Assembly: GCA_027019605.1 (NCBI GenBank)
Contig: JALUWJ010000127.1
Span: 1 to 58,325, forward strand
DNA from: Henriciella sp.
GTDB taxonomy: Bacteria; Pseudomonadota; Alphaproteobacteria; Caulobacterales; Hyphomonadaceae
DNA length: 58,325 nucleotides
Direction of reading: 5' to 3'
The notes below the pieces were generated by a model. It saw only the letters and a program-made list of their open reading frames with translations. It did not search any database and was not told the origin of the DNA. This document shows, piece by piece, positions 1 to 58,325 of this stretch (position 1 is its first letter; each line of letters starts with the position of its first letter). Both the position numbers and the translations under genes were made by a program.

Positions 1-518
1 GCATCGGCGGTGAGGTCGCGCGTATATTTTTTGAGCGCCTCATAGCCTTCTTCCGCATTCGCGCTGTCAGCCGTGCGGCCTTGGCGCAATTGCGCAACCG
101 CGGCCTCGAGCAGGCTTGGGGTCACCCCAGATTGCGCGAGTGCTTCAGCGGCTTTGTTCTTTTTCAAACCCGCTAACGCAATCAGCAGGCGTTCGACCGT
201 GATAAAGCTATCGCCAGCTTTTTTGGCGCCTGCTTCGGCGTCGGCGAACAGTTTTGCGGTGCTTTGATCGAGCCGCAATCCGCCCTGCCCGCCGCTGACT
301 TTCGGCACGGCGCGTAAAGCCTCGTCGAGGGCTTGAACGACGCGTTCGGGCTGGCCGCCCGCCGCGCGGATCAGGTTCACCGCGAGCTGGTCGCGGTCTT
401 CGAGCATGGCTTTCAGAATATGCTCGGGCAGAAACAGTTGATTTGAATTGGCGAGCGCTGCGGTTTGGGCCGCTTGAAGGACGCTCTGCGCCCGCTCAGT
501 ATAAGTCTCAAAGTTCAT
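1..518 (-). CDS. clpB: ATP-dependent disaggregase ClpB, N-terminal part (cut by window edge)
   Basis: The first 172 codons of ClpB, the Hsp100 AAA+ ATPase that works with DnaK to dissolve protein aggregates in the cytoplasm. The visible protein begins MNFETYTERAQSVLQAAQ and covers the Clp N domain, with two Clp-N repeats at about residues 1-75 and 80-145 (LFLPEHILKAML, then SFITVERLLIAL). It ends at the linker KKYTRDLTAD, just before AAA module 1. The ATG at 518 has a GGGGA Shine-Dalgarno 6-8 bases upstream. It lies directly downstream of rpoH on the same strand, separated by a strong terminator, so it probably has its own heat-shock promoter. The gene continues beyond base 1. Confidence 0.96.
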   Translation of the reverse strand, partial: MNFETYTERAQSVLQAAQTAALANSNQLFLPEHILKAMLEDRDQLAVNLIRAAGGQPERVVQALDEALRAVPKVSGGQGGLRLDQSTAKLFADAEAGAKKAGDSFITVERLLIALAGLKKNKAAEALAQSGVTPSLLEAAVAQLRQGRTADSANAEEGYEALKKYTRDLTAD

Positions 519-617
519 ATTACATCCCCTTTCAAAGGCAGATTAGGGCCCGCCAAACTGTGTTGCGCGGACGAGGGTTTCGTCGGGGTCCCGCTCAGCA
601 GCAACCCGTTCGGATCT

Positions 618-647
618 CATGTGGGAATGCAAAAACGGGTTCGCAAG
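618..647 (-). promoter_or_regulatory. Candidate RpoH-dependent promoter of clpB
   Basis: On the minus strand a CTTG (647-644) is followed after 18 bases by CCCACATG (625-618). This resembles the sigma-32 pattern CTTGAAA-N-CCCCATNT and lies about 100 bases before the clpB start. The -35 element sits inside the right arm of the rpoH terminator hairpin. Assignment is by pattern only. Confidence 0.35.
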
Positions 648-669
648 CGCTAAACCTGCGAACCCGCAC
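631..669 (-). terminator. Rho-independent terminator of rpoH
   Basis: A perfect 10-bp stem (CGGGTTCGCA at 636-645 pairing with TGCGAACCCG at 657-666) encloses an 11-base loop. On the minus strand it is followed by a run of five T (635-631). It lies 25 bases after the rpoH stop and reads in the same direction. Confidence 0.85.
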
Positions 670-690
670 AAGAAGCGTGTTTTGGCGTTC

Positions 691-1578
691 TTACGTCGCC
701 GGAATGAGCCCGGCTTTCTCTGGGTCACCGACCATTTTGGTCAGCGTTTTGCGCAGCTTGTTCAGCGCCTGGTGCTCAATCTGGCGGACGCGTTCTTTTG
801 AGATGCCGAGGCGTTTGCCGAGCACTTCCAGGGTCACGCTATCATCGGTCAGACGGCGCTCTGAAATGATCAGCGTTTCGCGCTCATTCAGAACTTGCAG
901 CGCTTCAGCAATCCACTCTTTGCGCTTGGCATTGTCGCGCTCTTCCATGACCTGCTGATCCGGCGTGGCGCTTTCATCTGGGAGGATATCTTGCCATTGC
1001 GCATCGCCATCAACGGCCAGCGGCGCATTCAAGGAGCGATCCGATGCGGAGAGGCGGGAGGCCATATTCTCAACGTCTCGCTCTGGCACGCCAAGGTGTT
1101 CAGACACCCATTTTTTATTCTCGGCGGTCATGACCGCATCGCCCGTATCATCAATTTTGGCGCGCAGACGGCGAAGATTGAAGAACAGAGATTTCTGGGC
1201 TGCGGTTGTGCCGGTCCGGACAATCGACCAATTGCGCAGGACATAGTCTTGAATGGAGGAACGTATCCACCAGGCCGCGTAGGTCGAGAAGCGAACCTCA
1301 CGAGACGGCTCAAATCGCGCGGCTGCTTGCATCAGGCCGACATTGCCCTCTTGGACTAAATCGGCGAGCGGCAAGCCGTAATGGCGAAACTTTGAGGCCA
1401 TGGAGATGACGAGCCGCATATAGGCCGTGGTCAATTCATGCAGGGCGCGTTCGTCTTCATGATCGCGCCATCGCCGCGCAAGATTAAGTTCATGCTCAGC
1501 CTCAAGCATGGGCGCTTTCATCGCTTTGCGAACAAAGCTGCGATCTGGATTTCCACCGGCTTGACTTGTCGTCGTCAT
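691..1578 (-). CDS. rpoH: RNA polymerase heat-shock sigma factor RpoH (sigma-32)
   Basis: A 295-residue sigma-70-family factor of the RpoH group, directing RNA polymerase to chaperone and protease promoters. Region 2 contains the core sequence DLVQEGNVGLMQAAARF and the -10-recognising RFSTYAAWWIRSSIQDYVL. The RpoH-box-like QKSLFFNLRRL follows. Region 4.2 ends with LGISKERVRQIEHQALNKLR. The ATG at 1578 is preferred over one at 1611 because AGGTG lies just upstream (TGGGAGGTGATATG). The downstream neighbour clpB is a classic RpoH target. Alphaproteobacteria often carry two or more RpoH paralogues; which one this is cannot be told here. Confidence 0.96.
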   Translation of the reverse strand: MTTTSQAGGNPDRSFVRKAMKAPMLEAEHELNLARRWRDHEDERALHELTTAYMRLVISMASKFRHYGLPLADLVQEGNVGLMQAAARFEPSREVRFSTYAAWWIRSSIQDYVLRNWSIVRTGTTAAQKSLFFNLRRLRAKIDDTGDAVMTAENKKWVSEHLGVPERDVENMASRLSASDRSLNAPLAVDGDAQWQDILPDESATPDQQVMEERDNAKRKEWIAEALQVLNERETLIISERRLTDDSVTLEVLGKRLGISKERVRQIEHQALNKLRKTLTKMVGDPEKAGLIPAT

Positions 1579-1846
1579 ATCACCTCCCAAACCCGTTAAG
1601 GGTGTGTTCATAGAGGTTTACGAGAGCTTTCCGCGAGTGGATCAAAAAAATTCTTGAAAAATTTCCGCGCGCGCTAAAAGCGGTGGAGATGGCGCGGTTT
1701 AGAGGTCTTTGATGGATCTGACCGTGAGCACACCGCATAGCGGAATTTGAGTGCGGCGGAGGGGCGAAAGATAAGCTCAGTAAGACGCTGGCTGAAAGTT
1801 ATTATTGCCATTTGCCGCGTGGAAAACACCGCCATATGATGGGGAA

Positions 1847-2572
1847 ATGGAGACCAGCGCAGCCGATATTATCGAGCAACTGAGAGCGAAAAGCAGCAAA
1901 GATCCTTTCGACGTTGCCGAAAAACGAATGGTTCCAGCGGAGACGGTCATTGGAGTATCGACGCGTGACATTCGCGCGCTCGCAAAGATGATTGCGAAAG
2001 ATCGCTCGCTTGCCGAGGAATTATGGTCCTCACCATTTATCGAAGCCAAGGCCGTAGCGATTTTATTAGTACCGCCCAAACTCGTCGACAAAACCCTCAT
2101 CGAGACTTGGGTGTCCGAACTCAATGACTGGAGCACTTGCGATCTGTTCGTCAAAGCCATTATGGCGGGTCGAGCAGATGCATTGGCTTGGGGCGTGAAA
2201 TGGGCTTCTAATGCCCGTCTCTACACCAAACGCGCAGGCCTCGCTTTAATAGCCAACTATTGTATGCGCGCGGAGACGTTCTCCGATGAGGCTACAGCAT
2301 CGATTGTCTCCGTCATCCGGCAATCGGCACTGGATGATAGAGATCATGTTCGACAGGCATCATGTTGGGCCCTTAGAGAGTTCGGAAAGAGCAACACCGA
2401 TAGCCACGAACAAGCTTGTATTCTGGCTTTGGAGCTTATCGATAGCGATCATGCAGAGATGGCTTGGGTCGGCAGATGCGCTTACCGGGAACTCGAAGAC
2501 TTAATCAAAGTGCCGGAGCGGAGGCGGTTGATCTCTCGCAAATCCAAAACAGGCAGAAAGTACGCTGACTAG
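1847..2572 (+). CDS. AlkD-like DNA alkylation repair protein (HEAT-like repeats)
   Basis: A 241-residue helical protein of the DNA alkylation repair (AlkC/AlkD, PF08713) family. Members excise bulky or cationic alkylated bases such as 3- and 7-methylpurines using a HEAT-like repeat solenoid. Diagnostic features are GVSTRDIRALAKMI near the start, the LNDWSTCDLF segment matching the family W-D-x-C-D signature, and repeated helix pairs such as HVRQASCWALREFGK. The ATG at 1847 is preceded by GGGGA. A TTG at 1805 in the same frame is less likely. It is divergent from rpoH and convergent with carD, with a shared terminator between. Confidence 0.82.
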   Translation: METSAADIIEQLRAKSSKDPFDVAEKRMVPAETVIGVSTRDIRALAKMIAKDRSLAEELWSSPFIEAKAVAILLVPPKLVDKTLIETWVSELNDWSTCDLFVKAIMAGRADALAWGVKWASNARLYTKRAGLALIANYCMRAETFSDEATASIVSVIRQSALDDRDHVRQASCWALREFGKSNTDSHEQACILALELIDSDHAEMAWVGRCAYRELEDLIKVPERRRLISRKSKTGRKYAD

Positions 2573-2642
2573 CGTGTTTTGGGCGGCTTTCACGCGCCCC
2601 ATCTCAACTGCCCAACTCACGAACAAACCCTCCCGAAAAGCA

Positions 2643-2675
2643 AAAAGCCCCGCCGAATTGGCAGGGCTTTTCTTT
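2643..2675. terminator. Bidirectional intrinsic terminator between alkD-like gene and carD
   Basis: AAAAGCCC-C-GCC (2643-2654), loop GAATT, then GGC-A-GGGCTTTT (2660-2671). This is a 12-position stem with one C/A mismatch and runs of T on both strands. It sits between two convergent stop codons (2572 and 2707). Confidence 0.85.
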
Positions 2676-2706
2676 AAGTCTTTTCGCCGTCTTCCGGCTC
2701 GCCCTT

Positions 2707-3231
2707 TCAGGCGGCTTTCTTTTTCTTGGCGAGAGATTCTGCCAGACGGTCCATGGCGGTTGTGTGGTCGATGCTTTCAACGGCAGCGAGCTCACGGGCC
2801 ATGCGGTCAAGGGCGCTCTCATAGAGTTGGCGCTCTGAATAAGATTGCTCTGGCTGGTCTTCCATACGGTGCAGGTCGCGAACGACTTCAGCAATGGAGA
2901 TCAAGTCACCAGAATTGATCTTCGCTTCATACTCTTGAGCACGGCGAGACCACATGGTGCGTTTAATCCGCGCCTTGCCGCCAAGTGTTTTAAGGGCATC
3001 GTCGACCAGTTTTGAACCTGCCAGCGCACGCATTCCAGACGCAATCGCACGATTGGTCGGCACGCGCAGGATCATTTTGTCCTGGTCAAACGAGACAACA
3101 TAGACTTCCAGGGTCATGCCAGCGACTTGCTGTTGCTCAATCGCGGTGACAGTGCCAACGCCGTGAGCTGGGTACACAATTTTCTGACCTGCTTCGAAAT
3201 CCAATTTCGTTGCCGCATCTGCTGTAGCCAT
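2707..3231 (-). CDS. carD: CarD family transcriptional regulator
   Basis: A 174-residue CarD/CdnL-type protein that binds the beta subunit of RNA polymerase and stabilises open complexes, notably at rRNA promoters. The N-terminal RNA polymerase-interacting Tudor-like domain is visible (FEAGQKIVYPAHGVGTVTAIE; then YVVSFDQDKMILRVPTNRA at about residues 44-62). A helical C-terminal domain follows (IKRTMWSRRAQEYEAKINSG, then YSERQLYESALDRMARELA). The protein ends in a lysine-rich tail. It is monocistronic, with its own terminator and a 178-base upstream gap in which I see no further gene. Confidence 0.93.
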   Translation of the reverse strand: MATADAATKLDFEAGQKIVYPAHGVGTVTAIEQQQVAGMTLEVYVVSFDQDKMILRVPTNRAIASGMRALAGSKLVDDALKTLGGKARIKRTMWSRRAQEYEAKINSGDLISIAEVVRDLHRMEDQPEQSYSERQLYESALDRMARELAAVESIDHTTAMDRLAESLAKKKKAA

Positions 3232-3409
3232 ATGGAGAGCCTTTTCTTCTACGCAAACGAGCCACGTTGCCGGCGAGAGTTCTCGTCAAATGCCGACTTA
3301 AGCATGGCTCGGATATGGTGTTATGAACAAATCGTATATCACAAATAGTTCGTATTCTCAATAGGCGCGCTCAATTCTCATTTAGGACTCAGGGTTTACC
3401 GCTGATTCA

Positions 3410-5014
3410 CTATGTTGCGGGCAACTCGACCGTGAACCGCGCGCCGCCATCTGGACGGTTTTCGGCAATTACTGTTCCCATATGGCTGGCAATAATCTGC
3501 GCGACGATCGACAGGCCGAGCCCGGAATTATTGCCAAACGCAGCGCCTTCGGGGCGGTCGGTGTAGAAACGCTCGAAAATCTTCTCGAGCTTATCGGCGG
3601 GAATGCCTGGCCCATTGTCTTCGACCAGAATACGCGCCGTCGTTTGCGGCCCCTGACGTCCTTGCTTCAGGGTGACGGTCACGGTTTCGCCTTCCGGGGA
3701 GAAGGAGCGGGCATTATCGACAAGGTTGCGCAGAACCTGGCCGAGGGGGCCCTCACGTCCACGGACCGTCAGCCCCGCATCCATCGTTCCATCTTCAAAT
3801 GTGACTTTGACATCGCGTTGATGCTCAAGGCCTTCATAAGTGCGGACGACTTCGCGAATGAAGCGCGAAATATCCAGCCGTTCGGTCGGGATACGCGTAT
3901 ATTCCGCCTCAAGGCGCGAGGCATTGGAAATATCGGTGATCAGGCGATCGAGCCGTTGCACATCCTGCGCGATGACTTTGCGCAATTTTTCAAGCGCCAA
4001 CGGATCGTCCTGAACCATTTCAGCGGTTTCAACGGCTGAGCGGATTGAGGTCAGCGGGTTTTTAAGCTCATGCGCCACATCGGCGGCAAAGGATTCATTG
4101 GCGGTGATCCGCTCGAACAGCGCCTCGGTCATGGCCTCGATAGACTGGGCCAGATGTCCGATTTCATCGTGCCGTTTGGAGATCCGCTCCAGGTTGAGCT
4201 TATTGCTCGAGCCCCCGCGGATCTTGTCAGCTTCACTTGCGAGTTTTCGCAGCGGGTTCGCAATCCCGACGGTCAGAAGCGCCGAGGTGATCAGAGCCAC
4301 CAGGATGGCCACCGCAATGAAGGGCACCAGTGCCGCGCGTTCGGCTCGGATGATGGAATCGATATCATTGGATTCGAGTGTGAACACGCCGACGACGGCT
4401 GAAACGTGCTGGATTGGCAGAGAGACCGAGATGATCCGCTGTCCGCGGTCATTGAAACGCTGGCTGGCGGCTTCATTGCCGATAATCGCCTCAGCAAACT
4501 CTTCTTCGAAGGTCAGCGTGCGGACCGCATCCTCGCCCTCAGATGGCCGGAACGATCCCAGCAGAGACACCGCCCATTCAGACAGGCCTTTGCTCCAAAC
4601 CGTGAGGCGATCTGGATCTTGTAGCGGGGGCAAGTTCTCAACGATGACACGGTCAGACAGGAAATAGCTGTCCCCGACCAGAACGCCATCGGTGCTGTAA
4701 ATCTTGCCGCGCATGGTTTGCGGCAGGGATAGAGACGCGATCGCATCCTTGGCGAGCGTGTCATCCAGAATTGGCTGTGGCTCACCATAGGCCGCTTCTT
4801 CGCCGATCAGGTCAGCCAGAACTTGCGCCTGGCCAACCAGATCTTGCTTTTTGGAAACGACGAAACTGGCCCGCATTTCATTCAAAACCATCGCCCCGAT
4901 GATCAGAATGATCAGCCCTGCCAGGTTTGACGCGAAGATGAGGCGTGCGATCCGAGAGCCGAGCAAACGCCCGCCCCAGGCTCTAATGCTTCTTCTGTTT
5001 CGCGCCGCAGCCAT
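3410..5014 (-). CDS. chvG: ChvG-like periplasmic-sensing histidine kinase
   Basis: A 534-residue membrane sensor kinase resembling ChvG/ExoS, which in alphaproteobacteria responds to acid or envelope stress through ChvI. The first membrane helix is at about 25-46 (FASNLAGLIILIIGAMVL) and the periplasmic sensor at 50-225. The second helix is at 230-252 (ALVPFIAVAILVALITSALL), followed by HAMP. HisKA carries the phosphorylated His in FAADVAHELKNPLTSIRSA. The ATP-binding domain has NLVDNARSFS, EDNGPGIP and GLGLSIV. No response-regulator gene is next to it; the gene upstream on the same strand is a cyclophilin. The partner assignment is inferred from family similarity. Confidence 0.85.
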   Translation of the reverse strand: MAAARNRRSIRAWGGRLLGSRIARLIFASNLAGLIILIIGAMVLNEMRASFVVSKKQDLVGQAQVLADLIGEEAAYGEPQPILDDTLAKDAIASLSLPQTMRGKIYSTDGVLVGDSYFLSDRVIVENLPPLQDPDRLTVWSKGLSEWAVSLLGSFRPSEGEDAVRTLTFEEEFAEAIIGNEAASQRFNDRGQRIISVSLPIQHVSAVVGVFTLESNDIDSIIRAERAALVPFIAVAILVALITSALLTVGIANPLRKLASEADKIRGGSSNKLNLERISKRHDEIGHLAQSIEAMTEALFERITANESFAADVAHELKNPLTSIRSAVETAEMVQDDPLALEKLRKVIAQDVQRLDRLITDISNASRLEAEYTRIPTERLDISRFIREVVRTYEGLEHQRDVKVTFEDGTMDAGLTVRGREGPLGQVLRNLVDNARSFSPEGETVTVTLKQGRQGPQTTARILVEDNGPGIPADKLEKIFERFYTDRPEGAAFGNNSGLGLSIVAQIIASHMGTVIAENRPDGGARFTVELPAT

Positions 5015-5043
5015 GTGTCAGTCTCGTCTCCCGAACCTGAACC

Positions 5044-5508
5044 TTAGCCGTCTGCAGCAACTTTCATAGAGACAATGGAATCTGGCTCACGTGGCGGCTC
5101 ACCTTTGGCGAGCTGATCGATGACATCCATGCCTTCGGTCACTTGTCCCCAAACGGTGTACTGATTGTCGAGGAAGCGGGCATCGTCAAAACAGATGAAG
5201 AATTGGCTATTCGCGCTGTGCGGCTGGTTGGTGCGGGCCATAGAGCAGATACCACGCACATGCGGCTCAGCATTGAACTCAGCCTGCAGGTTCGGCTTGT
5301 CAGAGCCGCCCATGCCGGTGCCATTCGGGCAGCCAACCTGCGCCATGAAACCATCGATCACGCGGTGGAAGATAATGCCATCATAGAAACCTTCCCGCGC
5401 CAGTTCGCGGATCCGGTCGCAATGACCTGGGGCAAGGTCTGGGCGCAGTTCGATTTTGACGCTGCCCTTAGAGGTTTCCATCAGGATTGTGTTTTCGGCA
5501 TCAGCCAT
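5044..5508 (-). CDS. Cyclophilin-type peptidyl-prolyl cis-trans isomerase
   Basis: A 154-residue single-domain cyclophilin that catalyses proline cis-trans isomerisation. There is no signal peptide, so it is predicted cytoplasmic. Core motifs are FHRVIDGFMAQVGCP with the catalytic Arg, a shortened loop before GICSMAR, and SANSQFFICFDDARFLDNQY with the substrate-binding Gln-Phe-Phe. The ATG at 5508 has AGGAGC at good spacing. It is 29 bases upstream of the sensor kinase on the same strand and may be co-transcribed with it. Confidence 0.92.
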   Translation of the reverse strand: MADAENTILMETSKGSVKIELRPDLAPGHCDRIRELAREGFYDGIIFHRVIDGFMAQVGCPNGTGMGGSDKPNLQAEFNAEPHVRGICSMARTNQPHSANSQFFICFDDARFLDNQYTVWGQVTEGMDVIDQLAKGEPPREPDSIVSMKVAADG

Positions 5509-5575
5509 AGCAAGAAGCTCCTATAAACGGTTTCCAAACCGCATAAGCGCTTCGTGTGTCAGATAAAAGGCCCGA

Positions 5576-6283
5576 TCAGCGGTTGTTGCCAGCGATATCG
5601 TAGAACAGGGAGAAATCGATCGGCAGTGCGTCGCGAATATACTGGCGCACAAACAGGTTTTGATCCGCGATTGGCTTTCGGGTCACAAAGACCACGTCAA
5701 ACCGGCGGAGCGGTGACCAATCGGCCAGGCTTGGATCGTACACCCCGGCTTTCAGATCAAATACGGCGGACTTTAGCTCGCCGCCCGGCATGCGCCGCAT
5801 CAGAACAACCGTGCGCGCGCTTCCGGTTTCAGTCACACCGCCCGCCATGATGATGGCTTGCAGAGGATCGATCTGTCCGGGCATGTCGAACATGCCAGGC
5901 GCGGCGACGTCACCCCCGACAAAGATCCGTTGGGACGGCGTCCCGGTCAGCAAGACATCGACATCTGGATCGTTGAGCTCTGTTGCCATCGCGGTTTGAA
6001 CACCCGCGCGAACCTCGTCCACGGTTCTTGCCGCCGCAAGAATCGGCGGCGAATACGGCATGCGGAACACACCATCTGGGCCAATCGTGACAGTGCGGCT
6101 AAGCTCGGGCGCGGTATGGACGATGACTTCCAATTGGTCGCCAGGCGCCAACAGATAGAGGGCATCCGCGCCATCTTCGTGTCGCCATTCTTTTTGTGGG
6201 AAAACCGCGGATTCGACCGGCGCATTCATCTGACACGCCGATAGAATGAACGGTATAAGAGAGAGACCAAGTCGGCGTTTCAT
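5576..6283 (-). CDS. Outer-membrane polysaccharide export lipoprotein (Wza/HfsD-like)
   Basis: A 235-residue OPX-family exporter that forms the outer-membrane exit for a secreted polysaccharide. A lipoprotein signal peptide ends in the lipobox LSAC (Cys17). The export domain starts at YLLAPGDQLEVIV and contains VTIGPDGVFRMPY. One SLBB-type domain follows (QRIFVGGDVAAPGMFDMPGQ). The tail is amphipathic (NLFVRQYIRDALPIDF). The size fits short OPX proteins such as HfsD. It is divergent from the co-polymerase gene over a shared 109-base promoter region, whereas in Caulobacter hfsD and hfsA run in the same direction. Confidence 0.88.
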   Translation of the reverse strand: MKRRLGLSLIPFILSACQMNAPVESAVFPQKEWRHEDGADALYLLAPGDQLEVIVHTAPELSRTVTIGPDGVFRMPYSPPILAAARTVDEVRAGVQTAMATELNDPDVDVLLTGTPSQRIFVGGDVAAPGMFDMPGQIDPLQAIIMAGGVTETGSARTVVLMRRMPGGELKSAVFDLKAGVYDPSLADWSPLRRFDVVFVTRKPIADQNLFVRQYIRDALPIDFSLFYDIAGNNR

Positions 6284-6392
6284 GACACAGTTCGAGCCCT
6301 AAAAAAGCAAACAAAACCTCGGCGTTAATGTTTAAGGAAGTATCAAGCGGTTAATAACAATTTGTTCGAACCCACGCTTGGAGCCGATTGCA

Positions 6393-7904
6393 ATGAGCGA
6401 CATCACCGACTGGGGACCGACCGGTGTCTTCCCGGCAGATGCAGCCGTCGTGCCTTCACGCCCGCGGCTGGGATTCGCTGATCTTGTTTTACAGCTTTGG
6501 CGTGCGAAATGGCTGATGATCCTTGTCGGCCTGCCAATTTTCGCTCTGGGATTGTTTCTCGCGTTCCAAATGCCGAAAACCTATGAGTCGCATTCTTCGC
6601 TCTATGTGACGTCCGGCGATGAAGTGCGGACCAGTTCGATCCTGAGCGATCCGAGCTTTGACACCGGACCGGGTATCCAGGAAGTGATCCAGGGTGAACT
6701 ACAAATCCTCCAGACCCAATTGGTCGCGGAACGCACACTGTCGCGGTTTCCCCTGGACCGGATCTACCCAAAGCTCGCCGAAGCCCGCGACAAAGCGCTG
6801 GCGCAGGCGGGCGCTGAAGAGGCCGAGGCAATTGAGTTCGAATATTTCCAAAAGGGCGTACGGGCGCTGCAAGGCGGGTTCTGGGCTGATGCCTCACCGA
6901 ATTCGAACATCATTTCCGTCGGATTTGAGCACGAAGACCCGCGCGTCGCCGCGGAAATCCTGAACGCGGCGATGGCGAGCTATCTGCAGCGCCGTGCAGA
7001 ATTGTTCGGGAGTCGCCCGGTCGATCAACTGCGCGCCCAGCGCAAGCGGGTTGAAGGCGAACTGCTCGATGCAGAAGCGGCGATCTCTGAATTCCTGCGC
7101 GAGAACAGTATCGGCGATTTCGCCAGTGAGCGCTCAACCGCGCAAAATCTCTTCTCGGTGATTTCGAATGAGTTGCTCAACGTGCAATCCCGGCGCAGCG
7201 CCGCGCAAGGCCAATTGGTTCGCACACGTGCGCAGCTTGGGACGACGAATGCCGAGCTTGATCTTTATGTTGAAGATTCCAGCGCGCAGCGCCTGCGCGA
7301 GCTGGAGATTGAACGCAACCAAGCCCTGGTCAATTACACACCGGAAAGCCGGCGAGTGCAGGCGATTGATCGCCAGATCGCTGAATTGCGTGAGTTCCTC
7401 GATCAACAGAATGCGCCCGTTGGCACCGTGCGGCGCGGCCCGAATCCAACTTATCAAGCGCTTGAGACGTCGTTGAATACTGTGGAAGCGGAAGTTGAGT
7501 CGCTGGACAGCCAGCGCGCTGAACTCGAACGACAACTCGCTGCGGTTCAAGACAAGCTCAATCGGTTCACCGCGCTGGAACCGGAATGGAATGAGCTGCT
7601 GCGAAACCGTGATTTGATTGAAACCAATGTTCGCAACGTCGCTGAGCGAGAGCAGCGTGAGGGCACGGTTGCTGGATTGACCGCTCAGGAAGCTGACAGC
7701 GTGAAAGTGACTGAGCCGGCGACAGTTCCGATCAAAGGCAGCAGTCTGAAAGCTCCAGTCGCGATTCTGTCGCTCTTGTTCGCCGGGTTTACCGCTTTGC
7801 TTGTTGGGCTCATTCGCGCATTTACACGCCGCGGCTTCTCAACCGCTAGATCGCTTCAGCAAACGCTTGGCCTTCCAGTTCTCGGGGCGGTCAGTCGCGC
7901 GTGA
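6393..7904 (+). CDS. Polysaccharide co-polymerase / chain-length determinant (Wzz/GumC/HfsA-like)
   Basis: A 503-residue inner-membrane protein of the Wzz/GumC type that controls polymer length and links Wzy polymerase to the export channel. One membrane helix lies at about 43-63 (MILVGLPIFALGLFLAFQMP). A long periplasmic region has coiled-coil segments at about 210-260, 300-345 and 365-410. A second membrane helix is near 455-478 (APVAILSLLFAGFTALLVGL). No C-terminal kinase domain is fused; the kinase-like domain is the next gene. The ATG at 6393 with GGAG nine bases upstream is preferred over an in-frame TTG at 6378. Confidence 0.88.
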   Translation: MSDITDWGPTGVFPADAAVVPSRPRLGFADLVLQLWRAKWLMILVGLPIFALGLFLAFQMPKTYESHSSLYVTSGDEVRTSSILSDPSFDTGPGIQEVIQGELQILQTQLVAERTLSRFPLDRIYPKLAEARDKALAQAGAEEAEAIEFEYFQKGVRALQGGFWADASPNSNIISVGFEHEDPRVAAEILNAAMASYLQRRAELFGSRPVDQLRAQRKRVEGELLDAEAAISEFLRENSIGDFASERSTAQNLFSVISNELLNVQSRRSAAQGQLVRTRAQLGTTNAELDLYVEDSSAQRLRELEIERNQALVNYTPESRRVQAIDRQIAELREFLDQQNAPVGTVRRGPNPTYQALETSLNTVEAEVESLDSQRAELERQLAAVQDKLNRFTALEPEWNELLRNRDLIETNVRNVAEREQREGTVAGLTAQEADSVKVTEPATVPIKGSSLKAPVAILSLLFAGFTALLVGLIRAFTRRGFSTARSLQQTLGLPVLGAVSRA

Positions 7905-7977
7905 GCGGGGCGGAGATAAATGTCGTTAACCATGATCGTGATACTGAACCTGTAAACGATTTAAACCTGAGTCACTG

Positions 7978-8670
7978 ATGCACGACCTCCGCGAAGATCT
8001 TGATCCGATTTGGCGATCTGCCATGCGCTTAGGCGGCGCATCAGATGGCGCACGGATTATGATGTTCACGTCAGCCCTTGGCGGTGAAGGGGTATCGAGT
8101 ATGGCAGCGAGTTTTGCCTGTCTCGCCGCGCGCCGCTCGGAAAAGCCGGTTTGGCTCGTAGACTTGGACTTTCGCGGCAATCCCCAGTTTCATGCCTTCA
8201 AGAAAGGCTTTGCCAGAGACATTGGCAAACCCGGGCGCGCCTTTGATGCATCACTGAAACAAACGCCGATTTTCAAGGTCAGCTCAAAATCGGCGACGGC
8301 GCGACATGACAAGCTTCTAACCGTCAATGAAATCGATGGGCTCTCGCTTTTAGTTACCCGGTTTCGCGGGGAGCGATTGAGTTCAGGTGAAACGGTCAGC
8401 CTGCAAAAATCGCCTGACTGGTGGGAAGCCTTGCGTCAGATCGCTGGATGGGTCGTGATCGATGCGCCGGCTTTGTCACAATCTTCCGCGGCCCCAACGA
8501 TGGCGAGCATGGCCGATGGAATCGCTTTGGTGGTTGCCGCTGACCACACAACACCGGCTGAAGTCGATGATGCCAGACGCGAGCTGGAAGCGCGCCAAGG
8601 CCGCGTTCTCGGCGCGGTGCTGAATAGGGTGAAAGCCGATGCACGGTTCGCTGACCGTCTCAGCGCCTAG
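7978..8670 (+). CDS. CpsD/HfsB-like P-loop protein with degenerate Walker A
   Basis: A 230-residue homologue of the cytoplasmic BY-kinase/ParA-like partner of chain-length regulators. Walker A' (VWLVDLDFRGNP) and Walker B (WVVIDAPAL) are retained. The Walker A loop reads SALGGEGVSS, so the invariant lysine is Val39. The protein contains no tyrosine at all, so it cannot be a tyrosine autokinase with a C-terminal Tyr cluster. It follows the co-polymerase by 73 bases and overlaps the polymerase gene by 32 bases, matching the hfsA-hfsB-hfsC order. A structural or regulatory role in assembly is inferred. Confidence 0.8.
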   Translation: MHDLREDLDPIWRSAMRLGGASDGARIMMFTSALGGEGVSSMAASFACLAARRSEKPVWLVDLDFRGNPQFHAFKKGFARDIGKPGRAFDASLKQTPIFKVSSKSATARHDKLLTVNEIDGLSLLVTRFRGERLSSGETVSLQKSPDWWEALRQIAGWVVIDAPALSQSSAAPTMASMADGIALVVAADHTTPAEVDDARRELEARQGRVLGAVLNRVKADARFADRLSA

Positions 8671-9949
8671 TCCGGAAACGGAGGCCAGCGAACAACAGGT
8701 TCGCCCCGCCGAATTTGCGCTCTTAATTGGCCTCTTGCTGATTTTCAGCGAAGGGATTTTGCCGCGGCTATTGTCCGGTGATGAATCGGCTGATGGATCG
8801 GCCTTGCTGCGTTATCTCTGGTTGCCGGTTTACGCGGTGACGTTTGCCGGGATCATTTGGAAAATTCGCGAGGTGGTGCAAACCTGTTTGAGACTGCCAT
8901 TCTTGATGGGCTTGCTGGCGGTTTGCGCGCTCTCATTCACTTGGTCAATTGATCCGGGGCTGACGCAAAGGCGGAGCCTCGCCATCATCATGACGACGGC
9001 TGCGGGCCTGTATGTCGGATCGCGCTACTCTTGGCGGACACTCTTACGCGCGATTGCGATCGCCTGGTTCATTGTCGCCGCGACGAGCTTCCTGACCGCA
9101 CTTGCCGTGCCTGCGTTTGGCCGCGATTTCGATGTTCATGGCGGCGCCTGGAAAGGGCTTTTCTACGAGAAAAACCAGCTCGGTGGTCACATGGCGCGGG
9201 CGGCTTTGTTTGGGGCCTTCCTACTCATCATGGATCGGCAATATCGCATGGTCTGGGCCGGGCTCACCGGGTTAAGCACACTGCTCGTTTTGCTGACCAC
9301 GTCCAAGACGGCTTTGCTGGGATTGCTGATCGCGATTGGCATTTTGGGCGCCGCAGCGGTCATGAAGCGCGGCATGGTGTTTGGTCTGGTAACGACTTGG
9401 TTTGCCGTCGTGGTCGGCGCGGTTGGCGTTGGTATTCTCGTTTTCGCGCCAGAGCTTGTTGTCGCAGTGCTCGGGCGAGACCTGACCCTGACCGGGCGGA
9501 CGGATATTTGGATGGCGCTCATGGATTTCATCTCTGAACGTCCACTCCTCGGATATGGCTATGGCGCGTTTTGGGATCCTGATAGCAATCCAGGCAACTG
9601 GGTGCGCGAGATCTTGGAATGGGAAGCGCCGACAGCCCATAATGGCTGGATTGAAGTCACCCTGGCGCTTGGCCTTGTCGGCCTAGCTTTCTTGGCGCTT
9701 GATTTTTTGATGACGATTTGGCGCGCGGCCTGCGCCTCGATCAATACATGGACCGGCGTGTTCGCTTTGGCCTTCTGCGCCCAATTCTTCCTGTTCAGCT
9801 TGTCAGAGAGTGCGTCGCTTCAACAAAACTCGATTGCTTGGCTAATATATGTCGCGCTTGCGGCGAAGCTTGCCCGCCGACCGAAAGGCCTGATCCTGAT
9901 TAAGCCGGCTCAACCGCGTCCACCGGCGCAGAGGATGGCTCAGGCTTAG
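8639..9949 (+). CDS. Wzy/O-antigen polymerase-like membrane protein (HfsC-like)
   Basis: A 436-residue polytopic protein with roughly ten to twelve hydrophobic helices, of the O-antigen ligase/polymerase (Wzy_C) family. A conserved periplasmic loop at about 165-185 reads FDVHGGAWKGLFYEKNQLG. A later loop reads GYGYGAFWDPD with EAPTAHNGWIEV; the AHN motif is typical of the family. It would polymerise lipid-linked repeat units in the periplasm. It overlaps the upstream P-loop gene (translational coupling likely). Its 3' end overlaps the convergent glycosyltransferase gene by 50 bases. Confidence 0.87.
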   Translation: MHGSLTVSAPSPETEASEQQVRPAEFALLIGLLLIFSEGILPRLLSGDESADGSALLRYLWLPVYAVTFAGIIWKIREVVQTCLRLPFLMGLLAVCALSFTWSIDPGLTQRRSLAIIMTTAAGLYVGSRYSWRTLLRAIAIAWFIVAATSFLTALAVPAFGRDFDVHGGAWKGLFYEKNQLGGHMARAALFGAFLLIMDRQYRMVWAGLTGLSTLLVLLTTSKTALLGLLIAIGILGAAAVMKRGMVFGLVTTWFAVVVGAVGVGILVFAPELVVAVLGRDLTLTGRTDIWMALMDFISERPLLGYGYGAFWDPDSNPGNWVREILEWEAPTAHNGWIEVTLALGLVGLAFLALDFLMTIWRAACASINTWTGVFALAFCAQFFLFSLSESASLQQNSIAWLIYVALAAKLARRPKGLILIKPAQPRPPAQRMAQA

Positions 9950-10874
9950 CCTGTTTGGCTTTCAGGGCCGCGGCGCCATAGAACTTAAAATCGATCCACC
10001 ACAAAAGTTTCGCGATGCCACGTACGGCGCGATCAAGCTGGAACGCGCGTCCAGGGTGACGGACCAAGCTCAGACCGAGCCATTGGATCCCATGAAACGC
10101 GGTCTTACCCGCACCGACCAACATCCACAGAGCAATCAGATCGATGCGCATCCGCGGGCCGCGGCGCGCAAACGTTATAGGTGCTTGGCCATAGGCAAAG
10201 GCCCGACGCAGCGTATAGCGAAGGGCGACGCGCTCCGGCAAAGGATGCTCCCAAACTGGCGCTTCTGCAGCCCACGCAAACTTTCCATTCGAGCGACGCA
10301 CGCGCGCGAACAGAAGGTCATCCTCGCCGCCAATCTCGTTCATGTCTGTATCGAACCAGGGGGCGCCGCCGTGGATTTGGGAGAAGTCCACTAAAGCATT
10401 GCCGCTGCCATAGGCTTCGCTGATATATCCCGATGCGTGATCCGGTTCGCGGGCGAAGAATTGCTCAAAGTAAGCCTGATGCCGTCTTTGACCTTCTGGA
10501 AGCGCCGTATTCACCGGCCCAAATGTGACCGCTGCTGGATACTGCTCATAATTGGCGAGCAAGTTTTCGAGCCATTCAGGCGGCGCGGTTTGATCATCGT
10601 CCAGGAAGGCAACAAGGTCGGTATCGACATTTGCCATCGCCGTGTTCCGCGCATTCGCAACGCCAGGCGCTGGTTCGTGGAAAGCCAGCAGAGTGATGTT
10701 GTTGGGGCATTCACGGGCCAAGTCGGCGATCGCATCAGAGGCTGTCGCGAGCGGCGTATTGTCGACGATGATCAGCCGGAAGCCATGTTCGACATAGGAC
10801 TGCTGGAACAGGCTGCGCACGGCAGCTTTCAAGCCCTCTGGCCGATTGAAAGTTGGGATGACGACGCTGATCAT
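9900..10874 (-). CDS. Family 2 glycosyltransferase (HfsG-like position)
   Basis: A 324-residue GT-A fold glycosyltransferase. The start MISVVIPTFNRPEGLKAAV is the nucleotide-sugar-binding strand. LVAFLDDDQTAPPEWLENLL carries the DxD metal site, and EIGGEDDLLFARVR is the catalytic-base region. The C-terminal 100 residues contain a hydrophobic stretch (LIALWMLVGAGKTAFHGIQW) that may attach it to the inner membrane. It would transfer a sugar to the lipid-linked repeat unit. It is the last gene of a three-gene minus-strand operon, with an ATGA overlap with the upstream gene. Its substrate cannot be read from the sequence. Confidence 0.87.
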   Translation of the reverse strand: MISVVIPTFNRPEGLKAAVRSLFQQSYVEHGFRLIIVDNTPLATASDAIADLARECPNNITLLAFHEPAPGVANARNTAMANVDTDLVAFLDDDQTAPPEWLENLLANYEQYPAAVTFGPVNTALPEGQRRHQAYFEQFFAREPDHASGYISEAYGSGNALVDFSQIHGGAPWFDTDMNEIGGEDDLLFARVRRSNGKFAWAAEAPVWEHPLPERVALRYTLRRAFAYGQAPITFARRGPRMRIDLIALWMLVGAGKTAFHGIQWLGLSLVRHPGRAFQLDRAVRGIAKLLWWIDFKFYGAAALKAKQAKPEPSSAPVDAVEPA

Positions 10875-11875
10875 AGACGCGCTCCGTACACAGAGGCGCG
10901 ATAGAGTTTTAATCCAAAAAGGCGAGCCTTGATCGGCACAGATCGCATTTTGGCGAGCTTGAGCGCTGCCGACTGAATGACCGGGCGACCTGGCAGTGGT
11001 CGCAAAACCTGCGCCATGCGATATAGCGGTGTGGCCGACATGGTCTCAGGATGGCGTTCAACCAAGCGCGCAAAATTGTCCGCGGATCCCGCATATTTTT
11101 CGATCAGCTTTGGATCAGAATCGAGGCCAAGATGGGTAGCGGTATTGTCGATATGAATGACAGGATAGTCACTCGCGACCCGCAAGCCCCAATCAACGTC
11201 TTCCCAACCCCACCCAACAAAGCCGGGATCAAATCGAACCGCCTCGAGGATCTGCTTGTGTACCAGGATGTTCGAAGTGAACACATAGCGCCCCGGGGAT
11301 TCGCTCCTCACCTCTGCTGAGACGCATTCTGAGGCAGATGATTGGGCCGCATGCAGCCGCGTTTCGTCTGTCGGGAGGATGTTCTTCAAGCTGAAACCGC
11401 CTGCGATCAGCGATGGCTCTGTATGCGTTTCAATCGCAGCGAGATAGTCCGACAAGAAGCTATCATCGTCAGGCTGCATATCGGCATCGAGGAATAGGAC
11501 CCAATCTGACTCTGCGAGGTCTTTCAGGCGATTGCGGGCCTGACTGCGTCCGACATTTTTTGGCGCGCTGATCAGGCGCGCCGGCCCAGGGAAGCGCATG
11601 GTGTGGCGGACGAGCTGACTGGTCAGATCGGAATCGAGCGAGCCATCATCGAAGACAAGCAGCGTGCAGAGGTCAGCGCCGGGCAGACGCGCCAGACTGC
11701 AGAGCAAAGCATCGGCGCTATCTTTCCAGGTCGGCACGCAAATCGTGATCCGCGCTTCACCCGATTTTGCATTGGTGAAGACATCTTCCCCGAGATCTGT
11801 TGTCCCAACAGGCAGATGCTTCTGAACCAGGTCAGAGGCGGATTCTTCGAATGGTGTGTCCCAACCTGTCATCAT
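10871..11875 (-). CDS. Family 2 glycosyltransferase
   Basis: A 334-residue GT-A glycosyltransferase with an unusual N-terminal extension of about 40 residues before the fold begins at ARITICVPTWKDSADALL. The DxD motif is in WVLFLDADMQPDDDSF, and the acceptor-side motif in FDPGFVGWGWEDVDWGLRV. The GWGWEDVD form is common in GT2 enzymes that act on polysaccharide repeat units. It is the middle gene of the operon, with a one-base overlap with the initiating transferase upstream and a 4-base overlap downstream. Cytoplasmic face of the inner membrane is expected. Substrate unknown. Confidence 0.86.
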   Translation of the reverse strand: MMTGWDTPFEESASDLVQKHLPVGTTDLGEDVFTNAKSGEARITICVPTWKDSADALLCSLARLPGADLCTLLVFDDGSLDSDLTSQLVRHTMRFPGPARLISAPKNVGRSQARNRLKDLAESDWVLFLDADMQPDDDSFLSDYLAAIETHTEPSLIAGGFSLKNILPTDETRLHAAQSSASECVSAEVRSESPGRYVFTSNILVHKQILEAVRFDPGFVGWGWEDVDWGLRVASDYPVIHIDNTATHLGLDSDPKLIEKYAGSADNFARLVERHPETMSATPLYRMAQVLRPLPGRPVIQSAALKLAKMRSVPIKARLFGLKLYRASVYGARL

Positions 11876-13410
11876 CAGCGCAGCTTATTTGCATCGCCGA
11901 ACAAGCGGGGAAGGGTCATCAACATGATATAGAAATCAAACCAGAACGAAGACCGGTTGACGTATTCCATGTCGAGGCGGACGCGCTCGCGCATCAATTC
12001 TTTTGTGTGCACGGGGCCGCGCGATCCGTTGATTTGCGCCCATCCTGTGATCCCGGGTTTGACCCGGTGGCGGTGGGCATAATCGCCAACAATGTTCTGA
12101 ACCGATTGTTCTTCAGTGGTCATGCCAACAGCATGCGGGCGCGGGCCGACAATCGACATCTCGCCTTTGAGAACATTCACCAATTGCGGCAATTCATCGA
12201 TCGAAGTCTGGCGAATGAAGCGTCCGATGCGGGTGATGCGGGGATCATCAGCGACAGTTTGCTGAGAAATGCGTTCAGCCGCCTTCGGGTCGTGGCGCAT
12301 TGAGCGAAACTTCCAGACCTTGATGATTTGATTGTTAAAGCCATGCCGGTTTTGACGGAACAGCACCGGACCTTTGCTCTCCAATTTGATCGCAACCGCG
12401 AGCAGCATCAAGATCGGCATGAAGGCGATCAGCATTGCGCTGGCAAAGCAGACATCAAAAATACGCTTAGAAACTGCCCGGCGCGCATCATGCGGACTGC
12501 CGGACACGTAAGCGGCGGGAGAGTGCGCAATCCTTGCCAGGCTTTCCGTTTCCGGATCGAAGCCTTCAAGATCGAGCAACAGAACGACGCGCTGCGGAAG
12601 AATGCGCAAACGATCAACAAGGTCTTTGACGCGATGGCGCGCATCCGACGTCACAGTGACAACAATGCGATCGATCTCGGGCAACCGGTCCCAGGCCAGC
12701 AAATCGTCCAATCTGCCCAATAGGGGCGCGCCGCCCATGGAACGCGGTGCACGCGCCAAGCGATCATCAAAGATCCCAACGATATTGAGCTCGCGGTTTT
12801 TGGCGTTGCGCTCAATCATCCGGCGCGCATTCGGGGTCGCGCCGACAATCACAACATTCTCACCGATCCAACCCGCCCGGGTCATTTGACGCCCCAGTAC
12901 GAGGAAAATGATATGGCTTGATGTCACTGTCACCCAAGTCGTGAAGATCGCAATCGACGCCCAGTGGACGAGCTCGGTTGGGTACAGCCACCCGGTCAAG
13001 AATGCGAGGCCAGTGAGGGGCACCCCGGATCCGTAGGCGGTCGCCACCAGGTGATCCATGATCCCTCGGTTGAGGCGAAGTTCGTAGGCCGAAACCGTTC
13101 TCAGACCCCAAGTCGATACGACGGGGATCAAAATGAATGGTAGAATCTGGGACACTGTTGCAGAAAGCAACCCGACGCCAGACACCATCAGGAAATATGC
13201 AACAATCAGGGATGCGATCGCCAGGTCGAACCATCTGTGCGCAACCCGCATCCCAGATACTCGGAATGGAATTCGACGAGACGGCAAGCGTGCAGCGGCG
13301 ACGTCTACTGTATCATTTGCGGGGGATTCGAGCGAGCTTGACGCAGCTTCAGCCTGAGTTCCACGCGGCGGATCCAGTGTTTGCAGTTTGCGTGTCATGC
13401 TCGTTGGCAT
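11875..13410 (-). CDS. Initiating undecaprenyl-phosphate sugar-phosphate transferase (WcaJ/HfsE type)
   Basis: A 511-residue polyisoprenyl-phosphate hexose-1-phosphate transferase that starts repeat-unit synthesis on undecaprenyl phosphate. The N-terminal part has four to five membrane helices at about 60-185, followed by a nucleotide-binding-like region ([17 protein letters not shown]). The catalytic Bac_transf domain begins near 310 ([16 protein letters not shown]). It contains [38 protein letters not shown] and [10 protein letters not shown]. It is the first gene of the operon. An alternative ATG lies at 13398. Length and layout match full-length WbaP/WcaJ enzymes. Confidence 0.93.
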
Positions 13411-13413
13411 CGT

Positions 13414-13464
13414 TTAACCTCGTGCGCTTAACCCTCATCTTGCACATCAAGATCAAGATTAACC
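13414..13464. repeat. Three TTAACC hexamers upstream of the initiating transferase
   Basis: TTAACC occurs at 13414-13419, 13428-13433 and 13459-13464, in the 5' region of the minus-strand operon. The first two are 14 bases apart start to start. They resemble half-sites of the cell-cycle regulator CtrA, but the spacing does not match the full consensus (TTAA-N7-TTAA). Confidence 0.3.
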
Positions 13465-13540
13465 TTCGCCCCTTTGGTAAATTTGATGCAATTCCAGGGC
13501 CGTGAAGCAACTGGACCGGAAATGCGACTGCGATTGTTTA

Positions 13541-14635
13541 CTAAAGTTTGTCTTTAACCCACTCGCGGGTCAGGAACCCATCGATGACATCACAGACCAA
13601 TCCGATCTCCGTTAGCGCGCTAATATAGCGGTCTGGATCGACTAGGGGTTTCCAAACTGAGCCCGCTTCGAACTGGTCATCAGCTTCCAGAGCGAGGGTT
13701 AGATGGTCGTCCTCAAATACACCGCGAAGTTTCCCGCCTTTGAAATGACGCTCGAGCGCGATCAGGCGCTCCATGCGGTCGGGTGTGAGCAGGGCGCGCG
13801 CCTCAACCTGGTCGTCAGAATAGATGGTGAAGTTATCTTCGAGTTCCTTCGCCACAAGGTCGACTTTTTGCAGCGTTTTGTCGCCGAAAAAGCCTTTCCA
13901 CCAGCCTTGGCGCGCCATCAAGGTACGGCCGAGAAAGCGATCAGGGTACTGAATATGAAACAATAGGCCTTGGAACACGGTGACGGTTCGACGATTTTTG
14001 CCCGAGCCCCGCTCTTCGGTCAGCTTGCATTCAACCAGTGAGAAATGCGTGTCCGCTCGGTCGCCTTCGATCAGGTCTTCAAACTTTCGATTGTCATAGC
14101 TGGGGAGCAGTTTGACGTCTCGAAGCGTTTGAAATGCAGGGGTCGGAGGCAGGTCATCATCACCTGCGCCAAAAAGCGCCGCCGCCCCTTTGGCTTTTAG
14201 GGCTTGCGAGCTGATCCAGGACCCAGCTGATTTCCAGTCCGCGATCCCGCTGACATCGGGATGGAGGGTGTCATACTTGAACCCGAATGACTCGGCCGCG
14301 GCGCCAACCACCAATTGCTTGGTTTCGGATTTAACCCGAAACAGCGGAATCCAGGCCGCAGCGCTGGCAATGCCGGTCACAGCGATTGCCGCGAAGATAA
14401 CGAACATGAGTCCAGATCCACGCGTCGCGTACAGAGCAATCAGCGCAAACGCACCGACAATTAACGCTGTCCAGAGCGTTCGATTGCGGGCTTTGGAGAT
14501 AATTGAACGGCGCTCAGATTCGCGCGCGGCAAGCGCCGGTTCCAGAACATCGGTCCAAACCTTCATGGCATTTTTGAATTCTGGACGCTGTGATACCAAC
14601 GCCTGGAAAATAGCGTCTGTGATCCCGCTCGCCAT
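13541..14635 (-). CDS. DUF3137 domain-containing membrane protein
   Basis: A 364-residue protein of the DUF3137 family, of unknown function. Two adjacent membrane helices lie at about 52-70 (TLWTALIVGAFALIALYA) and 75-98 (LMFVIFAAIAVTGIASAAAW). A long soluble domain follows, with the family-like segment FSLVECKLTEERGSGKNR and VFQGLLFHIQYP. A late segment IYSDDQVEARALLTPDRMERL is also typical. It lies 12 bases downstream of a MarR-type gene on the same strand, so the two are probably one operon. No catalytic residues can be named. Confidence 0.82.
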   Translation of the reverse strand: MASGITDAIFQALVSQRPEFKNAMKVWTDVLEPALAARESERRSIISKARNRTLWTALIVGAFALIALYATRGSGLMFVIFAAIAVTGIASAAAWIPLFRVKSETKQLVVGAAAESFGFKYDTLHPDVSGIADWKSAGSWISSQALKAKGAAALFGAGDDDLPPTPAFQTLRDVKLLPSYDNRKFEDLIEGDRADTHFSLVECKLTEERGSGKNRRTVTVFQGLLFHIQYPDRFLGRTLMARQGWWKGFFGDKTLQKVDLVAKELEDNFTIYSDDQVEARALLTPDRMERLIALERHFKGGKLRGVFEDDHLTLALEADDQFEAGSVWKPLVDPDRYISALTEIGLVCDVIDGFLTREWVKDKL

Positions 14636-14647
14636 AGGCGCCCCCCT

Positions 14648-15118
14648 TTACTCGTCTTCACCCCAAAGCGGTTTGTCCGGTGAGACCACCGCGGATAAGC
14701 GTGAGAGCAGCCGGTGCAATGTCTCCGCTTCTTCTTCACTAATCGCATCGAGCAATTCGCGCTCGCTATCGATGGCGCGTGGGATAACCGCTGCATAGAT
14801 CGCGCGGCCTTCATCGGTGAGGCGCATCGGTGCGCGGCGACGGTCATCAGAGTCGATGCTGCGAACCAAGATTCCGCGCTCTATCAGGCTCGCGGCGGCG
14901 CGGCTGACAGTCGGTTTGTCCATGAACGTGCGCTGCGCGACCTCGGTGCTGGTCAGGCCTTCGCGCTCTCCCAGAACTGCGATGATGCGCCATTGCCAGA
15001 CCGAGAGCTCGAACTCTTGTTCATAGATTTTCGCAATTTTGCTCGAAATCGCATTCGAGAGTACGGACAGTCGATAGGGCAAGAACCCGTCGAGACTTAG
15101 GGCAGGATTGTCGCTCAT
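14648..15118 (-). CDS. MarR family transcriptional regulator
   Basis: A 156-residue winged-helix regulator. The dimerisation helices flank the DNA-binding region, and the recognition helix is in LTSTEVAQRTFMDKPTVSRA. The wing follows in IDSDDRRRAPMRLTDEGRAIY, the hallmark DDRR motif of MarR proteins. Such regulators usually repress neighbouring genes and respond to small phenolic ligands or oxidants. It is transcribed divergently from the AraC-type gene over a 266-base gap and is followed by the DUF3137 gene. I could not identify a convincing palindromic operator. Confidence 0.9.
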   Translation of the reverse strand: MSDNPALSLDGFLPYRLSVLSNAISSKIAKIYEQEFELSVWQWRIIAVLGEREGLTSTEVAQRTFMDKPTVSRAAASLIERGILVRSIDSDDRRRAPMRLTDEGRAIYAAVIPRAIDSERELLDAISEEEAETLHRLLSRLSAVVSPDKPLWGEDE

Positions 15119-15384
15119 TCATGCTTCCTCTTCTCGCTCGCTCTATCACGTAATCCTTACTAGCATAATATTTTGGGTAAATTTCTGCGCCTGAGCTCAA
15201 ATGCTATTCTCAGAGTGTACAAGTGTGTTTTGAGACGTCAGGATAACGACAAGGGCTCAAACCGATGCCAAAAGATCTCGATAGAGTTGTTGTGGCGCTT
15301 TCGAAGTGAGCCACAGAGATAAGGCAAACTAGTCGTAAGGTGTCACACAAGAGAACGCCGCGCACGACTGGGGATGGGGACAAC

Positions 15385-16446
15385 GTGACAGATTTTGATC
15401 TTGCCAGCCATTCAGACCATGAGCTCCGTTATGATATCGCGGCAGAGGCCGTTGAGATGTGTGCCGACGAATATGTGGCCATTTCATCGGAAGCGTGGGC
15501 GACAACACCTTTAAGCTCGGATGATGGACCGTTCAGTCTCAATGCCCAATGCTGGCAGGCTGGACCTTGCATGTTGTCTGAGATGACGGTGGGGCCTTAT
15601 GCGTTTGAGATCCAGCCTGTGCATCTCGACAATGAAGGTCCGGTACTGGTGTTTGAGAAGGTCTTGTCAGGCTTTGAATATGGCGAACGCGGCGGGGGAG
15701 ACATCTATTACGGGCCAGGACCGATCTATCTGCACGGTCATAAGCAGCTCGGCCGATCGATTGGCACGCGGGTCACTGTGCAGGAATTTTATGTCTTGCG
15801 GTCCATGATCGGCCTATCATCAGACCAACCGGCGCCGAATAAGCTGATCTATCCGACATCACTGATTGGGCGGATCGTTCATGCCGAGTGGGAATCTGTC
15901 TTCAACGCCGTGACCAAAGGGCAGAGCAAAGTCACCGCGCAGACCTTCGAACGTCTCGCAGCCGCGCTCAAAATCGCGCTCGGCGTCAATCCCCAACGCG
16001 AAGATATACGCACGCAGTCCCGCGAGCTCTTATTCCGCCAGATCCAACGGTTCGTTGTCGAAAATCTGGACTCGCCAGACCTGTCTGTCGAGCTGATCCT
16101 CCGGGAGCATGGCGTTTCCCGAGCGTCGCTGTATCGCATGTTCGAGACCTATGGCGGGATCAGAACCTATGTCACGAATTTACGCGCCTCAAAGGCGATG
16201 ATGGATATTTGGCAAAACGAGGCGCAGCGCGGGATCGTCCGATCAATGCAGGCGCGATGGGGCTTTTCGTCTGGCAATGACTTCAATCGCACGGTGCGCC
16301 GCCTGTTTGGCAACACACCGAAGCGATTGATTTCTGGTCCCATGGCGAGTGGTGATGAGATCGACCAGTCGCTTGGCTTTGCGCGTGATTTTGTCGATCA
16401 ACGCTGGAACAGCGCCAGCGGCATGCCTGCGAGTGCCGCCGCTTAG
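15385..16446 (+). CDS. AraC family transcriptional regulator
   Basis: A 353-residue regulator (368 if an upstream GTG at 15340 is used). The N-terminal two thirds look like the AraC_binding_2 ligand domain (FEKVLSGFEYGERGGG region). The C-terminal HTH_18 domain spans about 240-330, with LSVELILREHGVSRASLYRMF as first HTH and IVRSMQARWGFSSGNDFNRT leading into the second. FGNTPKRL closes the domain. The GTG at 15385 is preferred because GGGGATGGGGAC precedes it. It ends in a 4-base convergent overlap with hslO. Ligand and targets are unknown. Confidence 0.87.
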   Translation: MTDFDLASHSDHELRYDIAAEAVEMCADEYVAISSEAWATTPLSSDDGPFSLNAQCWQAGPCMLSEMTVGPYAFEIQPVHLDNEGPVLVFEKVLSGFEYGERGGGDIYYGPGPIYLHGHKQLGRSIGTRVTVQEFYVLRSMIGLSSDQPAPNKLIYPTSLIGRIVHAEWESVFNAVTKGQSKVTAQTFERLAAALKIALGVNPQREDIRTQSRELLFRQIQRFVVENLDSPDLSVELILREHGVSRASLYRMFETYGGIRTYVTNLRASKAMMDIWQNEAQRGIVRSMQARWGFSSGNDFNRTVRRLFGNTPKRLISGPMASGDEIDQSLGFARDFVDQRWNSASGMPASAAA

Positions 16447-17366
16447 TTCGCGGCGCTCGTCACCTCATCAATCGGAATAATGTATTCGCGCGAGCAGAAC
16501 TGACAGTCCACTTTCAATGTGCCGTCTGGCTCAACCATATCGCGCAAGCTCTCGTCCGCCATGCCTTGCAGCGTGCCGACAAGGCGCTCGCGATTGCAGG
16601 TGCAAACATCGTCCAAGACTTGCGCATCGCTGTCCATGGCGACGCCGCCTTCATGGAACAGGCGGTAAATCAAGTCAGAGGCCGGAAGCGCCGGATTGGT
16701 TAGTTCCTCAGTTGTCAGGGTAGAGAACAGAGCTTCAGCTTCGCGCCAACCGTCTTCGGTGTCGCCGCGTGCATCATCACCGGCAATCTTTTGGATCATC
16801 ATTCCGCCAGCGCGCCAGGTGCCCGCCGCATCCTTATGAACCGAAAGGCGCAGTTTGGTTTCAACCTGCTCAGAGCGATAGAAATAGTCCTCTGCGCACT
16901 GGGCCAGCGACCCTTTGGCAAGCGGGACAATGCCCTGATAGGGCTTCAGATCGGTGTTCTCATAGACAATGATCAGGCCAAGCCGACCGGTCGCGCCAAA
17001 CAATTGCGGCATATGCGGCTTGTCGCCTTTATTGACCTTGTTCAGCCAGGCCCAACGCTCAGGCTCATGACGCGCATAGCCGCGCAGACCGCCAGACTTG
17101 GTATATTCGCCAACCAGCATGGAGACCGGCCCATCGCCTTCGGCTTGGGCAAGGACTTTGCCTTCAAACTTCATCCCGGAGCCAACCAAAGCCGATAGCA
17201 TCACCGCTTCGCCGAGGATTTCGGCCAGGTGATCGGGATAGGCATGGCGTTTCAGGATCGGAGAGATCGTGCCTTCAGAAAGGCGAATGATTCGGCCGCG
17301 CACGGGCAAGCCTTGCGGGCTAAAGCCAGCAACAAAATCATCCATTGGGATATTTGTCTGCGTCAT
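16443..17366 (-). CDS. hslO: Redox-regulated chaperone Hsp33
   Basis: A 307-residue Hsp33, a holdase activated when oxidants release zinc from its C-terminal cysteines. The N-terminal chaperone domain includes AEILGEAVMLSALVGSGMKFEG and LVGEYTKSGGLRGYAR. The zinc centre is intact: CTC in the segment DDVCTCNRERLVG, and CQFC 32 residues on. The ATG at 17366 with GGAGAG upstream is preferred over an in-frame start at 17465. It fits with rpoH and clpB as part of the stress equipment, although it is unlinked in transcription. Confidence 0.95.
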   Translation of the reverse strand: MTQTNIPMDDFVAGFSPQGLPVRGRIIRLSEGTISPILKRHAYPDHLAEILGEAVMLSALVGSGMKFEGKVLAQAEGDGPVSMLVGEYTKSGGLRGYARHEPERWAWLNKVNKGDKPHMPQLFGATGRLGLIIVYENTDLKPYQGIVPLAKGSLAQCAEDYFYRSEQVETKLRLSVHKDAAGTWRAGGMMIQKIAGDDARGDTEDGWREAEALFSTLTTEELTNPALPASDLIYRLFHEGGVAMDSDAQVLDDVCTCNRERLVGTLQGMADESLRDMVEPDGTLKVDCQFCSREYIIPIDEVTSAAN

Positions 17367-17477
17367 CACGCTCTCCATAGAAACGAACGCCGCCATGTGG
17401 CAAGCCTGTGCATATCTTACAAGGTTTCCGCGGCAGCAGGGCTCGCCAGAGCGTAAAACGCACACTAGCTAGGCGGC

Positions 17478-18350
17478 ATGACTGCACCCGACCGAGTAGA
17501 TTCGTTTTCTTCGCAACGCCTGACCCTTTCTTATGCAGAGTGGGGAGATCCGTCTGCCCCGCCGCTTGTCTTGGTTCATGGCGGGCGTGATCAAATGCGC
17601 AGCTGGGACGGTGTCGCGGCGCGCTTGGCCAAAACCTACCGCGTCATTGCGTTTGATCTGCGCGGCCACGGACAGAGCGATTGGGTTAGCGATGGCGATT
17701 ATGGCGTCATGGATCATGTCTTCGATCTGACCAGCTTGGTCGACATGCTTGACCTCGAGCGTTTCACACTGCTTGGCCATTCTCTGGGCGGGAACATCAC
17801 GCTGCGCTTTGCTGGGCTGTATCCGGACCGGATCGAGAAGCTTGTCGCGATCGAAGGGTTAGGGCCGTCGCCAAAAATGCTGGTGGAGCGCCAGTCGCAG
17901 CCTTTGACGGAGCGGCTCAGAGCCTGGATTGAGCAGCGGCGCTCGGTGTCGGATCGTGCGCCCCGCGTGATGAAGGATTTGGCCGAGGCGGAGGGACGTA
18001 TGAAGGCGGCATTCTCCCACCTGCCTGATGATCTGATCCATCATCTGACCAAAACCGGCATCAAAAAGAATTCAGACGGAACCGTAAGCTGGGCTTATGA
18101 TCCAGCCGGCATGGGTCGCTCACCAGCCGACATTTCGCATGATGATTTTGTTGAGCTCTGGACCAAGATCACGTGTCCAACCTGGCTCGTCTATGGCGTG
18201 GATAGTTGGGCCTCCAATCCAGCAGAGGATGGCCGCGCCCGTCATTTCCAAAACGCTGAAGTGACGCTGATCGAGAATGCAGGCCACTGGCTGCATCATG
18301 ATCAATTCGATGATTTCATGGACCAGCTCGACAGCTTCCTTGGCAGCTAA
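17478..18350 (+). CDS. Alpha/beta hydrolase
   Basis: A 290-residue alpha/beta-hydrolase-fold enzyme. The oxyanion motif is VLVHGGRDQMRSWDG. The nucleophile elbow is LLGHSLGGNIT (Ser at about 99). The catalytic His is in IENAGHWLHHDQ near the C-terminus, and an Asp upstream (VYGVDSWAS region) is the probable acid. FDLRGHGQSDW is typical of esterase and epoxide hydrolase-like members. There is no signal peptide. The substrate is unknown. It is followed by coaA at 48 bases on the same strand, so co-transcription is possible. Confidence 0.87.
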   Translation: MTAPDRVDSFSSQRLTLSYAEWGDPSAPPLVLVHGGRDQMRSWDGVAARLAKTYRVIAFDLRGHGQSDWVSDGDYGVMDHVFDLTSLVDMLDLERFTLLGHSLGGNITLRFAGLYPDRIEKLVAIEGLGPSPKMLVERQSQPLTERLRAWIEQRRSVSDRAPRVMKDLAEAEGRMKAAFSHLPDDLIHHLTKTGIKKNSDGTVSWAYDPAGMGRSPADISHDDFVELWTKITCPTWLVYGVDSWASNPAEDGRARHFQNAEVTLIENAGHWLHHDQFDDFMDQLDSFLGS

Positions 18351-18398
18351 GGTTTCGCATCTTAGAGACGAAGACGAACCTAACGCGCGGAGCGAGCT

Positions 18399-19145
18399 AT
18401 GAGCACGGATCCTATTATCCCGATGACAGTCGGCATCGAAACGCTGGCGCAGCGCGTGAACGAAATTCATAGCGCCGACCCGGGATTGGTGATTGGGCTC
18501 ACCGGCTCTGTCGCCTCTGGCAAGAGCACGCTTGCCCGCCACCTTGAACAAAGCCTGGAGCCAGAGCTCAGCGTCGAGACGGTCTCGACCGATGGGTTTC
18601 TGTTCCTGACAGCGTATTTGCGGGAAAATGACTTGTTTGAACGCAAAGGTTTTCCCGAGACATACGACTATGCTGCGATGCAAGCTGCGATCGCATCGGT
18701 GCGCAGCGAGCCGACCGATTTTCCGGGCTACAGCCATATCACCTTCGATCCAGATCCGGCGCTGACCCGAACGGTGGTGCCGTCTGATGTGGTGATTTTG
18801 GAAGGCCTTGGGTTTCGCCCGCGCGGAAGTGAGAGCACGTCGAATGAGCCAGACATCTTGATCTATCTCGATGCCGAACTTGCGCATATTGAGAGCTGGT
18901 ATCTCGAGCGGTTTTTGCGCTTCTGGCGCGCTGCAGAACACGATCCGACCAGCTTCTATGCGCAGTTTCGGCACATGAGCGAGCCGCAGCTGATCGAGTT
19001 TGCGAAATCGGTTTGGGCGGGGATCAATCTGCCAAACCTCGAGAACCATATTTTGCCAATGCGCGAGCATGCCGATCTGGTGATCAAGAAAGACGCCGAT
19101 CACGCGATCACAATCACGCAAGACCGTTGGCCACGCCGCGCTTAA
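18399..19145 (+). CDS. coaA: Type I pantothenate kinase-like protein
   Basis: A 248-residue P-loop kinase closely resembling bacterial CoaA, which phosphorylates pantothenate in the first step of coenzyme A synthesis. The P-loop is IGLTGSVASGKSTLARHL. TVSTDGFLF carries the conserved Asp, and RKGFPETYDYAAM and YSHITFDP are substrate-site motifs. VVILEGLG follows, and the C-terminal part (YLERFLRFWRAA, INLPNLENHILPMREHADL) parallels the E. coli enzyme. It is shorter than E. coli CoaA (316 residues), lacking part of the N-terminus. A related nucleoside kinase is a less likely alternative. Confidence 0.82.
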   Translation: MSTDPIIPMTVGIETLAQRVNEIHSADPGLVIGLTGSVASGKSTLARHLEQSLEPELSVETVSTDGFLFLTAYLRENDLFERKGFPETYDYAAMQAAIASVRSEPTDFPGYSHITFDPDPALTRTVVPSDVVILEGLGFRPRGSESTSNEPDILIYLDAELAHIESWYLERFLRFWRAAEHDPTSFYAQFRHMSEPQLIEFAKSVWAGINLPNLENHILPMREHADLVIKKDADHAITITQDRWPRRA

Positions 19146-19204
19146 GGGCTTGTGATCCAGCTTGTGACGACCGATATGGGCGCTTCAATTTCCTGAGGTG
19201 ACAA

Positions 19205-19672
19205 ATGACCCGCGCAGAAACTTATGCTGAGTTGAAGGCCGAAATCGACAGCGTTGTGGCTGGAGAGACCTATGTTCCGGCGCGCTATGCGAGTGCTGCG
19301 TGTTTGCTGTCACAAGCCTTCTCCCCGCGCTTCTTCTGGACTGGCTTTTATGTGGTCGATCCGCTGAAGCCAGAAGAGTTGGTCGTCGGGCCCTATCAAG
19401 GCACGCTTGGTTGTTTGCGGATCCCGTTCGGAAAAGGTGTTTGCGGTGCGTGCGCTGATCGACAAGAGAGCATCATCGTGCCCGATGTGCATGCGTTTCC
19501 AGGGCATATTGCATGCGACAGCCGAACCAATTCAGAGATTGTCGTGCCGGTGTTCAATGCTGATGGATCGCTCGCTGCCGTATTGGATGTCGACAGCGAG
19601 CAACCGGATGCGTTTGATGAGGTCGACCAGCTAGGGCTGGAGGCTATCTGCCGCGACCTCCTCACCGCCTAG
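19205..19672 (+). CDS. msrC: Free methionine-(R)-sulfoxide reductase (GAF domain, fRMsr/MsrC-like)
   Basis: A 155-residue single GAF-domain enzyme that reduces free methionine-R-sulfoxide. The diagnostic stretch GCLRIPFGKGVCGACA contains Cys70 and Cys80, and PDVHAFPGHIACDSRTNSEI contains Cys104. The spacing matches the three functional cysteines (84, 94, 118) of the E. coli protein. Cytoplasmic. The ATG at 19205 is preceded by TGAGG. The last 42 bases overlap the convergent carboxylesterase gene. Confidence 0.93.
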   Translation: MTRAETYAELKAEIDSVVAGETYVPARYASAACLLSQAFSPRFFWTGFYVVDPLKPEELVVGPYQGTLGCLRIPFGKGVCGACADRQESIIVPDVHAFPGHIACDSRTNSEIVVPVFNADGSLAAVLDVDSEQPDAFDEVDQLGLEAICRDLLTA

Positions 19673-21427
19673 CGCCAACACCGGTTCTTCAACCGGCGGC
19701 GTGATTTGCGGCACGGCCGCCTCGATGCGGCTGAACAATTGCCGTTCCATAATATCGAGCTTGTCAGCGCGGACCCCAGTTTTGGCCTCGATCGATGGAT
19801 TGAAGGTCATCCACTCGTCGCTCATTGGCTCGTAAAGCGGCCACTCGGGGAGGCTGTCGCCGTTCGGATTGCCTGTTTTGGCGAAGTTCGTCCAATACTT
19901 GCCCATTGCGGCGGTGAGAGTTTCATCGGCCTCGGTAAGCCCTGCAAGCGGACTATGCGAGCCAAAGACGAAGAAGATTTCAGCTGCGTGGAATGCGCCA
20001 ATCGTTTGGGTCTTCGACGGTGAGACACGCGTGAAGTGGTAGAGATAGGTTGGCATCCCGCTCAGCCAGTTCGCGCGCGCCAGGAAGCGCATGTGAACCC
20101 CGAACAGGTCATCCCCAAGCATATCCATTTCTGCCTTCTGAAAGCTCTTGGGATCGTCCAATCCGTACAGATCAATCAGCGCCTCTGCATCGCCATCGCC
20201 ATAGATCTCACGCAGGAGAGCGAGGCGATCTTCCAAGGCGTCCGGAAATTCCGGGGCGAGCACGGTTGGGACCTGCATGCTGGGATAGAACAAGGTGGCT
20301 TCATCAGCATTATAACCCGCCAGGATTGGTACATTGTGGATGCCGCCATCGCGGATGGCTTCGCCCATCAAACGCGGGATCACAACGCCATCCACAGTTG
20401 GCAGAGCGTATCCGCCAAGATGTTGCTTATTGGCGATGTGCGCGACGATATCTTCAGCTGGAATGGCGCGCAGGTCTGCGGCGCTGGCATCAGCGGCGGC
20501 GATGCCGTCAAAGAATTCCAGGCCGGCATCATGCATGCTCATCCGGCCTTCAATCGCCGTTGTCAGACCGTTCGCATTATAGGTGGAAGCGCCGCTTTGC
20601 AGGATGGCTTTGTGAAACAGTCCCTCGCTTAGCGGCGTTGACATGATCTCGGTGACCGATTGCGCGCCGGCGCTCTCACCAAAGATCGTGACATTCTCGG
20701 GGTCGCCGCCAAACGCCGCGATATTGTCCTTGATCCAGGTCAAAGCGGCGACTTGGTCGAGCAGACCATAATTGCCGGACACGCCGCGTGGATCATCTGC
20801 GCTGAGGGCTGGATGCGCGATATAACCGAACGGGCCAAGCCGGTAGTTGACCGTCACCAGGACAACGCCATTTTCGACCAGCTGATTGGCCTGGTAGATG
20901 CTTTGCGATCCGGCGCCGGTTTGGTGGCTGCCGCCATGGATCCAGACCATAACCGGCTGCAGATCTGACCCGCCGGCATTTGCCGTGCGGACGTTTAAGA
21001 ACAAACAATCTTCGCTTTCTTCAGGCGGCGGGCCGCTTTGCAGTGCGATGGTGGCAAGGTGGCGCTGTACAGCGTTTAGGCCCATTCCGTTGAGCAAGTC
21101 GTTCAAGAACTCGCCACTGCCAGAGCGCGATTGCATACATTCGGCGCCAAACAGTTTGCCATCTCGGACGCCTTCCCAGTTGAGGGCGGGTTGTGGAGCG
21201 CGCCAGCGCAGATCGCCAACCGGCGGCGCTGCGAATGGAATGCCATTGACCTGGATGATGTCCGCATTGTCCCGGTCGAGTCCGGTTTGGATCTCACCTT
21301 GGCTGAGCGAGATGACAGGACCATTCTCGAGCGGTGGAGGCGCTTTGGTAATCATCCAAATCAGGCCGCCATAAGCCGCAGCTGCAAGCGCTGCTAATGC
21401 GCCAAGCGCGATCAAAAACCATTTCAT
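19631..21427 (-). CDS. Type B carboxylesterase, membrane-anchored
   Basis: A 598-residue carboxylesterase/lipase of the type B family. An uncleaved N-terminal helix (WFLIALGALAALAAAAYGGL) should place the enzyme in the periplasm. The family signature EDCLFLNVRT and the nucleophile elbow FGESAGAQSV (Ser at about 250) are clear. The catalytic His is in GAFHAAEIFFVFG, and GGSHQTGAGS forms the oxyanion region. It is the downstream gene of a pair with the DUF1330-like gene (ATGA overlap 21424-21427). Its 3' end overlaps msrC by 42 bases. Confidence 0.92.
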   Translation of the reverse strand: MKWFLIALGALAALAAAAYGGLIWMITKAPPPLENGPVISLSQGEIQTGLDRDNADIIQVNGIPFAAPPVGDLRWRAPQPALNWEGVRDGKLFGAECMQSRSGSGEFLNDLLNGMGLNAVQRHLATIALQSGPPPEESEDCLFLNVRTANAGGSDLQPVMVWIHGGSHQTGAGSQSIYQANQLVENGVVLVTVNYRLGPFGYIAHPALSADDPRGVSGNYGLLDQVAALTWIKDNIAAFGGDPENVTIFGESAGAQSVTEIMSTPLSEGLFHKAILQSGASTYNANGLTTAIEGRMSMHDAGLEFFDGIAAADASAADLRAIPAEDIVAHIANKQHLGGYALPTVDGVVIPRLMGEAIRDGGIHNVPILAGYNADEATLFYPSMQVPTVLAPEFPDALEDRLALLREIYGDGDAEALIDLYGLDDPKSFQKAEMDMLGDDLFGVHMRFLARANWLSGMPTYLYHFTRVSPSKTQTIGAFHAAEIFFVFGSHSPLAGLTEADETLTAAMGKYWTNFAKTGNPNGDSLPEWPLYEPMSDEWMTFNPSIEAKTGVRADKLDIMERQLFSRIEAAVPQITPPVEEPVLALGGEEVAADSLQP

Positions 21428-21846
21428 TGTTCTTCTCCGTGCAACCAGAGAGGTCGCGTCACGATGAGCTCTTGGCAGAGCAATCCAGCATCGCGGTGCC
21501 GCGACATGGACTTATAGTCTGGGTGATTCAGTGTTGTGATGAAAGCCTGCCGACTGGGAAACGTGTTCACAAGTACGCCATCCCAGTTTCCACCGCCGAT
21601 GAAAAAGCGCTCAACCGTCGCCAGAAGACTGGTCGTGCCGCCAACTTCTGCGGCGGCTTTCGTGAAGGCTTCGGAGTAGCGAATATACGCCGTTTCGCCG
21701 GAGCAATCCTCGCCATATTCAGGGTCACCCTCTTTGTACTCGGCTTTGACGCGGAACTTCAGCAAGTTCACTTGGCTCACCGTGCCCTCATAAGGGTCAT
21801 CGCGAAACGCTCGAAATTGATCTGCGGTCGGTTGAAAAGCGGGCAT
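21424..21846 (-). CDS. DUF1330-like small protein
   Basis: A 140-residue protein resembling the DUF1330 group of ferredoxin-like (dimeric alpha-beta barrel) proteins. Supporting segments are VSQVNLLKFRVKAEY, YIRYSEAFTKAAAEVGG, NWDGVLVNTFPSRQAFITT and LNHPDYKSMSRHRDAGL, which follow the family pattern ending in F-P-S-x-x-A then P-x-Y. No function is known for the group. Its stop codon overlaps the esterase start, so the two are probably co-translated. Confidence 0.75.
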   Translation of the reverse strand: MPAFQPTADQFRAFRDDPYEGTVSQVNLLKFRVKAEYKEGDPEYGEDCSGETAYIRYSEAFTKAAAEVGGTTSLLATVERFFIGGGNWDGVLVNTFPSRQAFITTLNHPDYKSMSRHRDAGLLCQELIVTRPLWLHGEEQ

Positions 21847-21908
21847 GCGATTTCCTCCTCATCGATTGGCATCATTAGCCCGTCTAGAGTGGGCAATGGC
21901 AAGCCTCT

Positions 21909-22511
21909 CTACGCGTTAGGGCGTAGCTCTGGATGTTTGAGGAAATAGCGTTCGGCATAAAACAGCGCCGCCGAGTGGAGCGCATGCTGCACCTCGAACG
22001 TCTCATATGCCAGAAATTCCGAGTACGGCATCTCGAGGACTTCAATCTCTTCGTTCGGGTCGAGCGCTTGCTGCGATGACGGCGTGCACCCGAGCGCCAG
22101 GTAATAAAATAGCTCGTTATCCTGGGTCGCCGGATTGGGATAGCAACGGCCGATCAAGCGCATCTCGCGCGCTTCATAGCCCGTCTCTTCGACCAGTTCG
22201 CGTCGCCCCGCCATTTCCCAATCGGTTTCACCGGGATCTGAGACACCGCCCGGAAAGGCTGTCAGGATCTTTTGTGCGGCATGTCGGTATTCGCGGACCA
22301 GGACCACGTTCCCGGCATCCGTCACTGGAACAATCGTCACCCAAGGGGTTTGCTCGATGACATGATAGGTCTCAACAATATGGCCATCGGCGCGCACACA
22401 TTTGTCAGTGCGTACGCCGAGATATTGGTCGCGAAACGTCTGCTTGCTCTCGAGAATCTTCCAGGGTTTGATCAAGGATATTCTTCCAGCTGCATCATGC
22501 TTGCCGGGCAT
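21909..22511 (-). CDS. Nudix hydrolase (ADP-ribose pyrophosphatase-like)
   Basis: A 200-residue Nudix enzyme hydrolysing a nucleoside diphosphate linked to another group. The Nudix box is complete: G-x5-E-x7-REUxEExG is read in GGVSDPGETDWEMAGRREL followed by VEETGY. The preceding strand VVLVREYRHAAQKILTAFPG resembles the ADP-ribose pyrophosphatase subgroup (NudF-like), where this Arg binds substrate. The annotated ATG at 22511 makes the gene overlap the 3' end of the upstream gene by 40 bases. An in-frame TTG about 12 codons later would nearly remove the overlap. Confidence 0.9.
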   Translation of the reverse strand: MPGKHDAAGRISLIKPWKILESKQTFRDQYLGVRTDKCVRADGHIVETYHVIEQTPWVTIVPVTDAGNVVLVREYRHAAQKILTAFPGGVSDPGETDWEMAGRRELVEETGYEAREMRLIGRCYPNPATQDNELFYYLALGCTPSSQQALDPNEEIEVLEMPYSEFLAYETFEVQHALHSAALFYAERYFLKHPELRPNA

Positions 22512-22927
22512 TTTCCAAGTGCTTCCCCAAGCTCAAACATGCGCTCAGGCTGCTCTGCCAGCATTCGATTGTGAAAGTCAGTCAGGCCGCCAACGTTTTC
22601 GGATTCCAGATACCAAGTTTCCTCGAAGAAATCGCTTTCCTGGAGGATGCGCGCCGACGTATCCGCGCGGCACTGGCAGCTTTCTGCGGAAACGCCTTGG
22701 TCCATACATATCTCAATGCGCGTTTCGACCGCAGAATCTTTTGTGTATTCCGGCCTGACCATGATGCGCATACTGTCTGGGTCGACAGCTATGCGGTCTG
22801 TGTTTGGCTCAATTACCACCGGGACATCCTGTAAAGTTTCCTCGGGCGTTACCGAGAACAGATTTTGTCCGGCGGCGGTGCCAGCCAATAAGAACAGTCC
22901 GATCGTCCCCACAATCGATCGCATCAT
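22472..22927 (-). CDS. Secreted hypothetical protein
   Basis: A 151-residue protein I do not recognise. It starts with a clear signal peptide (SIVGTIGLFLLAGTAAGQ), with likely cleavage after TAAG or AGQ. The mature part has four cysteines (ICMDQG, SCQC, GKCP) that may form disulfides. The central region is acidic. It lies 4 bases after the DPP IV-type peptidase gene and overlaps the Nudix gene, so all three appear to be one transcript. A role in the periplasm is inferred from the signal peptide only. Confidence 0.7.
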   Translation of the reverse strand: MMRSIVGTIGLFLLAGTAAGQNLFSVTPEETLQDVPVVIEPNTDRIAVDPDSMRIMVRPEYTKDSAVETRIEICMDQGVSAESCQCRADTSARILQESDFFEETWYLESENVGGLTDFHNRMLAEQPERMFELGEALGKCPASMMQLEEYP

Positions 22928-22931
22928 TTTC

Positions 22932-25250
22932 TTACTCCTCTTTCAAATGCCGATCCAAAAAGTTCATTCGGGTCTTCATCAGATGAGTCCCCAGCGCTTC
23001 GCCGCGAATACCATGACGCTGGCCCGGATAAGTCATTAATTCGAAGACAGTTCCGCGCTGTTGCAACTCTGCCATCAGGCGGGTCGTATTGTCGAAAGTG
23101 ACATTGTCGTCGGCCATACCGTGGATCAGCATCAGGTTCGGCAGCTCAGTTTTCAGTTGGTCGAGGTGATAGAAAACCGATGACTTCTCATAGCCCCCAG
23201 CATTGTCCTGCGGCGCGTCCATGTAGCGTTCCGTATAGAACGTGTCATAGAGCCCCCAATCAGTGACTGGCGCGCCCGCAACCGCTGCGGCGAACGTACC
23301 TTCGGGCGCTTGCAGAATGGTCATCAGGGTCATGTAGCCGCCATAGGACCAACCCTGGATACCGACTTTATCGCCGTTGACATAAGGCTGCGATTTCAGC
23401 CAATCGACGCCGACCAAGAGATCCCGAACTTCCGGGATGCCCATCTGGCGATAGATCACGTCCTCAAATTGACGCCCGCGATTGGCCATGCCGCGATTGT
23501 CGAGACGGAAGACGACATAACCTTGCCGGGAATAGAATTGGTCTGACAGGCGCTCCCAATTGCGATTGACCGTCTGCGCGTGCGGGCCGCCATAAGTTTC
23601 GACCAGAGCCGGGTATTTTTTGCTTGGATCGAAGTCCGGCGGCAATTGCACAGAGTAATAGAGCGTCTGGCCATCGTCGGCGGTTAGAGTGCCGTATTCC
23701 GGTACAGTATGGTTGTCCAAGTAAGGCGCGTATGGATGGCTCTCATCCAACTTGTTCTCTTCGATCCAAGTGATCAATGAGCCATCAGAGCGGTAGAGCC
23801 CGGTTTGCGAAGGCTGGGTTGGGCTTGAGCTAACGCCGACAAAACTGTTTCCATCTGGCGCCATTGTGACAGCCCAGAATTTCCCGAGCTCAGTGATCCG
23901 CGTCGGCTCCCCGCCATCAATTGGAATGTTGTAAAGATGGCGTTCCAGCGGCGTGTCGCCAAAGCCGGTGAAGAAGATTTTGCCTGCATCCTCAATCACG
24001 CCCGCCAAGCGATCGACCGTAAAGTCATCCGGGGTCAGTGGCACAAATTCTTCGCGTGCATCCGCCCGGCTGGCGAGGATCTGGCGATGACCGCCCGGTG
24101 TTTCGGCGCTCAGCGTGTACATGAAGGCGGCGGTGCTGAAATCACTTTGCAGATTGATCCATGTTTTGTGGGTCTCAGTGAAGACATAGGCCGGATCACT
24201 GGCCATATGTCCGCCTTCGGACGGCATTTTCACCGTCGTGATGTCATAGTCGGTCTGATCGCGATTGATCCGGCCGATGAACAGGTTCTCGCCGCCAGTG
24301 CGCCCATTGCGGAAGTAAACGCGCGCCAGATATTGATCCGTTGCCGGGCCCCAATCATCGCGCCGCCAGTTGATTTCAGTCACTTCGCCCGTTGCCATAT
24401 CTCGGACGAACAGGTCGACAATCGCGTTCGGACGGCCAGCGCGTGGATAGCGCTGATCAATCACCGTGACGTCTTCGGCCGCGATGTCGAAGCGTGGAAT
24501 GATATCGACCGTGCTTTCATTGACTTTGGTATAGGCGAGGAAGCGGTCGTCGGGGCTCCACCAATAGCCAGTGTAGCGGTCCATTTCCTCTTGAGCGACG
24601 AACTCCGCGACGCCGTACGCGATTGCATTGGCTGGGTCCCCGAGCGGGGTTAGGCGGTTTTCCGTCCCGGTTGCGAGATCAATCGCATAGACGGCGCCGT
24701 CGCGGACAAAGCTGACAAAGCCGCCCCCAGGCGAGACTTTCGCGTCATATTCGAACGCGTCTGTATCCGTGAGTTGGCGGGCCTCAACCCCGGAACCGGT
24801 CAGCGTCACCAAATGCAAATCACCACCGATCGGTACGAGGATCGTATCGGCGGTGCCCCAATCATAAGCGACGATGCCTTTCCGGCCGGCAATGCGTTTG
24901 CGTTCACGCAGCGCTTTTTCCTCTTCAGAGAGCTCAACCTCTTCGGGTTCCAGAATCTTGGAATCGACAAGCAGGCTCTGTTCGCCGGTGGCCACATCGA
25001 ACTGCCAAAGATCGAACCGGTCGCCTTCATCCTCGCGGGCTTTCAGAAAGGTCACGCGTTTGCCGTCAGGGCTGTATTTCACCCCGCTTGGCGTGGGGCC
25101 AGACAGGCTGGGGCTGGCGAAAAGGCGTTCAATTGTAAGAGGGTGTTGGTCGACCATGGCGCTTGTTTCAATGGGTGAAGTTTGGGCGATCGGCGTCGCG
25201 CATGCGCTCGCAAGCAACATCGCCGCCGGAATAAAGAATGATTTCAACAT
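22932..25250 (-). CDS. Dipeptidyl-peptidase IV-like S9 family serine peptidase (lipoprotein)
   Basis: A 772-residue prolyl oligopeptidase-family enzyme. The signal peptide ends in the lipobox LASAC (about residue 17), indicating membrane attachment facing the periplasm. The N-terminal beta-propeller of the DPP IV family spans about 60-490, with the substrate N-terminus-binding Glu pair in YGVAEFVAQEEMDRYTGYWW. The C-terminal alpha/beta hydrolase domain has the nucleophile in IQGWSYGGYM. The Asp is in MLIHGMADDNVTF and the His in PGQRHGIRG. It would release dipeptides with penultimate proline. It is the first gene of a short operon. Confidence 0.95.
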   Translation of the reverse strand: MLKSFFIPAAMLLASACATPIAQTSPIETSAMVDQHPLTIERLFASPSLSGPTPSGVKYSPDGKRVTFLKAREDEGDRFDLWQFDVATGEQSLLVDSKILEPEEVELSEEEKALRERKRIAGRKGIVAYDWGTADTILVPIGGDLHLVTLTGSGVEARQLTDTDAFEYDAKVSPGGGFVSFVRDGAVYAIDLATGTENRLTPLGDPANAIAYGVAEFVAQEEMDRYTGYWWSPDDRFLAYTKVNESTVDIIPRFDIAAEDVTVIDQRYPRAGRPNAIVDLFVRDMATGEVTEINWRRDDWGPATDQYLARVYFRNGRTGGENLFIGRINRDQTDYDITTVKMPSEGGHMASDPAYVFTETHKTWINLQSDFSTAAFMYTLSAETPGGHRQILASRADAREEFVPLTPDDFTVDRLAGVIEDAGKIFFTGFGDTPLERHLYNIPIDGGEPTRITELGKFWAVTMAPDGNSFVGVSSSPTQPSQTGLYRSDGSLITWIEENKLDESHPYAPYLDNHTVPEYGTLTADDGQTLYYSVQLPPDFDPSKKYPALVETYGGPHAQTVNRNWERLSDQFYSRQGYVVFRLDNRGMANRGRQFEDVIYRQMGIPEVRDLLVGVDWLKSQPYVNGDKVGIQGWSYGGYMTLMTILQAPEGTFAAAVAGAPVTDWGLYDTFYTERYMDAPQDNAGGYEKSSVFYHLDQLKTELPNLMLIHGMADDNVTFDNTTRLMAELQQRGTVFELMTYPGQRHGIRGEALGTHLMKTRMNFLDRHLKEE

Positions 25251-25304
25251 GGAGAGCAGGGCTAACCTGCCCCGTCCCGCTTGTCAGCCCTTTAGCGCGA
25301 AGCG

Positions 25305-25913
25305 TCAGATTTCTTCTTCGTCGTCCCGAAGAATGCGGTCGAGCAATTTTTGAATCTCAGCATTTGAATCGCCGCCGCCAAAACTCATCGCACCGGAGGA
25401 AAAGGTCGTTCCAAAGGTTTTCACCAGAGTAACGGTTTGGGCGAGGGCGGACACGAAATCCTCCTGGGTGAGGCTTGTCAGCCGGTGCATGAAAGTCGAC
25501 CAAAGCTGTCCTTGGGCCACAGCATAGCGGGCATCGAGCGCGGTATCGAAATTGGCCTGCATCAGGCGTCGCAATTGCGGCCCGGACAGCCCGTCGCTGG
25601 GCCGGATCTGTGAGAACAGCCGCATACGGTCAGCATTCACATCGAAAACGAGCGTGACCATTGTATCGTCTATTGTGAAGGTTGCGCCATTGCCAGTCAG
25701 GCGGGCGTCCTCATCGATCGCGGTGACAATGGCGAGCAGGGCGGCCGCCGCCTCAACGGTTGGCAGGACCTCTTCTTCCGGCGAACTCTCGGGCGCGGTT
25801 TCTTCTTGCGCCGTCGGGGGCTCGGCGTCTTGCGCGACCGAAACGAGCGGCGCGGCGATACAAAAAGATCCGATCAGGAGTCCAGTGATAACTGAATTGC
25901 GTGCGCGAACCAT
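25305..25913 (-). CDS. Secreted hypothetical protein
   Basis: A 202-residue protein of unknown function. The ATG at 25913 is chosen because AGGAGA precedes it; an in-frame start at 25991 has no such site. A signal peptide (ITGLLIGSFCIAAPLVSVAQ) ends at about residue 28. An acidic, proline-rich linker follows, then a globular domain (ATFTIDDTMVTLVFDVNADRMRLFSQI). This part loosely recalls YbjN or type III chaperone-like folds, but I cannot support that from sequence. It ends in a glutamate tail. It is separated from the peptidase gene by 54 bases on the same strand. Confidence 0.7.
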   Translation of the reverse strand: MVRARNSVITGLLIGSFCIAAPLVSVAQDAEPPTAQEETAPESSPEEEVLPTVEAAAALLAIVTAIDEDARLTGNGATFTIDDTMVTLVFDVNADRMRLFSQIRPSDGLSGPQLRRLMQANFDTALDARYAVAQGQLWSTFMHRLTSLTQEDFVSALAQTVTLVKTFGTTFSSGAMSFGGGDSNAEIQKLLDRILRDDEEEI

Positions 25914-26109
25914 GACGTCTCCTTTCGGGTTTGGCTTAGTGTATGAGGCTGATGCCATGCCGCAACGCGCATTCCGCGCACGGCAGATCATGTCTTCGTG
26001 ATCAGGCTCAATCGCCGCGCATGCCGGAACCTATTCCCCATTGCCTCTTGCACTATTTAAGGGCGTGAGTAACACACGGCAAATTCTATCGAAATTGGAG
26101 CAGTGCGCC

Positions 26110-27774
26110 ATGGCCGGACCGCAATATGTTTATCACATGCAGGGCGTCTCAAAGACCTATCCTGGTGGCAAACAAGTTTTTGAAAATATCCACCTGTCTT
26201 TTTTGCCAGACGCCAAGATTGGCGTGGTTGGTGTAAACGGCGCCGGTAAATCGACCTTGCTGAAAATCATGGCAGGCGTTGAGACCGAGTTTAACGGGGA
26301 AGCCTGGGCCGCTGACGGTATCAAAGTGGGCTACCTGCCGCAGGAACCACAGCTCAATCCGGATCTGTCTGTGTTTGAGAATGTCGCGTCTGAATGCCCT
26401 GAAAAGCAATTGCTAGATCAGTTTAACGCGATCTCGATGAAGCTCGCCGAAGACTATACCGATGAGCTGATGGAAGAGATGACGGCGCTGCAAGAGCAAG
26501 TCGATGCTGCAGATGCGTGGGATATCGACAATAAGATCGAGATGGCGATGGAAGCTCTGCGCTGCCCACCAGACACAGCGGATGTCAGCGCGCTGTCAGG
26601 TGGTGAGATCCGCCGCGTCGCGATTTGCCGGCTTTTGCTGTCGCGCCCTGACATGATCCTGATGGACGAACCGACCAACCATTTGGACGCTGAAACCGTC
26701 GCCTGGTTGCAGAACTATCTGATCAATTTCAAAGGCTGCGTGATCTTGGTGACGCACGACCGGTACTTCCTTGATGATATTACAGGCTGGATCCTCGAAC
26801 TCGATCGCGGTCGCGGCATTCCTTATGAAGGTAACTATTCGGCGTGGCTCGAACAGAAAGCCAAACGGATGGAGCAAGAGGCCCGCGAGGACAAAGGTCG
26901 CCAGCGCGCTCTCGCCAAGGAATTGGAATGGGTCCGCTCAAGCCCGAAAGCCCGCCAGGCCAAATCGAAAGCGCGGATTGCTTCTTATGAAGAGATGGCG
27001 AACAAGGCGGAACGCGAAACCGTCTCAAGCGCGACCATTCGCATCCCGCCAGGGCCGCGCCTCGGTAACAAAGTGCTCGAAGCCGAAAAGCTCCGCAAAG
27101 GCTTTGGCAACAACCTGCTGATCGAAGACCTCGACTTCAAACTGCCGCCAGGCGGGATTGTTGGCGTGATCGGTCCAAACGGCGCCGGTAAGTCGACCCT
27201 GTTCAAGATGATCCTGGAGCAAGAACAACCGGATGCCGGAACGCTCGAACTCGGCGAGACGGTGAAGCTCGGCTATGTCGACCAAAGCCGCGACAAGCTC
27301 GATGACAAGAAGAATGTTTGGGAAGAAATTTCAGATGGCTTGGACGTGATCAAGCTCGGCAGTGTCGAGATGAATTCGCGCGCCTATGTCAGCGCCTTCA
27401 ACTTCAAGAAAACCGATCAGCAAAAGCCGGTCGGAAAACTCTCGGGCGGGGAACGCAACCGCGTCCACTTGGCCAAGATGTTGCGCGAAGGCGGCAACTT
27501 GCTGCTGCTCGACGAACCAACCAACGACCTCGATGTGGAAACCTTGCAAGCGCTGGAAGAGGGCCTTGAGAGCTTCCCAGGATGCGCGGTGGTGATCTCG
27601 CACGATCGCTGGTTCTTGGACCGAATGGCAACGCATATCCTGGCCTTCGAAGGCGACAGCCATGTCGAGTGGTTTGAAGGTGATTTCAGTTCGTATTTGG
27701 AAGATAAAAAGCGCCGCCTCGGCCCAGATGCGGTCGAGCCTAAGCGCGTCAAATTCAAGAAGTTTGAACGCTAG
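26110..27774 (+). CDS. ettA: Energy-dependent translational throttle protein EttA (ABC-F)
   Basis: A 554-residue ABC-F protein that binds the ribosomal E site and gates entry into elongation according to the ATP/ADP ratio. Domain 1 has Walker A VGVNGAGKSTLL, signature LSGGEIRR and Walker B LILMDEPTNHLD. The charged P-site tRNA-interaction linker lies at about 240-300 (AKRMEQEAREDKGRQRALA). Domain 2 has IGPNGAGKSTLF, LSGGERNR and LLLLDEPTNDLD. The length matches E. coli EttA (555). The start MAGPQYVYHMQG at 26110 is preferred to an in-frame ATG at 26041. Confidence 0.96.
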   Translation: MAGPQYVYHMQGVSKTYPGGKQVFENIHLSFLPDAKIGVVGVNGAGKSTLLKIMAGVETEFNGEAWAADGIKVGYLPQEPQLNPDLSVFENVASECPEKQLLDQFNAISMKLAEDYTDELMEEMTALQEQVDAADAWDIDNKIEMAMEALRCPPDTADVSALSGGEIRRVAICRLLLSRPDMILMDEPTNHLDAETVAWLQNYLINFKGCVILVTHDRYFLDDITGWILELDRGRGIPYEGNYSAWLEQKAKRMEQEAREDKGRQRALAKELEWVRSSPKARQAKSKARIASYEEMANKAERETVSSATIRIPPGPRLGNKVLEAEKLRKGFGNNLLIEDLDFKLPPGGIVGVIGPNGAGKSTLFKMILEQEQPDAGTLELGETVKLGYVDQSRDKLDDKKNVWEEISDGLDVIKLGSVEMNSRAYVSAFNFKKTDQQKPVGKLSGGERNRVHLAKMLREGGNLLLLDEPTNDLDVETLQALEEGLESFPGCAVVISHDRWFLDRMATHILAFEGDSHVEWFEGDFSSYLEDKKRRLGPDAVEPKRVKFKKFER

Positions 27775-27814
27775 TTTTCGAAGGCTTCCCTTTAAAGGAT
27801 CGTAGGAGACCGGA

Positions 27815-29437
27815 ATGAATAAGCTATGTTTGAGCGCGGCTGTGATCGCGCTTTGTGTCGGCTGTAGCGCTGAAATCAAGGCGCCAGAGATTGCCATTGC
27901 TGAAACCCCTTCCGAAATCTCCTACCAGCCCACCGAACTGCTGGCGAAAACGCTGCCAGAGCTTTCGGAGGCTTTGTCTGCCGGCGATGTTTCGGCTGTC
28001 GAATTGGTTGAGGCCTATCAAGCGAGAATCGAAGCTGTCGACCGCAACGGTCCAACCCTTCAGTCGGTTTTGGCACTCAACCCGAACGCGCTGCAGGATG
28101 CTGAGGCGAGTGATGAGCGCCGCGCGAATGGCGAAGCACTGGGGCCGCTCGATGGCATTCCGATCCTGCTCAAGGACAATATTGAGAGCCTCGATCCGGT
28201 TGCAACGACGGCAGGCGCGTTGGCGCTGAAAGACAATATTACTGGCCGGGATAGCCCCTTGGTGGCGGGTCTTCGGGCAGAAGGCGCCATCATCCTCGGC
28301 AAAACCAATCTCAGCCAATGGGCCAATTTCCGCTCGAACGATTCAATGAGTGGCTGGTCGGCGCTCGGCGGCCAGGTGCGCAATCCGCACATTCTGGACC
28401 GCAATCCATGCGGCTCGAGTTCTGGCTCTGGAGCAGCGGCTGCGGCATCTTTAGCGGCCGGGACGGTCGGAACAGAAACCAATGGCTCCGTGATTTGCCC
28501 GTCTAACGTCAACGGCATTGTCGGATTCAAGCCCACGGTCGGCCTGGTCGCGCAAGACTATATCATTCCAATTTCATCCTCGCAGGATACTGCGGGACCG
28601 ATGACCAAATCGGTCATGGGCTCGGCCATGATGCTCAATGCGATGGCAACCGGAGCCGCCAAGACCGATTATGTCGCTGGATTGAGTGCCGACAGCCTAG
28701 AAGGCCAGAGAGTGGGCGTGCTCAGATTTGCTGAAGGCGAAAGCGCGGACATCCAGACCCGTTTCAATGCAGCGCTTGAGATCTTGGAAGCTCAAGGCGC
28801 AGTCTTGGTCGAGATTGAGTCCTTCTCACCGGAGGCGGAGAACTTTTTCGGCGACGCGTTCAGCGTTCTGCAATTTGAGTTCAAGCACACGCTGAATGAG
28901 TATCTCGCCAGCACGCCAGAGACCGTATCGACGCGTTCTCTGGCCGAGTTGATTGCCTTCAACACTGACAATGCTGAGATTGAACAGGCCTTGTTCGATC
29001 AGAGCATTTTCGATCTCTCTGAGGCGAAAGGGCCGATTACCGATGAGGCGTATTTGGGCGCGCTGGAAAACATCCAGACAGCGTCTCGTGCCAACGGTAT
29101 TGATAAGCTGCTGGCAGATCATGATGTGGCCATGCTGGTTGCGCCTTCAGGTCCGCTGAGCCCGCGCGTCGATCCTGTGAACGGGGATAATTGGCCAGCT
29201 TGGGCGGGGGCGGGCTATCTCGCAGCGATCGCGGGCTATCCGCATATCACAGTGCCGATGGGCAGCGTCCATGGTGTGCCGATTGGCTTTTCGATCATGG
29301 GCGCCAAGGATGCCGACGCGGATGTATTGTCCTGGGGCTATGCTTTCGAACAGGCGTCTGAGCTGCGCGTTGAGCCACAATATTTGCCAAACGCAGAGGC
29401 CCGCCCAGAAATTGCCGCTGCGATGAAAGCGAAGTGA
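27815..29437 (+). CDS. Amidase signature family enzyme, exported lipoprotein
   Basis: A 540-residue amidase with a lipoprotein signal peptide (SAAVIALCVGC). The Ser-cisSer-Lys machinery is visible: Lys in PILLKDNIES, the glycine/serine-rich stretch NPCGSSSGSGAAAAASLAAG with the cis-Ser, and GTETNGSVICPSNVNGIVGF with the nucleophile region. FKPTVGLV completes the signature. The substrate is unknown; export suggests peptide or cell-wall amides. An AGGAG-like site precedes the ATG. The stop codon lies inside a 14-base palindrome shared with the convergent rfbA. Confidence 0.92.
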   Translation: MNKLCLSAAVIALCVGCSAEIKAPEIAIAETPSEISYQPTELLAKTLPELSEALSAGDVSAVELVEAYQARIEAVDRNGPTLQSVLALNPNALQDAEASDERRANGEALGPLDGIPILLKDNIESLDPVATTAGALALKDNITGRDSPLVAGLRAEGAIILGKTNLSQWANFRSNDSMSGWSALGGQVRNPHILDRNPCGSSSGSGAAAAASLAAGTVGTETNGSVICPSNVNGIVGFKPTVGLVAQDYIIPISSSQDTAGPMTKSVMGSAMMLNAMATGAAKTDYVAGLSADSLEGQRVGVLRFAEGESADIQTRFNAALEILEAQGAVLVEIESFSPEAENFFGDAFSVLQFEFKHTLNEYLASTPETVSTRSLAELIAFNTDNAEIEQALFDQSIFDLSEAKGPITDEAYLGALENIQTASRANGIDKLLADHDVAMLVAPSGPLSPRVDPVNGDNWPAWAGAGYLAAIAGYPHITVPMGSVHGVPIGFSIMGAKDADADVLSWGYAFEQASELRVEPQYLPNAEARPEIAAAMKAK

Positions 29438-29447
29438 GCTAGCTCAC
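29434..29447. repeat. Perfect 14-bp palindrome spanning two convergent stop codons
   Basis: GTGAGCTAGCTCAC is its own reverse complement. It contains the TGA of the amidase (29435-29437) and the TAG of rfbA (complement of 29439-29441). It has no flanking T run, so it is not an obvious terminator. Confidence 0.6.
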
Positions 29448-30299
29448 CAAACGTTTGAGATAGTCGCCATACTCGTTCTTGTGATCAGCGGCGAGTTTTA
29501 GAACACGCTCTGAATCGATCAGATTGAGGTGCCAGGCCACTTCTTCGGGACACGCGATCTTTGATCCGGTCCGTTTCTCTACGGCGTGCACGTATTCGGC
29601 GGCTTGCAGCAGCCCGTCAAACGTTCCGGCATCAAGCCAGGTGGTGCCGCGTGGCAAGACTTTCAGGGCCAGGTCGCCGCGTTCGAGATAGGCATTGTTG
29701 ACGCTGGTAATCTCGATTTCGCCGCGTTTCGACGGGGTCACCGTTTTCGCGATGTCGACGACTTCATTATTGTAGAAATACAGACCCGTAACCGCGAGAT
29801 TGCTTTTCGGATTTTTCGGCTTCTCTTCAATTGAGATGACTTTGCCGGTCTCGTCTTGCTCGACCACGCCAAATGAAGACGGGTCAGCAACGGTATAGCC
29901 GAAAATCGTCGCGCCGGAATTCGATGTGTTGATCGTTTGCAACTGTTCGCCCAGGCCGGCGCCGTGGAAAATGTTATCCCCGAGGGCCAAGGCGCAGGGG
30001 TCGTTCGCGATGAAGTCTTCACCGATCAGGAAGGCATCCGCGAGACCGCGCGGTTCATCCTGAGCGGCATATTGGAATTGCACGCCCCAATTTTCGCCGG
30101 TGCCCAGCAGTTCTTTGAACATTGGCAGGGCTTGCGGGGTTGAGATGATCAGAAAGTCCGTGACCCCGGCTAACATAAGGGTGGTGATCGGGTGATAGAT
30201 CATCGGTTTATCATAAACCGGGAACAGCTGTTTGGAGATGCCGCGTGTGATCGGATGGAGTCGCGTTCCACGCCCGCCGGCCAGAATTATCCCTTTCAT
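29439..30299 (-). CDS. rfbA: Glucose-1-phosphate thymidylyltransferase
   Basis: A 286-residue RmlA enzyme making dTDP-glucose from dTTP and glucose-1-phosphate, the first step of dTDP-L-rhamnose synthesis. The start [20 protein letters not shown] is the nucleotide-binding loop. [41 protein letters not shown] and [15 protein letters not shown] are all canonical. The length matches the family. It is the last gene of rfbC-rfbD-rfbA, starting 3 bases after rfbD. One base separates its stop from that of the convergent amidase. Confidence 0.97.
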
Positions 30300-30302
30300 G
30301 GC

Positions 30303-31193
30303 CTAGCTTTCCTCGTCCATCAGTCTGTCTACCGTGTCCCGAACGCCCTCGCGCCAGGGGCGCGGTGTGATCCCCAACGTATCGGTGATCTTTCGCGTGT
30401 CCAGGCGAGAATTGAGCGGGCGGGCCGCTGGCGTCGGATAGTCTGAACTCGGGATGCGGTTCAAGCGAATCTTACAGCCGCTGCGCGCTTCGAAGGTCTC
30501 GAAAATCTCAGCTGCGACATCGGCCCAAGACGCTTCGCCGTCGGCGGTGAAATGGTAGGTGCCAAATGGCACCGCCCCGCCGGGCTCCAAAACAGCATTT
30601 GAAATCTGCAAGATCGCATCCGCGATATCGAACGCGCTGGTCGGGCAGCCGACCTGATCATCGACGACGGAGACCTCGCCCCGCTCTTTCGCAAGGCGCA
30701 GCATGGTTTTGACGAAGTTCGCACCAAATGGGCTGTAGACCCAGCTGGTGCGAAGAATAATGTGCTGCTTCAGCGCGGCCCGGACATGGTCTTCGCCTGA
30801 AAGTTTCGAGACGCCATAGACGTTTAGCGGGGCCGGCGTGTCTGTCTCTTGAAAAGCCGTCGTCCCGGTACCATCAAAAACATAGTCGGTAGAGATGTGG
30901 ATCATGGGCAGGTCTAAGGCCGCGCAAATCTCGGCGAGGCGTTTTGGCCCCTCGGCATTAACGGCAAAAGCCGCATCACGTTCGCTCTCGGCGTGATCGA
31001 CTTGCGTGAAGGCGGCTGCGTTGATCACCAGGTCGGGGCGGGCCGCTTCAATTGCGCTGCGCAAATGCTCCTGTGCCGTCAGATCGATATCCGGGCGGCC
31101 AAGCGCCTGCAGCTGAGCGCCATGCTTTGCGGCTCTTTCCGCAAGCGCCTGCGCAACTTGACCCGATTTACCAATACACAGCAGCTTCAACAT
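30303..31193 (-). CDS. rfbD: dTDP-4-dehydrorhamnose reductase
   Basis: A 296-residue extended SDR enzyme carrying out the last step to dTDP-L-rhamnose. The NADPH loop is MLKLLCIGKSGQVAQALAE, with the glycine pattern degenerate as usual in RmlD. NAAAFTQVDHAE, IHISTDYVFDGTG and YGVSKLSGEDHV (the Tyr-x3-Lys pair) are all present. ILRTSWVYSPFGANFVKTM follows. The start at 31193 is preferred over a long upstream extension to 31376, which would run into rfbC. It lies 16 bases after rfbC. Confidence 0.95.
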   Translation of the reverse strand: MLKLLCIGKSGQVAQALAERAAKHGAQLQALGRPDIDLTAQEHLRSAIEAARPDLVINAAAFTQVDHAESERDAAFAVNAEGPKRLAEICAALDLPMIHISTDYVFDGTGTTAFQETDTPAPLNVYGVSKLSGEDHVRAALKQHIILRTSWVYSPFGANFVKTMLRLAKERGEVSVVDDQVGCPTSAFDIADAILQISNAVLEPGGAVPFGTYHFTADGEASWADVAAEIFETFEARSGCKIRLNRIPSSDYPTPAARPLNSRLDTRKITDTLGITPRPWREGVRDTVDRLMDEES

Positions 31194-31209
31194 GACCAGT
31201 CTCGAGCCA

Positions 31210-31758
31210 TCAGAAGATCGGCGCGAGCGCGCTGAGTGGTGGCAGGATTTTGTCTTTTTCAGACAGCGTGACCGCGAGCCCCTCCATGGGCCATTCAATG
31301 CCAAGCGCTGGATCGTCCCAAGCGATGCCGCCTTCAGCCTCAGGCGCGTAATAGTCGGAAGTCTTATATTGGACATGGCAGTCTGGGGTGAGGGTCAGAT
31401 AGCCGTGGGCGAACCCTTCAGGTACATAAAGCTGTGCGCCGGTCTCAGCGGACAGCTCCGCGCCAACGTGCTGGCCAAAAGTCGGGGAGTTTTGCCGGAT
31501 GTCGACCGCCACATCATAAATCGCACCTTGCGTACAGCGAACCAGCTTGGCTTGCGCGCTTGGCGGTTTTTGAAAGTGTAAGCCGCGCAGGATACCCGCT
31601 TGCTGCGAATAGGCGTGATTGTCCTGAACGAAAGGGCCAGGGATTCCAGCGTCGCTATAGGTATCTGCGCGAAACGTCTCTGAGAAGAAGCCCCGCGCGT
31701 CGCCATGACGTTTCGGCGTCACCAGGATCACATCTGGGATGGCAAGTCGCTGGAACAT
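31210..31758 (-). CDS. rfbC: dTDP-4-dehydrorhamnose 3,5-epimerase
   Basis: A 182-residue RmlC cupin. Family markers are ARGFFSETFRADTY, FVQDNHAYSQQAGILRGLHF with the catalytic His, KLVRCTQGAIYDVAVDIR, LYVPEGFAHGYLTLTPDCHV and IAWDDPALGIEWP. It is the first gene of the three-gene operon. rfbB (dTDP-glucose 4,6-dehydratase), which supplies its substrate, is not in the window. Rhamnose made here could feed either polysaccharide locus nearby. Confidence 0.96.
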   Translation of the reverse strand: MFQRLAIPDVILVTPKRHGDARGFFSETFRADTYSDAGIPGPFVQDNHAYSQQAGILRGLHFQKPPSAQAKLVRCTQGAIYDVAVDIRQNSPTFGQHVGAELSAETGAQLYVPEGFAHGYLTLTPDCHVQYKTSDYYAPEAEGGIAWDDPALGIEWPMEGLAVTLSEKDKILPPLSALAPIF

Positions 31759-31864
31759 GTCTGGCCTCTCAGCTTGTTGGCTCGCCTGCCGGACCTAGTG
31801 AATGTCTTGGCTTTTGTCGATCTAGTGGCTGAAATCACGTCACGGTGTTCCTATATCTAAAGGT

Positions 31865-32281
31865 ATGGAACCAGTGAACGAGCAGAAGCGACGGGCTTCC
31901 ATTGCTTACATCCTTCGTCGCCGAAAACGCAGTCAAAAGACGGGAGCGAATTCAGGCGGTGCCGTTAAAAGCGTGAACCGAAAAATGCGTGGGCATCTGA
32001 CGTTTACCCCTACTGGGAGTAGTTTGGGTCGTTTTCGATACCTGACACTGGCGTCAACTATGATTGCCATAGCTTTGCCAGCAATATCTTTAGCCGTATT
32101 AGTTTCTGCCGCGTCCAAAAACGATGAAACCCTCGCGCACGCTCGTCTTGATCCGACGGGTTGGATTTTAGTCACCATTGCAGGCGCTTTGGGCCTCGGC
32201 GTTGTCGTTTTTTCGGTGGCTTACTTGGTATCTTTGGTGTGGCGCTTCCTGAAGTCTTTGGCGCCTTACAAAAACGAATAA
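31865..32281 (+). CDS. Hypothetical two-helix membrane protein
   Basis: A 138-residue protein with a basic N-terminal third (ILRRRKRSQKTG), then two predicted membrane helices at about 62-82 (STMIAIALPAISLAVLVSAA) and 98-122 (WILVTIAGALGLGVVVFSVA). It ends with a short charged tail. No family is recognised. The ATG at 31865 has AAAGG 5 bases upstream. It is divergent from rfbC and overlaps the 3' end of priA by 16 bases in the opposite direction. Coding status is supported by coherent helix composition but not by any homologue I know. Confidence 0.55.
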   Translation: MEPVNEQKRRASIAYILRRRKRSQKTGANSGGAVKSVNRKMRGHLTFTPTGSSLGRFRYLTLASTMIAIALPAISLAVLVSAASKNDETLAHARLDPTGWILVTIAGALGLGVVVFSVAYLVSLVWRFLKSLAPYKNE

Positions 32282-34428
32282 GGGTCGATATCCACGGCCA
32301 CGCGCGCGGCGTTCGGCAGTTTCAGGGATTTGAGCCAGGTCGCCATATAGGCGGAAAGATCGACCTCGCGCGGCGAGGTGATCAAGAAGCGTAAACGGTG
32401 ACGACCGCGCAAGATGCTGATCGGGGCTGGGGCAGGGCCATACACGGTGACACCTTCCCCGTTGGGAGCCGCTTTGCCGGCCAGCAAACCGACCTCTTTA
32501 GCCATCGCGGCATCGGGCGCCGATAGAACCAGTGCCGCCATCCGGCCGAAGGGCGGCAAAGTCAGCTCTTCGCGAACATCTCGTTCGATCTGCAAGAAGC
32601 CATCCCGGTCTCCAGCAGCCAAAGCCTGCATGGCTGGGTTGTAAGGCTGATAAGTCTGGATCAGAGCCCGGCCCGGCCGTTCAGCTCGCCCCGCGCGGCC
32701 TGCGACCTGGCTTAGCAATTGATAGGTGCGCTCCCCAGCGCGCAGATCTCCGCCTTGCAGTCCGCTATCGGCATCGACTACGCCGACCAGAGTGAGGTTC
32801 GGGAAATTGTGGCCCTTGGCGACAATTTGTGTTCCGACGAGAACATCGATCTCACCTTCGGCCATGCGTTCGACAATGCCGCGCGTGGCTTCGCCGCCCA
32901 TCGCTGTGTCGGAAGAGAATATCTCGACATGCGCGTCTGGAAGCAGAACGCGGACTTCTTCGGCCACGCGCTCTACGCCTGGGCCGACGCCCATGAGCGA
33001 GTCTTTCGCCCCGCACATCGGGCAATTGTCAGGCTTTGGCATCGACCAGCCCGTCAGGTGGCAGACCAGACGATTGGTGTAGCGGTGTTCGGTCAGCCAG
33101 CTTTCCGTGCCGGGACTTTTCAAACGCTCACCGCAGGCCTTGCAAATCACCAGCGGCGCATAGCCCCGGCGATTGAGGAAGAGCAGGCTTTGCTCTTTCT
33201 TCTCAAACGTCTCGACCAGCGCCTTTTCAAGCACGGGGGATAGCCATTGGCCCTTCTCGGGCGTGTTCGATTGGAGATCGACCAGGCTCATATCTGGCAA
33301 GCGGGCTGCGCCAGGGCGGGCGGAGAGCTTCAGCCGCTCATATCGGCCCGCCTCAGCGTTCACAACGGTTTCGAGCGCGGGTGTGGCGGACGCCAGAATG
33401 ACGGTCGCGGCTTCCAGTTTGGCACGCATGACGGCCATATCGCGAGCATGGTAGCGCACCCCGTCTTCCTGCTTGAAGCTGCTATCATGTTCTTCATCGA
33501 CAATGATCAGCTTTAAGTTCGAAAATGGGAGAAACAGGGCGGACCGGGCACCGGTGACAATCCGCGCGCGGCCATGCGCTGTTTCACGCCAGGTCCGGCG
33601 GCGCTGTTGATCGCTTAAGGATGAATGCCAGGGCGCAGGCCCCGCGCCAAAGCGGGTCTCGAAGCGTTCTAACACCGCTTGGGTGAGCGCAATCTCTGGC
33701 AATAGGACCAAGACTTGCGCGGTCGGGTCTTTGCGGAGTGTCTCTGAGATCGCCTCGAAATAGACCTCAGTTTTGCCCGATCCGGTAATGCCATCCAGCA
33801 GGAAGGGCTGGTAGCCGCCCGCCTTGACCGCGCGCCTCAGTGTCTCACCCGCCTGGGCTTGCTCGCTCGTCAGCTCTGGGCCGGAGCGATCTGGATCCGG
33901 CGCAGCGAAGGGCAGGTCGGTTTCGCGGATGTCTGCTTGCAGGCTGCCTGTTTCAACCAGGCCTTTGACCACTGAACTGGATACACCCGCCTGTTTGGCG
34001 AGCTCTGACGCGCTGGCGGGCCCGATCTCCTTCGCGGCGTCCAGGACTTTCTCGCGCGCCGGTGTCATCCGGTTGGTGCGATGTCCGGTCAGAGCATAGA
34101 CCGTTTGTGTCGGCGACGGTGACAGTCCGCCGCGCGCCCGCAGCGCCATGCCGAGAACTTGACCGGGGCCCGCCACATTATATTTCGCGCAAAAAGAAAT
34201 GAATCGACGCATCGCTTCGGGCATTGGCGGGGTTGGAAAGACGTCCGCGACGAGCTTCAACTCTCGTGTCGGATCTGCCTCGACCACATCCCAGACAACG
34301 CCGGTGCGCTCATACTTGCCAAGTGGCGCGCGAACATAAGAGCCAGGCTCGACGGTCATGCCCTCAGGAATGAGATAGTCGAACGGCTCGGGTAGCGGCA
34401 TGGGAAAGAGGATTCGGGCCACGGGCAT
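32266..34428 (-). CDS. priA: Primosomal replication restart helicase PriA
   Basis: A 720-residue PriA, the superfamily 2 helicase that reloads the replisome at stalled forks. The 3'-DNA-binding domain starts MPVARILFPMPLPEPFDYLI. The helicase has Walker A LLDGITGSGKTEVYF, DEEH box VDEEHDSSFKQ and HARDMAVMRAK. The zinc-binding insertion has paired cysteines (CKACGERL, CHLTGW, CPMCG). Later motifs include VLVGTQIVAKGHNFPNLTLV and QVAGRAGRAERPGRALIQTY. The ATG at 34428 with GGAGAG is used; a longer frame to 34614 lies over the xerC gene on the other strand. Confidence 0.97.
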   Translation of the reverse strand: MPVARILFPMPLPEPFDYLIPEGMTVEPGSYVRAPLGKYERTGVVWDVVEADPTRELKLVADVFPTPPMPEAMRRFISFCAKYNVAGPGQVLGMALRARGGLSPSPTQTVYALTGHRTNRMTPAREKVLDAAKEIGPASASELAKQAGVSSSVVKGLVETGSLQADIRETDLPFAAPDPDRSGPELTSEQAQAGETLRRAVKAGGYQPFLLDGITGSGKTEVYFEAISETLRKDPTAQVLVLLPEIALTQAVLERFETRFGAGPAPWHSSLSDQQRRRTWRETAHGRARIVTGARSALFLPFSNLKLIIVDEEHDSSFKQEDGVRYHARDMAVMRAKLEAATVILASATPALETVVNAEAGRYERLKLSARPGAARLPDMSLVDLQSNTPEKGQWLSPVLEKALVETFEKKEQSLLFLNRRGYAPLVICKACGERLKSPGTESWLTEHRYTNRLVCHLTGWSMPKPDNCPMCGAKDSLMGVGPGVERVAEEVRVLLPDAHVEIFSSDTAMGGEATRGIVERMAEGEIDVLVGTQIVAKGHNFPNLTLVGVVDADSGLQGGDLRAGERTYQLLSQVAGRAGRAERPGRALIQTYQPYNPAMQALAAGDRDGFLQIERDVREELTLPPFGRMAALVLSAPDAAMAKEVGLLAGKAAPNGEGVTVYGPAPAPISILRGRHRLRFLITSPREVDLSAYMATWLKSLKLPNAARVAVDIDPYSFL

Positions 34429-34497
34429 CTGCTCTCCATAGCAAAGCTCGCTCGCGCGGAAACCCGTCATTAAGCATGATGAGAGACACTCTTCACT

Positions 34498-35394
34498 ATG
34501 ACCCTGATTGAAGGCTTTCTGGATTTCATCCAAAGCGAGCAGCGCCTCGCAGACAACACGGTCGAAGCCTATCGCAGCGACCTTGGCGAATTCATCGGAT
34601 TCCTGCGCGGACACCTACAAGCTGAACCCGGTATGCGGGCCTTCGCTGATTTGCAGGCGCGAGATATTCGATCGTTCCTGGCGGCGCGCCGCCGCGATGG
34701 CTTGGCGGACGCCTCAATTGCCCGGCTGCTTTCAGCGATTAAGAGCTTCTATCGCTGGCTCGACCGCGCGCACGGCGTGGAAAATCCCGAGATTGCCTTT
34801 CTGAGCGGTCCAAAACGCGGTCAACGCTTGCCCCGCCCGATCTCGGAAGTGGCGGCAAAAGACATGCTCGACCAGGCCGAGATCATCCAAGAAGAGCCTT
34901 GGATTGCGGCGCGCGATGTCGCGGCGCTCAGTCTCATGTATGGGGCCGGTTTGCGGATCTCAGAAGTCTTGGACCTTTCTGGCGATGTGAAAGCCGCGCC
35001 AGAACGCCTGCGCATCAAAGGCAAGGGCGGCAAGGTGCGTATTGTCCCGATCATTCCGGCGGTTCGAGATGCGATCTTGGCCTATGCCAGATTGTGCCCG
35101 TATGCGCTGAATGCGAGTACCCCATTGTTTTACGGCGCGCGCGGTAAGCGTTTACAGGCGCCAATCCTACGCAAACAAGTGCAAGTATTGCGCGGCGCCC
35201 TTGGGCTGACGGAAAGCGCGACGCCGCATGCCTTGCGCCATAGTTTTGCGACCCACCTTCTGGCTCATGGCGCAGATTTGCGGGCGATTCAAACCCTTCT
35301 GGGACATGCGAGCCTGTCGACCACGCAGGTCTATACGGGTGTTGAGGCCGGGCATCTGCGCAAAGTTCACGCGAACGCTCACCCGCGCGGTTAA
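34498..35394 (+). CDS. xerC: Site-specific tyrosine recombinase XerC
   Basis: A 298-residue tyrosine recombinase of the Xer type that resolves chromosome dimers at dif with XerD. The SAM-like N-terminal domain starts FLDFIQSEQRLADNTVEAY. The catalytic domain has the first Arg in MYGAGLRISEVLDL, then KGKGGKVRIVPI, HALRHSFATHLLAHGADLR and LLGHASLSTTQVYTGV with the nucleophile Tyr. Its divergent position next to priA is common in alphaproteobacteria and favours XerC over XerD. It is the only recombinase in the window, and nothing else suggests a mobile element. Confidence 0.9.
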   Translation: MTLIEGFLDFIQSEQRLADNTVEAYRSDLGEFIGFLRGHLQAEPGMRAFADLQARDIRSFLAARRRDGLADASIARLLSAIKSFYRWLDRAHGVENPEIAFLSGPKRGQRLPRPISEVAAKDMLDQAEIIQEEPWIAARDVAALSLMYGAGLRISEVLDLSGDVKAAPERLRIKGKGGKVRIVPIIPAVRDAILAYARLCPYALNASTPLFYGARGKRLQAPILRKQVQVLRGALGLTESATPHALRHSFATHLLAHGADLRAIQTLLGHASLSTTQVYTGVEAGHLRKVHANAHPRG

Positions 35395-35443
35395 GCGGGA
35401 CTCATCTCAGCGAATCCGACCGAGCTCGCGTTTTGGGAATACT

Positions 35444-35467
35444 CCTGTCTGTTTCCGATCAGACAGG
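35444..35467 (+). promoter_or_regulatory. Perfect 8-bp hairpin covering the Shine-Dalgarno of the DUF2793 gene
   Basis: CCTGTCTG (35444-35451), loop TTTCCGAT, then CAGACAGG (35460-35467). The right arm contains the only AGG upstream of the ATG at 35477, so the folded RNA would hide the ribosome-binding site. There is no T run, so it is not a terminator. It could also be a protein-binding palindrome. Confidence 0.5.
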
Positions 35468-35476
35468 ACATCGCCC

Positions 35477-36301
35477 ATGGATTTCTCCGCTAAACTGACT
35501 TTGCCCTATATCCTGCCGAACCAGGCGCAAAAGCATGTCACGATGAATGAAAGCCTGCGCCGGTTGGACGCCTTGGTGCAGATTTCTGTGATCTCGATGA
35601 CGGAAACCGAACCACCCGGAATGCCGGAAGAGGGAGACCGCTACATTGTGGCAGATGGCGGAACCGGGGCTTGGGAGCGGGCTGACCGACACTTAGCGGC
35701 CTATCAAGATGGCGCTTGGGAGATATATGAACCGCAAATTGGATGGCTCGTTTGGGATGAGGCGCAGACGGCCTTGGCGATCTATGATGGCACGGATTGG
35801 AGCGCACTCGGCCCATCCTCGGAGCTCGATACGCTCGGGATCAATGCCACCGCGGATAGTTACAACCGCTTGATCTTGAGCGCCAATGCCAGCCTGTTCG
35901 ACCATGAGGGGGCAGGGCACCAATTAAAGGTCAACAAAGCCGCCGAGGGCGACACGAGCAGCCTGGTTTTTCAAACCGCCTATCAAGGTCATGCTGAAAT
36001 GGGGCTCGCTGGGAACAATAATTTCAATGTGAAAGTCTCGCCCGACGGGCAGAATTTTCTGAACGCCTTCCTGATCCGCAGCGATACGGGAAATGTTGGT
36101 ATCGACACATATTGGCCGACGGCAAAACTGGATGTCGGCGGCGCGGTTCGCATTGGCCAAGTCACGCGCGCGGATTTGCCGAGTCCTGCAGAAACGGGTG
36201 CGGGCGCCGTGCTCTATGTTTCAGATCATCCCGGCGGAGCGGCGTTGGTGTTCAGCGATGGGGCTGATTGGCGGTCCGTGCACGAGCGAGCAATTCTTTA
36301 G
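35477..36301 (+). CDS. DUF2793 domain-containing protein (phage/GTA tail-associated family)
   Basis: A 274-residue protein. Residues 1-115 match the DUF2793 pattern (LTLPYILPNQAQKHVTMNES, LDALVQISV, PPGMPEEGDRYIVADGGTGAW, WLVWDEAQTALAIYDG). The remainder resembles the tail of a fibre or surface-display protein (NRLILSANASLFDHEGAGHQ, GNVGIDTYWPTAKLDVGGAV). DUF2793 proteins are known mainly near gene transfer agent and prophage tail genes; no such genes are here. It overlaps the convergent glycosyltransferase by 4 bases. The ATG at 35477 is chosen because the longer open frame runs through xerC. Confidence 0.8.
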   Translation: MDFSAKLTLPYILPNQAQKHVTMNESLRRLDALVQISVISMTETEPPGMPEEGDRYIVADGGTGAWERADRHLAAYQDGAWEIYEPQIGWLVWDEAQTALAIYDGTDWSALGPSSELDTLGINATADSYNRLILSANASLFDHEGAGHQLKVNKAAEGDTSSLVFQTAYQGHAEMGLAGNNNFNVKVSPDGQNFLNAFLIRSDTGNVGIDTYWPTAKLDVGGAVRIGQVTRADLPSPAETGAGAVLYVSDHPGGAALVFSDGADWRSVHERAIL

Positions 36302-37614
36302 CCTTCCTCGGCCGGATCAGGAGCGTTTGGGACTTCATCCAGCCGGTCGCTCATCCTTTGCCCAGTACGGCTCGCGCTTGCGAGCTTTTCGATATGCGCT
36401 TTGCCAGTTGCGGCCAGCTTGCGGCGGGCCTCTGTGTCTTCTGCCAGCCGGCGCATGTGTCCGACCGCATCCTCGTGATCAGGATCGGCCCAATAGGCGC
36501 TCGTATCGCCATAAACGCCATACTCGTCCTCACATGGAATGAGGCTCGAGCGGACCAAAGCCGCGCTCGTTTCATTGGTGAAATCCATATTGCCGGACCA
36601 ATCGGTGCAAATCACCGGCTTGCCGAGTGCCATCGTCTCAGCCAGGCCCAGCCCGAACCCTTCTGAACGATGCAGAGACACCAGTACATCGCAGGATTTT
36701 AACAGCGCCCATTGGTCTTTCTCGCTGAGCGAAGTGTCGAGAATTTCGATGTTCTGAGCCCCATGTATCGCCGTGGTCAAATTAGTCATCGCCGTTTCGC
36801 TGCGCGCGAGATTTCGCGTTTTGACGATCAGCCGCTTGCTAGGATCCTCGCCAAAGGCCGCGCGAAAGGCCCGGATCGTCGCGATCGGGTTCTTGCGCTC
36901 AAAAGAGGACATGCTGTCTGCCATGGTGAGAAAGATCAGCTGATCCTTTTTCCAACCGAATTTCATGCGCGCAGGCCGAACGCCCTTTGGCGGCGCAACC
37001 GCGTGTCCAAAGACATGAATGTCAGGGGCATCGGGATGTTTGCGCAGGGCATCGGCGGTAAATGTACTGATCGTCCAGAGCTCTGAGAGATATCGAAACG
37101 CTTTTTCCCATCCGGTGGGAAAGGTTGGTAATTCCCAGGCCCAGTATCCGATCGTGTACCAATTGCGCCCGCGCTCCAGTCCAAGATGCTGCATCGCTGA
37201 CATGGTCTCCGGACCATTGAGCTGCAGGATCAGCGTGCCCTCCTGATCGTCTGGCATCTGCTGGCATGGAATTTCGCTGGTCAGATCGACCGGCGCGAAT
37301 GGTTCAGATAGGTCGACGGCGATCGGATTGAGGCCGGCAGCCTGCAGCGCGCGATAGGTTGTCCGCGCGGCTTCGCCGATCCCGTTCGCCGTGCTGAACA
37401 GGCCCGCCACAACCAGCGGCGCTTCTGGATTGCTCGGGCGGTACTGCGCCGGTCGCGCAATCATCGACCGCGCATAGGCGCTCTGCCAGCGCGGACCGAC
37501 AATCGTCCACATTCGATAGCGCCACGATTCTGGAATTCGCGCCCAAAGCGAACGCGCGGCGCGCAGCATGCTCATGCGCAGCCGGGTCAGCGGAGCGGGG
37601 GGAGCTTCCTGCAT
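36298..37614 (-). CDS. GT4-type glycosyltransferase (GT-B fold)
   Basis: A 438-residue group 1 glycosyltransferase. The N-terminal Rossmann domain begins near residue 66 (LVVAGLFSTANGIGEAARTT) and includes WYTIGYWAWELPTFPTGWEK. The C-terminal nucleotide-sugar-binding domain has LIFLTMADSMSSFERKNP, DVLVSLHRSEGFGLGLAETM (the E-x7-E motif) and GKPVICTDWSG. The N-terminal 60 residues are basic and helical and may touch the membrane. It is the last of twelve co-oriented genes, four bases after its upstream neighbour. It probably adds a sugar to the glycan exported by the ABC transporter. Confidence 0.87.
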   Translation of the reverse strand: MQEAPPAPLTRLRMSMLRAARSLWARIPESWRYRMWTIVGPRWQSAYARSMIARPAQYRPSNPEAPLVVAGLFSTANGIGEAARTTYRALQAAGLNPIAVDLSEPFAPVDLTSEIPCQQMPDDQEGTLILQLNGPETMSAMQHLGLERGRNWYTIGYWAWELPTFPTGWEKAFRYLSELWTISTFTADALRKHPDAPDIHVFGHAVAPPKGVRPARMKFGWKKDQLIFLTMADSMSSFERKNPIATIRAFRAAFGEDPSKRLIVKTRNLARSETAMTNLTTAIHGAQNIEILDTSLSEKDQWALLKSCDVLVSLHRSEGFGLGLAETMALGKPVICTDWSGNMDFTNETSAALVRSSLIPCEDEYGVYGDTSAYWADPDHEDAVGHMRRLAEDTEARRKLAATGKAHIEKLASASRTGQRMSDRLDEVPNAPDPAEEG

Positions 37615-37617
37615 CGT

Positions 37618-38487
37618 CTAAGCCCTCGGCTCTTGCTGCGTGGCCCAGCGCATCTGCTGCAAATCAGACGGCGTCAAATAGGCGGCGGCTTGGTCAAGAA
37701 AGCTAGTGGCCTCACGCGCCAGGCTATCGCGATCATCTCCGAGTTCTTTTTCGAGCTCTTCCAGGAAGGTCGCCGCCCAATGCGGCTGCGCTTTGCCAAG
37801 ATGTCGCTGGCTTAGCGCGAGACCCTCAAGCGCAACGGTCGCGCGCATCGTCTTCGTGATACAGTCGGCGTGAAGCCGGGACTTGGCGATAGTTTGCTCA
37901 AGAAAGCCAATCCGCTCTGGGAAGGCCCGAAAGGCGCGGATCCAATAATCATAATCGAACGCGGTTTTGAGTGAGCGATCAAGCTCGCCGAGTAGGACCA
38001 GAGCAGAAGCTTTCAAAAAGACCGTTGGCTGGCAGATAAAGCTGCCACCCTCAAAGCCTTTCAAGCCAGCATCTGGCGTTTGTGTCGGATAGAGCGCAAT
38101 TGGCTGACCGGCCTCATCGACATGCTCACCGCGACCATAGCACATCAGCCAATCGGGGTGGTTTTGGAAGCCGCTCACCATGCTGGAGATGGCGTCATCC
38201 GCGTACAAATCATCTGAGTTCAGCCATCCAATGATCTCCCCGCGTGCTTTCGAGAAGGATTTAAGGATCGCATCGGCCGGGCCATCATCAGGCTCAGAGA
38301 CCCATCGCAGCCGCGGGTTGTCGGCTGATATACGGCCCAGGATTTCAGGGGTTTGATCGGTTGATCCGCCATCAGAGACGATGAGCTCGAGATTGGTATA
38401 GGATTGGCTGAAAACGCTATCGATCGCCGCCTCGATATATTGAGCTTGATTGAAACTCGGCATGGCGATGGTAACGAGCGGCGTCAT
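37618..38487 (-). CDS. Family 2 glycosyltransferase
   Basis: A 289-residue GT-A enzyme of the WcaA type. It starts PLVTIAMPSFNQAQYIEAAI, then YTNLELIVSDGGSTDQTPEI. The metal site is in IIGWLNSDDLYADDAI, where the usual DxD is the SDD form common in this subgroup. The C-terminal region (FDYDYWIRAFRAFPERIGFL) contains the conserved D-Y-W acceptor motif. It belongs to the minus-strand glycan cluster, with 17 bases from the upstream sulfotransferase-like gene. Donor sugar unknown. Confidence 0.88.
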   Translation of the reverse strand: MTPLVTIAMPSFNQAQYIEAAIDSVFSQSYTNLELIVSDGGSTDQTPEILGRISADNPRLRWVSEPDDGPADAILKSFSKARGEIIGWLNSDDLYADDAISSMVSGFQNHPDWLMCYGRGEHVDEAGQPIALYPTQTPDAGLKGFEGGSFICQPTVFLKASALVLLGELDRSLKTAFDYDYWIRAFRAFPERIGFLEQTIAKSRLHADCITKTMRATVALEGLALSQRHLGKAQPHWAATFLEELEKELGDDRDSLAREATSFLDQAAAYLTPSDLQQMRWATQQEPRA

Positions 38488-38504
38488 GGTCTTGGATCGT
38501 CACT

Positions 38505-39605
38505 TCATCGTTTCAGCCAGGGCAGCCATCTCCGCAGGGATGGTTTCTCGTCAGGCTCTTTCTCAGTCGGGGTTGAATTCCACAAAGCGACCGCGACTTC
38601 AACTGCATCATTGAAATCAGGAACCAGGGACTCTGCTTCCTCTGGATATTGTGAAAAGTCTTCCGAGAAGAGCGGCGCTGGATGCTCGGGGAATGCCATT
38701 GCGCGCAGACGTTCATTGGCTTTGTCGAATTGTCGATAGAATGAAATCGCCTGATGCCGGGAGAGCGGGTAGTATTTGCCCGCGAACAATTTACCCACGC
38801 GGCGAACAAGCTCGGCGCGCTTCTCATCCTTCCAGTCACCAGGTGTGTTTGGGTAGAGGTGGTTCAGAGCGTGGATAAACTGGAACCCTTGCCGGTTTAA
38901 GGATCGATTGTGGCGATGTGGAACGATGCTGAATTCTGGCAGACCGGCTGCGACACAAAAATCAGAGACGAGACTGTCATTTGGCCACTGCTCTGGATCA
39001 TAGACGCGCGCGTGCATCGCGTCTGAGCCGAACACGTCTGCCCACCGCGTATAGATCTCGTCATAGGCATAGTATTTTGGTGTGTTGTTCAGCGTGCGCA
39101 GGATATTGTCCAAGGTCACTTGTGCCGAGGATTTCAGCCGCGTCGACAGAAGCGAAAGAGCCAGTTCATCCTGGCGGCGGAAGTAGACTAGCACCTCAAA
39201 GGTCTCGACCCATCGCTCGAGGAATGCCTTCAAGTCAGTTATTTCGCGCTCAAGATAGAGCCGGCTTTGAAAGTGCTCGGATGAAATGATCAGTGTATCG
39301 GTAGATTCGAGACTTTCGAATTCGGCATCGAGTCTATCGCGGAGTGAATCCTTGAACGCTGCCTGGCTGGTTTTGTCCGTAATCCCAAGTTCGCGCCCTG
39401 TGTCTTGGCCCCACGGTGCATGATGAACAATCGCGACAAATTCCCATTGCGAAGAGTGCTCTGTATCGGCTGCAAGCGGATGGTAGATGCCGTGCTTGGC
39501 CAATGCATCGCGATTGTGTCTCAAGTATTGTTGGATCGCCGTCGTGCCGGTTTTTTCCGTTCCGATATGGAGGATGCACTTTTTGAACGGTTTTCTGGAA
39601 GACAT
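38505..39605 (-). CDS. Sulfotransferase-like P-loop protein
   Basis: A 366-residue protein with a PAPS-binding-type loop near the N-terminus: ILHIGTEKTGTTAIQQYLRH, matching the 5'-phosphosulfate loop of carbohydrate sulfotransferases. The 3'-phosphate-binding region is probably VLVYFRRQDELALSLLSTRL, with the Arg and downstream Ser. The gene sits among glycosyltransferases, so it may sulfate the exported glycan. Substrate and activity are unproven. It ends with a basic tail (RRWLPWLKR). The 122 bases upstream, before the FkbM gene, contain no further gene that I can see. Confidence 0.75.
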   Translation of the reverse strand: MSSRKPFKKCILHIGTEKTGTTAIQQYLRHNRDALAKHGIYHPLAADTEHSSQWEFVAIVHHAPWGQDTGRELGITDKTSQAAFKDSLRDRLDAEFESLESTDTLIISSEHFQSRLYLEREITDLKAFLERWVETFEVLVYFRRQDELALSLLSTRLKSSAQVTLDNILRTLNNTPKYYAYDEIYTRWADVFGSDAMHARVYDPEQWPNDSLVSDFCVAAGLPEFSIVPHRHNRSLNRQGFQFIHALNHLYPNTPGDWKDEKRAELVRRVGKLFAGKYYPLSRHQAISFYRQFDKANERLRAMAFPEHPAPLFSEDFSQYPEEAESLVPDFNDAVEVAVALWNSTPTEKEPDEKPSLRRWLPWLKR

Positions 39606-39727
39606 CTGCTTTAATCTACTCGCCCAACATTCGCGTCCCTTGCACCGGGTTCATTAGACCAGCTTTGGTCCAACACAAAATCAGAAACCTCAGTTGTGCA
39701 GTGAGCTTCGTGGGGTCTTGCCTGTGA

Positions 39728-40495
39728 TTAGTCTTCCGCAAAGGGGTCGGTTACCGGCTCATTCACATGGTCGCCAAACCCATGCTGCCATTTCGACCAA
39801 ACCACTTTGCCCTCGGTATACTGCCAGGGTTTGAATTTAATCTCCTGGTTGCGCAGCCGATTATTGATCATCACCAGATCAACCAATGCGAGTTGGCCGA
39901 AATAGTAGGCATTGTCGCAAATATCGAACATGCGGAAGCCGCATTTTTCCAGCAATGCCGCCCGTGAGCAAAGGTCTTGGCGGCCGATCGAGGCTTCGAT
40001 GATGATAAAGGATGCCCCGCCAATAACATCTTGGCCGCCTTCGATGATCTGCTCTTCAACGCCGTCGACGTCGAGTTTAATCAGGTAGGATAGATCGCCC
40101 AGCCCTTCCCGCGACATGATGCTGTCGAGACGGCGGGTTTCGATTTCCTCAATGTTGACCAGAAAATCGAGATCATCCTCACGTTCTGGTTTGATGTGAG
40201 AATGGGTCACACGTCCCGATCCGTCGACGCTTGTATTGTGGAGATAAAGCATCCCGTCGACATTGCTCAGCGCCTGCTTGTGCAGCGTATAGCTTATCCC
40301 GGCATCACGGTAGTTTTTTTCCAAGTCGGGATGATAGGTGGATACAGGCTCGAACAGGTGATGGTGCTTGTCAGGGTAGACATCCATCAAGAAGTCAGTT
40401 TTGCGCTGCGCTCCAATATCAATAACTTGCTCAACGGCCTGAGGGGCAATTTCACGATTGATCCGTAAGGATTGCTGAAGGGTAGGGTACCGCAT
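39728..40495 (-). CDS. FkbM-family methyltransferase
   Basis: A 255-residue SAM-dependent methyltransferase of the FkbM type, usually O-methylating sugars or polyketides. The SAM-binding strand reads QVIDIGAQRKTDFLMDVYP with HHLFEPVSTYHPDLEKN as the adenosine-binding acidic region. The FkbM signature follows: YLIKLDVDGVEEQIIEGGQD, then FIIIEASIG. The C-terminal 40 residues are family-specific and tryptophan-rich. It sits between two sulfotransferase-like genes, suggesting methyl and sulfate decoration of one glycan (inference). Confidence 0.85.
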   Translation of the reverse strand: MRYPTLQQSLRINREIAPQAVEQVIDIGAQRKTDFLMDVYPDKHHHLFEPVSTYHPDLEKNYRDAGISYTLHKQALSNVDGMLYLHNTSVDGSGRVTHSHIKPEREDDLDFLVNIEEIETRRLDSIMSREGLGDLSYLIKLDVDGVEEQIIEGGQDVIGGASFIIIEASIGRQDLCSRAALLEKCGFRMFDICDNAYYFGQLALVDLVMINNRLRNQEIKFKPWQYTEGKVVWSKWQHGFGDHVNEPVTDPFAED

Positions 40496-40530
40496 GAACG
40501 CTCCGCGACGCTGAACTGTGCGGCCTTACA

Positions 40531-41199
40531 TCACGTTACGGCGAGATAGGCTAGCTCTGAAAACGTGTCAGACCGTTCTGAAGCTTCGGCGATACATTTA
40601 CGATAGGCGGTGTGCATTTCTGGTGAACCGAGTTTGTCGTCCTCAGTCCCGGTATATCGAAATGTGTTTAGGCGCTCAGAAGTGATTGCATTTCTAGGGA
40701 AACTGATCGCTTCCAAATAGCTTGCCACATTATCTTGAGTCAGATGCGGTCCATAATGGAGAATGTCTCCGCCGGTTTCGGCATATAGATCGAAGCTCTT
40801 GATATAGGCGTCTCTCAATTGCGCTGGGGCGGCATCAAACTTCTTCGTCGCAGACTTCATAAATCCACCTGGCGCGCGCATACAAAATAGGGAACGCGCC
40901 GGCGGTCCAAACATCGAGACCAGATAGCGATACTCCATGATCGAGCTGTTTGCTTGTTTGTAGACCATATCAATTTGGCGGCCCCAGCCATTTTTCGCAT
41001 TCTCATGCATATTGTCTGACAAGTCAGACAAAAAGCGATCGAGATCTAGACCTATGACCCGCTCCGCATGATTGAGGATCCGGCCGAGGCCGGGGTCAGA
41101 GGCAAATTTCATCGCATTCGAGTTAAACAAGCCGAGCATGTAGGTTGTCCCGGTGCGACCTGCACCATGAATAAACCACCAATTCTTGAGCTTTCCCAT
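40531..41199 (-). CDS. Small sulfotransferase-like P-loop protein
   Basis: A 222-residue protein whose N-terminus carries a sulfotransferase-type loop: WWFIHGAGRTGTTYMLGLF. A second conserved element may be SLFCMRAPGGFMKSATKKFD. It is shorter than typical sulfotransferases (about 260-350 residues), and the usual R-x7-S 3'-phosphate motif is not obvious, so the activity is uncertain. It is not a frameshift remnant as far as I can see; the frame is open with an ATG and tight spacing to neighbours. Context suggests a role in glycan decoration. Confidence 0.65.
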   Translation of the reverse strand: MGKLKNWWFIHGAGRTGTTYMLGLFNSNAMKFASDPGLGRILNHAERVIGLDLDRFLSDLSDNMHENAKNGWGRQIDMVYKQANSSIMEYRYLVSMFGPPARSLFCMRAPGGFMKSATKKFDAAPAQLRDAYIKSFDLYAETGGDILHYGPHLTQDNVASYLEAISFPRNAITSERLNTFRYTGTEDDKLGSPEMHTAYRKCIAEASERSDTFSELAYLAVT

Positions 41200-41278
41200 A
41201 TGTTCCCCACCTTATTTCGTATAGTCCCTGCATCGTCCGACTAAGCCGGACTTGAATTGTATGTCCCGCGTCCCTGCA

Positions 41279-42130
41279 TCAAGGCTTTGAGCGTCGCTTC
41301 AACAACACATTCAGCTCCCAAAACGCGCACACCTCATAGCCAACCGCGAGCAGTTTCCGGAGTGTTTCTTCGATGGTCCAAGGCGGCACGGGTTGATCAA
41401 ACTCGAAGGCGATCTGATCTGGAAAAATGCGTTCACTGATCAGGTGCTCGACGACCTCGTGCTCCGCGCCCTCAATGTCAAATTTGAGCATGGCCAATTG
41501 ATCCGGAGTGGCGTTCATTTCTGACAAAAGAGTCTTCACGCATTTTACGGGCAACTCAAAAAAATCGTTCCCAGGGTTTAGCTGCAATGTTGAGAGCGAG
41601 CCAACGCCTGGCAAATTCGGTTTGAAGAATTTCAGAACCTTGTCACTGCCTGCCAAACCAACGGGCACAAAACTCAAGTTTTGCGGCAGGTCCACATTTT
41701 CAAAATGCTTCACAGATTGCGGAGATGGATCCAGAATCATCGCCCGCGCATTTGGAAACTGCTCTGCTAAGGCGATTTCGAAACTGATATTGATGCCCGC
41801 GCCGGCGCAAATGAACACCGGGTTTTCGATCTGAGAGATTGGCTCGGCCAGATACTTCCAGTCATAATTCTTATCGCCCGCAGAGATGATTTTCTCTTTA
41901 TCGGCGAATCGCAATCGCGCCGCCAGGCCGTGCATATATGTATAGCTCGCCCGAACGACATATTCGAAACGGGGTAGGTTGGCTTTCAATTCGTCGGGAT
42001 AAAAGCGCGGTTGTTCGAAGAACATTTGCTCCAGAAACGCGACATCCTCATCCGTGACCGGTTTTTTATAGATCTCAGTCTGCGTTTCGCGGGCCTTATA
42101 GACATAGTCGGGAACCATATATCGGGTCAT
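41279..42130 (-). CDS. FkbM-family methyltransferase
   Basis: A 283-residue FkbM-type SAM-dependent methyltransferase with an N-terminal extension of about 95 residues (helical, YVYKARETQTEIYKKPVTDE). The SAM fold has FICAGAGINISFEIALAEQF, then AMILDPSPQSVKHFEN and FVPVGLAG. The signature LAMLKFDIEGAEHEVVEHLI is intact, followed by QIAFEFDQP. It is clearly different from the FkbM protein at 39728-40495, so the cluster may methylate two positions. Flanked by the small sulfotransferase-like gene and a GT8-like gene. Confidence 0.85.
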   Translation of the reverse strand: MTRYMVPDYVYKARETQTEIYKKPVTDEDVAFLEQMFFEQPRFYPDELKANLPRFEYVVRASYTYMHGLAARLRFADKEKIISAGDKNYDWKYLAEPISQIENPVFICAGAGINISFEIALAEQFPNARAMILDPSPQSVKHFENVDLPQNLSFVPVGLAGSDKVLKFFKPNLPGVGSLSTLQLNPGNDFFELPVKCVKTLLSEMNATPDQLAMLKFDIEGAEHEVVEHLISERIFPDQIAFEFDQPVPPWTIEETLRKLLAVGYEVCAFWELNVLLKRRSKP

Positions 42131-42148
42131 GTTGATACCGCTTTCGGA

Positions 42149-43105
42149 TTAATCGGCGAGGGCAAATTCAAAGGTCGGGTGCGAGCCGTCCATCATTTGT
42201 GAAACGGCGCCTGGCACGTCATTTGTCCAGATACTCGGGTCGATGAGATCACCGCCCTTGGGGTGGATGCTCGGTAGGGGCACTTGCAATTGTTCGCGAT
42301 AAAACTGGATGCCCTCTAAATATCCGTCGAGCGGGTTCATCGCCGCGAAGTGATAGATTTGCCCGCGCGCCTTGGGAATGCCGCCTTTGCGGGCGTGGAA
42401 CTTTCGACCTGCGAAATCGAACTTGTGGTCGCTGGTGTTTGGCGAGGTCAATTGCAGCAATGCGCCGTAATCGTGCGGCGGCACCTCAATCTCAGTTTGC
42501 GCCAGACCAATGCCCCAAAGCGGCTCATCGCTCAGCTGTCCAGGGCGACTGAAATAGGAGGCTTTGAACGCATCATCATCGTTCAGCATCATTTCCAAGA
42601 GCTCGCGCCCCTTGTGCAGAACGATATTGTCGCCCGTATTCTGATAATAGAAGACACCCCAATTCGTGATGTACACGCCCGGCGCTAGTCCCGCCTGGAC
42701 AACCTCATCGATGTCGAGCGTGTCGCGATAGCATTTTCCAGTCGTCTTGAGATTCGCCATAACCCCGAACGGGCGGTCGGCAAAGAGAGACCAAAAGTGA
42801 TCGATCTTGTCACCGATCAGCAGGCAATCGGCATCAATATGCATGCAGCGCGCAAACGGGCTGTATTTTTCAAGCACGAACCGTCGGACGAACATGCCAT
42901 CATAGGGCGGACCTGGATCGAAGGCGACGATGTGGTCAAACAAGCCGGAATAGCATTTCGGGACAGACAGGCCGCCTGAGATCATAAGTGCGATTGGGCG
43001 ATCATCATTGTATTTCAGCGAACACGCCGCCGATACAGCAAGCTCCAGATAATGGTGCTTATTGGCTGCGATTAGAATGTAACCTTCAGATGCCGGGTCG
43101 CTCAT
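42149..43105 (-). CDS. Glycosyltransferase-like protein with GT-A DxD motif (GT8-like)
   Basis: A 318-residue protein that looks like a glycogenin/GT8-type transferase. YILIAANKHHYLELAVSAAC is the first strand with repeated-sugar-binding look. The metal site is FARCMHIDADCLLIGDKIDH. A later region, GVYITNWGVFYYQNTGDN, resembles the acceptor-side strand with a conserved asparagine. The His near the end (GQIYHFAAMNP) may be the third metal ligand. ATGA overlap with the exostosin-like gene upstream implies coupled translation. Activity inferred from fold motifs only. Confidence 0.72.
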   Translation of the reverse strand: MSDPASEGYILIAANKHHYLELAVSAACSLKYNDDRPIALMISGGLSVPKCYSGLFDHIVAFDPGPPYDGMFVRRFVLEKYSPFARCMHIDADCLLIGDKIDHFWSLFADRPFGVMANLKTTGKCYRDTLDIDEVVQAGLAPGVYITNWGVFYYQNTGDNIVLHKGRELLEMMLNDDDAFKASYFSRPGQLSDEPLWGIGLAQTEIEVPPHDYGALLQLTSPNTSDHKFDFAGRKFHARKGGIPKARGQIYHFAAMNPLDGYLEGIQFYREQLQVPLPSIHPKGGDLIDPSIWTNDVPGAVSQMMDGSHPTFEFALAD

Positions 43106-44103
43106 GCCATGCCTTGCCGAATGATATCGCCAAAGGCATTGGGGCCTACCTGTTCGAACAAGGTCTTTCCAGCGGACATCATCTCTACACGCTCTGCCTC
43201 TGACAGGGTCCGGGCGCGTTGAAGGGCGCGCTGATACCCGTCTGCAGAATCCTCTTCAATAATCGCCGCTCGATCCCACAGATCTTGCGATCCGACAAGC
43301 TTTAGTTCACGTGTCAAAACAATCGGGATTGAGCCCAAAGCTAAGCTTTCAAAAATTCGAATACTATTAGGACCTGACCCTGTCGGGCAGAGCGTGAACC
43401 AGGACTGGCGAATCGCGTCGAGATAGTCCCGCTTCATTTTTTCTTCGGCATTCAGCTGATCAACTGATGCTGTTTGACCAGAGATTTGCTCCTCATAGAC
43501 GGCTCGGTCGAAGTGCCAGCGGTCACGCTTGATGATGTGCAGATCGGCATATTTGCCTTCATCGCCAAAAATCACTTCGCGAACATTGCTGAGATAGATT
43601 TTGGGATTATAGGCGCCGACAAAATTTGCCAGATGGCATTTCTCCGAAATTTCGCTGCCGACATATTCTGGCGCTTGGGCTGGAAATAGTGGGAAGGGAT
43701 GAATGCGGATGCCCTTGGAGGTTTGATAGGACTGTACGGCGTGCGACCAAAACACGTCGGTAATGCCGATCGCCTGGAACAAGTCGAAATAGTTGATCGC
43801 TCGAATATGCTGCGCCACCGTGGCCCGTCGTCCGGAAGGGTCACCTGCTTGTGTTTGCTGCGCATGCAAGAGCGCTTGCAGGATGTCTCTGGACTCTTTT
43901 GTGCGTTGTTTCAGGCCATCCATAAGGGTCGCCCAGGCATAGCCGAGATAGTCAAAATCGACTGGATCACCCCCGGCTTGGAGTTGTAGGAGCGCTGTTT
44001 CTTCGGTCGCAGCGGGTCTTTGCCAGTGTTTGGAATACGCGCTGATTGAGCCGCCACTTTGCGCGCGTGGGTGTTCTGCAAAATCGCTGTCTGTTCGCCC
44101 CAT
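43102..44103 (-). CDS. Exostosin-family glycosyltransferase-like protein
   Basis: A 333-residue protein of the exostosin (GT47-like) type. The C-terminal half carries the family signature: IRQSWFTLCPTGSGPNSIRI followed by FESLALGSIPIVLTREL. Upstream blocks LANFVGAYNPKIYLSNVREV and HIIKRDRWHFDRAVYEEQ also match the usual exostosin layout. In eukaryotes the family builds heparan sulfate; bacterial members make diverse glycans. Its presence with sulfotransferase-like genes is suggestive of a uronic or sulfated polymer, but that is inference. Confidence 0.82.
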   Translation of the reverse strand: MGRTDSDFAEHPRAQSGGSISAYSKHWQRPAATEETALLQLQAGGDPVDFDYLGYAWATLMDGLKQRTKESRDILQALLHAQQTQAGDPSGRRATVAQHIRAINYFDLFQAIGITDVFWSHAVQSYQTSKGIRIHPFPLFPAQAPEYVGSEISEKCHLANFVGAYNPKIYLSNVREVIFGDEGKYADLHIIKRDRWHFDRAVYEEQISGQTASVDQLNAEEKMKRDYLDAIRQSWFTLCPTGSGPNSIRIFESLALGSIPIVLTRELKLVGSQDLWDRAAIIEEDSADGYQRALQRARTLSEAERVEMMSAGKTLFEQVGPNAFGDIIRQGMA

Positions 44104-44110
44104 CGCCGTT

Positions 44111-44803
44111 TTACTCCACCAATAGAGCCAGCAAGTCTCGGCGGCTACGATCGAACCGCTGCGCCGCCTGCTGGTCTTCGAGGGAAAGCCTCTGATCTTC
44201 CAAAGTCGCGATGTTGATGCGCCGCAAGGCTTTCATGCCACTTCTGAACACCTCATTTTCATAGGCAATGATCGGGAAATGATAGTCCATCAGTAGCTTT
44301 TCGAGAATGTCCTGACGCTTCAGATTGCTGTCTGGAATCGCTTCTCTCAAAACCCATAGATAGCGCTTGGTAAATTCCTCCACCGGGGACAGACCCTCAC
44401 CGCGAAGGTCGGCATCTGCGTGAACATAATCCACATTGTTTGTTGAGCTCAGCGCATGAAAAAGATTGCGCGCCCAGAAGTCTGCGATGGCGCGTTTGTG
44501 AGAGCGCAGGGCGAAAATACTCCCTGCCGGGAGGTCAATCGCATGTACCTGACCCAGCAGAGGATAAAGCACTTGCGCGGCATTTGGAGCGCGCTGTTCA
44601 AGCATCACTTGCGGCAAATCGGTTAGGCAGACTCGCGGCGCGGCTAAATCTGCGGTCTCGGATAGAGCGATCTCTACGCGGCTTGCGCTAAGCCTCAGAG
44701 ACAAACCCGATTTGTGCGAGGTCGCCTGGAACAGAAGCGAGTCAAACGCTTCGCAGTGCGGCCCGACCTCAAAAAATTGGGATGGCGTCAGCGTCATCGA
44801 CAT
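44111..44803 (-). CDS. Hypothetical protein in glycan cluster
   Basis: A 230-residue soluble protein I do not recognise. The N-terminal half is beta-rich (SGLSLRLSASRVEIALSETA). The middle part AGSIFALRSHKRAIADFWAR and the helical second half (FTKRYLWVLREAIPDSNLKR, QDILEKLLMDYHFPIIAYEN) show no motif. No membrane helix or signal peptide. Its start overlaps the stop of the bimodular glycosyltransferase by one base and it lies 7 bases before the exostosin-like gene, so it is translated with them. A role as assembly factor or novel transferase is possible but unsupported. Confidence 0.68.
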   Translation of the reverse strand: MSMTLTPSQFFEVGPHCEAFDSLLFQATSHKSGLSLRLSASRVEIALSETADLAAPRVCLTDLPQVMLEQRAPNAAQVLYPLLGQVHAIDLPAGSIFALRSHKRAIADFWARNLFHALSSTNNVDYVHADADLRGEGLSPVEEFTKRYLWVLREAIPDSNLKRQDILEKLLMDYHFPIIAYENEVFRSGMKALRRINIATLEDQRLSLEDQQAAQRFDRSRRDLLALLVE

Positions 44804-46644
44804 CAGGCACGCTCCAATTCTGAAGCTTGCAGCAGGCTGCGCCAGTCAGGCTTTTGTTCGGTGAGCCATGCCGCGCATTGCGCGATTTGGATATCGTTCA
44901 AGCCAAGCTCGACATTCTCGGCCATCAGGGTTCCGGCGCGCATGGTTGGTGTGTAGCGGTGATACCATTCAGAGCCCGAGCTGAGCTCGGTCGCAAAGGT
45001 TGGAATGCCTTTCGCCAACGCGTTGAACTTAAGCCAGACATCATCGGCGTACGGCGCATAGCGCAGGATTTCAGACGTGTTTGTAACCGACCCTCCTGAG
45101 AAAAACCCAGGCGGATAGAGCACGCCGCCAGCGCCGGTTGGCACAAGATTGAACGATGGGTCCTGCGTGCGGGCTTCTCTTTGCCAGTCGCGATACGGAC
45201 CGATCGCGCCATCCGCGCTGAGGCTCATCATATGACAGCGATTGCCAATGACGGTGTTCGGATGTTTGAGATGTCCGCTGAGCAGGCGTTCCATCGAATA
45301 GGGCTGATAAATCACGTCATCATCGACGATCACATAAGGCCGCTCTGGGTCGAAATGCTCAGTATGTGTGAACTTGTCGTACTGATGCCGCGTGGAGTCG
45401 ACAAAGTGCAGGACCAGTCCGGAGGCTTCAAACGCGCGCAATTGCGATGGCAGCCAGTTCGCGTTTGGGATCTCATCGCGGCCGAGAAACAGGTGAATGC
45501 TTTCAGGTTTCGCGCTTTGCTTGAGCAGCGACCTGATCACGAAGTGTAAGGTTGATATGCGCGCCGGAAATGAGGTCAGGCCGATTTGATAGGCCGGGTA
45601 AGTCTCGCGCGGCGCTGGCACCTCAATCCGCGATATGCGCGTATCTTCTTGGGTCGCGAAAGTCTGCGTTTCTTCTTTCAGTTCGCGTTTCGCGCGCCGT
45701 TGATCGCTGATCAGGTGGATGCGTTTGGCTTGTGCTTCCAGAAGCCGATTTTCAGCATCGCCCCAGTTTGCCTCCAGGGCGGCTTTGCAGGCCATGCGCA
45801 GCGCCCGCACATCTTCGGCGCGGAGGCTTGCAGATTGTTTCTGAAACAGCGTGTCCAAGACGGTATAGGCCAGATGCGAACGCACGCGGTCATTAGCCGT
45901 CCGCAACAGATCTAGAATATCGCGGACATGCGTACATTTTCGGCGAAACTCGATAATCGCGCTCGCAGGCTCGGTATCGAGATCAGCATACTCGCTGGTC
46001 AGCGTATCCAGGATGGAGGTTCGGGTCTTATCAAGATTGGCCGAAATGCCGGGTTCAGCCCCGCGAATGGCCCAAACGTCGGGCACGATTTGGATGTCCG
46101 CGCCATTCTCATAAAATCGTCCAAGTTGCAGCGTATCGCTATCGGTCTTGTGCCTACGCGCATCGAACCGGTTCTGACGCAGCAGGTCTGTGCGCACGAA
46201 CAGGGCCTGATGGCAAAAGCCAAGGCTGGCCATTTTGAACGCCTCGCCGGTTTGCCAGGACGCCCAGACATTGTCGCCGAGCTGGCCCCAGCCCATACAG
46301 CCATCATGCCCGCCGGCCTGCAGGAACGCCTTGGCTTTGGTGAGCACGTCATCAGCCGCGAAAACGTCACCAGAATTCATGAAGCAAAGATACTGACCGG
46401 TGGCGAGGTCCAGCGCCTTATTCATCGCGTCATAGACGCCGGAATCAGGCTCGTGGATGGATTGATCGACCTGGCCAGCCTGTTTCCAGAAATCGGTTAG
46501 CTCACGCGTGCCGTCTTCCGAGTTGCCGTCGACAATGACATATTCAAAGTCAGCCTCTCTTTGGCGAAACACGGACCGGGCCGTTTTGGTCAACGCCCAA
46601 GCGTGTTTGTATGACACGGTGACGATTGTAAAAAACGCGCTCAC
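44803..46644 (-). CDS. Bimodular glycosyltransferase (GT2 domain plus second GT-A-like domain)
   Basis: A 613-residue protein. Residues 1-220 are a GT2 domain (FFTIVTVSYKHAWALTKTAR, FEYVIVDGNSEDGTRELTDF, YLCFMNSGDVFAADDVL). A helical linker of about 120 residues follows, rich in Arg and Glu (LLEAQAKRIHLISDQRRAKR). Residues 350-613 form a second GT-A-like unit (QIGLTSFPARISTLHFVIRS, then RPYVIVDDDVIYQPYSMERL with its DDD metal site, and YADDVWLKFNALAKGI). The start is GTG at 46644, overlapping the stop of the sulfotransferase gene upstream. It could add two sugars or alternate linkages. Confidence 0.82.
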   Translation of the reverse strand: MSAFFTIVTVSYKHAWALTKTARSVFRQREADFEYVIVDGNSEDGTRELTDFWKQAGQVDQSIHEPDSGVYDAMNKALDLATGQYLCFMNSGDVFAADDVLTKAKAFLQAGGHDGCMGWGQLGDNVWASWQTGEAFKMASLGFCHQALFVRTDLLRQNRFDARRHKTDSDTLQLGRFYENGADIQIVPDVWAIRGAEPGISANLDKTRTSILDTLTSEYADLDTEPASAIIEFRRKCTHVRDILDLLRTANDRVRSHLAYTVLDTLFQKQSASLRAEDVRALRMACKAALEANWGDAENRLLEAQAKRIHLISDQRRAKRELKEETQTFATQEDTRISRIEVPAPRETYPAYQIGLTSFPARISTLHFVIRSLLKQSAKPESIHLFLGRDEIPNANWLPSQLRAFEASGLVLHFVDSTRHQYDKFTHTEHFDPERPYVIVDDDVIYQPYSMERLLSGHLKHPNTVIGNRCHMMSLSADGAIGPYRDWQREARTQDPSFNLVPTGAGGVLYPPGFFSGGSVTNTSEILRYAPYADDVWLKFNALAKGIPTFATELSSGSEWYHRYTPTMRAGTLMAENVELGLNDIQIAQCAAWLTEQKPDWRSLLQASELERA

Positions 46645-47609
46645 GATCCATTTTCTCCATGCACCTCACTGTCATAGTTCAATTTTTCGACAAGTTCGTG
46701 ATAGGAGCTGCAATTCAATTGCGCGAGAATAGCGTCATCAATCGGGGTCGGTGGTCTTGGCTCGATGGTTCCGCTGGTTCGGCCACTGTCTCCAGAGAAT
46801 TTGAAACTATCAAAGACGTCCTGGAAGTCCTCAAAAAAGCCAAGCTCTAAATGCTCACAAATGGTCTGCATGACCTGAATAGGGTCGGCCACAAAGTTCT
46901 CATATTGCACAACCGGGGTCCCCTCATAAGCCTCGAGGAAGGATAAATACCGCTTGCAATATTCATCAAATGTATTCGGCGTAAGGTGACCGTCCCATCC
47001 CATTTTCACCATCGATTGATAGCTGCGAACAGGGTGGCGAACCGTTACCAGGGACAGCAATGGGAGTTCGGCATCTTCCAGAATACGCTTTAAGGTGTAG
47101 CGATTGTCGCGACCCGCGCCATACAGGAAATGACCATGTGTGTGGTCTCGAAGGACCAGGGTTTTGCCCGATTGTTCCAATGTCTGGGCAACCTGCTGGA
47201 TGGAGTTGCCGAACAGCTTGGCCACGAGCTCGGGCTCAGGCGGGGACCCTGATTGGTGCATCAACGCGATCAGGTCGGTTGGGCTGAAACGATCCAAGTC
47301 GCCACGGAATGGGATCGCGCTCAATGGATCAACCTCGTTCAACACCACGGTGTTCGACATTGAGGCGATGCATTTGGCGAGCATCGTCCCGCCGCTGCAT
47401 GAAAAGTGATGGATGGTGCGAATTTGCAGCGGAGATGCAGGCGTGATTTCGCTGAGCTTGTGGATCGCATTTTGAACCGTTTGAGCTTGATCATCATCGG
47501 ATTTCAGCCGGCGTGCATTTTCGTGCGGCGCGATCCCGTGTTCCTCTGCGAGGCCCAAAATACCTTTTACCAGGTTGGAAAAGTCAGTCTTCTCGGCGGA
47601 CATGCTCAA
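46641..47609 (-). CDS. Sulfotransferase-like protein
   Basis: A 322-residue protein with a sulfotransferase fold signature. RTIHHFSCSGGTMLAKCIAS is the 5'-phosphosulfate-binding loop (S-x-G-G-T form). LSLVTVRHPVRSYQSMVKMG is the 3'-phosphate-binding R-x-P-x3-S motif. FLEAYEGTPVVQYENFVADP is the conserved third block. These three elements make it the most convincing sulfotransferase of the cluster. The first 70 residues are a helical extension. It lies 12 bases after the coiled-coil gene and 4 bases overlap the next glycosyltransferase. Confidence 0.8.
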   Translation of the reverse strand: MSMSAEKTDFSNLVKGILGLAEEHGIAPHENARRLKSDDDQAQTVQNAIHKLSEITPASPLQIRTIHHFSCSGGTMLAKCIASMSNTVVLNEVDPLSAIPFRGDLDRFSPTDLIALMHQSGSPPEPELVAKLFGNSIQQVAQTLEQSGKTLVLRDHTHGHFLYGAGRDNRYTLKRILEDAELPLLSLVTVRHPVRSYQSMVKMGWDGHLTPNTFDEYCKRYLSFLEAYEGTPVVQYENFVADPIQVMQTICEHLELGFFEDFQDVFDSFKFSGDSGRTSGTIEPRPPTPIDDAILAQLNCSSYHELVEKLNYDSEVHGENGS

Positions 47610-47621
47610 ATTTGATCCACA

Positions 47622-48569
47622 CTAATCGTCCGACTCGAGCGCGGTCTCAGCTCGCGATAGACGGGCCAAGATTTCAGCCACCAGTTTTTCGGTTTTTTTG
47701 TTTTTCACCAGCAGATCGGAATAACGTTGCTCAAGCGCGGCGAGATTGTTCTGCGCGATTTTTCGGCGTTTTTCGGCTTCGCTGTCTTCGCCGCCCTCAT
47801 AGGCGGCAAGCTGTTGCAGGCTACCTGCGCAGTTCCGAGCGAAGAGCAAGGTCTCTAGAGCCGGATGCCGCTCGGGGCTGCGGGCCATCAAAACGAACCC
47901 GTTCGCGCTTAAGAAGTCGATCGCCGCCTCTGAGGTGCTGAGATCGCTGGTGGTCGTCTCATTCCAGGTGCGCAGATAGATAACGTGGAGCTCAGTGAGG
48001 CAGTCAGCGGCGGCTTTTAGAACCTCGAGTCCATCGAGGCGATCAACAATCAACCAATTGAATGATGTGTTCGCAGCGTGGATGAAATCGAGCAATGCGA
48101 TCGAAGACACCTTGGTTTGCGATGTTTGCTCCAGATTTTTCCATAAGGGCTTCAAGGTCTCTGCGCTGACCAAGCCAGTTTCACGATCAATGCTGTTCTT
48201 GAAAACCGTAACGTCGCCGCCCATTGGGCTGATCGCTTGCTGGCTCGACTGCACGTCTAAGTCTTGGGTCTTGGGGGCGTCGATGACTTGTTGAAGGAAG
48301 CCTTCGTCCGGGTGGACAAGCGTGATTGAGGCGGCGCCCAGTTCAGAGATGCGCTGCAATTGCTGCGGCATCACGGCGCCGAGCGCCAAAGCAGACTTGG
48401 GCGGTAGAATCTTGCTCAATAGCAATTCGGCGTCTGTGATGCTCGGTTGGTCCAACTCAAACCCCAATCTTGTGGAGACACAGGAATACAGACATGGCGT
48501 GGATAAATCGACCCCGTATCGAAGTTCTAAACTCGTCGTCCGCCGCTTTAAGACTATGAAGTTCCACAT
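47622..48569 (-). CDS. Degenerate FkbM/Rossmann-like protein with C-terminal coiled coil
   Basis: A 315-residue protein with no clear family. Residues 50-245 recall an FkbM methyltransferase in order of elements (SALALGAVMPQQLQRISELG, then ITLVHPDEGFLQQVIDA, then IALLDFIHAANTSFNWLIVD and RLDGLEVLKAA). However, the glycine-rich SAM loop and the D-x-E-G motif are lost. Residues 262-312 are predicted coiled coil (EKRRKIAQNNLAALEQRYSD and onward). The ATG at 48569 is preferred over one at 48668, which would overlap the divergent promoter. It is the first of twelve minus-strand genes. Confidence 0.65.
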   Translation of the reverse strand: MWNFIVLKRRTTSLELRYGVDLSTPCLYSCVSTRLGFELDQPSITDAELLLSKILPPKSALALGAVMPQQLQRISELGAASITLVHPDEGFLQQVIDAPKTQDLDVQSSQQAISPMGGDVTVFKNSIDRETGLVSAETLKPLWKNLEQTSQTKVSSIALLDFIHAANTSFNWLIVDRLDGLEVLKAAADCLTELHVIYLRTWNETTTSDLSTSEAAIDFLSANGFVLMARSPERHPALETLLFARNCAGSLQQLAAYEGGEDSEAEKRRKIAQNNLAALEQRYSDLLVKNKKTEKLVAEILARLSRAETALESDD

Positions 48570-48682
48570 TCTTTCACTATTCACTATTCTTACGCTTCGG
48601 AAGTACACATAAACAGTGGCGCAGACCCAGATAATCTGATTTGGAAGGCGCCGGGCGACGCGAATCATCTCGTGGGAGAGAA

Positions 48683-50212
48683 ATGATGACCATTTTGGTG
48701 ACCTGCGGCATCCATGACGAATGGTGCACGTTTGCGCAAGGTCGACTTGAGAGCATGGGGTTTAACGCGCCGGTGGCGTCGTCCCGCTCACACATGTCCG
48801 CGTCGGAATTAACCGAAAAAATGCTCTCCGTCAGCCGGCCCGGCGGTAAAACCTCATACAAATCTCCCGCGCCAAAACTCGGTCAGGCCTGGCATATTGC
48901 AGCAGCCGATTTGATGATCGCCAATGCTGATCAAGAATCCTGGGGGTGGGCCCACCCTGACAATTTACGGTTTCTCGAGTTTTGGAAAGCATTCGAGCCA
49001 AATTGCCGATTTGCGCTGATCTACACGTCTCCGGCGGAATATGTGGCGCGCGAGATTTCGGTCAGCGATACGGAAGAAGACGGCCTCGAAAACATCCTCG
49101 AGCGCTGGCGTGATTATCATGAAGAGATGCTCCGGTTCTATCACGCGAACAGCGACGTTAGCATGCTGATAAACCTGCACAATTTCGAGGATACGGCGCA
49201 ACCGATCGCAACCTTGTTGTCGGATCGATTGAACGTGAATGCGACGCGGCTGAATCAAGCCGAATACTTGTTTCAGTCGGCCCTGATGGATGTCATCGCT
49301 GAGCGCCTGGTCGACCAAGAGCTTGAGGCCGCGAATTTGTTCTCAGAGCTCGAAAACTCCGCAGATCTGCCAATGTCACTCTCATCATACTCTCGGCGGG
49401 GGCTGGCGGGTAAAGCGCACCGGGAATTGGATGAAAACCTGGCTGGTCTGGATCAAGCTCAAGACAATTTGCTGAACGCGCAGCGCGAAATCGATCAGCT
49501 GACTGAGTCGCTGAAGCGTACAGAAGATTTGCTCGAGACGGAGCGACGCGAGAAAGAAGTGTTGGAACTTGCCGCGTCCGAGGCGCATGTGCCGCAATTG
49601 CTGGAAAAGCAGCTCGAACAGGTCCGTGAGGAGCTGCATCTCTATTTCAACAAGTATAATGAGCTTAAGGCGCAGGTCGCGGCGAACCCAGCCGCTTTGT
49701 CGAAAGCTCACGCTGCATCTGCGGCCGCGCCTCTGGCACCACTCATCCAAATTGACCTGAAATCCTACATTGATGGCGAGGGATGGCATCATGCGGAAGA
49801 TCATGGCCGCTGGGCCGGGGCATCTTTGTCGAGCACGCTGCGCCTGCCAGATTTGGACGCTGGTAAATACAAAGTCAGCGTGAGAATCGTGGATGCGATG
49901 GCGCTTGATATTCTGCGCGGCATGTCGCTGACGCTAAACGGGGCGCCGCTGAACGCTCATTTGAAGATTTTGAGCGATATGGGCGGGCGACTGGCACCGC
50001 TGCGCCGGGCGAAGGCGCATGCCAGCAATATTGAAAAACCATTTCCCGCAACGCTGACGGCGACGATCGAGCCGGCCCAAATTCGCATTCGCGATGACAA
50101 CATTCTCGGAATCGTGAGTCCGCGTGCGGTGCATCCGCCATCTGTGCACGGGCACGATGACCGGCTACTATCATGCTGTATCGAGAGTGTGAGCTTTCAT
50201 CGGGTAGCGTAA
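48683..50212 (+). CDS. Coiled-coil protein with degenerate sulfotransferase-like head and beta-rich tail
   Basis: A 509-residue protein. Residues 1-225 follow the layout of sulfotransferase-like proteins, but the P-loop position reads VTCGIHDEWCTFAQGRLESM with no G-x-x-R-S-G-T; RFALIYTSPAEYVAREI takes the place of the 3'-phosphate motif. Residues 245-335 form a coiled coil (NLLNAQREIDQLTESLKRTE and onward). After an alanine-rich hinge, residues 355-509 are a beta-rich domain (IDGEGWHHAEDHGRWAGASL, KYKVSVRIVDA, LTLNGAPLNAHLKI) that looks like a sugar-binding sandwich. The stop is immediately followed by the ABC permease start. The ATG at 48683 has GGGAGAG upstream. Confidence 0.72.
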   Translation: MMTILVTCGIHDEWCTFAQGRLESMGFNAPVASSRSHMSASELTEKMLSVSRPGGKTSYKSPAPKLGQAWHIAAADLMIANADQESWGWAHPDNLRFLEFWKAFEPNCRFALIYTSPAEYVAREISVSDTEEDGLENILERWRDYHEEMLRFYHANSDVSMLINLHNFEDTAQPIATLLSDRLNVNATRLNQAEYLFQSALMDVIAERLVDQELEAANLFSELENSADLPMSLSSYSRRGLAGKAHRELDENLAGLDQAQDNLLNAQREIDQLTESLKRTEDLLETERREKEVLELAASEAHVPQLLEKQLEQVREELHLYFNKYNELKAQVAANPAALSKAHAASAAAPLAPLIQIDLKSYIDGEGWHHAEDHGRWAGASLSSTLRLPDLDAGKYKVSVRIVDAMALDILRGMSLTLNGAPLNAHLKILSDMGGRLAPLRRAKAHASNIEKPFPATLTATIEPAQIRIRDDNILGIVSPRAVHPPSVHGHDDRLLSCCIESVSFHRVA

Positions 50213-51064
50213 ATGTTAGATTCCCAAAATTACCGGAAAGCCCAAGTGCAGCAGCAATCGCTGAGCGGCTTTAGCTTGCAGCCGAAAGCAGCCTTCGACG
50301 ATATCGTCCAAGGGGCGAAGCTTTGGCGTGTTTGGCTGTCTCTGTCTTGGCAGGAGTTTATCTCGACCTATCGCCGTTCGATTATCGGGGTGTTTTGGGT
50401 CATGCTGTCTTTCGCAGCCTTTGTATTCATCAAGCTGACAATCTTCTCATCGCTGCTCGGTGCAGATGATGTTCGCTATTATGATGCCTATCTGGTGATC
50501 GGCTTTTTCATGTGGGTGTATTCCCAGCAAGTCATCATGACGGCGCCTGACACATTTGTCAGTTCGAGCGGGTGGATACGAAGCGAGGCGCTGCCGCTCT
50601 CAACCTATATCTACAAAATGGTGATGCGGGAGATTTACAATCTTCTCTTCACGTTTGTGGTCGTCATTATTGCGCTAATTTACCTGCAATATCCGGTTAA
50701 AATACAAGCCCTCTATGCGGTCCCGGCGATCCTGTTTCTGTTGCTGAATGCGTTCGCAATAAAACTGCTACTGGGGATCATTGGCGCACGAGTTCGCGAC
50801 GTCACACACTTGGTCAAAGCGATTATGCTGCCGATGATGTTTTTGACGCCGATCTTCTGGATGCCTTCGCAAATGCCAAACCTCATGAAGGTCTTGTGGT
50901 GGAATCCGCTATTCCACGCGATTGAGATTTTTCGAGCGCCGATTCTGGACGGGGAATTCCCAACCGAAAGTTGGATCTTTATGGGCGTGGTTTTCGCTAT
51001 CGTCTCAGTTTCAGGCTTTCTGCTGTTTTCGCGGCTCCGCCAGCGAATTGTATTTTGGTTTTAG
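50213..51064 (+). CDS. wzm: ABC-2 type polysaccharide export permease (Wzm-like)
   Basis: A 283-residue inner-membrane permease with about six membrane helices, of the O-antigen/teichoic/capsule exporter type. The cytoplasmic N-terminus carries the amphipathic gate motif WLSLSWQEFISTYRRSIIGV. Later blocks include LVIGFFMWVYSQQVI and the C-terminal signature MLPMMFLTPIFWMPSQMP with WWNPLFHAIEIFRAPIL. It pairs with the ATPase 3 bases downstream to move lipid-linked glycan across the inner membrane. Its ATG abuts the TAA of the coiled-coil gene, so translation is coupled. Confidence 0.93.
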   Translation: MLDSQNYRKAQVQQQSLSGFSLQPKAAFDDIVQGAKLWRVWLSLSWQEFISTYRRSIIGVFWVMLSFAAFVFIKLTIFSSLLGADDVRYYDAYLVIGFFMWVYSQQVIMTAPDTFVSSSGWIRSEALPLSTYIYKMVMREIYNLLFTFVVVIIALIYLQYPVKIQALYAVPAILFLLLNAFAIKLLLGIIGARVRDVTHLVKAIMLPMMFLTPIFWMPSQMPNLMKVLWWNPLFHAIEIFRAPILDGEFPTESWIFMGVVFAIVSVSGFLLFSRLRQRIVFWF

Positions 51065-51067
51065 ACC

Positions 51068-51814
51068 ATGGCCCAGATCGACGCGTTTAATCTCTGTCTC
51101 CATTATCCGTTAACAGGCGGCGCGGATCGCAATATAAATGCAGACCGCGAGCCAGACTCTATCGTCACCGTGGGGCGCAAGAAGTATATTCTCGCCCTTC
51201 GAGATGTGACTTTCTCCATCCAGCGCGGCCAGAATGTCGGTCTGGTCGGCCGCAATGGGTCTGGCAAGTCGACGCTTCTCCGCGTGTTGGGCGGGATCTA
51301 TACACCGACCAGTGGTCAAGTTGTCTCCTCCGGTAAAATCTCATCTCTCTATGGCATGAATCTCGGCATTCAACCGGACGCAACCGGGCGTGAAAACATT
51401 GTTTTTCGCGGGATTATCAAAGGCTGGTCTCGAGAAGAACTCAACGAGCGAATTCCTGAAATTATCGCGTTCAGTGAATTGGGTGACTATATCGATTTGC
51501 CGCTTCGAACCTATTCAGATGGTATGCGGATGAGGCTGCTTTTCGCCATCGCGACCTGCTTTGCGCCAGAGATCCTTTTGCTCGACGAATGGATCGGGGC
51601 AGGGGATGCGAATTTCCAAAGAAAAGCCGGGCAGCGGATGAACGATCTGGTCGATGAGGCTGGTATCACCGTCGTCGCCAGTCACAATCGCAACTTGATC
51701 CAAAGCGTTTGTGAGCAAGGTATCTGGCTCGATAAAGGCGTCATGCGCGCCTATGGTCCAATCGCCGACGTCTATAAGGAAATGGACGCGCACTATGCCA
51801 AGGTTCGCGCCTAA
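51068..51814 (+). CDS. wzt: ABC polysaccharide exporter ATPase (Wzt-like, no C-terminal sugar-binding domain)
   Basis: A 248-residue ATPase of the Wzt/KpsT/TagH type. Walker A is VGLVGRNGSGKSTLLRVLGG, and the Wzt-type element SSLYGMNLGIQPDATGREN is present. The signature region is TYSDGMRMRLLFAIATCF and Walker B is EILLLDEWIGAGDANFQRK. The protein stops soon after the H-loop (VASHNRNLI), so it lacks the beta-sandwich tail that Wzt of E. coli O8/O9a uses to recognise the chain end. The previous gene ends in a beta-rich domain that might serve instead (inference). Confidence 0.93.
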   Translation: MAQIDAFNLCLHYPLTGGADRNINADREPDSIVTVGRKKYILALRDVTFSIQRGQNVGLVGRNGSGKSTLLRVLGGIYTPTSGQVVSSGKISSLYGMNLGIQPDATGRENIVFRGIIKGWSREELNERIPEIIAFSELGDYIDLPLRTYSDGMRMRLLFAIATCFAPEILLLDEWIGAGDANFQRKAGQRMNDLVDEAGITVVASHNRNLIQSVCEQGIWLDKGVMRAYGPIADVYKEMDAHYAKVRA

Positions 51815-51820
51815 ATTACA

Positions 51821-53983
51821 CTAAATCAGCGGTGCGAAAGCCGTCACAGCGTGATAGAGCATGCTCGCCGGAACGGCTTTGGCAATTGGCGCGCCAGACG
51901 CATCCACCTCATCAATCCAGCCACCTGCTGGGCCCTGATCAAGATAGACCTCAAAGATTTGCTCCAGCAGCGCTCCTGCTTTTGCGCGTGAAGCCACGCC
52001 CGGATGCAGGAGATAGGCTCGGAACATTTCCAATTGATGCCACAAGCGGCTGTTCGCGTTTGTGATCTCGCCATTTGCGCGGCGCGCATTCATGGCAAGG
52101 CCGGTTTCAGCGTTTAAACCATTGGCGTCGGCATAGCGAATGAGGCGGCGGCGCCAGCTCAATGAGTCATGCCCCGACACGCTTTCATGCATCGAAAGAA
52201 GGGTTGCCCACTCATAGTGGTGGCCGGGCTCAAACACGGTCTCGACTGGCGTCTCAGCGGTCGCCCAATCCTGCTGGAAAAACTCTGACATGACGTCGGT
52301 GGCGGGATCGAAGAAGAATTTCTCAAACAAGGTCACGCATTCGCCGGCGCGATCCAAGGCGGCCAAATCACCTGTTGCATCATGGTAGGCGAGCATCGCT
52401 TCCAACATGTGCATATGTGGGTTTGAACGGCGGGGAAGGGTGGCGGGTAGCGCTTCCAGCCAGCCGCCAAGACTTTGATCTTTCAATTGGGTGTCGACAA
52501 ATGCCATCGCGTCTTGGGCAATTTTTAGTCCGAGCGCGCTCCCAGTTGCCTTGTAGGCTGCAGATCCTGCCAGAATGATGAAAGCATGATCGTAGAGATC
52601 GCGGCGTTGGTCTGAGGGGGTGCCGTCTGCTGCGATGATATGGACCCAACCGCCCTCCGGGTGACGCAGGCGCGTGTCGAGATAGTCGAGGCCGCGTTCA
52701 ATCAGCGATTTAGCGGTATCCGTCTCAGGCCAGCCAAGCTCAATCGCTTGCGCGAAACTATAGACCTGACGGGCTTGCACGCGCACCCGGCGGTCTGCGC
52801 CGCGGTCTGGATTGCCATCAAGATCCAACTGTTCAACGAAACCGCCTTGGCCATCATCCCACGCTTTTTCTGACCAGGTTTCAAAAGCTTGCCAAAGCCA
52901 TTCCTTTGCCCGGCTTTTTAATGTTTCAGAAAATCCGAGTTGCGCGCGCTTGTTTTGAACTTCAGCGCCAAGCTTTTTAACCGCCGCATCATCGCTGGTC
53001 GGGGTGATCATGACCTCGTTCTCGGTTGCGATGATGACGAGGTTCGAGACCCCGTTGACCGCAATCGCTGGGCCTTCGGAGCGGACGTATAGGCCTTCTG
53101 AATCAGTGGCGAAGACAGGGCCTGAGCTATAATTGGCCGTCTCTTCTTCGGTCAGAAGATCATGCAATGCGCGGTATCCGCCGACATCGCTCCAGCCCAT
53201 TTGAACCGGCACGGTTTGGACATTCTCCGCTTTTTCCATCACGGCATAATCGATTGAGATGCTTGGTGTATTGGAAAAGGCTTCTGGATCCAGATGTGCC
53301 GTTTGGTTTTCGAATGGGCGCATCGCATTCTCGGTTCCTGTCAGAATGTCAGGAGCGAATTGCCGTAGAGCGTCAGACATAATGCCCGCCTTGAACAGGA
53401 AAATCCCGGCATTCCAATAATAGGTGCCTGCTTTCAGATAGCTTTCAGCGGTTGCGAGATCTGGTTTTTCGACGAACTCTTCGACATTTTTGACAACCGC
53501 ATCGCCGCGCTCAGCTTTGATATAGCCGTAGCCGGTTGCGGGATGTGAAGGCTGCACACCGAAGGTGACGATTGCGCCGGCTTCAGCGGCTTCTGCAGCG
53601 AGCGCGATTGCTTGCTGAAAGGCGGGGACATCGCGAATGTCGTGATCGGCAGGCAGAATGAGCACCAGATCATCAGGATCATTGGCCAGACAGGCGGCAG
53701 CAACCGCGGGTGCGGAATTGCGACCCATTGGTTCAAGAATTTTCCGAGACGCGGGCAAAGTCGAAGCGAGCAGGGAAGCGTGCCGTTTTGAACCAATCAC
53801 CAGTGGCTGTGTGAACTCCAGATTCGGTCGCAGACTCGAGGAAAACCGGAACGCGGTTTCTTCAATCATGCTGCGATGCGTGGTCAGAGGTAGGAATTGC
53901 TTCGGTGTCGCCGGCGTAGAGAGCGGCCACAAACGGGTTCCAGCGCCGCCGCACAGAATGACCGGATGGATTTTATAGTTCAT
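51821..53983 (-). CDS. Mannose-1-phosphate guanylyltransferase fused to AGE-family epimerase/isomerase
   Basis: A 720-residue fusion. Residues 1-350 are a ManC-type guanylyltransferase (VILCGGAGTRLWPLSTPATP, KQFLPL, NVEEFVEKPDLATAESYL, YYWNAGIFLFKAGIM), making GDP-mannose. Residues 370-720 are an N-acylglucosamine 2-epimerase/mannose isomerase-type (alpha/alpha)6 barrel (GFVEQLDLDGNP, QARQVYSFAQAIELGW, FEPGHHYEWATLLSMH, NSRLWHQLEMFRAYLLHPG). In many bacteria the partner of ManC is a cupin phosphomannose isomerase; here an AGE-type domain probably takes that role. The ATG at 53983 is preferred over 54034. Confidence 0.9.
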   Translation of the reverse strand: MNYKIHPVILCGGAGTRLWPLSTPATPKQFLPLTTHRSMIEETAFRFSSSLRPNLEFTQPLVIGSKRHASLLASTLPASRKILEPMGRNSAPAVAAACLANDPDDLVLILPADHDIRDVPAFQQAIALAAEAAEAGAIVTFGVQPSHPATGYGYIKAERGDAVVKNVEEFVEKPDLATAESYLKAGTYYWNAGIFLFKAGIMSDALRQFAPDILTGTENAMRPFENQTAHLDPEAFSNTPSISIDYAVMEKAENVQTVPVQMGWSDVGGYRALHDLLTEEETANYSSGPVFATDSEGLYVRSEGPAIAVNGVSNLVIIATENEVMITPTSDDAAVKKLGAEVQNKRAQLGFSETLKSRAKEWLWQAFETWSEKAWDDGQGGFVEQLDLDGNPDRGADRRVRVQARQVYSFAQAIELGWPETDTAKSLIERGLDYLDTRLRHPEGGWVHIIAADGTPSDQRRDLYDHAFIILAGSAAYKATGSALGLKIAQDAMAFVDTQLKDQSLGGWLEALPATLPRRSNPHMHMLEAMLAYHDATGDLAALDRAGECVTLFEKFFFDPATDVMSEFFQQDWATAETPVETVFEPGHHYEWATLLSMHESVSGHDSLSWRRRLIRYADANGLNAETGLAMNARRANGEITNANSRLWHQLEMFRAYLLHPGVASRAKAGALLEQIFEVYLDQGPAGGWIDEVDASGAPIAKAVPASMLYHAVTAFAPLI

Positions 53984-54070
53984 TGTGATCCCAGCAAATA
54001 TCTTGGTTCTGGCCGTCCCGACCGTATAGACCAAAAAAGTGCAGAATTCGTGCCTGTTTTTGGTGCCTGA

Positions 54071-55042
54071 TCAGACCACCCCGATCGCAAGGCAGTCATG
54101 TACGTGAAGAAGGCCAATGGGCTGGTCATCCTCGGACACGATAAACAGTGCTGTAATACGATATTCGCTCAGCATTGAGAGCGCTTCAGCCGCGAGACCA
54201 TCATCACGGATGGTCCGCGGATTTCGGGTCATGATGTCCGCAGCTTTGAGATTGGTTTCCGATCCGCTCAAGGCGCGGCGGATATCGCCATCGGTGATGA
54301 TTCCGATAAGTTTCGAATTCTCAACCACTCCGCAGCAGCCAAACCCACCGGCGGTAATGGCGCTCACCACATCAGTAAATGACGCATCCGGCGCGCACAA
54401 AGGCATTTCTTTGTGATGCATCAAGTCCGTGACGCGTTTCAGCGCCGCGCCGAGTTTTCCGCCCGGATGGAACGTGTGGAAGTCTCGTTGGCTGAAGCCT
54501 TTCAATCGCAACAAAGCGACCGACAGCGCGTCGCCAAAGGCGAGCATTTGCGTTGTAGATGTCGTCGGCGCTTTGGTGATCCCGCAGGCTTCAGCAGATT
54601 TTGGAACCAGGAGGGTGACATTGGAGGCCTCGGCCAAAGTCGAGCCAGCACCTGAGGTCATACCAATCAGCGGAATATCAAAGCGTCCGCAATAGCCGAT
54701 AATGTCTCCGAGTTCTGGTGTTTCTCCGGAGTTTGACAGCGCGATAACGACATCATCATCAGCGATCATCCCCAGGTCGCCATGGCTTGCTTCGCCGGGG
54801 TGAACGTAAAGCGCGGGCGTGCCGGTTGAGGCCAGTGTCGCCGCGATTTTTCGCGCCACATGGCCGGATTTACCCATTCCCGTGACGATTGTCCGTCCTG
54901 TGGCGGAGGTGATCGCGTCGACCGCCGCCTGGAAGGCCATTGCGAGCGGCGTTTCATCATCTCGAAGCGCATCCATCAGGGCAGTCAGGCCCAATTGTTC
55001 TGTTTCGAGAACTTCCAGCGCGGTCAATCTAGGCGAAGACAT
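54071..55042 (-). CDS. kdsD: Arabinose-5-phosphate isomerase (KdsD/KpsF/GutQ)
   Basis: A 323-residue sugar isomerase converting ribulose-5-phosphate to arabinose-5-phosphate, the first precursor of Kdo. The SIS domain has VTGMGKSGHVARKIAATLAS, FVHPGEASHGDLGM-like sequence (YVHPGEASHGDLGMI) and IALSNSGETPEL. Two CBS domains follow from about residue 205 (VTDLMHHKEMPLCAPDASF, then IIGIITDGDIRRALSG-type and ADIMTRNPRTIRDDGLAAEA). The start MSSPRLTALEV at 55042 is chosen over a longer frame to 55189 that runs into the epimerase gene. Forms a Kdo set with kdsB and kdsA. Confidence 0.95.
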   Translation of the reverse strand: MSSPRLTALEVLETEQLGLTALMDALRDDETPLAMAFQAAVDAITSATGRTIVTGMGKSGHVARKIAATLASTGTPALYVHPGEASHGDLGMIADDDVVIALSNSGETPELGDIIGYCGRFDIPLIGMTSGAGSTLAEASNVTLLVPKSAEACGITKAPTTSTTQMLAFGDALSVALLRLKGFSQRDFHTFHPGGKLGAALKRVTDLMHHKEMPLCAPDASFTDVVSAITAGGFGCCGVVENSKLIGIITDGDIRRALSGSETNLKAADIMTRNPRTIRDDGLAAEALSMLSEYRITALFIVSEDDQPIGLLHVHDCLAIGVV

Positions 55043-55082
55043 ATCGAGCGTCCTTAGATGGGATATTGGCGGTCTAGAGGGG

Positions 55083-56063
55083 TTAGCAATATTTCGTCCA
55101 GTGGTGATTAAACCACTCGGTGAACTGGCCGAGGCCATCTTCAAGGCTGACTTGAGGACAAAAGTCCAATTCCTCCCGAGCCCGATCAATTACCGCCCAG
55201 GTTTTTTCCAGGTCACCCTTTTGCATCGGCTCGAATTTCTTCTCGGCTTCGCGCCCAACGCCTTTTTCCGTCAGCCGGATGAAATCCATAAGCTGTTCCG
55301 GGCGGTCATTTCCGAGATTGTAGACCCGGTGCGGCACGTCGAGGCCCAGCCCACTGGCAGGGCGATCCAAAGCGGCAATCGTGCCCGCGACGATATCATC
55401 AATGAAAGTGAAATCCCGGCTCATCTTGCCATGATTGAACACCTTGATCGGCTCACCTTTCAAAATCTTCTCTGCAAAAATCCAATACGCCATGTCAGGT
55501 CGGCCCCATGGACCATAAACGGTGAAGAATCTGAGACCGGTCAGAGAGAAACCATACAGCCGCGCATAGGATTGCGACATGATTTCGTTCGATTTTTTCG
55601 TCGCGCCATAAAACGAGACCGGATCATCGGTTTGATCGGTTTCGGCGAAAGGAATTTTGGTGTTGCCGCCATAAACTGAGGACGAGGACGCGTAGACCAT
55701 GTTCTCGATCTCAAGCTTGCGCGCGAGCTCGAGCATGGCGAAATGCCCTTCGAGATTGGCCTCGGTATAGGCCGCAGGATTCTGGAGCGAATAGCGAACC
55801 CCCGCTTGCGCCGCGAGGTGTAGGATTTTCGTTGGGCGCCGCCCATCCAGCGCCAGATGCAGCGCGACCGGAGAGGCGACGTCGACTTCGTGGAACGAAA
55901 AGTCGCCATGCGCGCACAAAGAGGCAAGCCGGTCCTGCTTGAGCTGCGCCGTGTAATAATGGTTCAGATTGTCAAATCCAATCACGGTGCGACCTTGCGC
56001 GAGCAGGGCTTTTGCCACATGCGCGCCGATAAAGCCTGCAACTCCTGTGATCAGGATCGTCAT
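55083..56063 (-). CDS. NAD-dependent sugar epimerase (UDP-glucuronate 4-epimerase-like)
   Basis: A 326-residue extended SDR enzyme. The NAD loop is ILITGVAGFIGAHVAKALLA. FDNLNHYYTAQLKQDRL and VRYSLQNPAAYTEANLEGHF are typical of UDP-glucuronate 4-epimerases that supply UDP-galacturonate. The catalytic Tyr-x3-Lys is in FYGATKKSNEIMSQSYARLY, and the Ser in YASSSSVYGGNTKIPF. It is not RfbB-like, so it does not fill the missing dTDP-glucose dehydratase step. 40 bases upstream of kdsD on the same strand; its 5' region contains a large inverted repeat. Confidence 0.9.
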   Translation of the reverse strand: MTILITGVAGFIGAHVAKALLAQGRTVIGFDNLNHYYTAQLKQDRLASLCAHGDFSFHEVDVASPVALHLALDGRRPTKILHLAAQAGVRYSLQNPAAYTEANLEGHFAMLELARKLEIENMVYASSSSVYGGNTKIPFAETDQTDDPVSFYGATKKSNEIMSQSYARLYGFSLTGLRFFTVYGPWGRPDMAYWIFAEKILKGEPIKVFNHGKMSRDFTFIDDIVAGTIAALDRPASGLGLDVPHRVYNLGNDRPEQLMDFIRLTEKGVGREAEKKFEPMQKGDLEKTWAVIDRAREELDFCPQVSLEDGLGQFTEWFNHHWTKYC

Positions 56064-56103
56064 CTTGTTCCTTTTCGGCCCATTACAACCGGTCTTTGCG
56101 AAG

Positions 56104-56171
56104 TGTCACATAGGAGGTTTGCCCGTGTTCGAACACTCGCGGGCTGACATTTGCAAACCCTCTATGTGACA
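56104..56171. repeat. Large imperfect inverted repeat between epimerase and kdsB
   Basis: The left arm TGTCACATAGGAGGTTTGC (56104-56122) pairs with GCAAACCCTCTATGTGACA (56153-56171), 17 of 19 positions. The 30-base loop itself contains the palindrome TGTTCGAACA and CCCG/CGGG pairing. It sits in the 233-base divergent gap between the starts at 56063 and 56297, where I see no gene. It could be an operator, a cruciform or a small REP/MITE-type element. Confidence 0.75.
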
Positions 56172-56296
56172 GGCCGCAAGGTCAAGCGATGATTGGGCGG
56201 GGTAACAGGCGTACCATGCTGGGAGCGCTTGGAAATCCGGCGCGTCTTGAGTAGGAGCTATCGAGCAGAATATCCTGCGCCAGCTGAGGGTTCTTC

Positions 56297-57115
56297 ATGA
56301 AGACCTTGATCGTCATTCCGTCTCGCTATGCGTCGACCCGGTTTCCGCAAAAGCCATTGCATCTGATCGCGGGTCAGTCATTGCTGTCCCGGGTGGTTGA
56401 GATTGCTGCGATCTGCGCAAGTTCCAGCGCAGATATCCAATACACCGTGGCCACCGACCATGAGACAATCGAGCAGCATGCCAAAGAGATCGGCGCGCCG
56501 GTCGTGATGACGGATCCGGCTTTACCATCTGGCACCGACCGCGCGCTTGCCGCCGCTAATGCGGTGGCACCAGAGGCTGATTTTGTCGTCAATCTGCAAG
56601 GCGACGCGCCGTTTACGCCGCCAGACTATATCAATGCAATCATCGAAGCGGGGCGCGAAACGGCGCTCGATGCGGTGACGCCGATTGTTCAAATGTCATG
56701 GAATGATTTGGACGAAGTGCGCGAGCGCAAGAAACAAACGCCATTCTCCGGAACCTCTTGCATCGTGAATGCAGAGGATGAGGCGCTTTGGTTTTCCAAG
56801 AACATTCTGCCCGCCATTCGCAAGGAGGAGCGGTTGCGAGAAGCCGGCCCGCTGTCGCCGGTTTGGCGTCATATTGGACTGTACGGATACAAACGCGCTG
56901 CTTTGGAGCGTTTTGTCAGCCTGCCGGAAGGCCACTATGAGCAATTAGAGGGGCTGGAGCAGCTCCGCTTCTTGGAGAATGGGATGCGGATCCGGGCGGT
57001 TAAGGTGCCCGCGAAGAAAAGCGCGATGTGGGGCATTGATACGCCGCAGGACGCCGAACATGCCGAGCAGCTGATCGCTAAGCATGGCGAGCCATTACAG
57101 GCCTACCGGTCATGA
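56297..57115 (+). CDS. kdsB: 3-deoxy-manno-octulosonate cytidylyltransferase
   Basis: A 272-residue KdsB making CMP-Kdo from CTP and Kdo. The N-terminal signature is VIPSRYASTRFPQKPLHLIA. Further motifs are YTVATDHETIEQHAKEIGA, VVMTDPALPSGTDRALAAAN, DFVVNLQGDAPFTPPDYINA and the late block WRHIGLYGYKRAALERFVSL. The length is slightly above the 250 of E. coli, mostly in the middle loop. ATGA overlap with the histidine phosphatase gene downstream. Needed for Kdo in lipopolysaccharide or capsule linkers. Confidence 0.96.
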   Translation: MKTLIVIPSRYASTRFPQKPLHLIAGQSLLSRVVEIAAICASSSADIQYTVATDHETIEQHAKEIGAPVVMTDPALPSGTDRALAAANAVAPEADFVVNLQGDAPFTPPDYINAIIEAGRETALDAVTPIVQMSWNDLDEVRERKKQTPFSGTSCIVNAEDEALWFSKNILPAIRKEERLREAGPLSPVWRHIGLYGYKRAALERFVSLPEGHYEQLEGLEQLRFLENGMRIRAVKVPAKKSAMWGIDTPQDAEHAEQLIAKHGEPLQAYRS

Positions 57116-57726
57116 CGGACATCTATATCGTCCGCCATGGAAACACGTTCGACAAAGGCGATACGATCACGCGGGTCGGCGCGCGGACGGATCTGCCGCT
57201 GTCCACATCTGGTCAAACCCAGGCCGAAGCCCTCGCACTTCATTTTAGGGCCGTCGTGCCCGCAGAGTTCAGTGCCGCCTATTGCAGCGCCTTGCAGCGC
57301 ACCCGTCAGACCGCAGAAGCGATCCTCTCCGTGCGGGCCACTCAGCCTGTCTTGGAAACGCTCGAATTCCTGCGAGAGATTGATTATGGCGTCGACGAAA
57401 ATCAGCCCGAAGAGGCCGTGATCGCGCACCTCGGCGAAGCGGCTTTGGCGGCCTGGGACAAAGAGGCTGTGCCGCCGCCGGGATGGGATGTGAACCCGGA
57501 CGAGCTCAAGCGCGCCTGGCAGGACTTATTGCGATCTATCGCGTCAGACGATTCTGCAGGACCTGTATTGATCGTCACGTCGAACGGCATTGCACGCTTT
57601 GTCTTGGACGTGGTGACAAAGTTTGAACGCCAGCCGGACTCAATCAAGCTGAAAACCGGCGCTTATGGGCTCATTCGAACGAGCGGTGACGAAGCGACCT
57701 TGGTGAACTGGAACGTTCGCCCCTAA
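57112..57726 (+). CDS. Histidine phosphatase family protein with altered second-His motif
   Basis: A 204-residue branch-1 histidine phosphatase. The catalytic RHG motif is in IYIVRHGNTFDKGD, with CSALQRTRQTAEAI (second phosphate Arg) and LEFLREIDYGVDEN (acid region). The late motif, normally V-x-H-G-G, reads LIVTSNGIARFVLDVV, so the second active-site histidine is replaced. Activity may be weakened or shifted. ATGA overlap with kdsB makes co-translation certain to be close; a role in Kdo or sugar-phosphate metabolism is inferred from context only. Confidence 0.85.
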   Translation: MTDIYIVRHGNTFDKGDTITRVGARTDLPLSTSGQTQAEALALHFRAVVPAEFSAAYCSALQRTRQTAEAILSVRATQPVLETLEFLREIDYGVDENQPEEAVIAHLGEAALAAWDKEAVPPPGWDVNPDELKRAWQDLLRSIASDDSAGPVLIVTSNGIARFVLDVVTKFERQPDSIKLKTGAYGLIRTSGDEATLVNWNVRP

Positions 57727-57740
57727 ACGCATAGGGTTTT
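57721..57740 (+). terminator. Weak candidate terminator after the histidine phosphatase
   Basis: CCCTA-AACGCA-TAGGG followed by TTTT. The 5-bp stem overlaps the stop codon (57724-57726). Short stem, so low confidence. Confidence 0.35.
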
Positions 57741-57745
57741 GCGTC

Positions 57746-57773
57746 ATCCTCGACCGCGAAGCGGTCTGAGGAT
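57746..57773. repeat. REP-like palindrome
   Basis: ATCCTC-GACCGC-GAA-GCGGTC-T-GAGGAT: a near-perfect palindrome with a GAA loop and one bulge, in the 126-base gap between convergent genes. Similar TCATCCTCG...CGAGGATCC palindromes are dispersed in many alphaproteobacterial genomes. Confidence 0.65.
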
Positions 57774-57814
57774 CCATCTCGGTCACCCACCCAAAGGAGA
57801 TATTGGTAGCTGGA

Positions 57815-57842
57815 CCCTCTGATAGCCTGCGGCTGTCGAGGG
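57815..57842. repeat. Second hairpin in the kdsA 3' gap
   Basis: CCCTC-T-GATAGCC, loop TGC, GGCTGTC-GAGGG: twelve pairs including G-T pairs and one bulged T. It lies 10 bases after the kdsA stop and may act as terminator or as part of a compound repeat with the palindrome at 57746-57773. Confidence 0.5.
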
Positions 57843-57852
57843 AGACGCCGTG

Positions 57853-58325
57853 TTAATTCACGATCTCGTGGATCGCTTTCAGTTCGCGCAAGAGCGGTTC
57901 TGCTGCCGTAAGTGGCAAACAGCTAGGCCCATCGCAGAGCGCTTTGTCTGGATCGGTATGAAACTCTAGGAACACGCCATCTGCACCAGCGGCGATTGCA
58001 GATTTTGCAATAATGCTCACGCCGTCTCGGCGGCCACCGGTTGAGGCGCCTGCTGTACGGGGATCTGCGCCGGGTAGCTGAACTGCATGCGTCGCATCAA
58101 TCGACACCGGGCAGCCAAGTGCCTGCATTTGCTGAATGCCCAGCATGTCGACAACGAGATTATTGTAGCCAAAGCTGGAGCCGCGTTCGCAGAGGATAAC
58201 GCGGTCGCCCGGCAGCACTTCGCCAATCTTGGAGACAATGTTCTTTGTGTCCCATGGCGCCAGGAATTGCGCTTTCTTGACCTGAATGGCGCTGCCTGTG
58301 TCGCCCGCAGCTTTTGCGGTTGCGA
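57853..58325 (-). CDS. kdsA: 3-deoxy-8-phosphooctulonate synthase, C-terminal part (cut by window edge)
   Basis: The last 156 codons of KdsA, which condenses phosphoenolpyruvate with arabinose-5-phosphate to Kdo-8-phosphate. Visible motifs are VKKAQFLAPWDTKNIVSK, CERGSSFGYNNLVVDMLG, CPVSIDATHAVQLPGADP and ADGVFLEFHTDPDKALCDGP. The frame continues upstream past base 58325, so the N-terminal half is missing because of the window edge, not a deletion. It is convergent with the kdsB-phosphatase pair. Confidence 0.96.
   Translation of the reverse strand, partial: ATAKAAGDTGSAIQVKKAQFLAPWDTKNIVSKIGEVLPGDRVILCERGSSFGYNNLVVDMLGIQQMQALGCPVSIDATHAVQLPGADPRTAGASTGGRRDGVSIIAKSAIAAGADGVFLEFHTDPDKALCDGPSCLPLTAAEPLLRELKAIHEIVN

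Follow-up and report, generated by a model that had tools for sequence, protein, structure and literature searches.

The window is the whole stretch of Henriciella sp. DNA that was analysed (58,325 nucleotides). Two divergent genes for coiled-coil proteins, designated A and B, lie beside the ABC exporter genes wzm and wzt, as a first-pass annotation had read them. The features, in window coordinates, are as follows.

46641..47609, minus strand: 322-aa sulfotransferase, third member of the local gene cassette (Sulfotransfer_3, E 3.9e-6)
47622..48668, minus strand: gene A, predicted methyltransferase-fold head with a C-terminal coiled coil
48468..48682: A-B intergenic region, assuming that A starts at 48467
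48683..50212, plus strand: gene B, homologue of KfiB by sequence, 509 aa
48683..49366, plus strand: B head, predicted sulfotransferase fold without the PAPS P-loop; WGWA...FLEFW...W142 signature
49403..49720, plus strand: B coiled-coil region, residues 241-346 (AlphaFold model)
49598..49657, plus strand: conserved B coil motif, LLEKQLEQVREELHLYFNKY
49736..50209, plus strand: B tail, beta-sandwich resembling a carbohydrate-binding module (CBM), W-x3-E-x2-GRW motif (predicted model)
50213..51064, plus strand: wzm, ABC exporter permease (galactan Wzm model, E 3.7e-44, below its cut-off)
51068..51814, plus strand: wzt, 248 aa, ATPase alone, without a C-terminal carbohydrate-binding domain (galactan Wzt model, E 2.3e-71, below its cut-off)

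The B stop codon abuts the wzm start codon, from which translational coupling of B to wzm is inferred. For B, the ATG at 48683, which follows GGGAGAG, fits better as a start than the TTG at 48641. A has three candidate starts (ATG 48668, ATG 48569 and TTG 48467); relatives begin near 48467, and the true start is probably TTG 48467 (or ATG 48569). The two genes had been described as diverging from one promoter, a claim that gained no support: a sigma-70-type promoter scan reported no site in the A-B intergenic region, where divergent promoters are expected. The orthologue of the sulfotransferase at 46641..47609 adjoins A in 5 relatives (alignment A7, 6 sequences). A glycosyltransferase gene occupies 44803-46644.

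Predicted folds and catalytic motifs of A and B

Structure prediction was run on both proteins and agreed with the architecture first read from the sequence. The AlphaFold model of B (mean pLDDT 85.3) comprises an alpha/beta head (~1-228), long helices between residues 241 and 346, and a beta-rich tail (354-508). In Foldseek comparisons of this predicted model, the head matched sulfotransferases (TPST2, 3ap3, E 2.8e-6) and the tail matched CBM15/CBM35-type modules (E about 1e-3); a profile search of the PDB with the tail sequence retrieved no CBM. The A model (pLDDT 85.6) has a class I methyltransferase fold (1wy7, E 1.2e-6) and a 67-residue helix, and residues 1-32, counted from 48569, are of low confidence. 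By sequence, A and B each gave only weak PDB matches, mostly to coiled coils, and Pfam and NCBIfam offered no credible family for either, the matches again being weak and mostly to coils. The description of the A head as FkbM-like is based on its predicted fold and on a resemblance by eye; A matched neither FkbM model (PF05050 of Pfam, TIGR01444 of NCBIfam), and PF05050 is absent from the Pfam families listed for 26 A members.

The RSGT of the PAPS P-loop is absent from all 29 aligned B heads, in agreement with the first reading of a P-loop lost from the B head, and intact-enzyme sequence relatives of B carry RSGTS at this position. The K of WGWK is likewise absent from 26/26 B heads having a residue at that site, and the R of the R-x-P loop from 29/29. 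For A, the proposed loss of the SAM motif applies to four Henriciella sequences, in which the GxG of motif I is gone; the other 25 of the 29 A proteins keep it. In two E. coli loci, A has an additional methyltransferase-like domain C-terminal to the coil (Methyltransf_24 at E 0.0024, below cut-off, in one; no match in the other), so some A proteins may be enzymes. Values of dN/dS were 0.076/2.57 for the B head, 0.054/1.21 for the B tail and 0.32/3.5 for the A head, dN being far below dS and dS saturated.

It is improbable, in our view, that A and B are a working methyltransferase and sulfotransferase with divergent active sites. The matches of the predicted folds, the strong purifying selection, the GxG kept in most A heads and the second domain of the E. 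coli A proteins fit such activity, but the three B-head motifs are lost, the GxG is gone from the Henriciella A heads, and KfiB, a capsule protein of E. coli related to B (see below), when assayed in one study as a transition transferase, failed to extend Kdo acceptors from the donors supplied (PMC11666461; PAPS is unmentioned in the part of that source consulted). In this organism, catalysis by either A or B is unlikely.

Relation of B to KfiB and distribution of the A-B pair

By sequence, B is a homologue and distant relative of KfiB. The B-head profile detected KfiB of E. coli Nissle (L120:28918-30606) by hmmsearch at E 2.2e-47, and matched no other ORF in the four E. coli stretches searched; hhalign over the head gave 99.93% (E 7.8e-36), and blastp of the window B gave 24.5% over 216 aa. 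KfiB resembles B in its homologous degenerate sulfotransferase-like head and coiled coil, in a QLHxVQExLEHYF motif close to the coil end, and in a locus with a tail-less ABC exporter. The B coiled coil itself ends in a QLHxVQEELEHYF-type motif, as expected of a KfiB-family member; the common family form is LLLLQLHQVQEELEHYFLKYQ, that of KfiB QLHIVQEQLEHYFIENQ and that of the window QLEQVREELHLYF. Unlike B, KfiB has no A neighbour in K5, and its tail differs, with two GYRLG/SYQLG...P stretches (by eye) where the window B has a GRW beta domain; the B tail profile gave no match to KfiB. The window differs from the KfiB system in that its Wzm-Wzt is closest to the galactan type and KpsC/S (PF05159) was not found in its genome. 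A group 2 capsule was rejected for the Henriciella locus because PF05159 was found in 0/8 genomes with the pair or the tail (the window's genome being 84% complete); the search control was positive in E. coli and B. subtilis. In some records, KfiB is named a DUF8374 domain-containing protein.

Deletion of KfiB abolishes the K5 capsule and KfiC is then not placed at the membrane, although the same 2015 paper gave KfiB 'no clearly defined role' (PMC4366286). KfiB is described as belonging to a membrane-bound capsule complex (PMC4366286, PMC12834895), and contacts with KpsM and KpsT have been reported (PMC12834895, citing Hu 2024). Heparosan was produced in E. coli BL21 by KfiA and KfiC without KfiB (PMC12834895), so KfiB is not strictly required for polymerisation in that strain; that review presents KfiB both as stabilising the KfiA-KfiC complex and as having no direct part in polymerisation. 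Since B is a relative of a protein needed for the K5 capsule, the A-B pair probably holds chain-building enzymes at the export pump. The first-pass annotation had suggested an analogous, undescribed ruler or scaffold. Homology to KfiB lends the scaffold part independent support, and 'undescribed' is wrong for B, given its known relative KfiB. Among the open-licence PMC papers listed, none dealt with A or with the two proteins together.

Of the 38 loci in which this is visible, 33 have A no more than 2.5 kb from B (32/37 when the identical L061 and L063 are counted once). The pair ranges from proteobacteria to Chlorobiaceae, and the listed neighbourhoods are largely glycan gene clusters. In the groups chosen for searching, B was found in 1/12 genomes (the query genome itself) and 1/200. 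Two of seven other phylum hits (G920 and G766) were rejected as B, having a P-loop and thus being sulfotransferases. An 872-aa protein of L083 with both coil motifs was not counted as an A-B fusion because both heads are missing.

Coil length, the B tail and the tail-less exporter

By analogy with WbdD or WbbB, A and B could act as a molecular ruler whose coil determines how long the exported glycan grows, which we consider unlikely. Coil lengths vary widely (60-440 residues in B, 69-531 in A), the coil motif is doubled or tripled in some members, and A and B coil lengths correlate (rho 0.68, 27/29 pairs, two without the motif being dropped), whereas the lengths of the heads show no such correlation (rho -0.25, p 0.22). 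The raw coil correlation was not robust to relatedness, however: independent contrasts on the B-head tree gave r 0.43 (log) and 0.35 (linear), with sign-flip p of 0.09 and 0.12, and the length of the B tail likewise tends to rise with that of the A coil (rho 0.36, p 0.06). In known rulers the coil bears a functional terminator at its far end (PMC11231755), but both heads here look inactive, and no membrane helix was evident in a simple scan of the window A and B. The WbdD analogy drawn at first pass lacks, here, the terminator enzyme that defines it. The coil-length correlation is clear only until relatedness is corrected for. A simple hydropathy and moment scan gave no convincing amphipathic C-terminal membrane-associated helix.

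Wzt ends after its ATPase domain, as first described, at 248 aa; its nearest PDB relatives have 260-263 aa. The absence of a tail had been presented as remarkable, an idea that was rejected: 52/105 Wzt-like matches in the family are short (an open frame of up to 360 codons; Wzt-like matches occurred in 94/105 genomes), and a class of tail-less Wzt has already been described (PMC11231755). Of 44 B loci, 19 showed an exporter ATPase, each of 214-288 aa and none with a tail (0/19), in agreement with the tail-less Wzt noted at first pass; in the other 25/44 it was not found within the fetched stretch. In the family search, Wzt frames were short in the five B genomes and also in the tail-variant genome, compared with 52/105 in the background (hypergeometric p 0.027 and 0.013, relatedness ignored). 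One of the 25 loci, that of Robiginitomaculum (L042), groups A with B and the sulfotransferase but shows no wzm-wzt. The 25 loci without a visible exporter ATPase would suit a general envelope function for A-B, with nearness to wzm-wzt a habit of clustering alone, but wzm-wzt lies directly after B in 5 genomes, the listed neighbourhoods are largely glycan gene clusters and KfiB is a capsule protein, and we hold this to be very improbable.

A further possibility, to which we give limited credence, is that the B tail substitutes in trans for the carbohydrate-binding domain missing from Wzt. Its predicted fold is CBM-like, and its neighbour is a tail-less Wzt both in the window and in genomes G016, G019, G021 and G055; G024 carries the tail on another head beside a tail-less Wzt, and G191 has a free-standing tail gene divergent from wzm-wzt. 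An exporter ATPase was seen in 13/20 loci whose B has this tail and in 6/24 whose B lacks it (Fisher p 0.014, uncorrected for relatedness and duplicates). Against this, the domain occurs in at least 7/299 genomes of the order (with up to 12 candidates scored per genome) and about half of the family's Wzt-like matches are tail-less, so tail-less exporters in general need no B-type tail. The tail is also missing by profile from 24/44 B proteins, KfiB included, and is present without an exporter in the fetched stretches of L035, L042, L046 and L058.

The reading that we favour, and think reasonably likely, is that B is a KfiB-type non-catalytic scaffold with A as its usual partner, coupling glycan assembly to a tail-less ABC exporter. 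A and B would probably form a coiled-coil complex facing the cytoplasm, which would bring the cluster's glycosyltransferases and sulfotransferases to the tail-less Wzm-Wzt; with the enzymes gathered there, the chain would be built, decorated and exported by one assembly. The CBM-like tail of B would probably hold the growing glycan by the exporter, a role given to the Wzt tail in other systems, and A-B might also affect chain length. More speculatively, and rather doubtfully, A-B could be a widespread two-part pseudoenzyme machine serving tail-less ABC glycan exporters, in which the length of the matched coil spaces polymerase and exporter and an exchangeable B tail, here a CBM, reads the glycan in place of the Wzt tail. 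If true, A-B would supply the control of length or quality in ABC exporter-dependent capsules; a 2025 review leaves open whether chain length in these capsules is under a factor yet to be identified (PMC12220298). On these data KfiB belongs, as one branch, to a broad family. Its members share a conserved signature in the head and a very conserved coil motif, but their tails are interchangeable, and a partner protein regularly accompanies them; KfiB lacks both the partner A and the CBM-like tail. The family offers concrete test sites, non-pathogenic organisms for such work and a lead on how tail-less exporters engage glycan.

Comparison with known systems

As here, WbdD, WbbB and the K. pneumoniae O4 ORF7 and O7 ORF6 proteins join a coil to a methyltransferase- or transferase-like head; WbdD-type terminators also occur in ABC exporter-dependent glycan loci, and the O7 ORF6 model has a CBM-like domain, as the B tail does (PMC11231755). 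WbdD-type heads are active terminators, unlike the heads of the window A and B, which look inactive; in the terminated systems described, Wzt carries a CBM, unlike the window Wzt (PMC11231755). Part of a paper on a sulfated Vibrio capsule (PMC11641403) leaves 'coiled' unmentioned.

E. coli group 3 capsule loci encode putative methyltransferases with coiled coils, which resemble A in having a methyltransferase head and a long coil by an ABC exporter (PMC13171606). The head of one such protein (L122:26482-29211) is Methyltransf_24 (E 6e-25) and was not matched by the A-head profile; an A-profile match to the group 3 methyltransferase (E 9e-8) was rejected, as the A-head profile gives it no support. 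K. pneumoniae O1/O2a Wzt lacks a CBM, as the window Wzt does, and in the portion of the source consulted no KfiB-like or A-like protein is mentioned for these systems, nor is any protein of the A/B kind described for the tail-less O2a system, in which extension and export are coupled (PMC11231755). The best family matches of the window Wzm and Wzt are the mycobacterial galactan Wzm-Wzt.

Cassette of the coiled-coil pair

The coiled-coil protein B and its usual partner A, which carries a coiled coil behind a methyltransferase-fold head, lie in a cassette whose closest counterparts among named genomes are in Henriciella metagenome genomes. The source genome is 84% complete.

Features of the cassette and its flank
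46641-51814, both strands: cassette of sulfotransferase, A (-), B (+), wzm and wzt
47622 upward, - strand: A
48683-50212, + strand: B, with a degenerate sulfotransferase-like head
50213-51064, + strand: wzm
51068-51814, + strand: wzt, ATPase only
51821-54034: mannose-1-phosphate guanylyltransferase fused with a mannose isomerase/epimerase-like domain

The best start of B, at 48683, lies downstream of a Shine-Dalgarno-like GGGAGAG, and the wzm start codon directly adjoins the B stop codon. For A, the candidate start TTG 48467 is favoured because it agrees with the relatives and with the predicted model, in which residues 1-32 of a reading from 48569 are of low confidence. A sigma-70-type scan of the A-B intergenic region reported no sites.

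Recurrence of the pair and its exporter

Among 105 genomes of the family, B-like matches occurred in six and A-like matches in five, the same genomes except G024, where a B-type tail on another head adjoins wzm-wzt. That gene (L019:8940-10619), which takes B's position before wzm-wzt, combines the tail domain and an MptE-like head with a strongly hydrophobic stretch; one of six members of alignment A1, by sequence that of G024, gave the MptE-like match (5e-5).

A scan with one genome per species yielded 37 loci, which were checked together with the window, L018, five phylum-sample loci (L078, L079, L081, L082, L083) and three E. coli loci (L120, L123, L124), 47 in all. The set omits L080 and L084 because they encode intact sulfotransferases, L019 and L030 because their tail is not joined to a B head, and second entries of the same genomes; L031-L033 and L042 repeat already known genomes. 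An ORF with the B head was present in 44/47, the profile finding none in L041, L079 and L083. Of these 44, 38 were countable (1.2 kb or more of sequence downstream, or a divergent arrangement) and six, at contig ends, were not counted. A search for the pair in other genomes, which the first-pass annotation had suggested as a check, shows that it recurs: A lies within 2.5 kb of B in 33 of the 38 countable loci, with profiles trained on many of these loci, or in 32/37 if L061 and L063, which share an identical B, are counted once. It is absent within that distance in L039, L050, L059, L066 and K5 itself (5/38). The two genes are divergent solely in five loci of the window's family and share a strand elsewhere.

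In a phylum sample of 398 genomes, eight matched at 1e-8. B with A close by was found in the source genome, G500, G1056, G884 and G939, a glycosyltransferase-like gene lying between them in two of the latter four; two further matches were sulfotransferases and one (G1006) was a coil protein. The pair is thus rare (5/398 phylum genomes, source genome included) yet widespread. The G1006 protein (L083:9651-12269; 872 aa) begins with the B coil motif, closes with the A end motif and has neither head. In Robiginitomaculum G115 (L029:7264-17189, the same place as L042), a B-A-sulfotransferase triplet adjoins an apparent type II Cas9-cas1-cas2 operon, read by eye, with no wzm-wzt nearby. A conserved C-terminus of the type AEAQIxLIKDxLLREPGL occurs in 17/29 A proteins (e.g. 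L053:11419-13305) and is absent from the window's family. In several clusters, A is followed by a third gene that contains the word LLExxxxxWQFG; its L038 version carries an FkbM domain, and those of L038 and L040 give weak TPR matches below the cut-off.

Genes with the word LLExxxxxWQFG
L038:12751-14169
L040:13767-15422
L053:13308-13928
L081:12732-13775

An exporter ATPase was present in 19 of the 44 fetched B loci, and since each measures 214-288 aa (the 288-aa one probably reflecting an overlong start), none carries the Wzt tail. The proposed association with tail-less Wzt therefore holds for all 19 ATPases found, but 25/44 fetched stretches show no exporter; some of these are short, L042 and others not. 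Tail absence is itself ordinary, as the 105 Wzt-like matches of the family have open frames of at most 358 codons in 52 cases and at least 398 in the other 53. In the six family genomes that carry B or its tail, all Wzt frames are short (p 0.013 to 0.027, relatedness ignored), and the ATPase accompanies 13/20 loci with a tail resembling carbohydrate-binding modules (CBM-like) versus 6/24 without (p 0.014, relatedness ignored). Despite nearby kdo genes, the window locus belongs to the Wzm-Wzt type, as KpsC/S was found in 0/8 genomes bearing the pair or the tail. In L030:9555-10121 (G191), the B tail domain is a free-standing gene of ~150 aa, behind a glycosyltransferase and divergent from tail-less wzm-wzt.

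Folds and state of the heads

The predicted B model (mean pLDDT 85.3, 31-row alignment) comprises a head, a coil within residues 241-346 and a beta tail; in Foldseek, sulfotransferases were the matches of the head and carbohydrate-binding modules those of the tail, the latter at only E ~1e-3. The likewise predicted A model (pLDDT 85.6, 26 rows) combines a class I methyltransferase fold with a single long helix behind it.

Both heads had been described as dead-looking. For B this was confirmed against three sulfotransferases found by the B profile itself (G920, G766, G884): RSGT and the R of the R-x-P loop are each absent in 29/29 aligned members, and the K of WGWK in all 26 with a residue at that site (three gaps). 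The loss is thus old and shared, not decay specific to the source genome. For A the picture is less clear: four Henriciella sequences lost the GxG of motif I, and the remaining 25/29 keep it. Comparison of the window with its nearest relative shows strong purifying selection on both genes (B, dN 0.093, dS 2.0; A, dN 0.28, dS 3.2), the ratios being rough as dS is saturated.

Contig C75 of the source genome encodes two sulfotransferases with intact GMHRSGTS that are kin of the B head (L020:7739-8440 and 9002-9703; E 9.5e-14 and 2.8e-6), and profiles for A and Wzt found neither within the 16 kb retrieved around them. A B-head match in L021 (G016) is similar to them (E 9.4e-11).

Proposed role and relation to KfiB

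The most likely job of the A-B pair is to keep chain-building and sulfating enzymes at the exporter. The near-invariance of the coil motif just ahead of the B tail (e.g. L318 in 38/38) points to a fixed site for docking. Tails, by contrast, can be exchanged: they are CBM-like in 20/44 loci, of another type in KfiB of the E. coli K5 capsule and its E. coli kin, and of further types, read by eye, in other B proteins. Possibly the coils act instead as a ruler whose length sets that of the glycan; partner coil lengths correlate (rho 0.68 in 27/29 pairs, two without the motif dropped), although contrasts on the tree give r 0.43 (p 0.09). In the tail-less O2a system, as a passage of PMC11231755 describes it, extension is coupled to export and length is set by stoichiometry, and a ruler-free scaffold would thus fit known biology.

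KfiB is described as a putative sulfotransferase in a 2026 E. coli capsule paper that also refers to methyltransferases with coiled coils (PMC13171606), and KfiB from E. coli Nissle 1917 was compared with B. The B-head profile matched KfiB at E 2.2e-47 and no other ORF in four E. coli stretches, and hhalign gave 99.93% (E 7.8e-36). KfiB, labelled a DUF8374 domain-containing protein in some E. coli records, had no match in the Pfam release used. Among 26 A members, ten Pfam families were matched at E 0.001, each by just one member, and the A family thus has no Pfam match in common. The pair had been called undescribed: B proved to be of the known KfiB kind, but searches of the open-licence literature listed nothing on A, alone or together with B.

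KfiB-like DNA occurs in 307/5426 E. coli genomes, 253 of which match 80% or more of the gene's length. The full B-A pair, annotated as sulfotransferase family or hypothetical, stands beside an ABC exporter in two E. coli capsule loci (plasmid pAL.H8, strain PSJ-23); pAL.H8 B DNA matches 77/5426 genomes, 76 over a short stretch alone (one of the 76 checked). In E. coli A (L123:15756-17597, L124:12448-14190), the coil is followed by an additional methyltransferase-like domain bearing a GSGxS motif; this domain might be a working capping enzyme. The tail of E. coli B proteins (L123:13992-15755, residues 477-565) matches the N-terminus of a Campylobacter O-methyl phosphoramidate transferase family at E 1.5e-8, and that of KfiB at 2.5e-4, far under the model cut-off.

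Passages of PMC4366286 report that the K5 capsule is absent in a kfiB deletion and that membrane placement of KfiC fails without KfiB, and assign KfiB no clearly defined role. In one part of a 2026 review (PMC12834895) KfiB stabilises the KfiA-KfiC complex and makes chain lengths more uniform, and elsewhere it has no direct part in polymerisation; contacts to KpsM and KpsT and heparosan production in BL21 from KfiA and KfiC without KfiB are also cited there. In one study, as excerpted, KfiB did not elongate Kdo acceptors (PMC11666461). Within the KfiB kind, B represents a new member of different build: the tail of window B is CBM-like, and that of KfiB and its relatives in E. coli is of another type.
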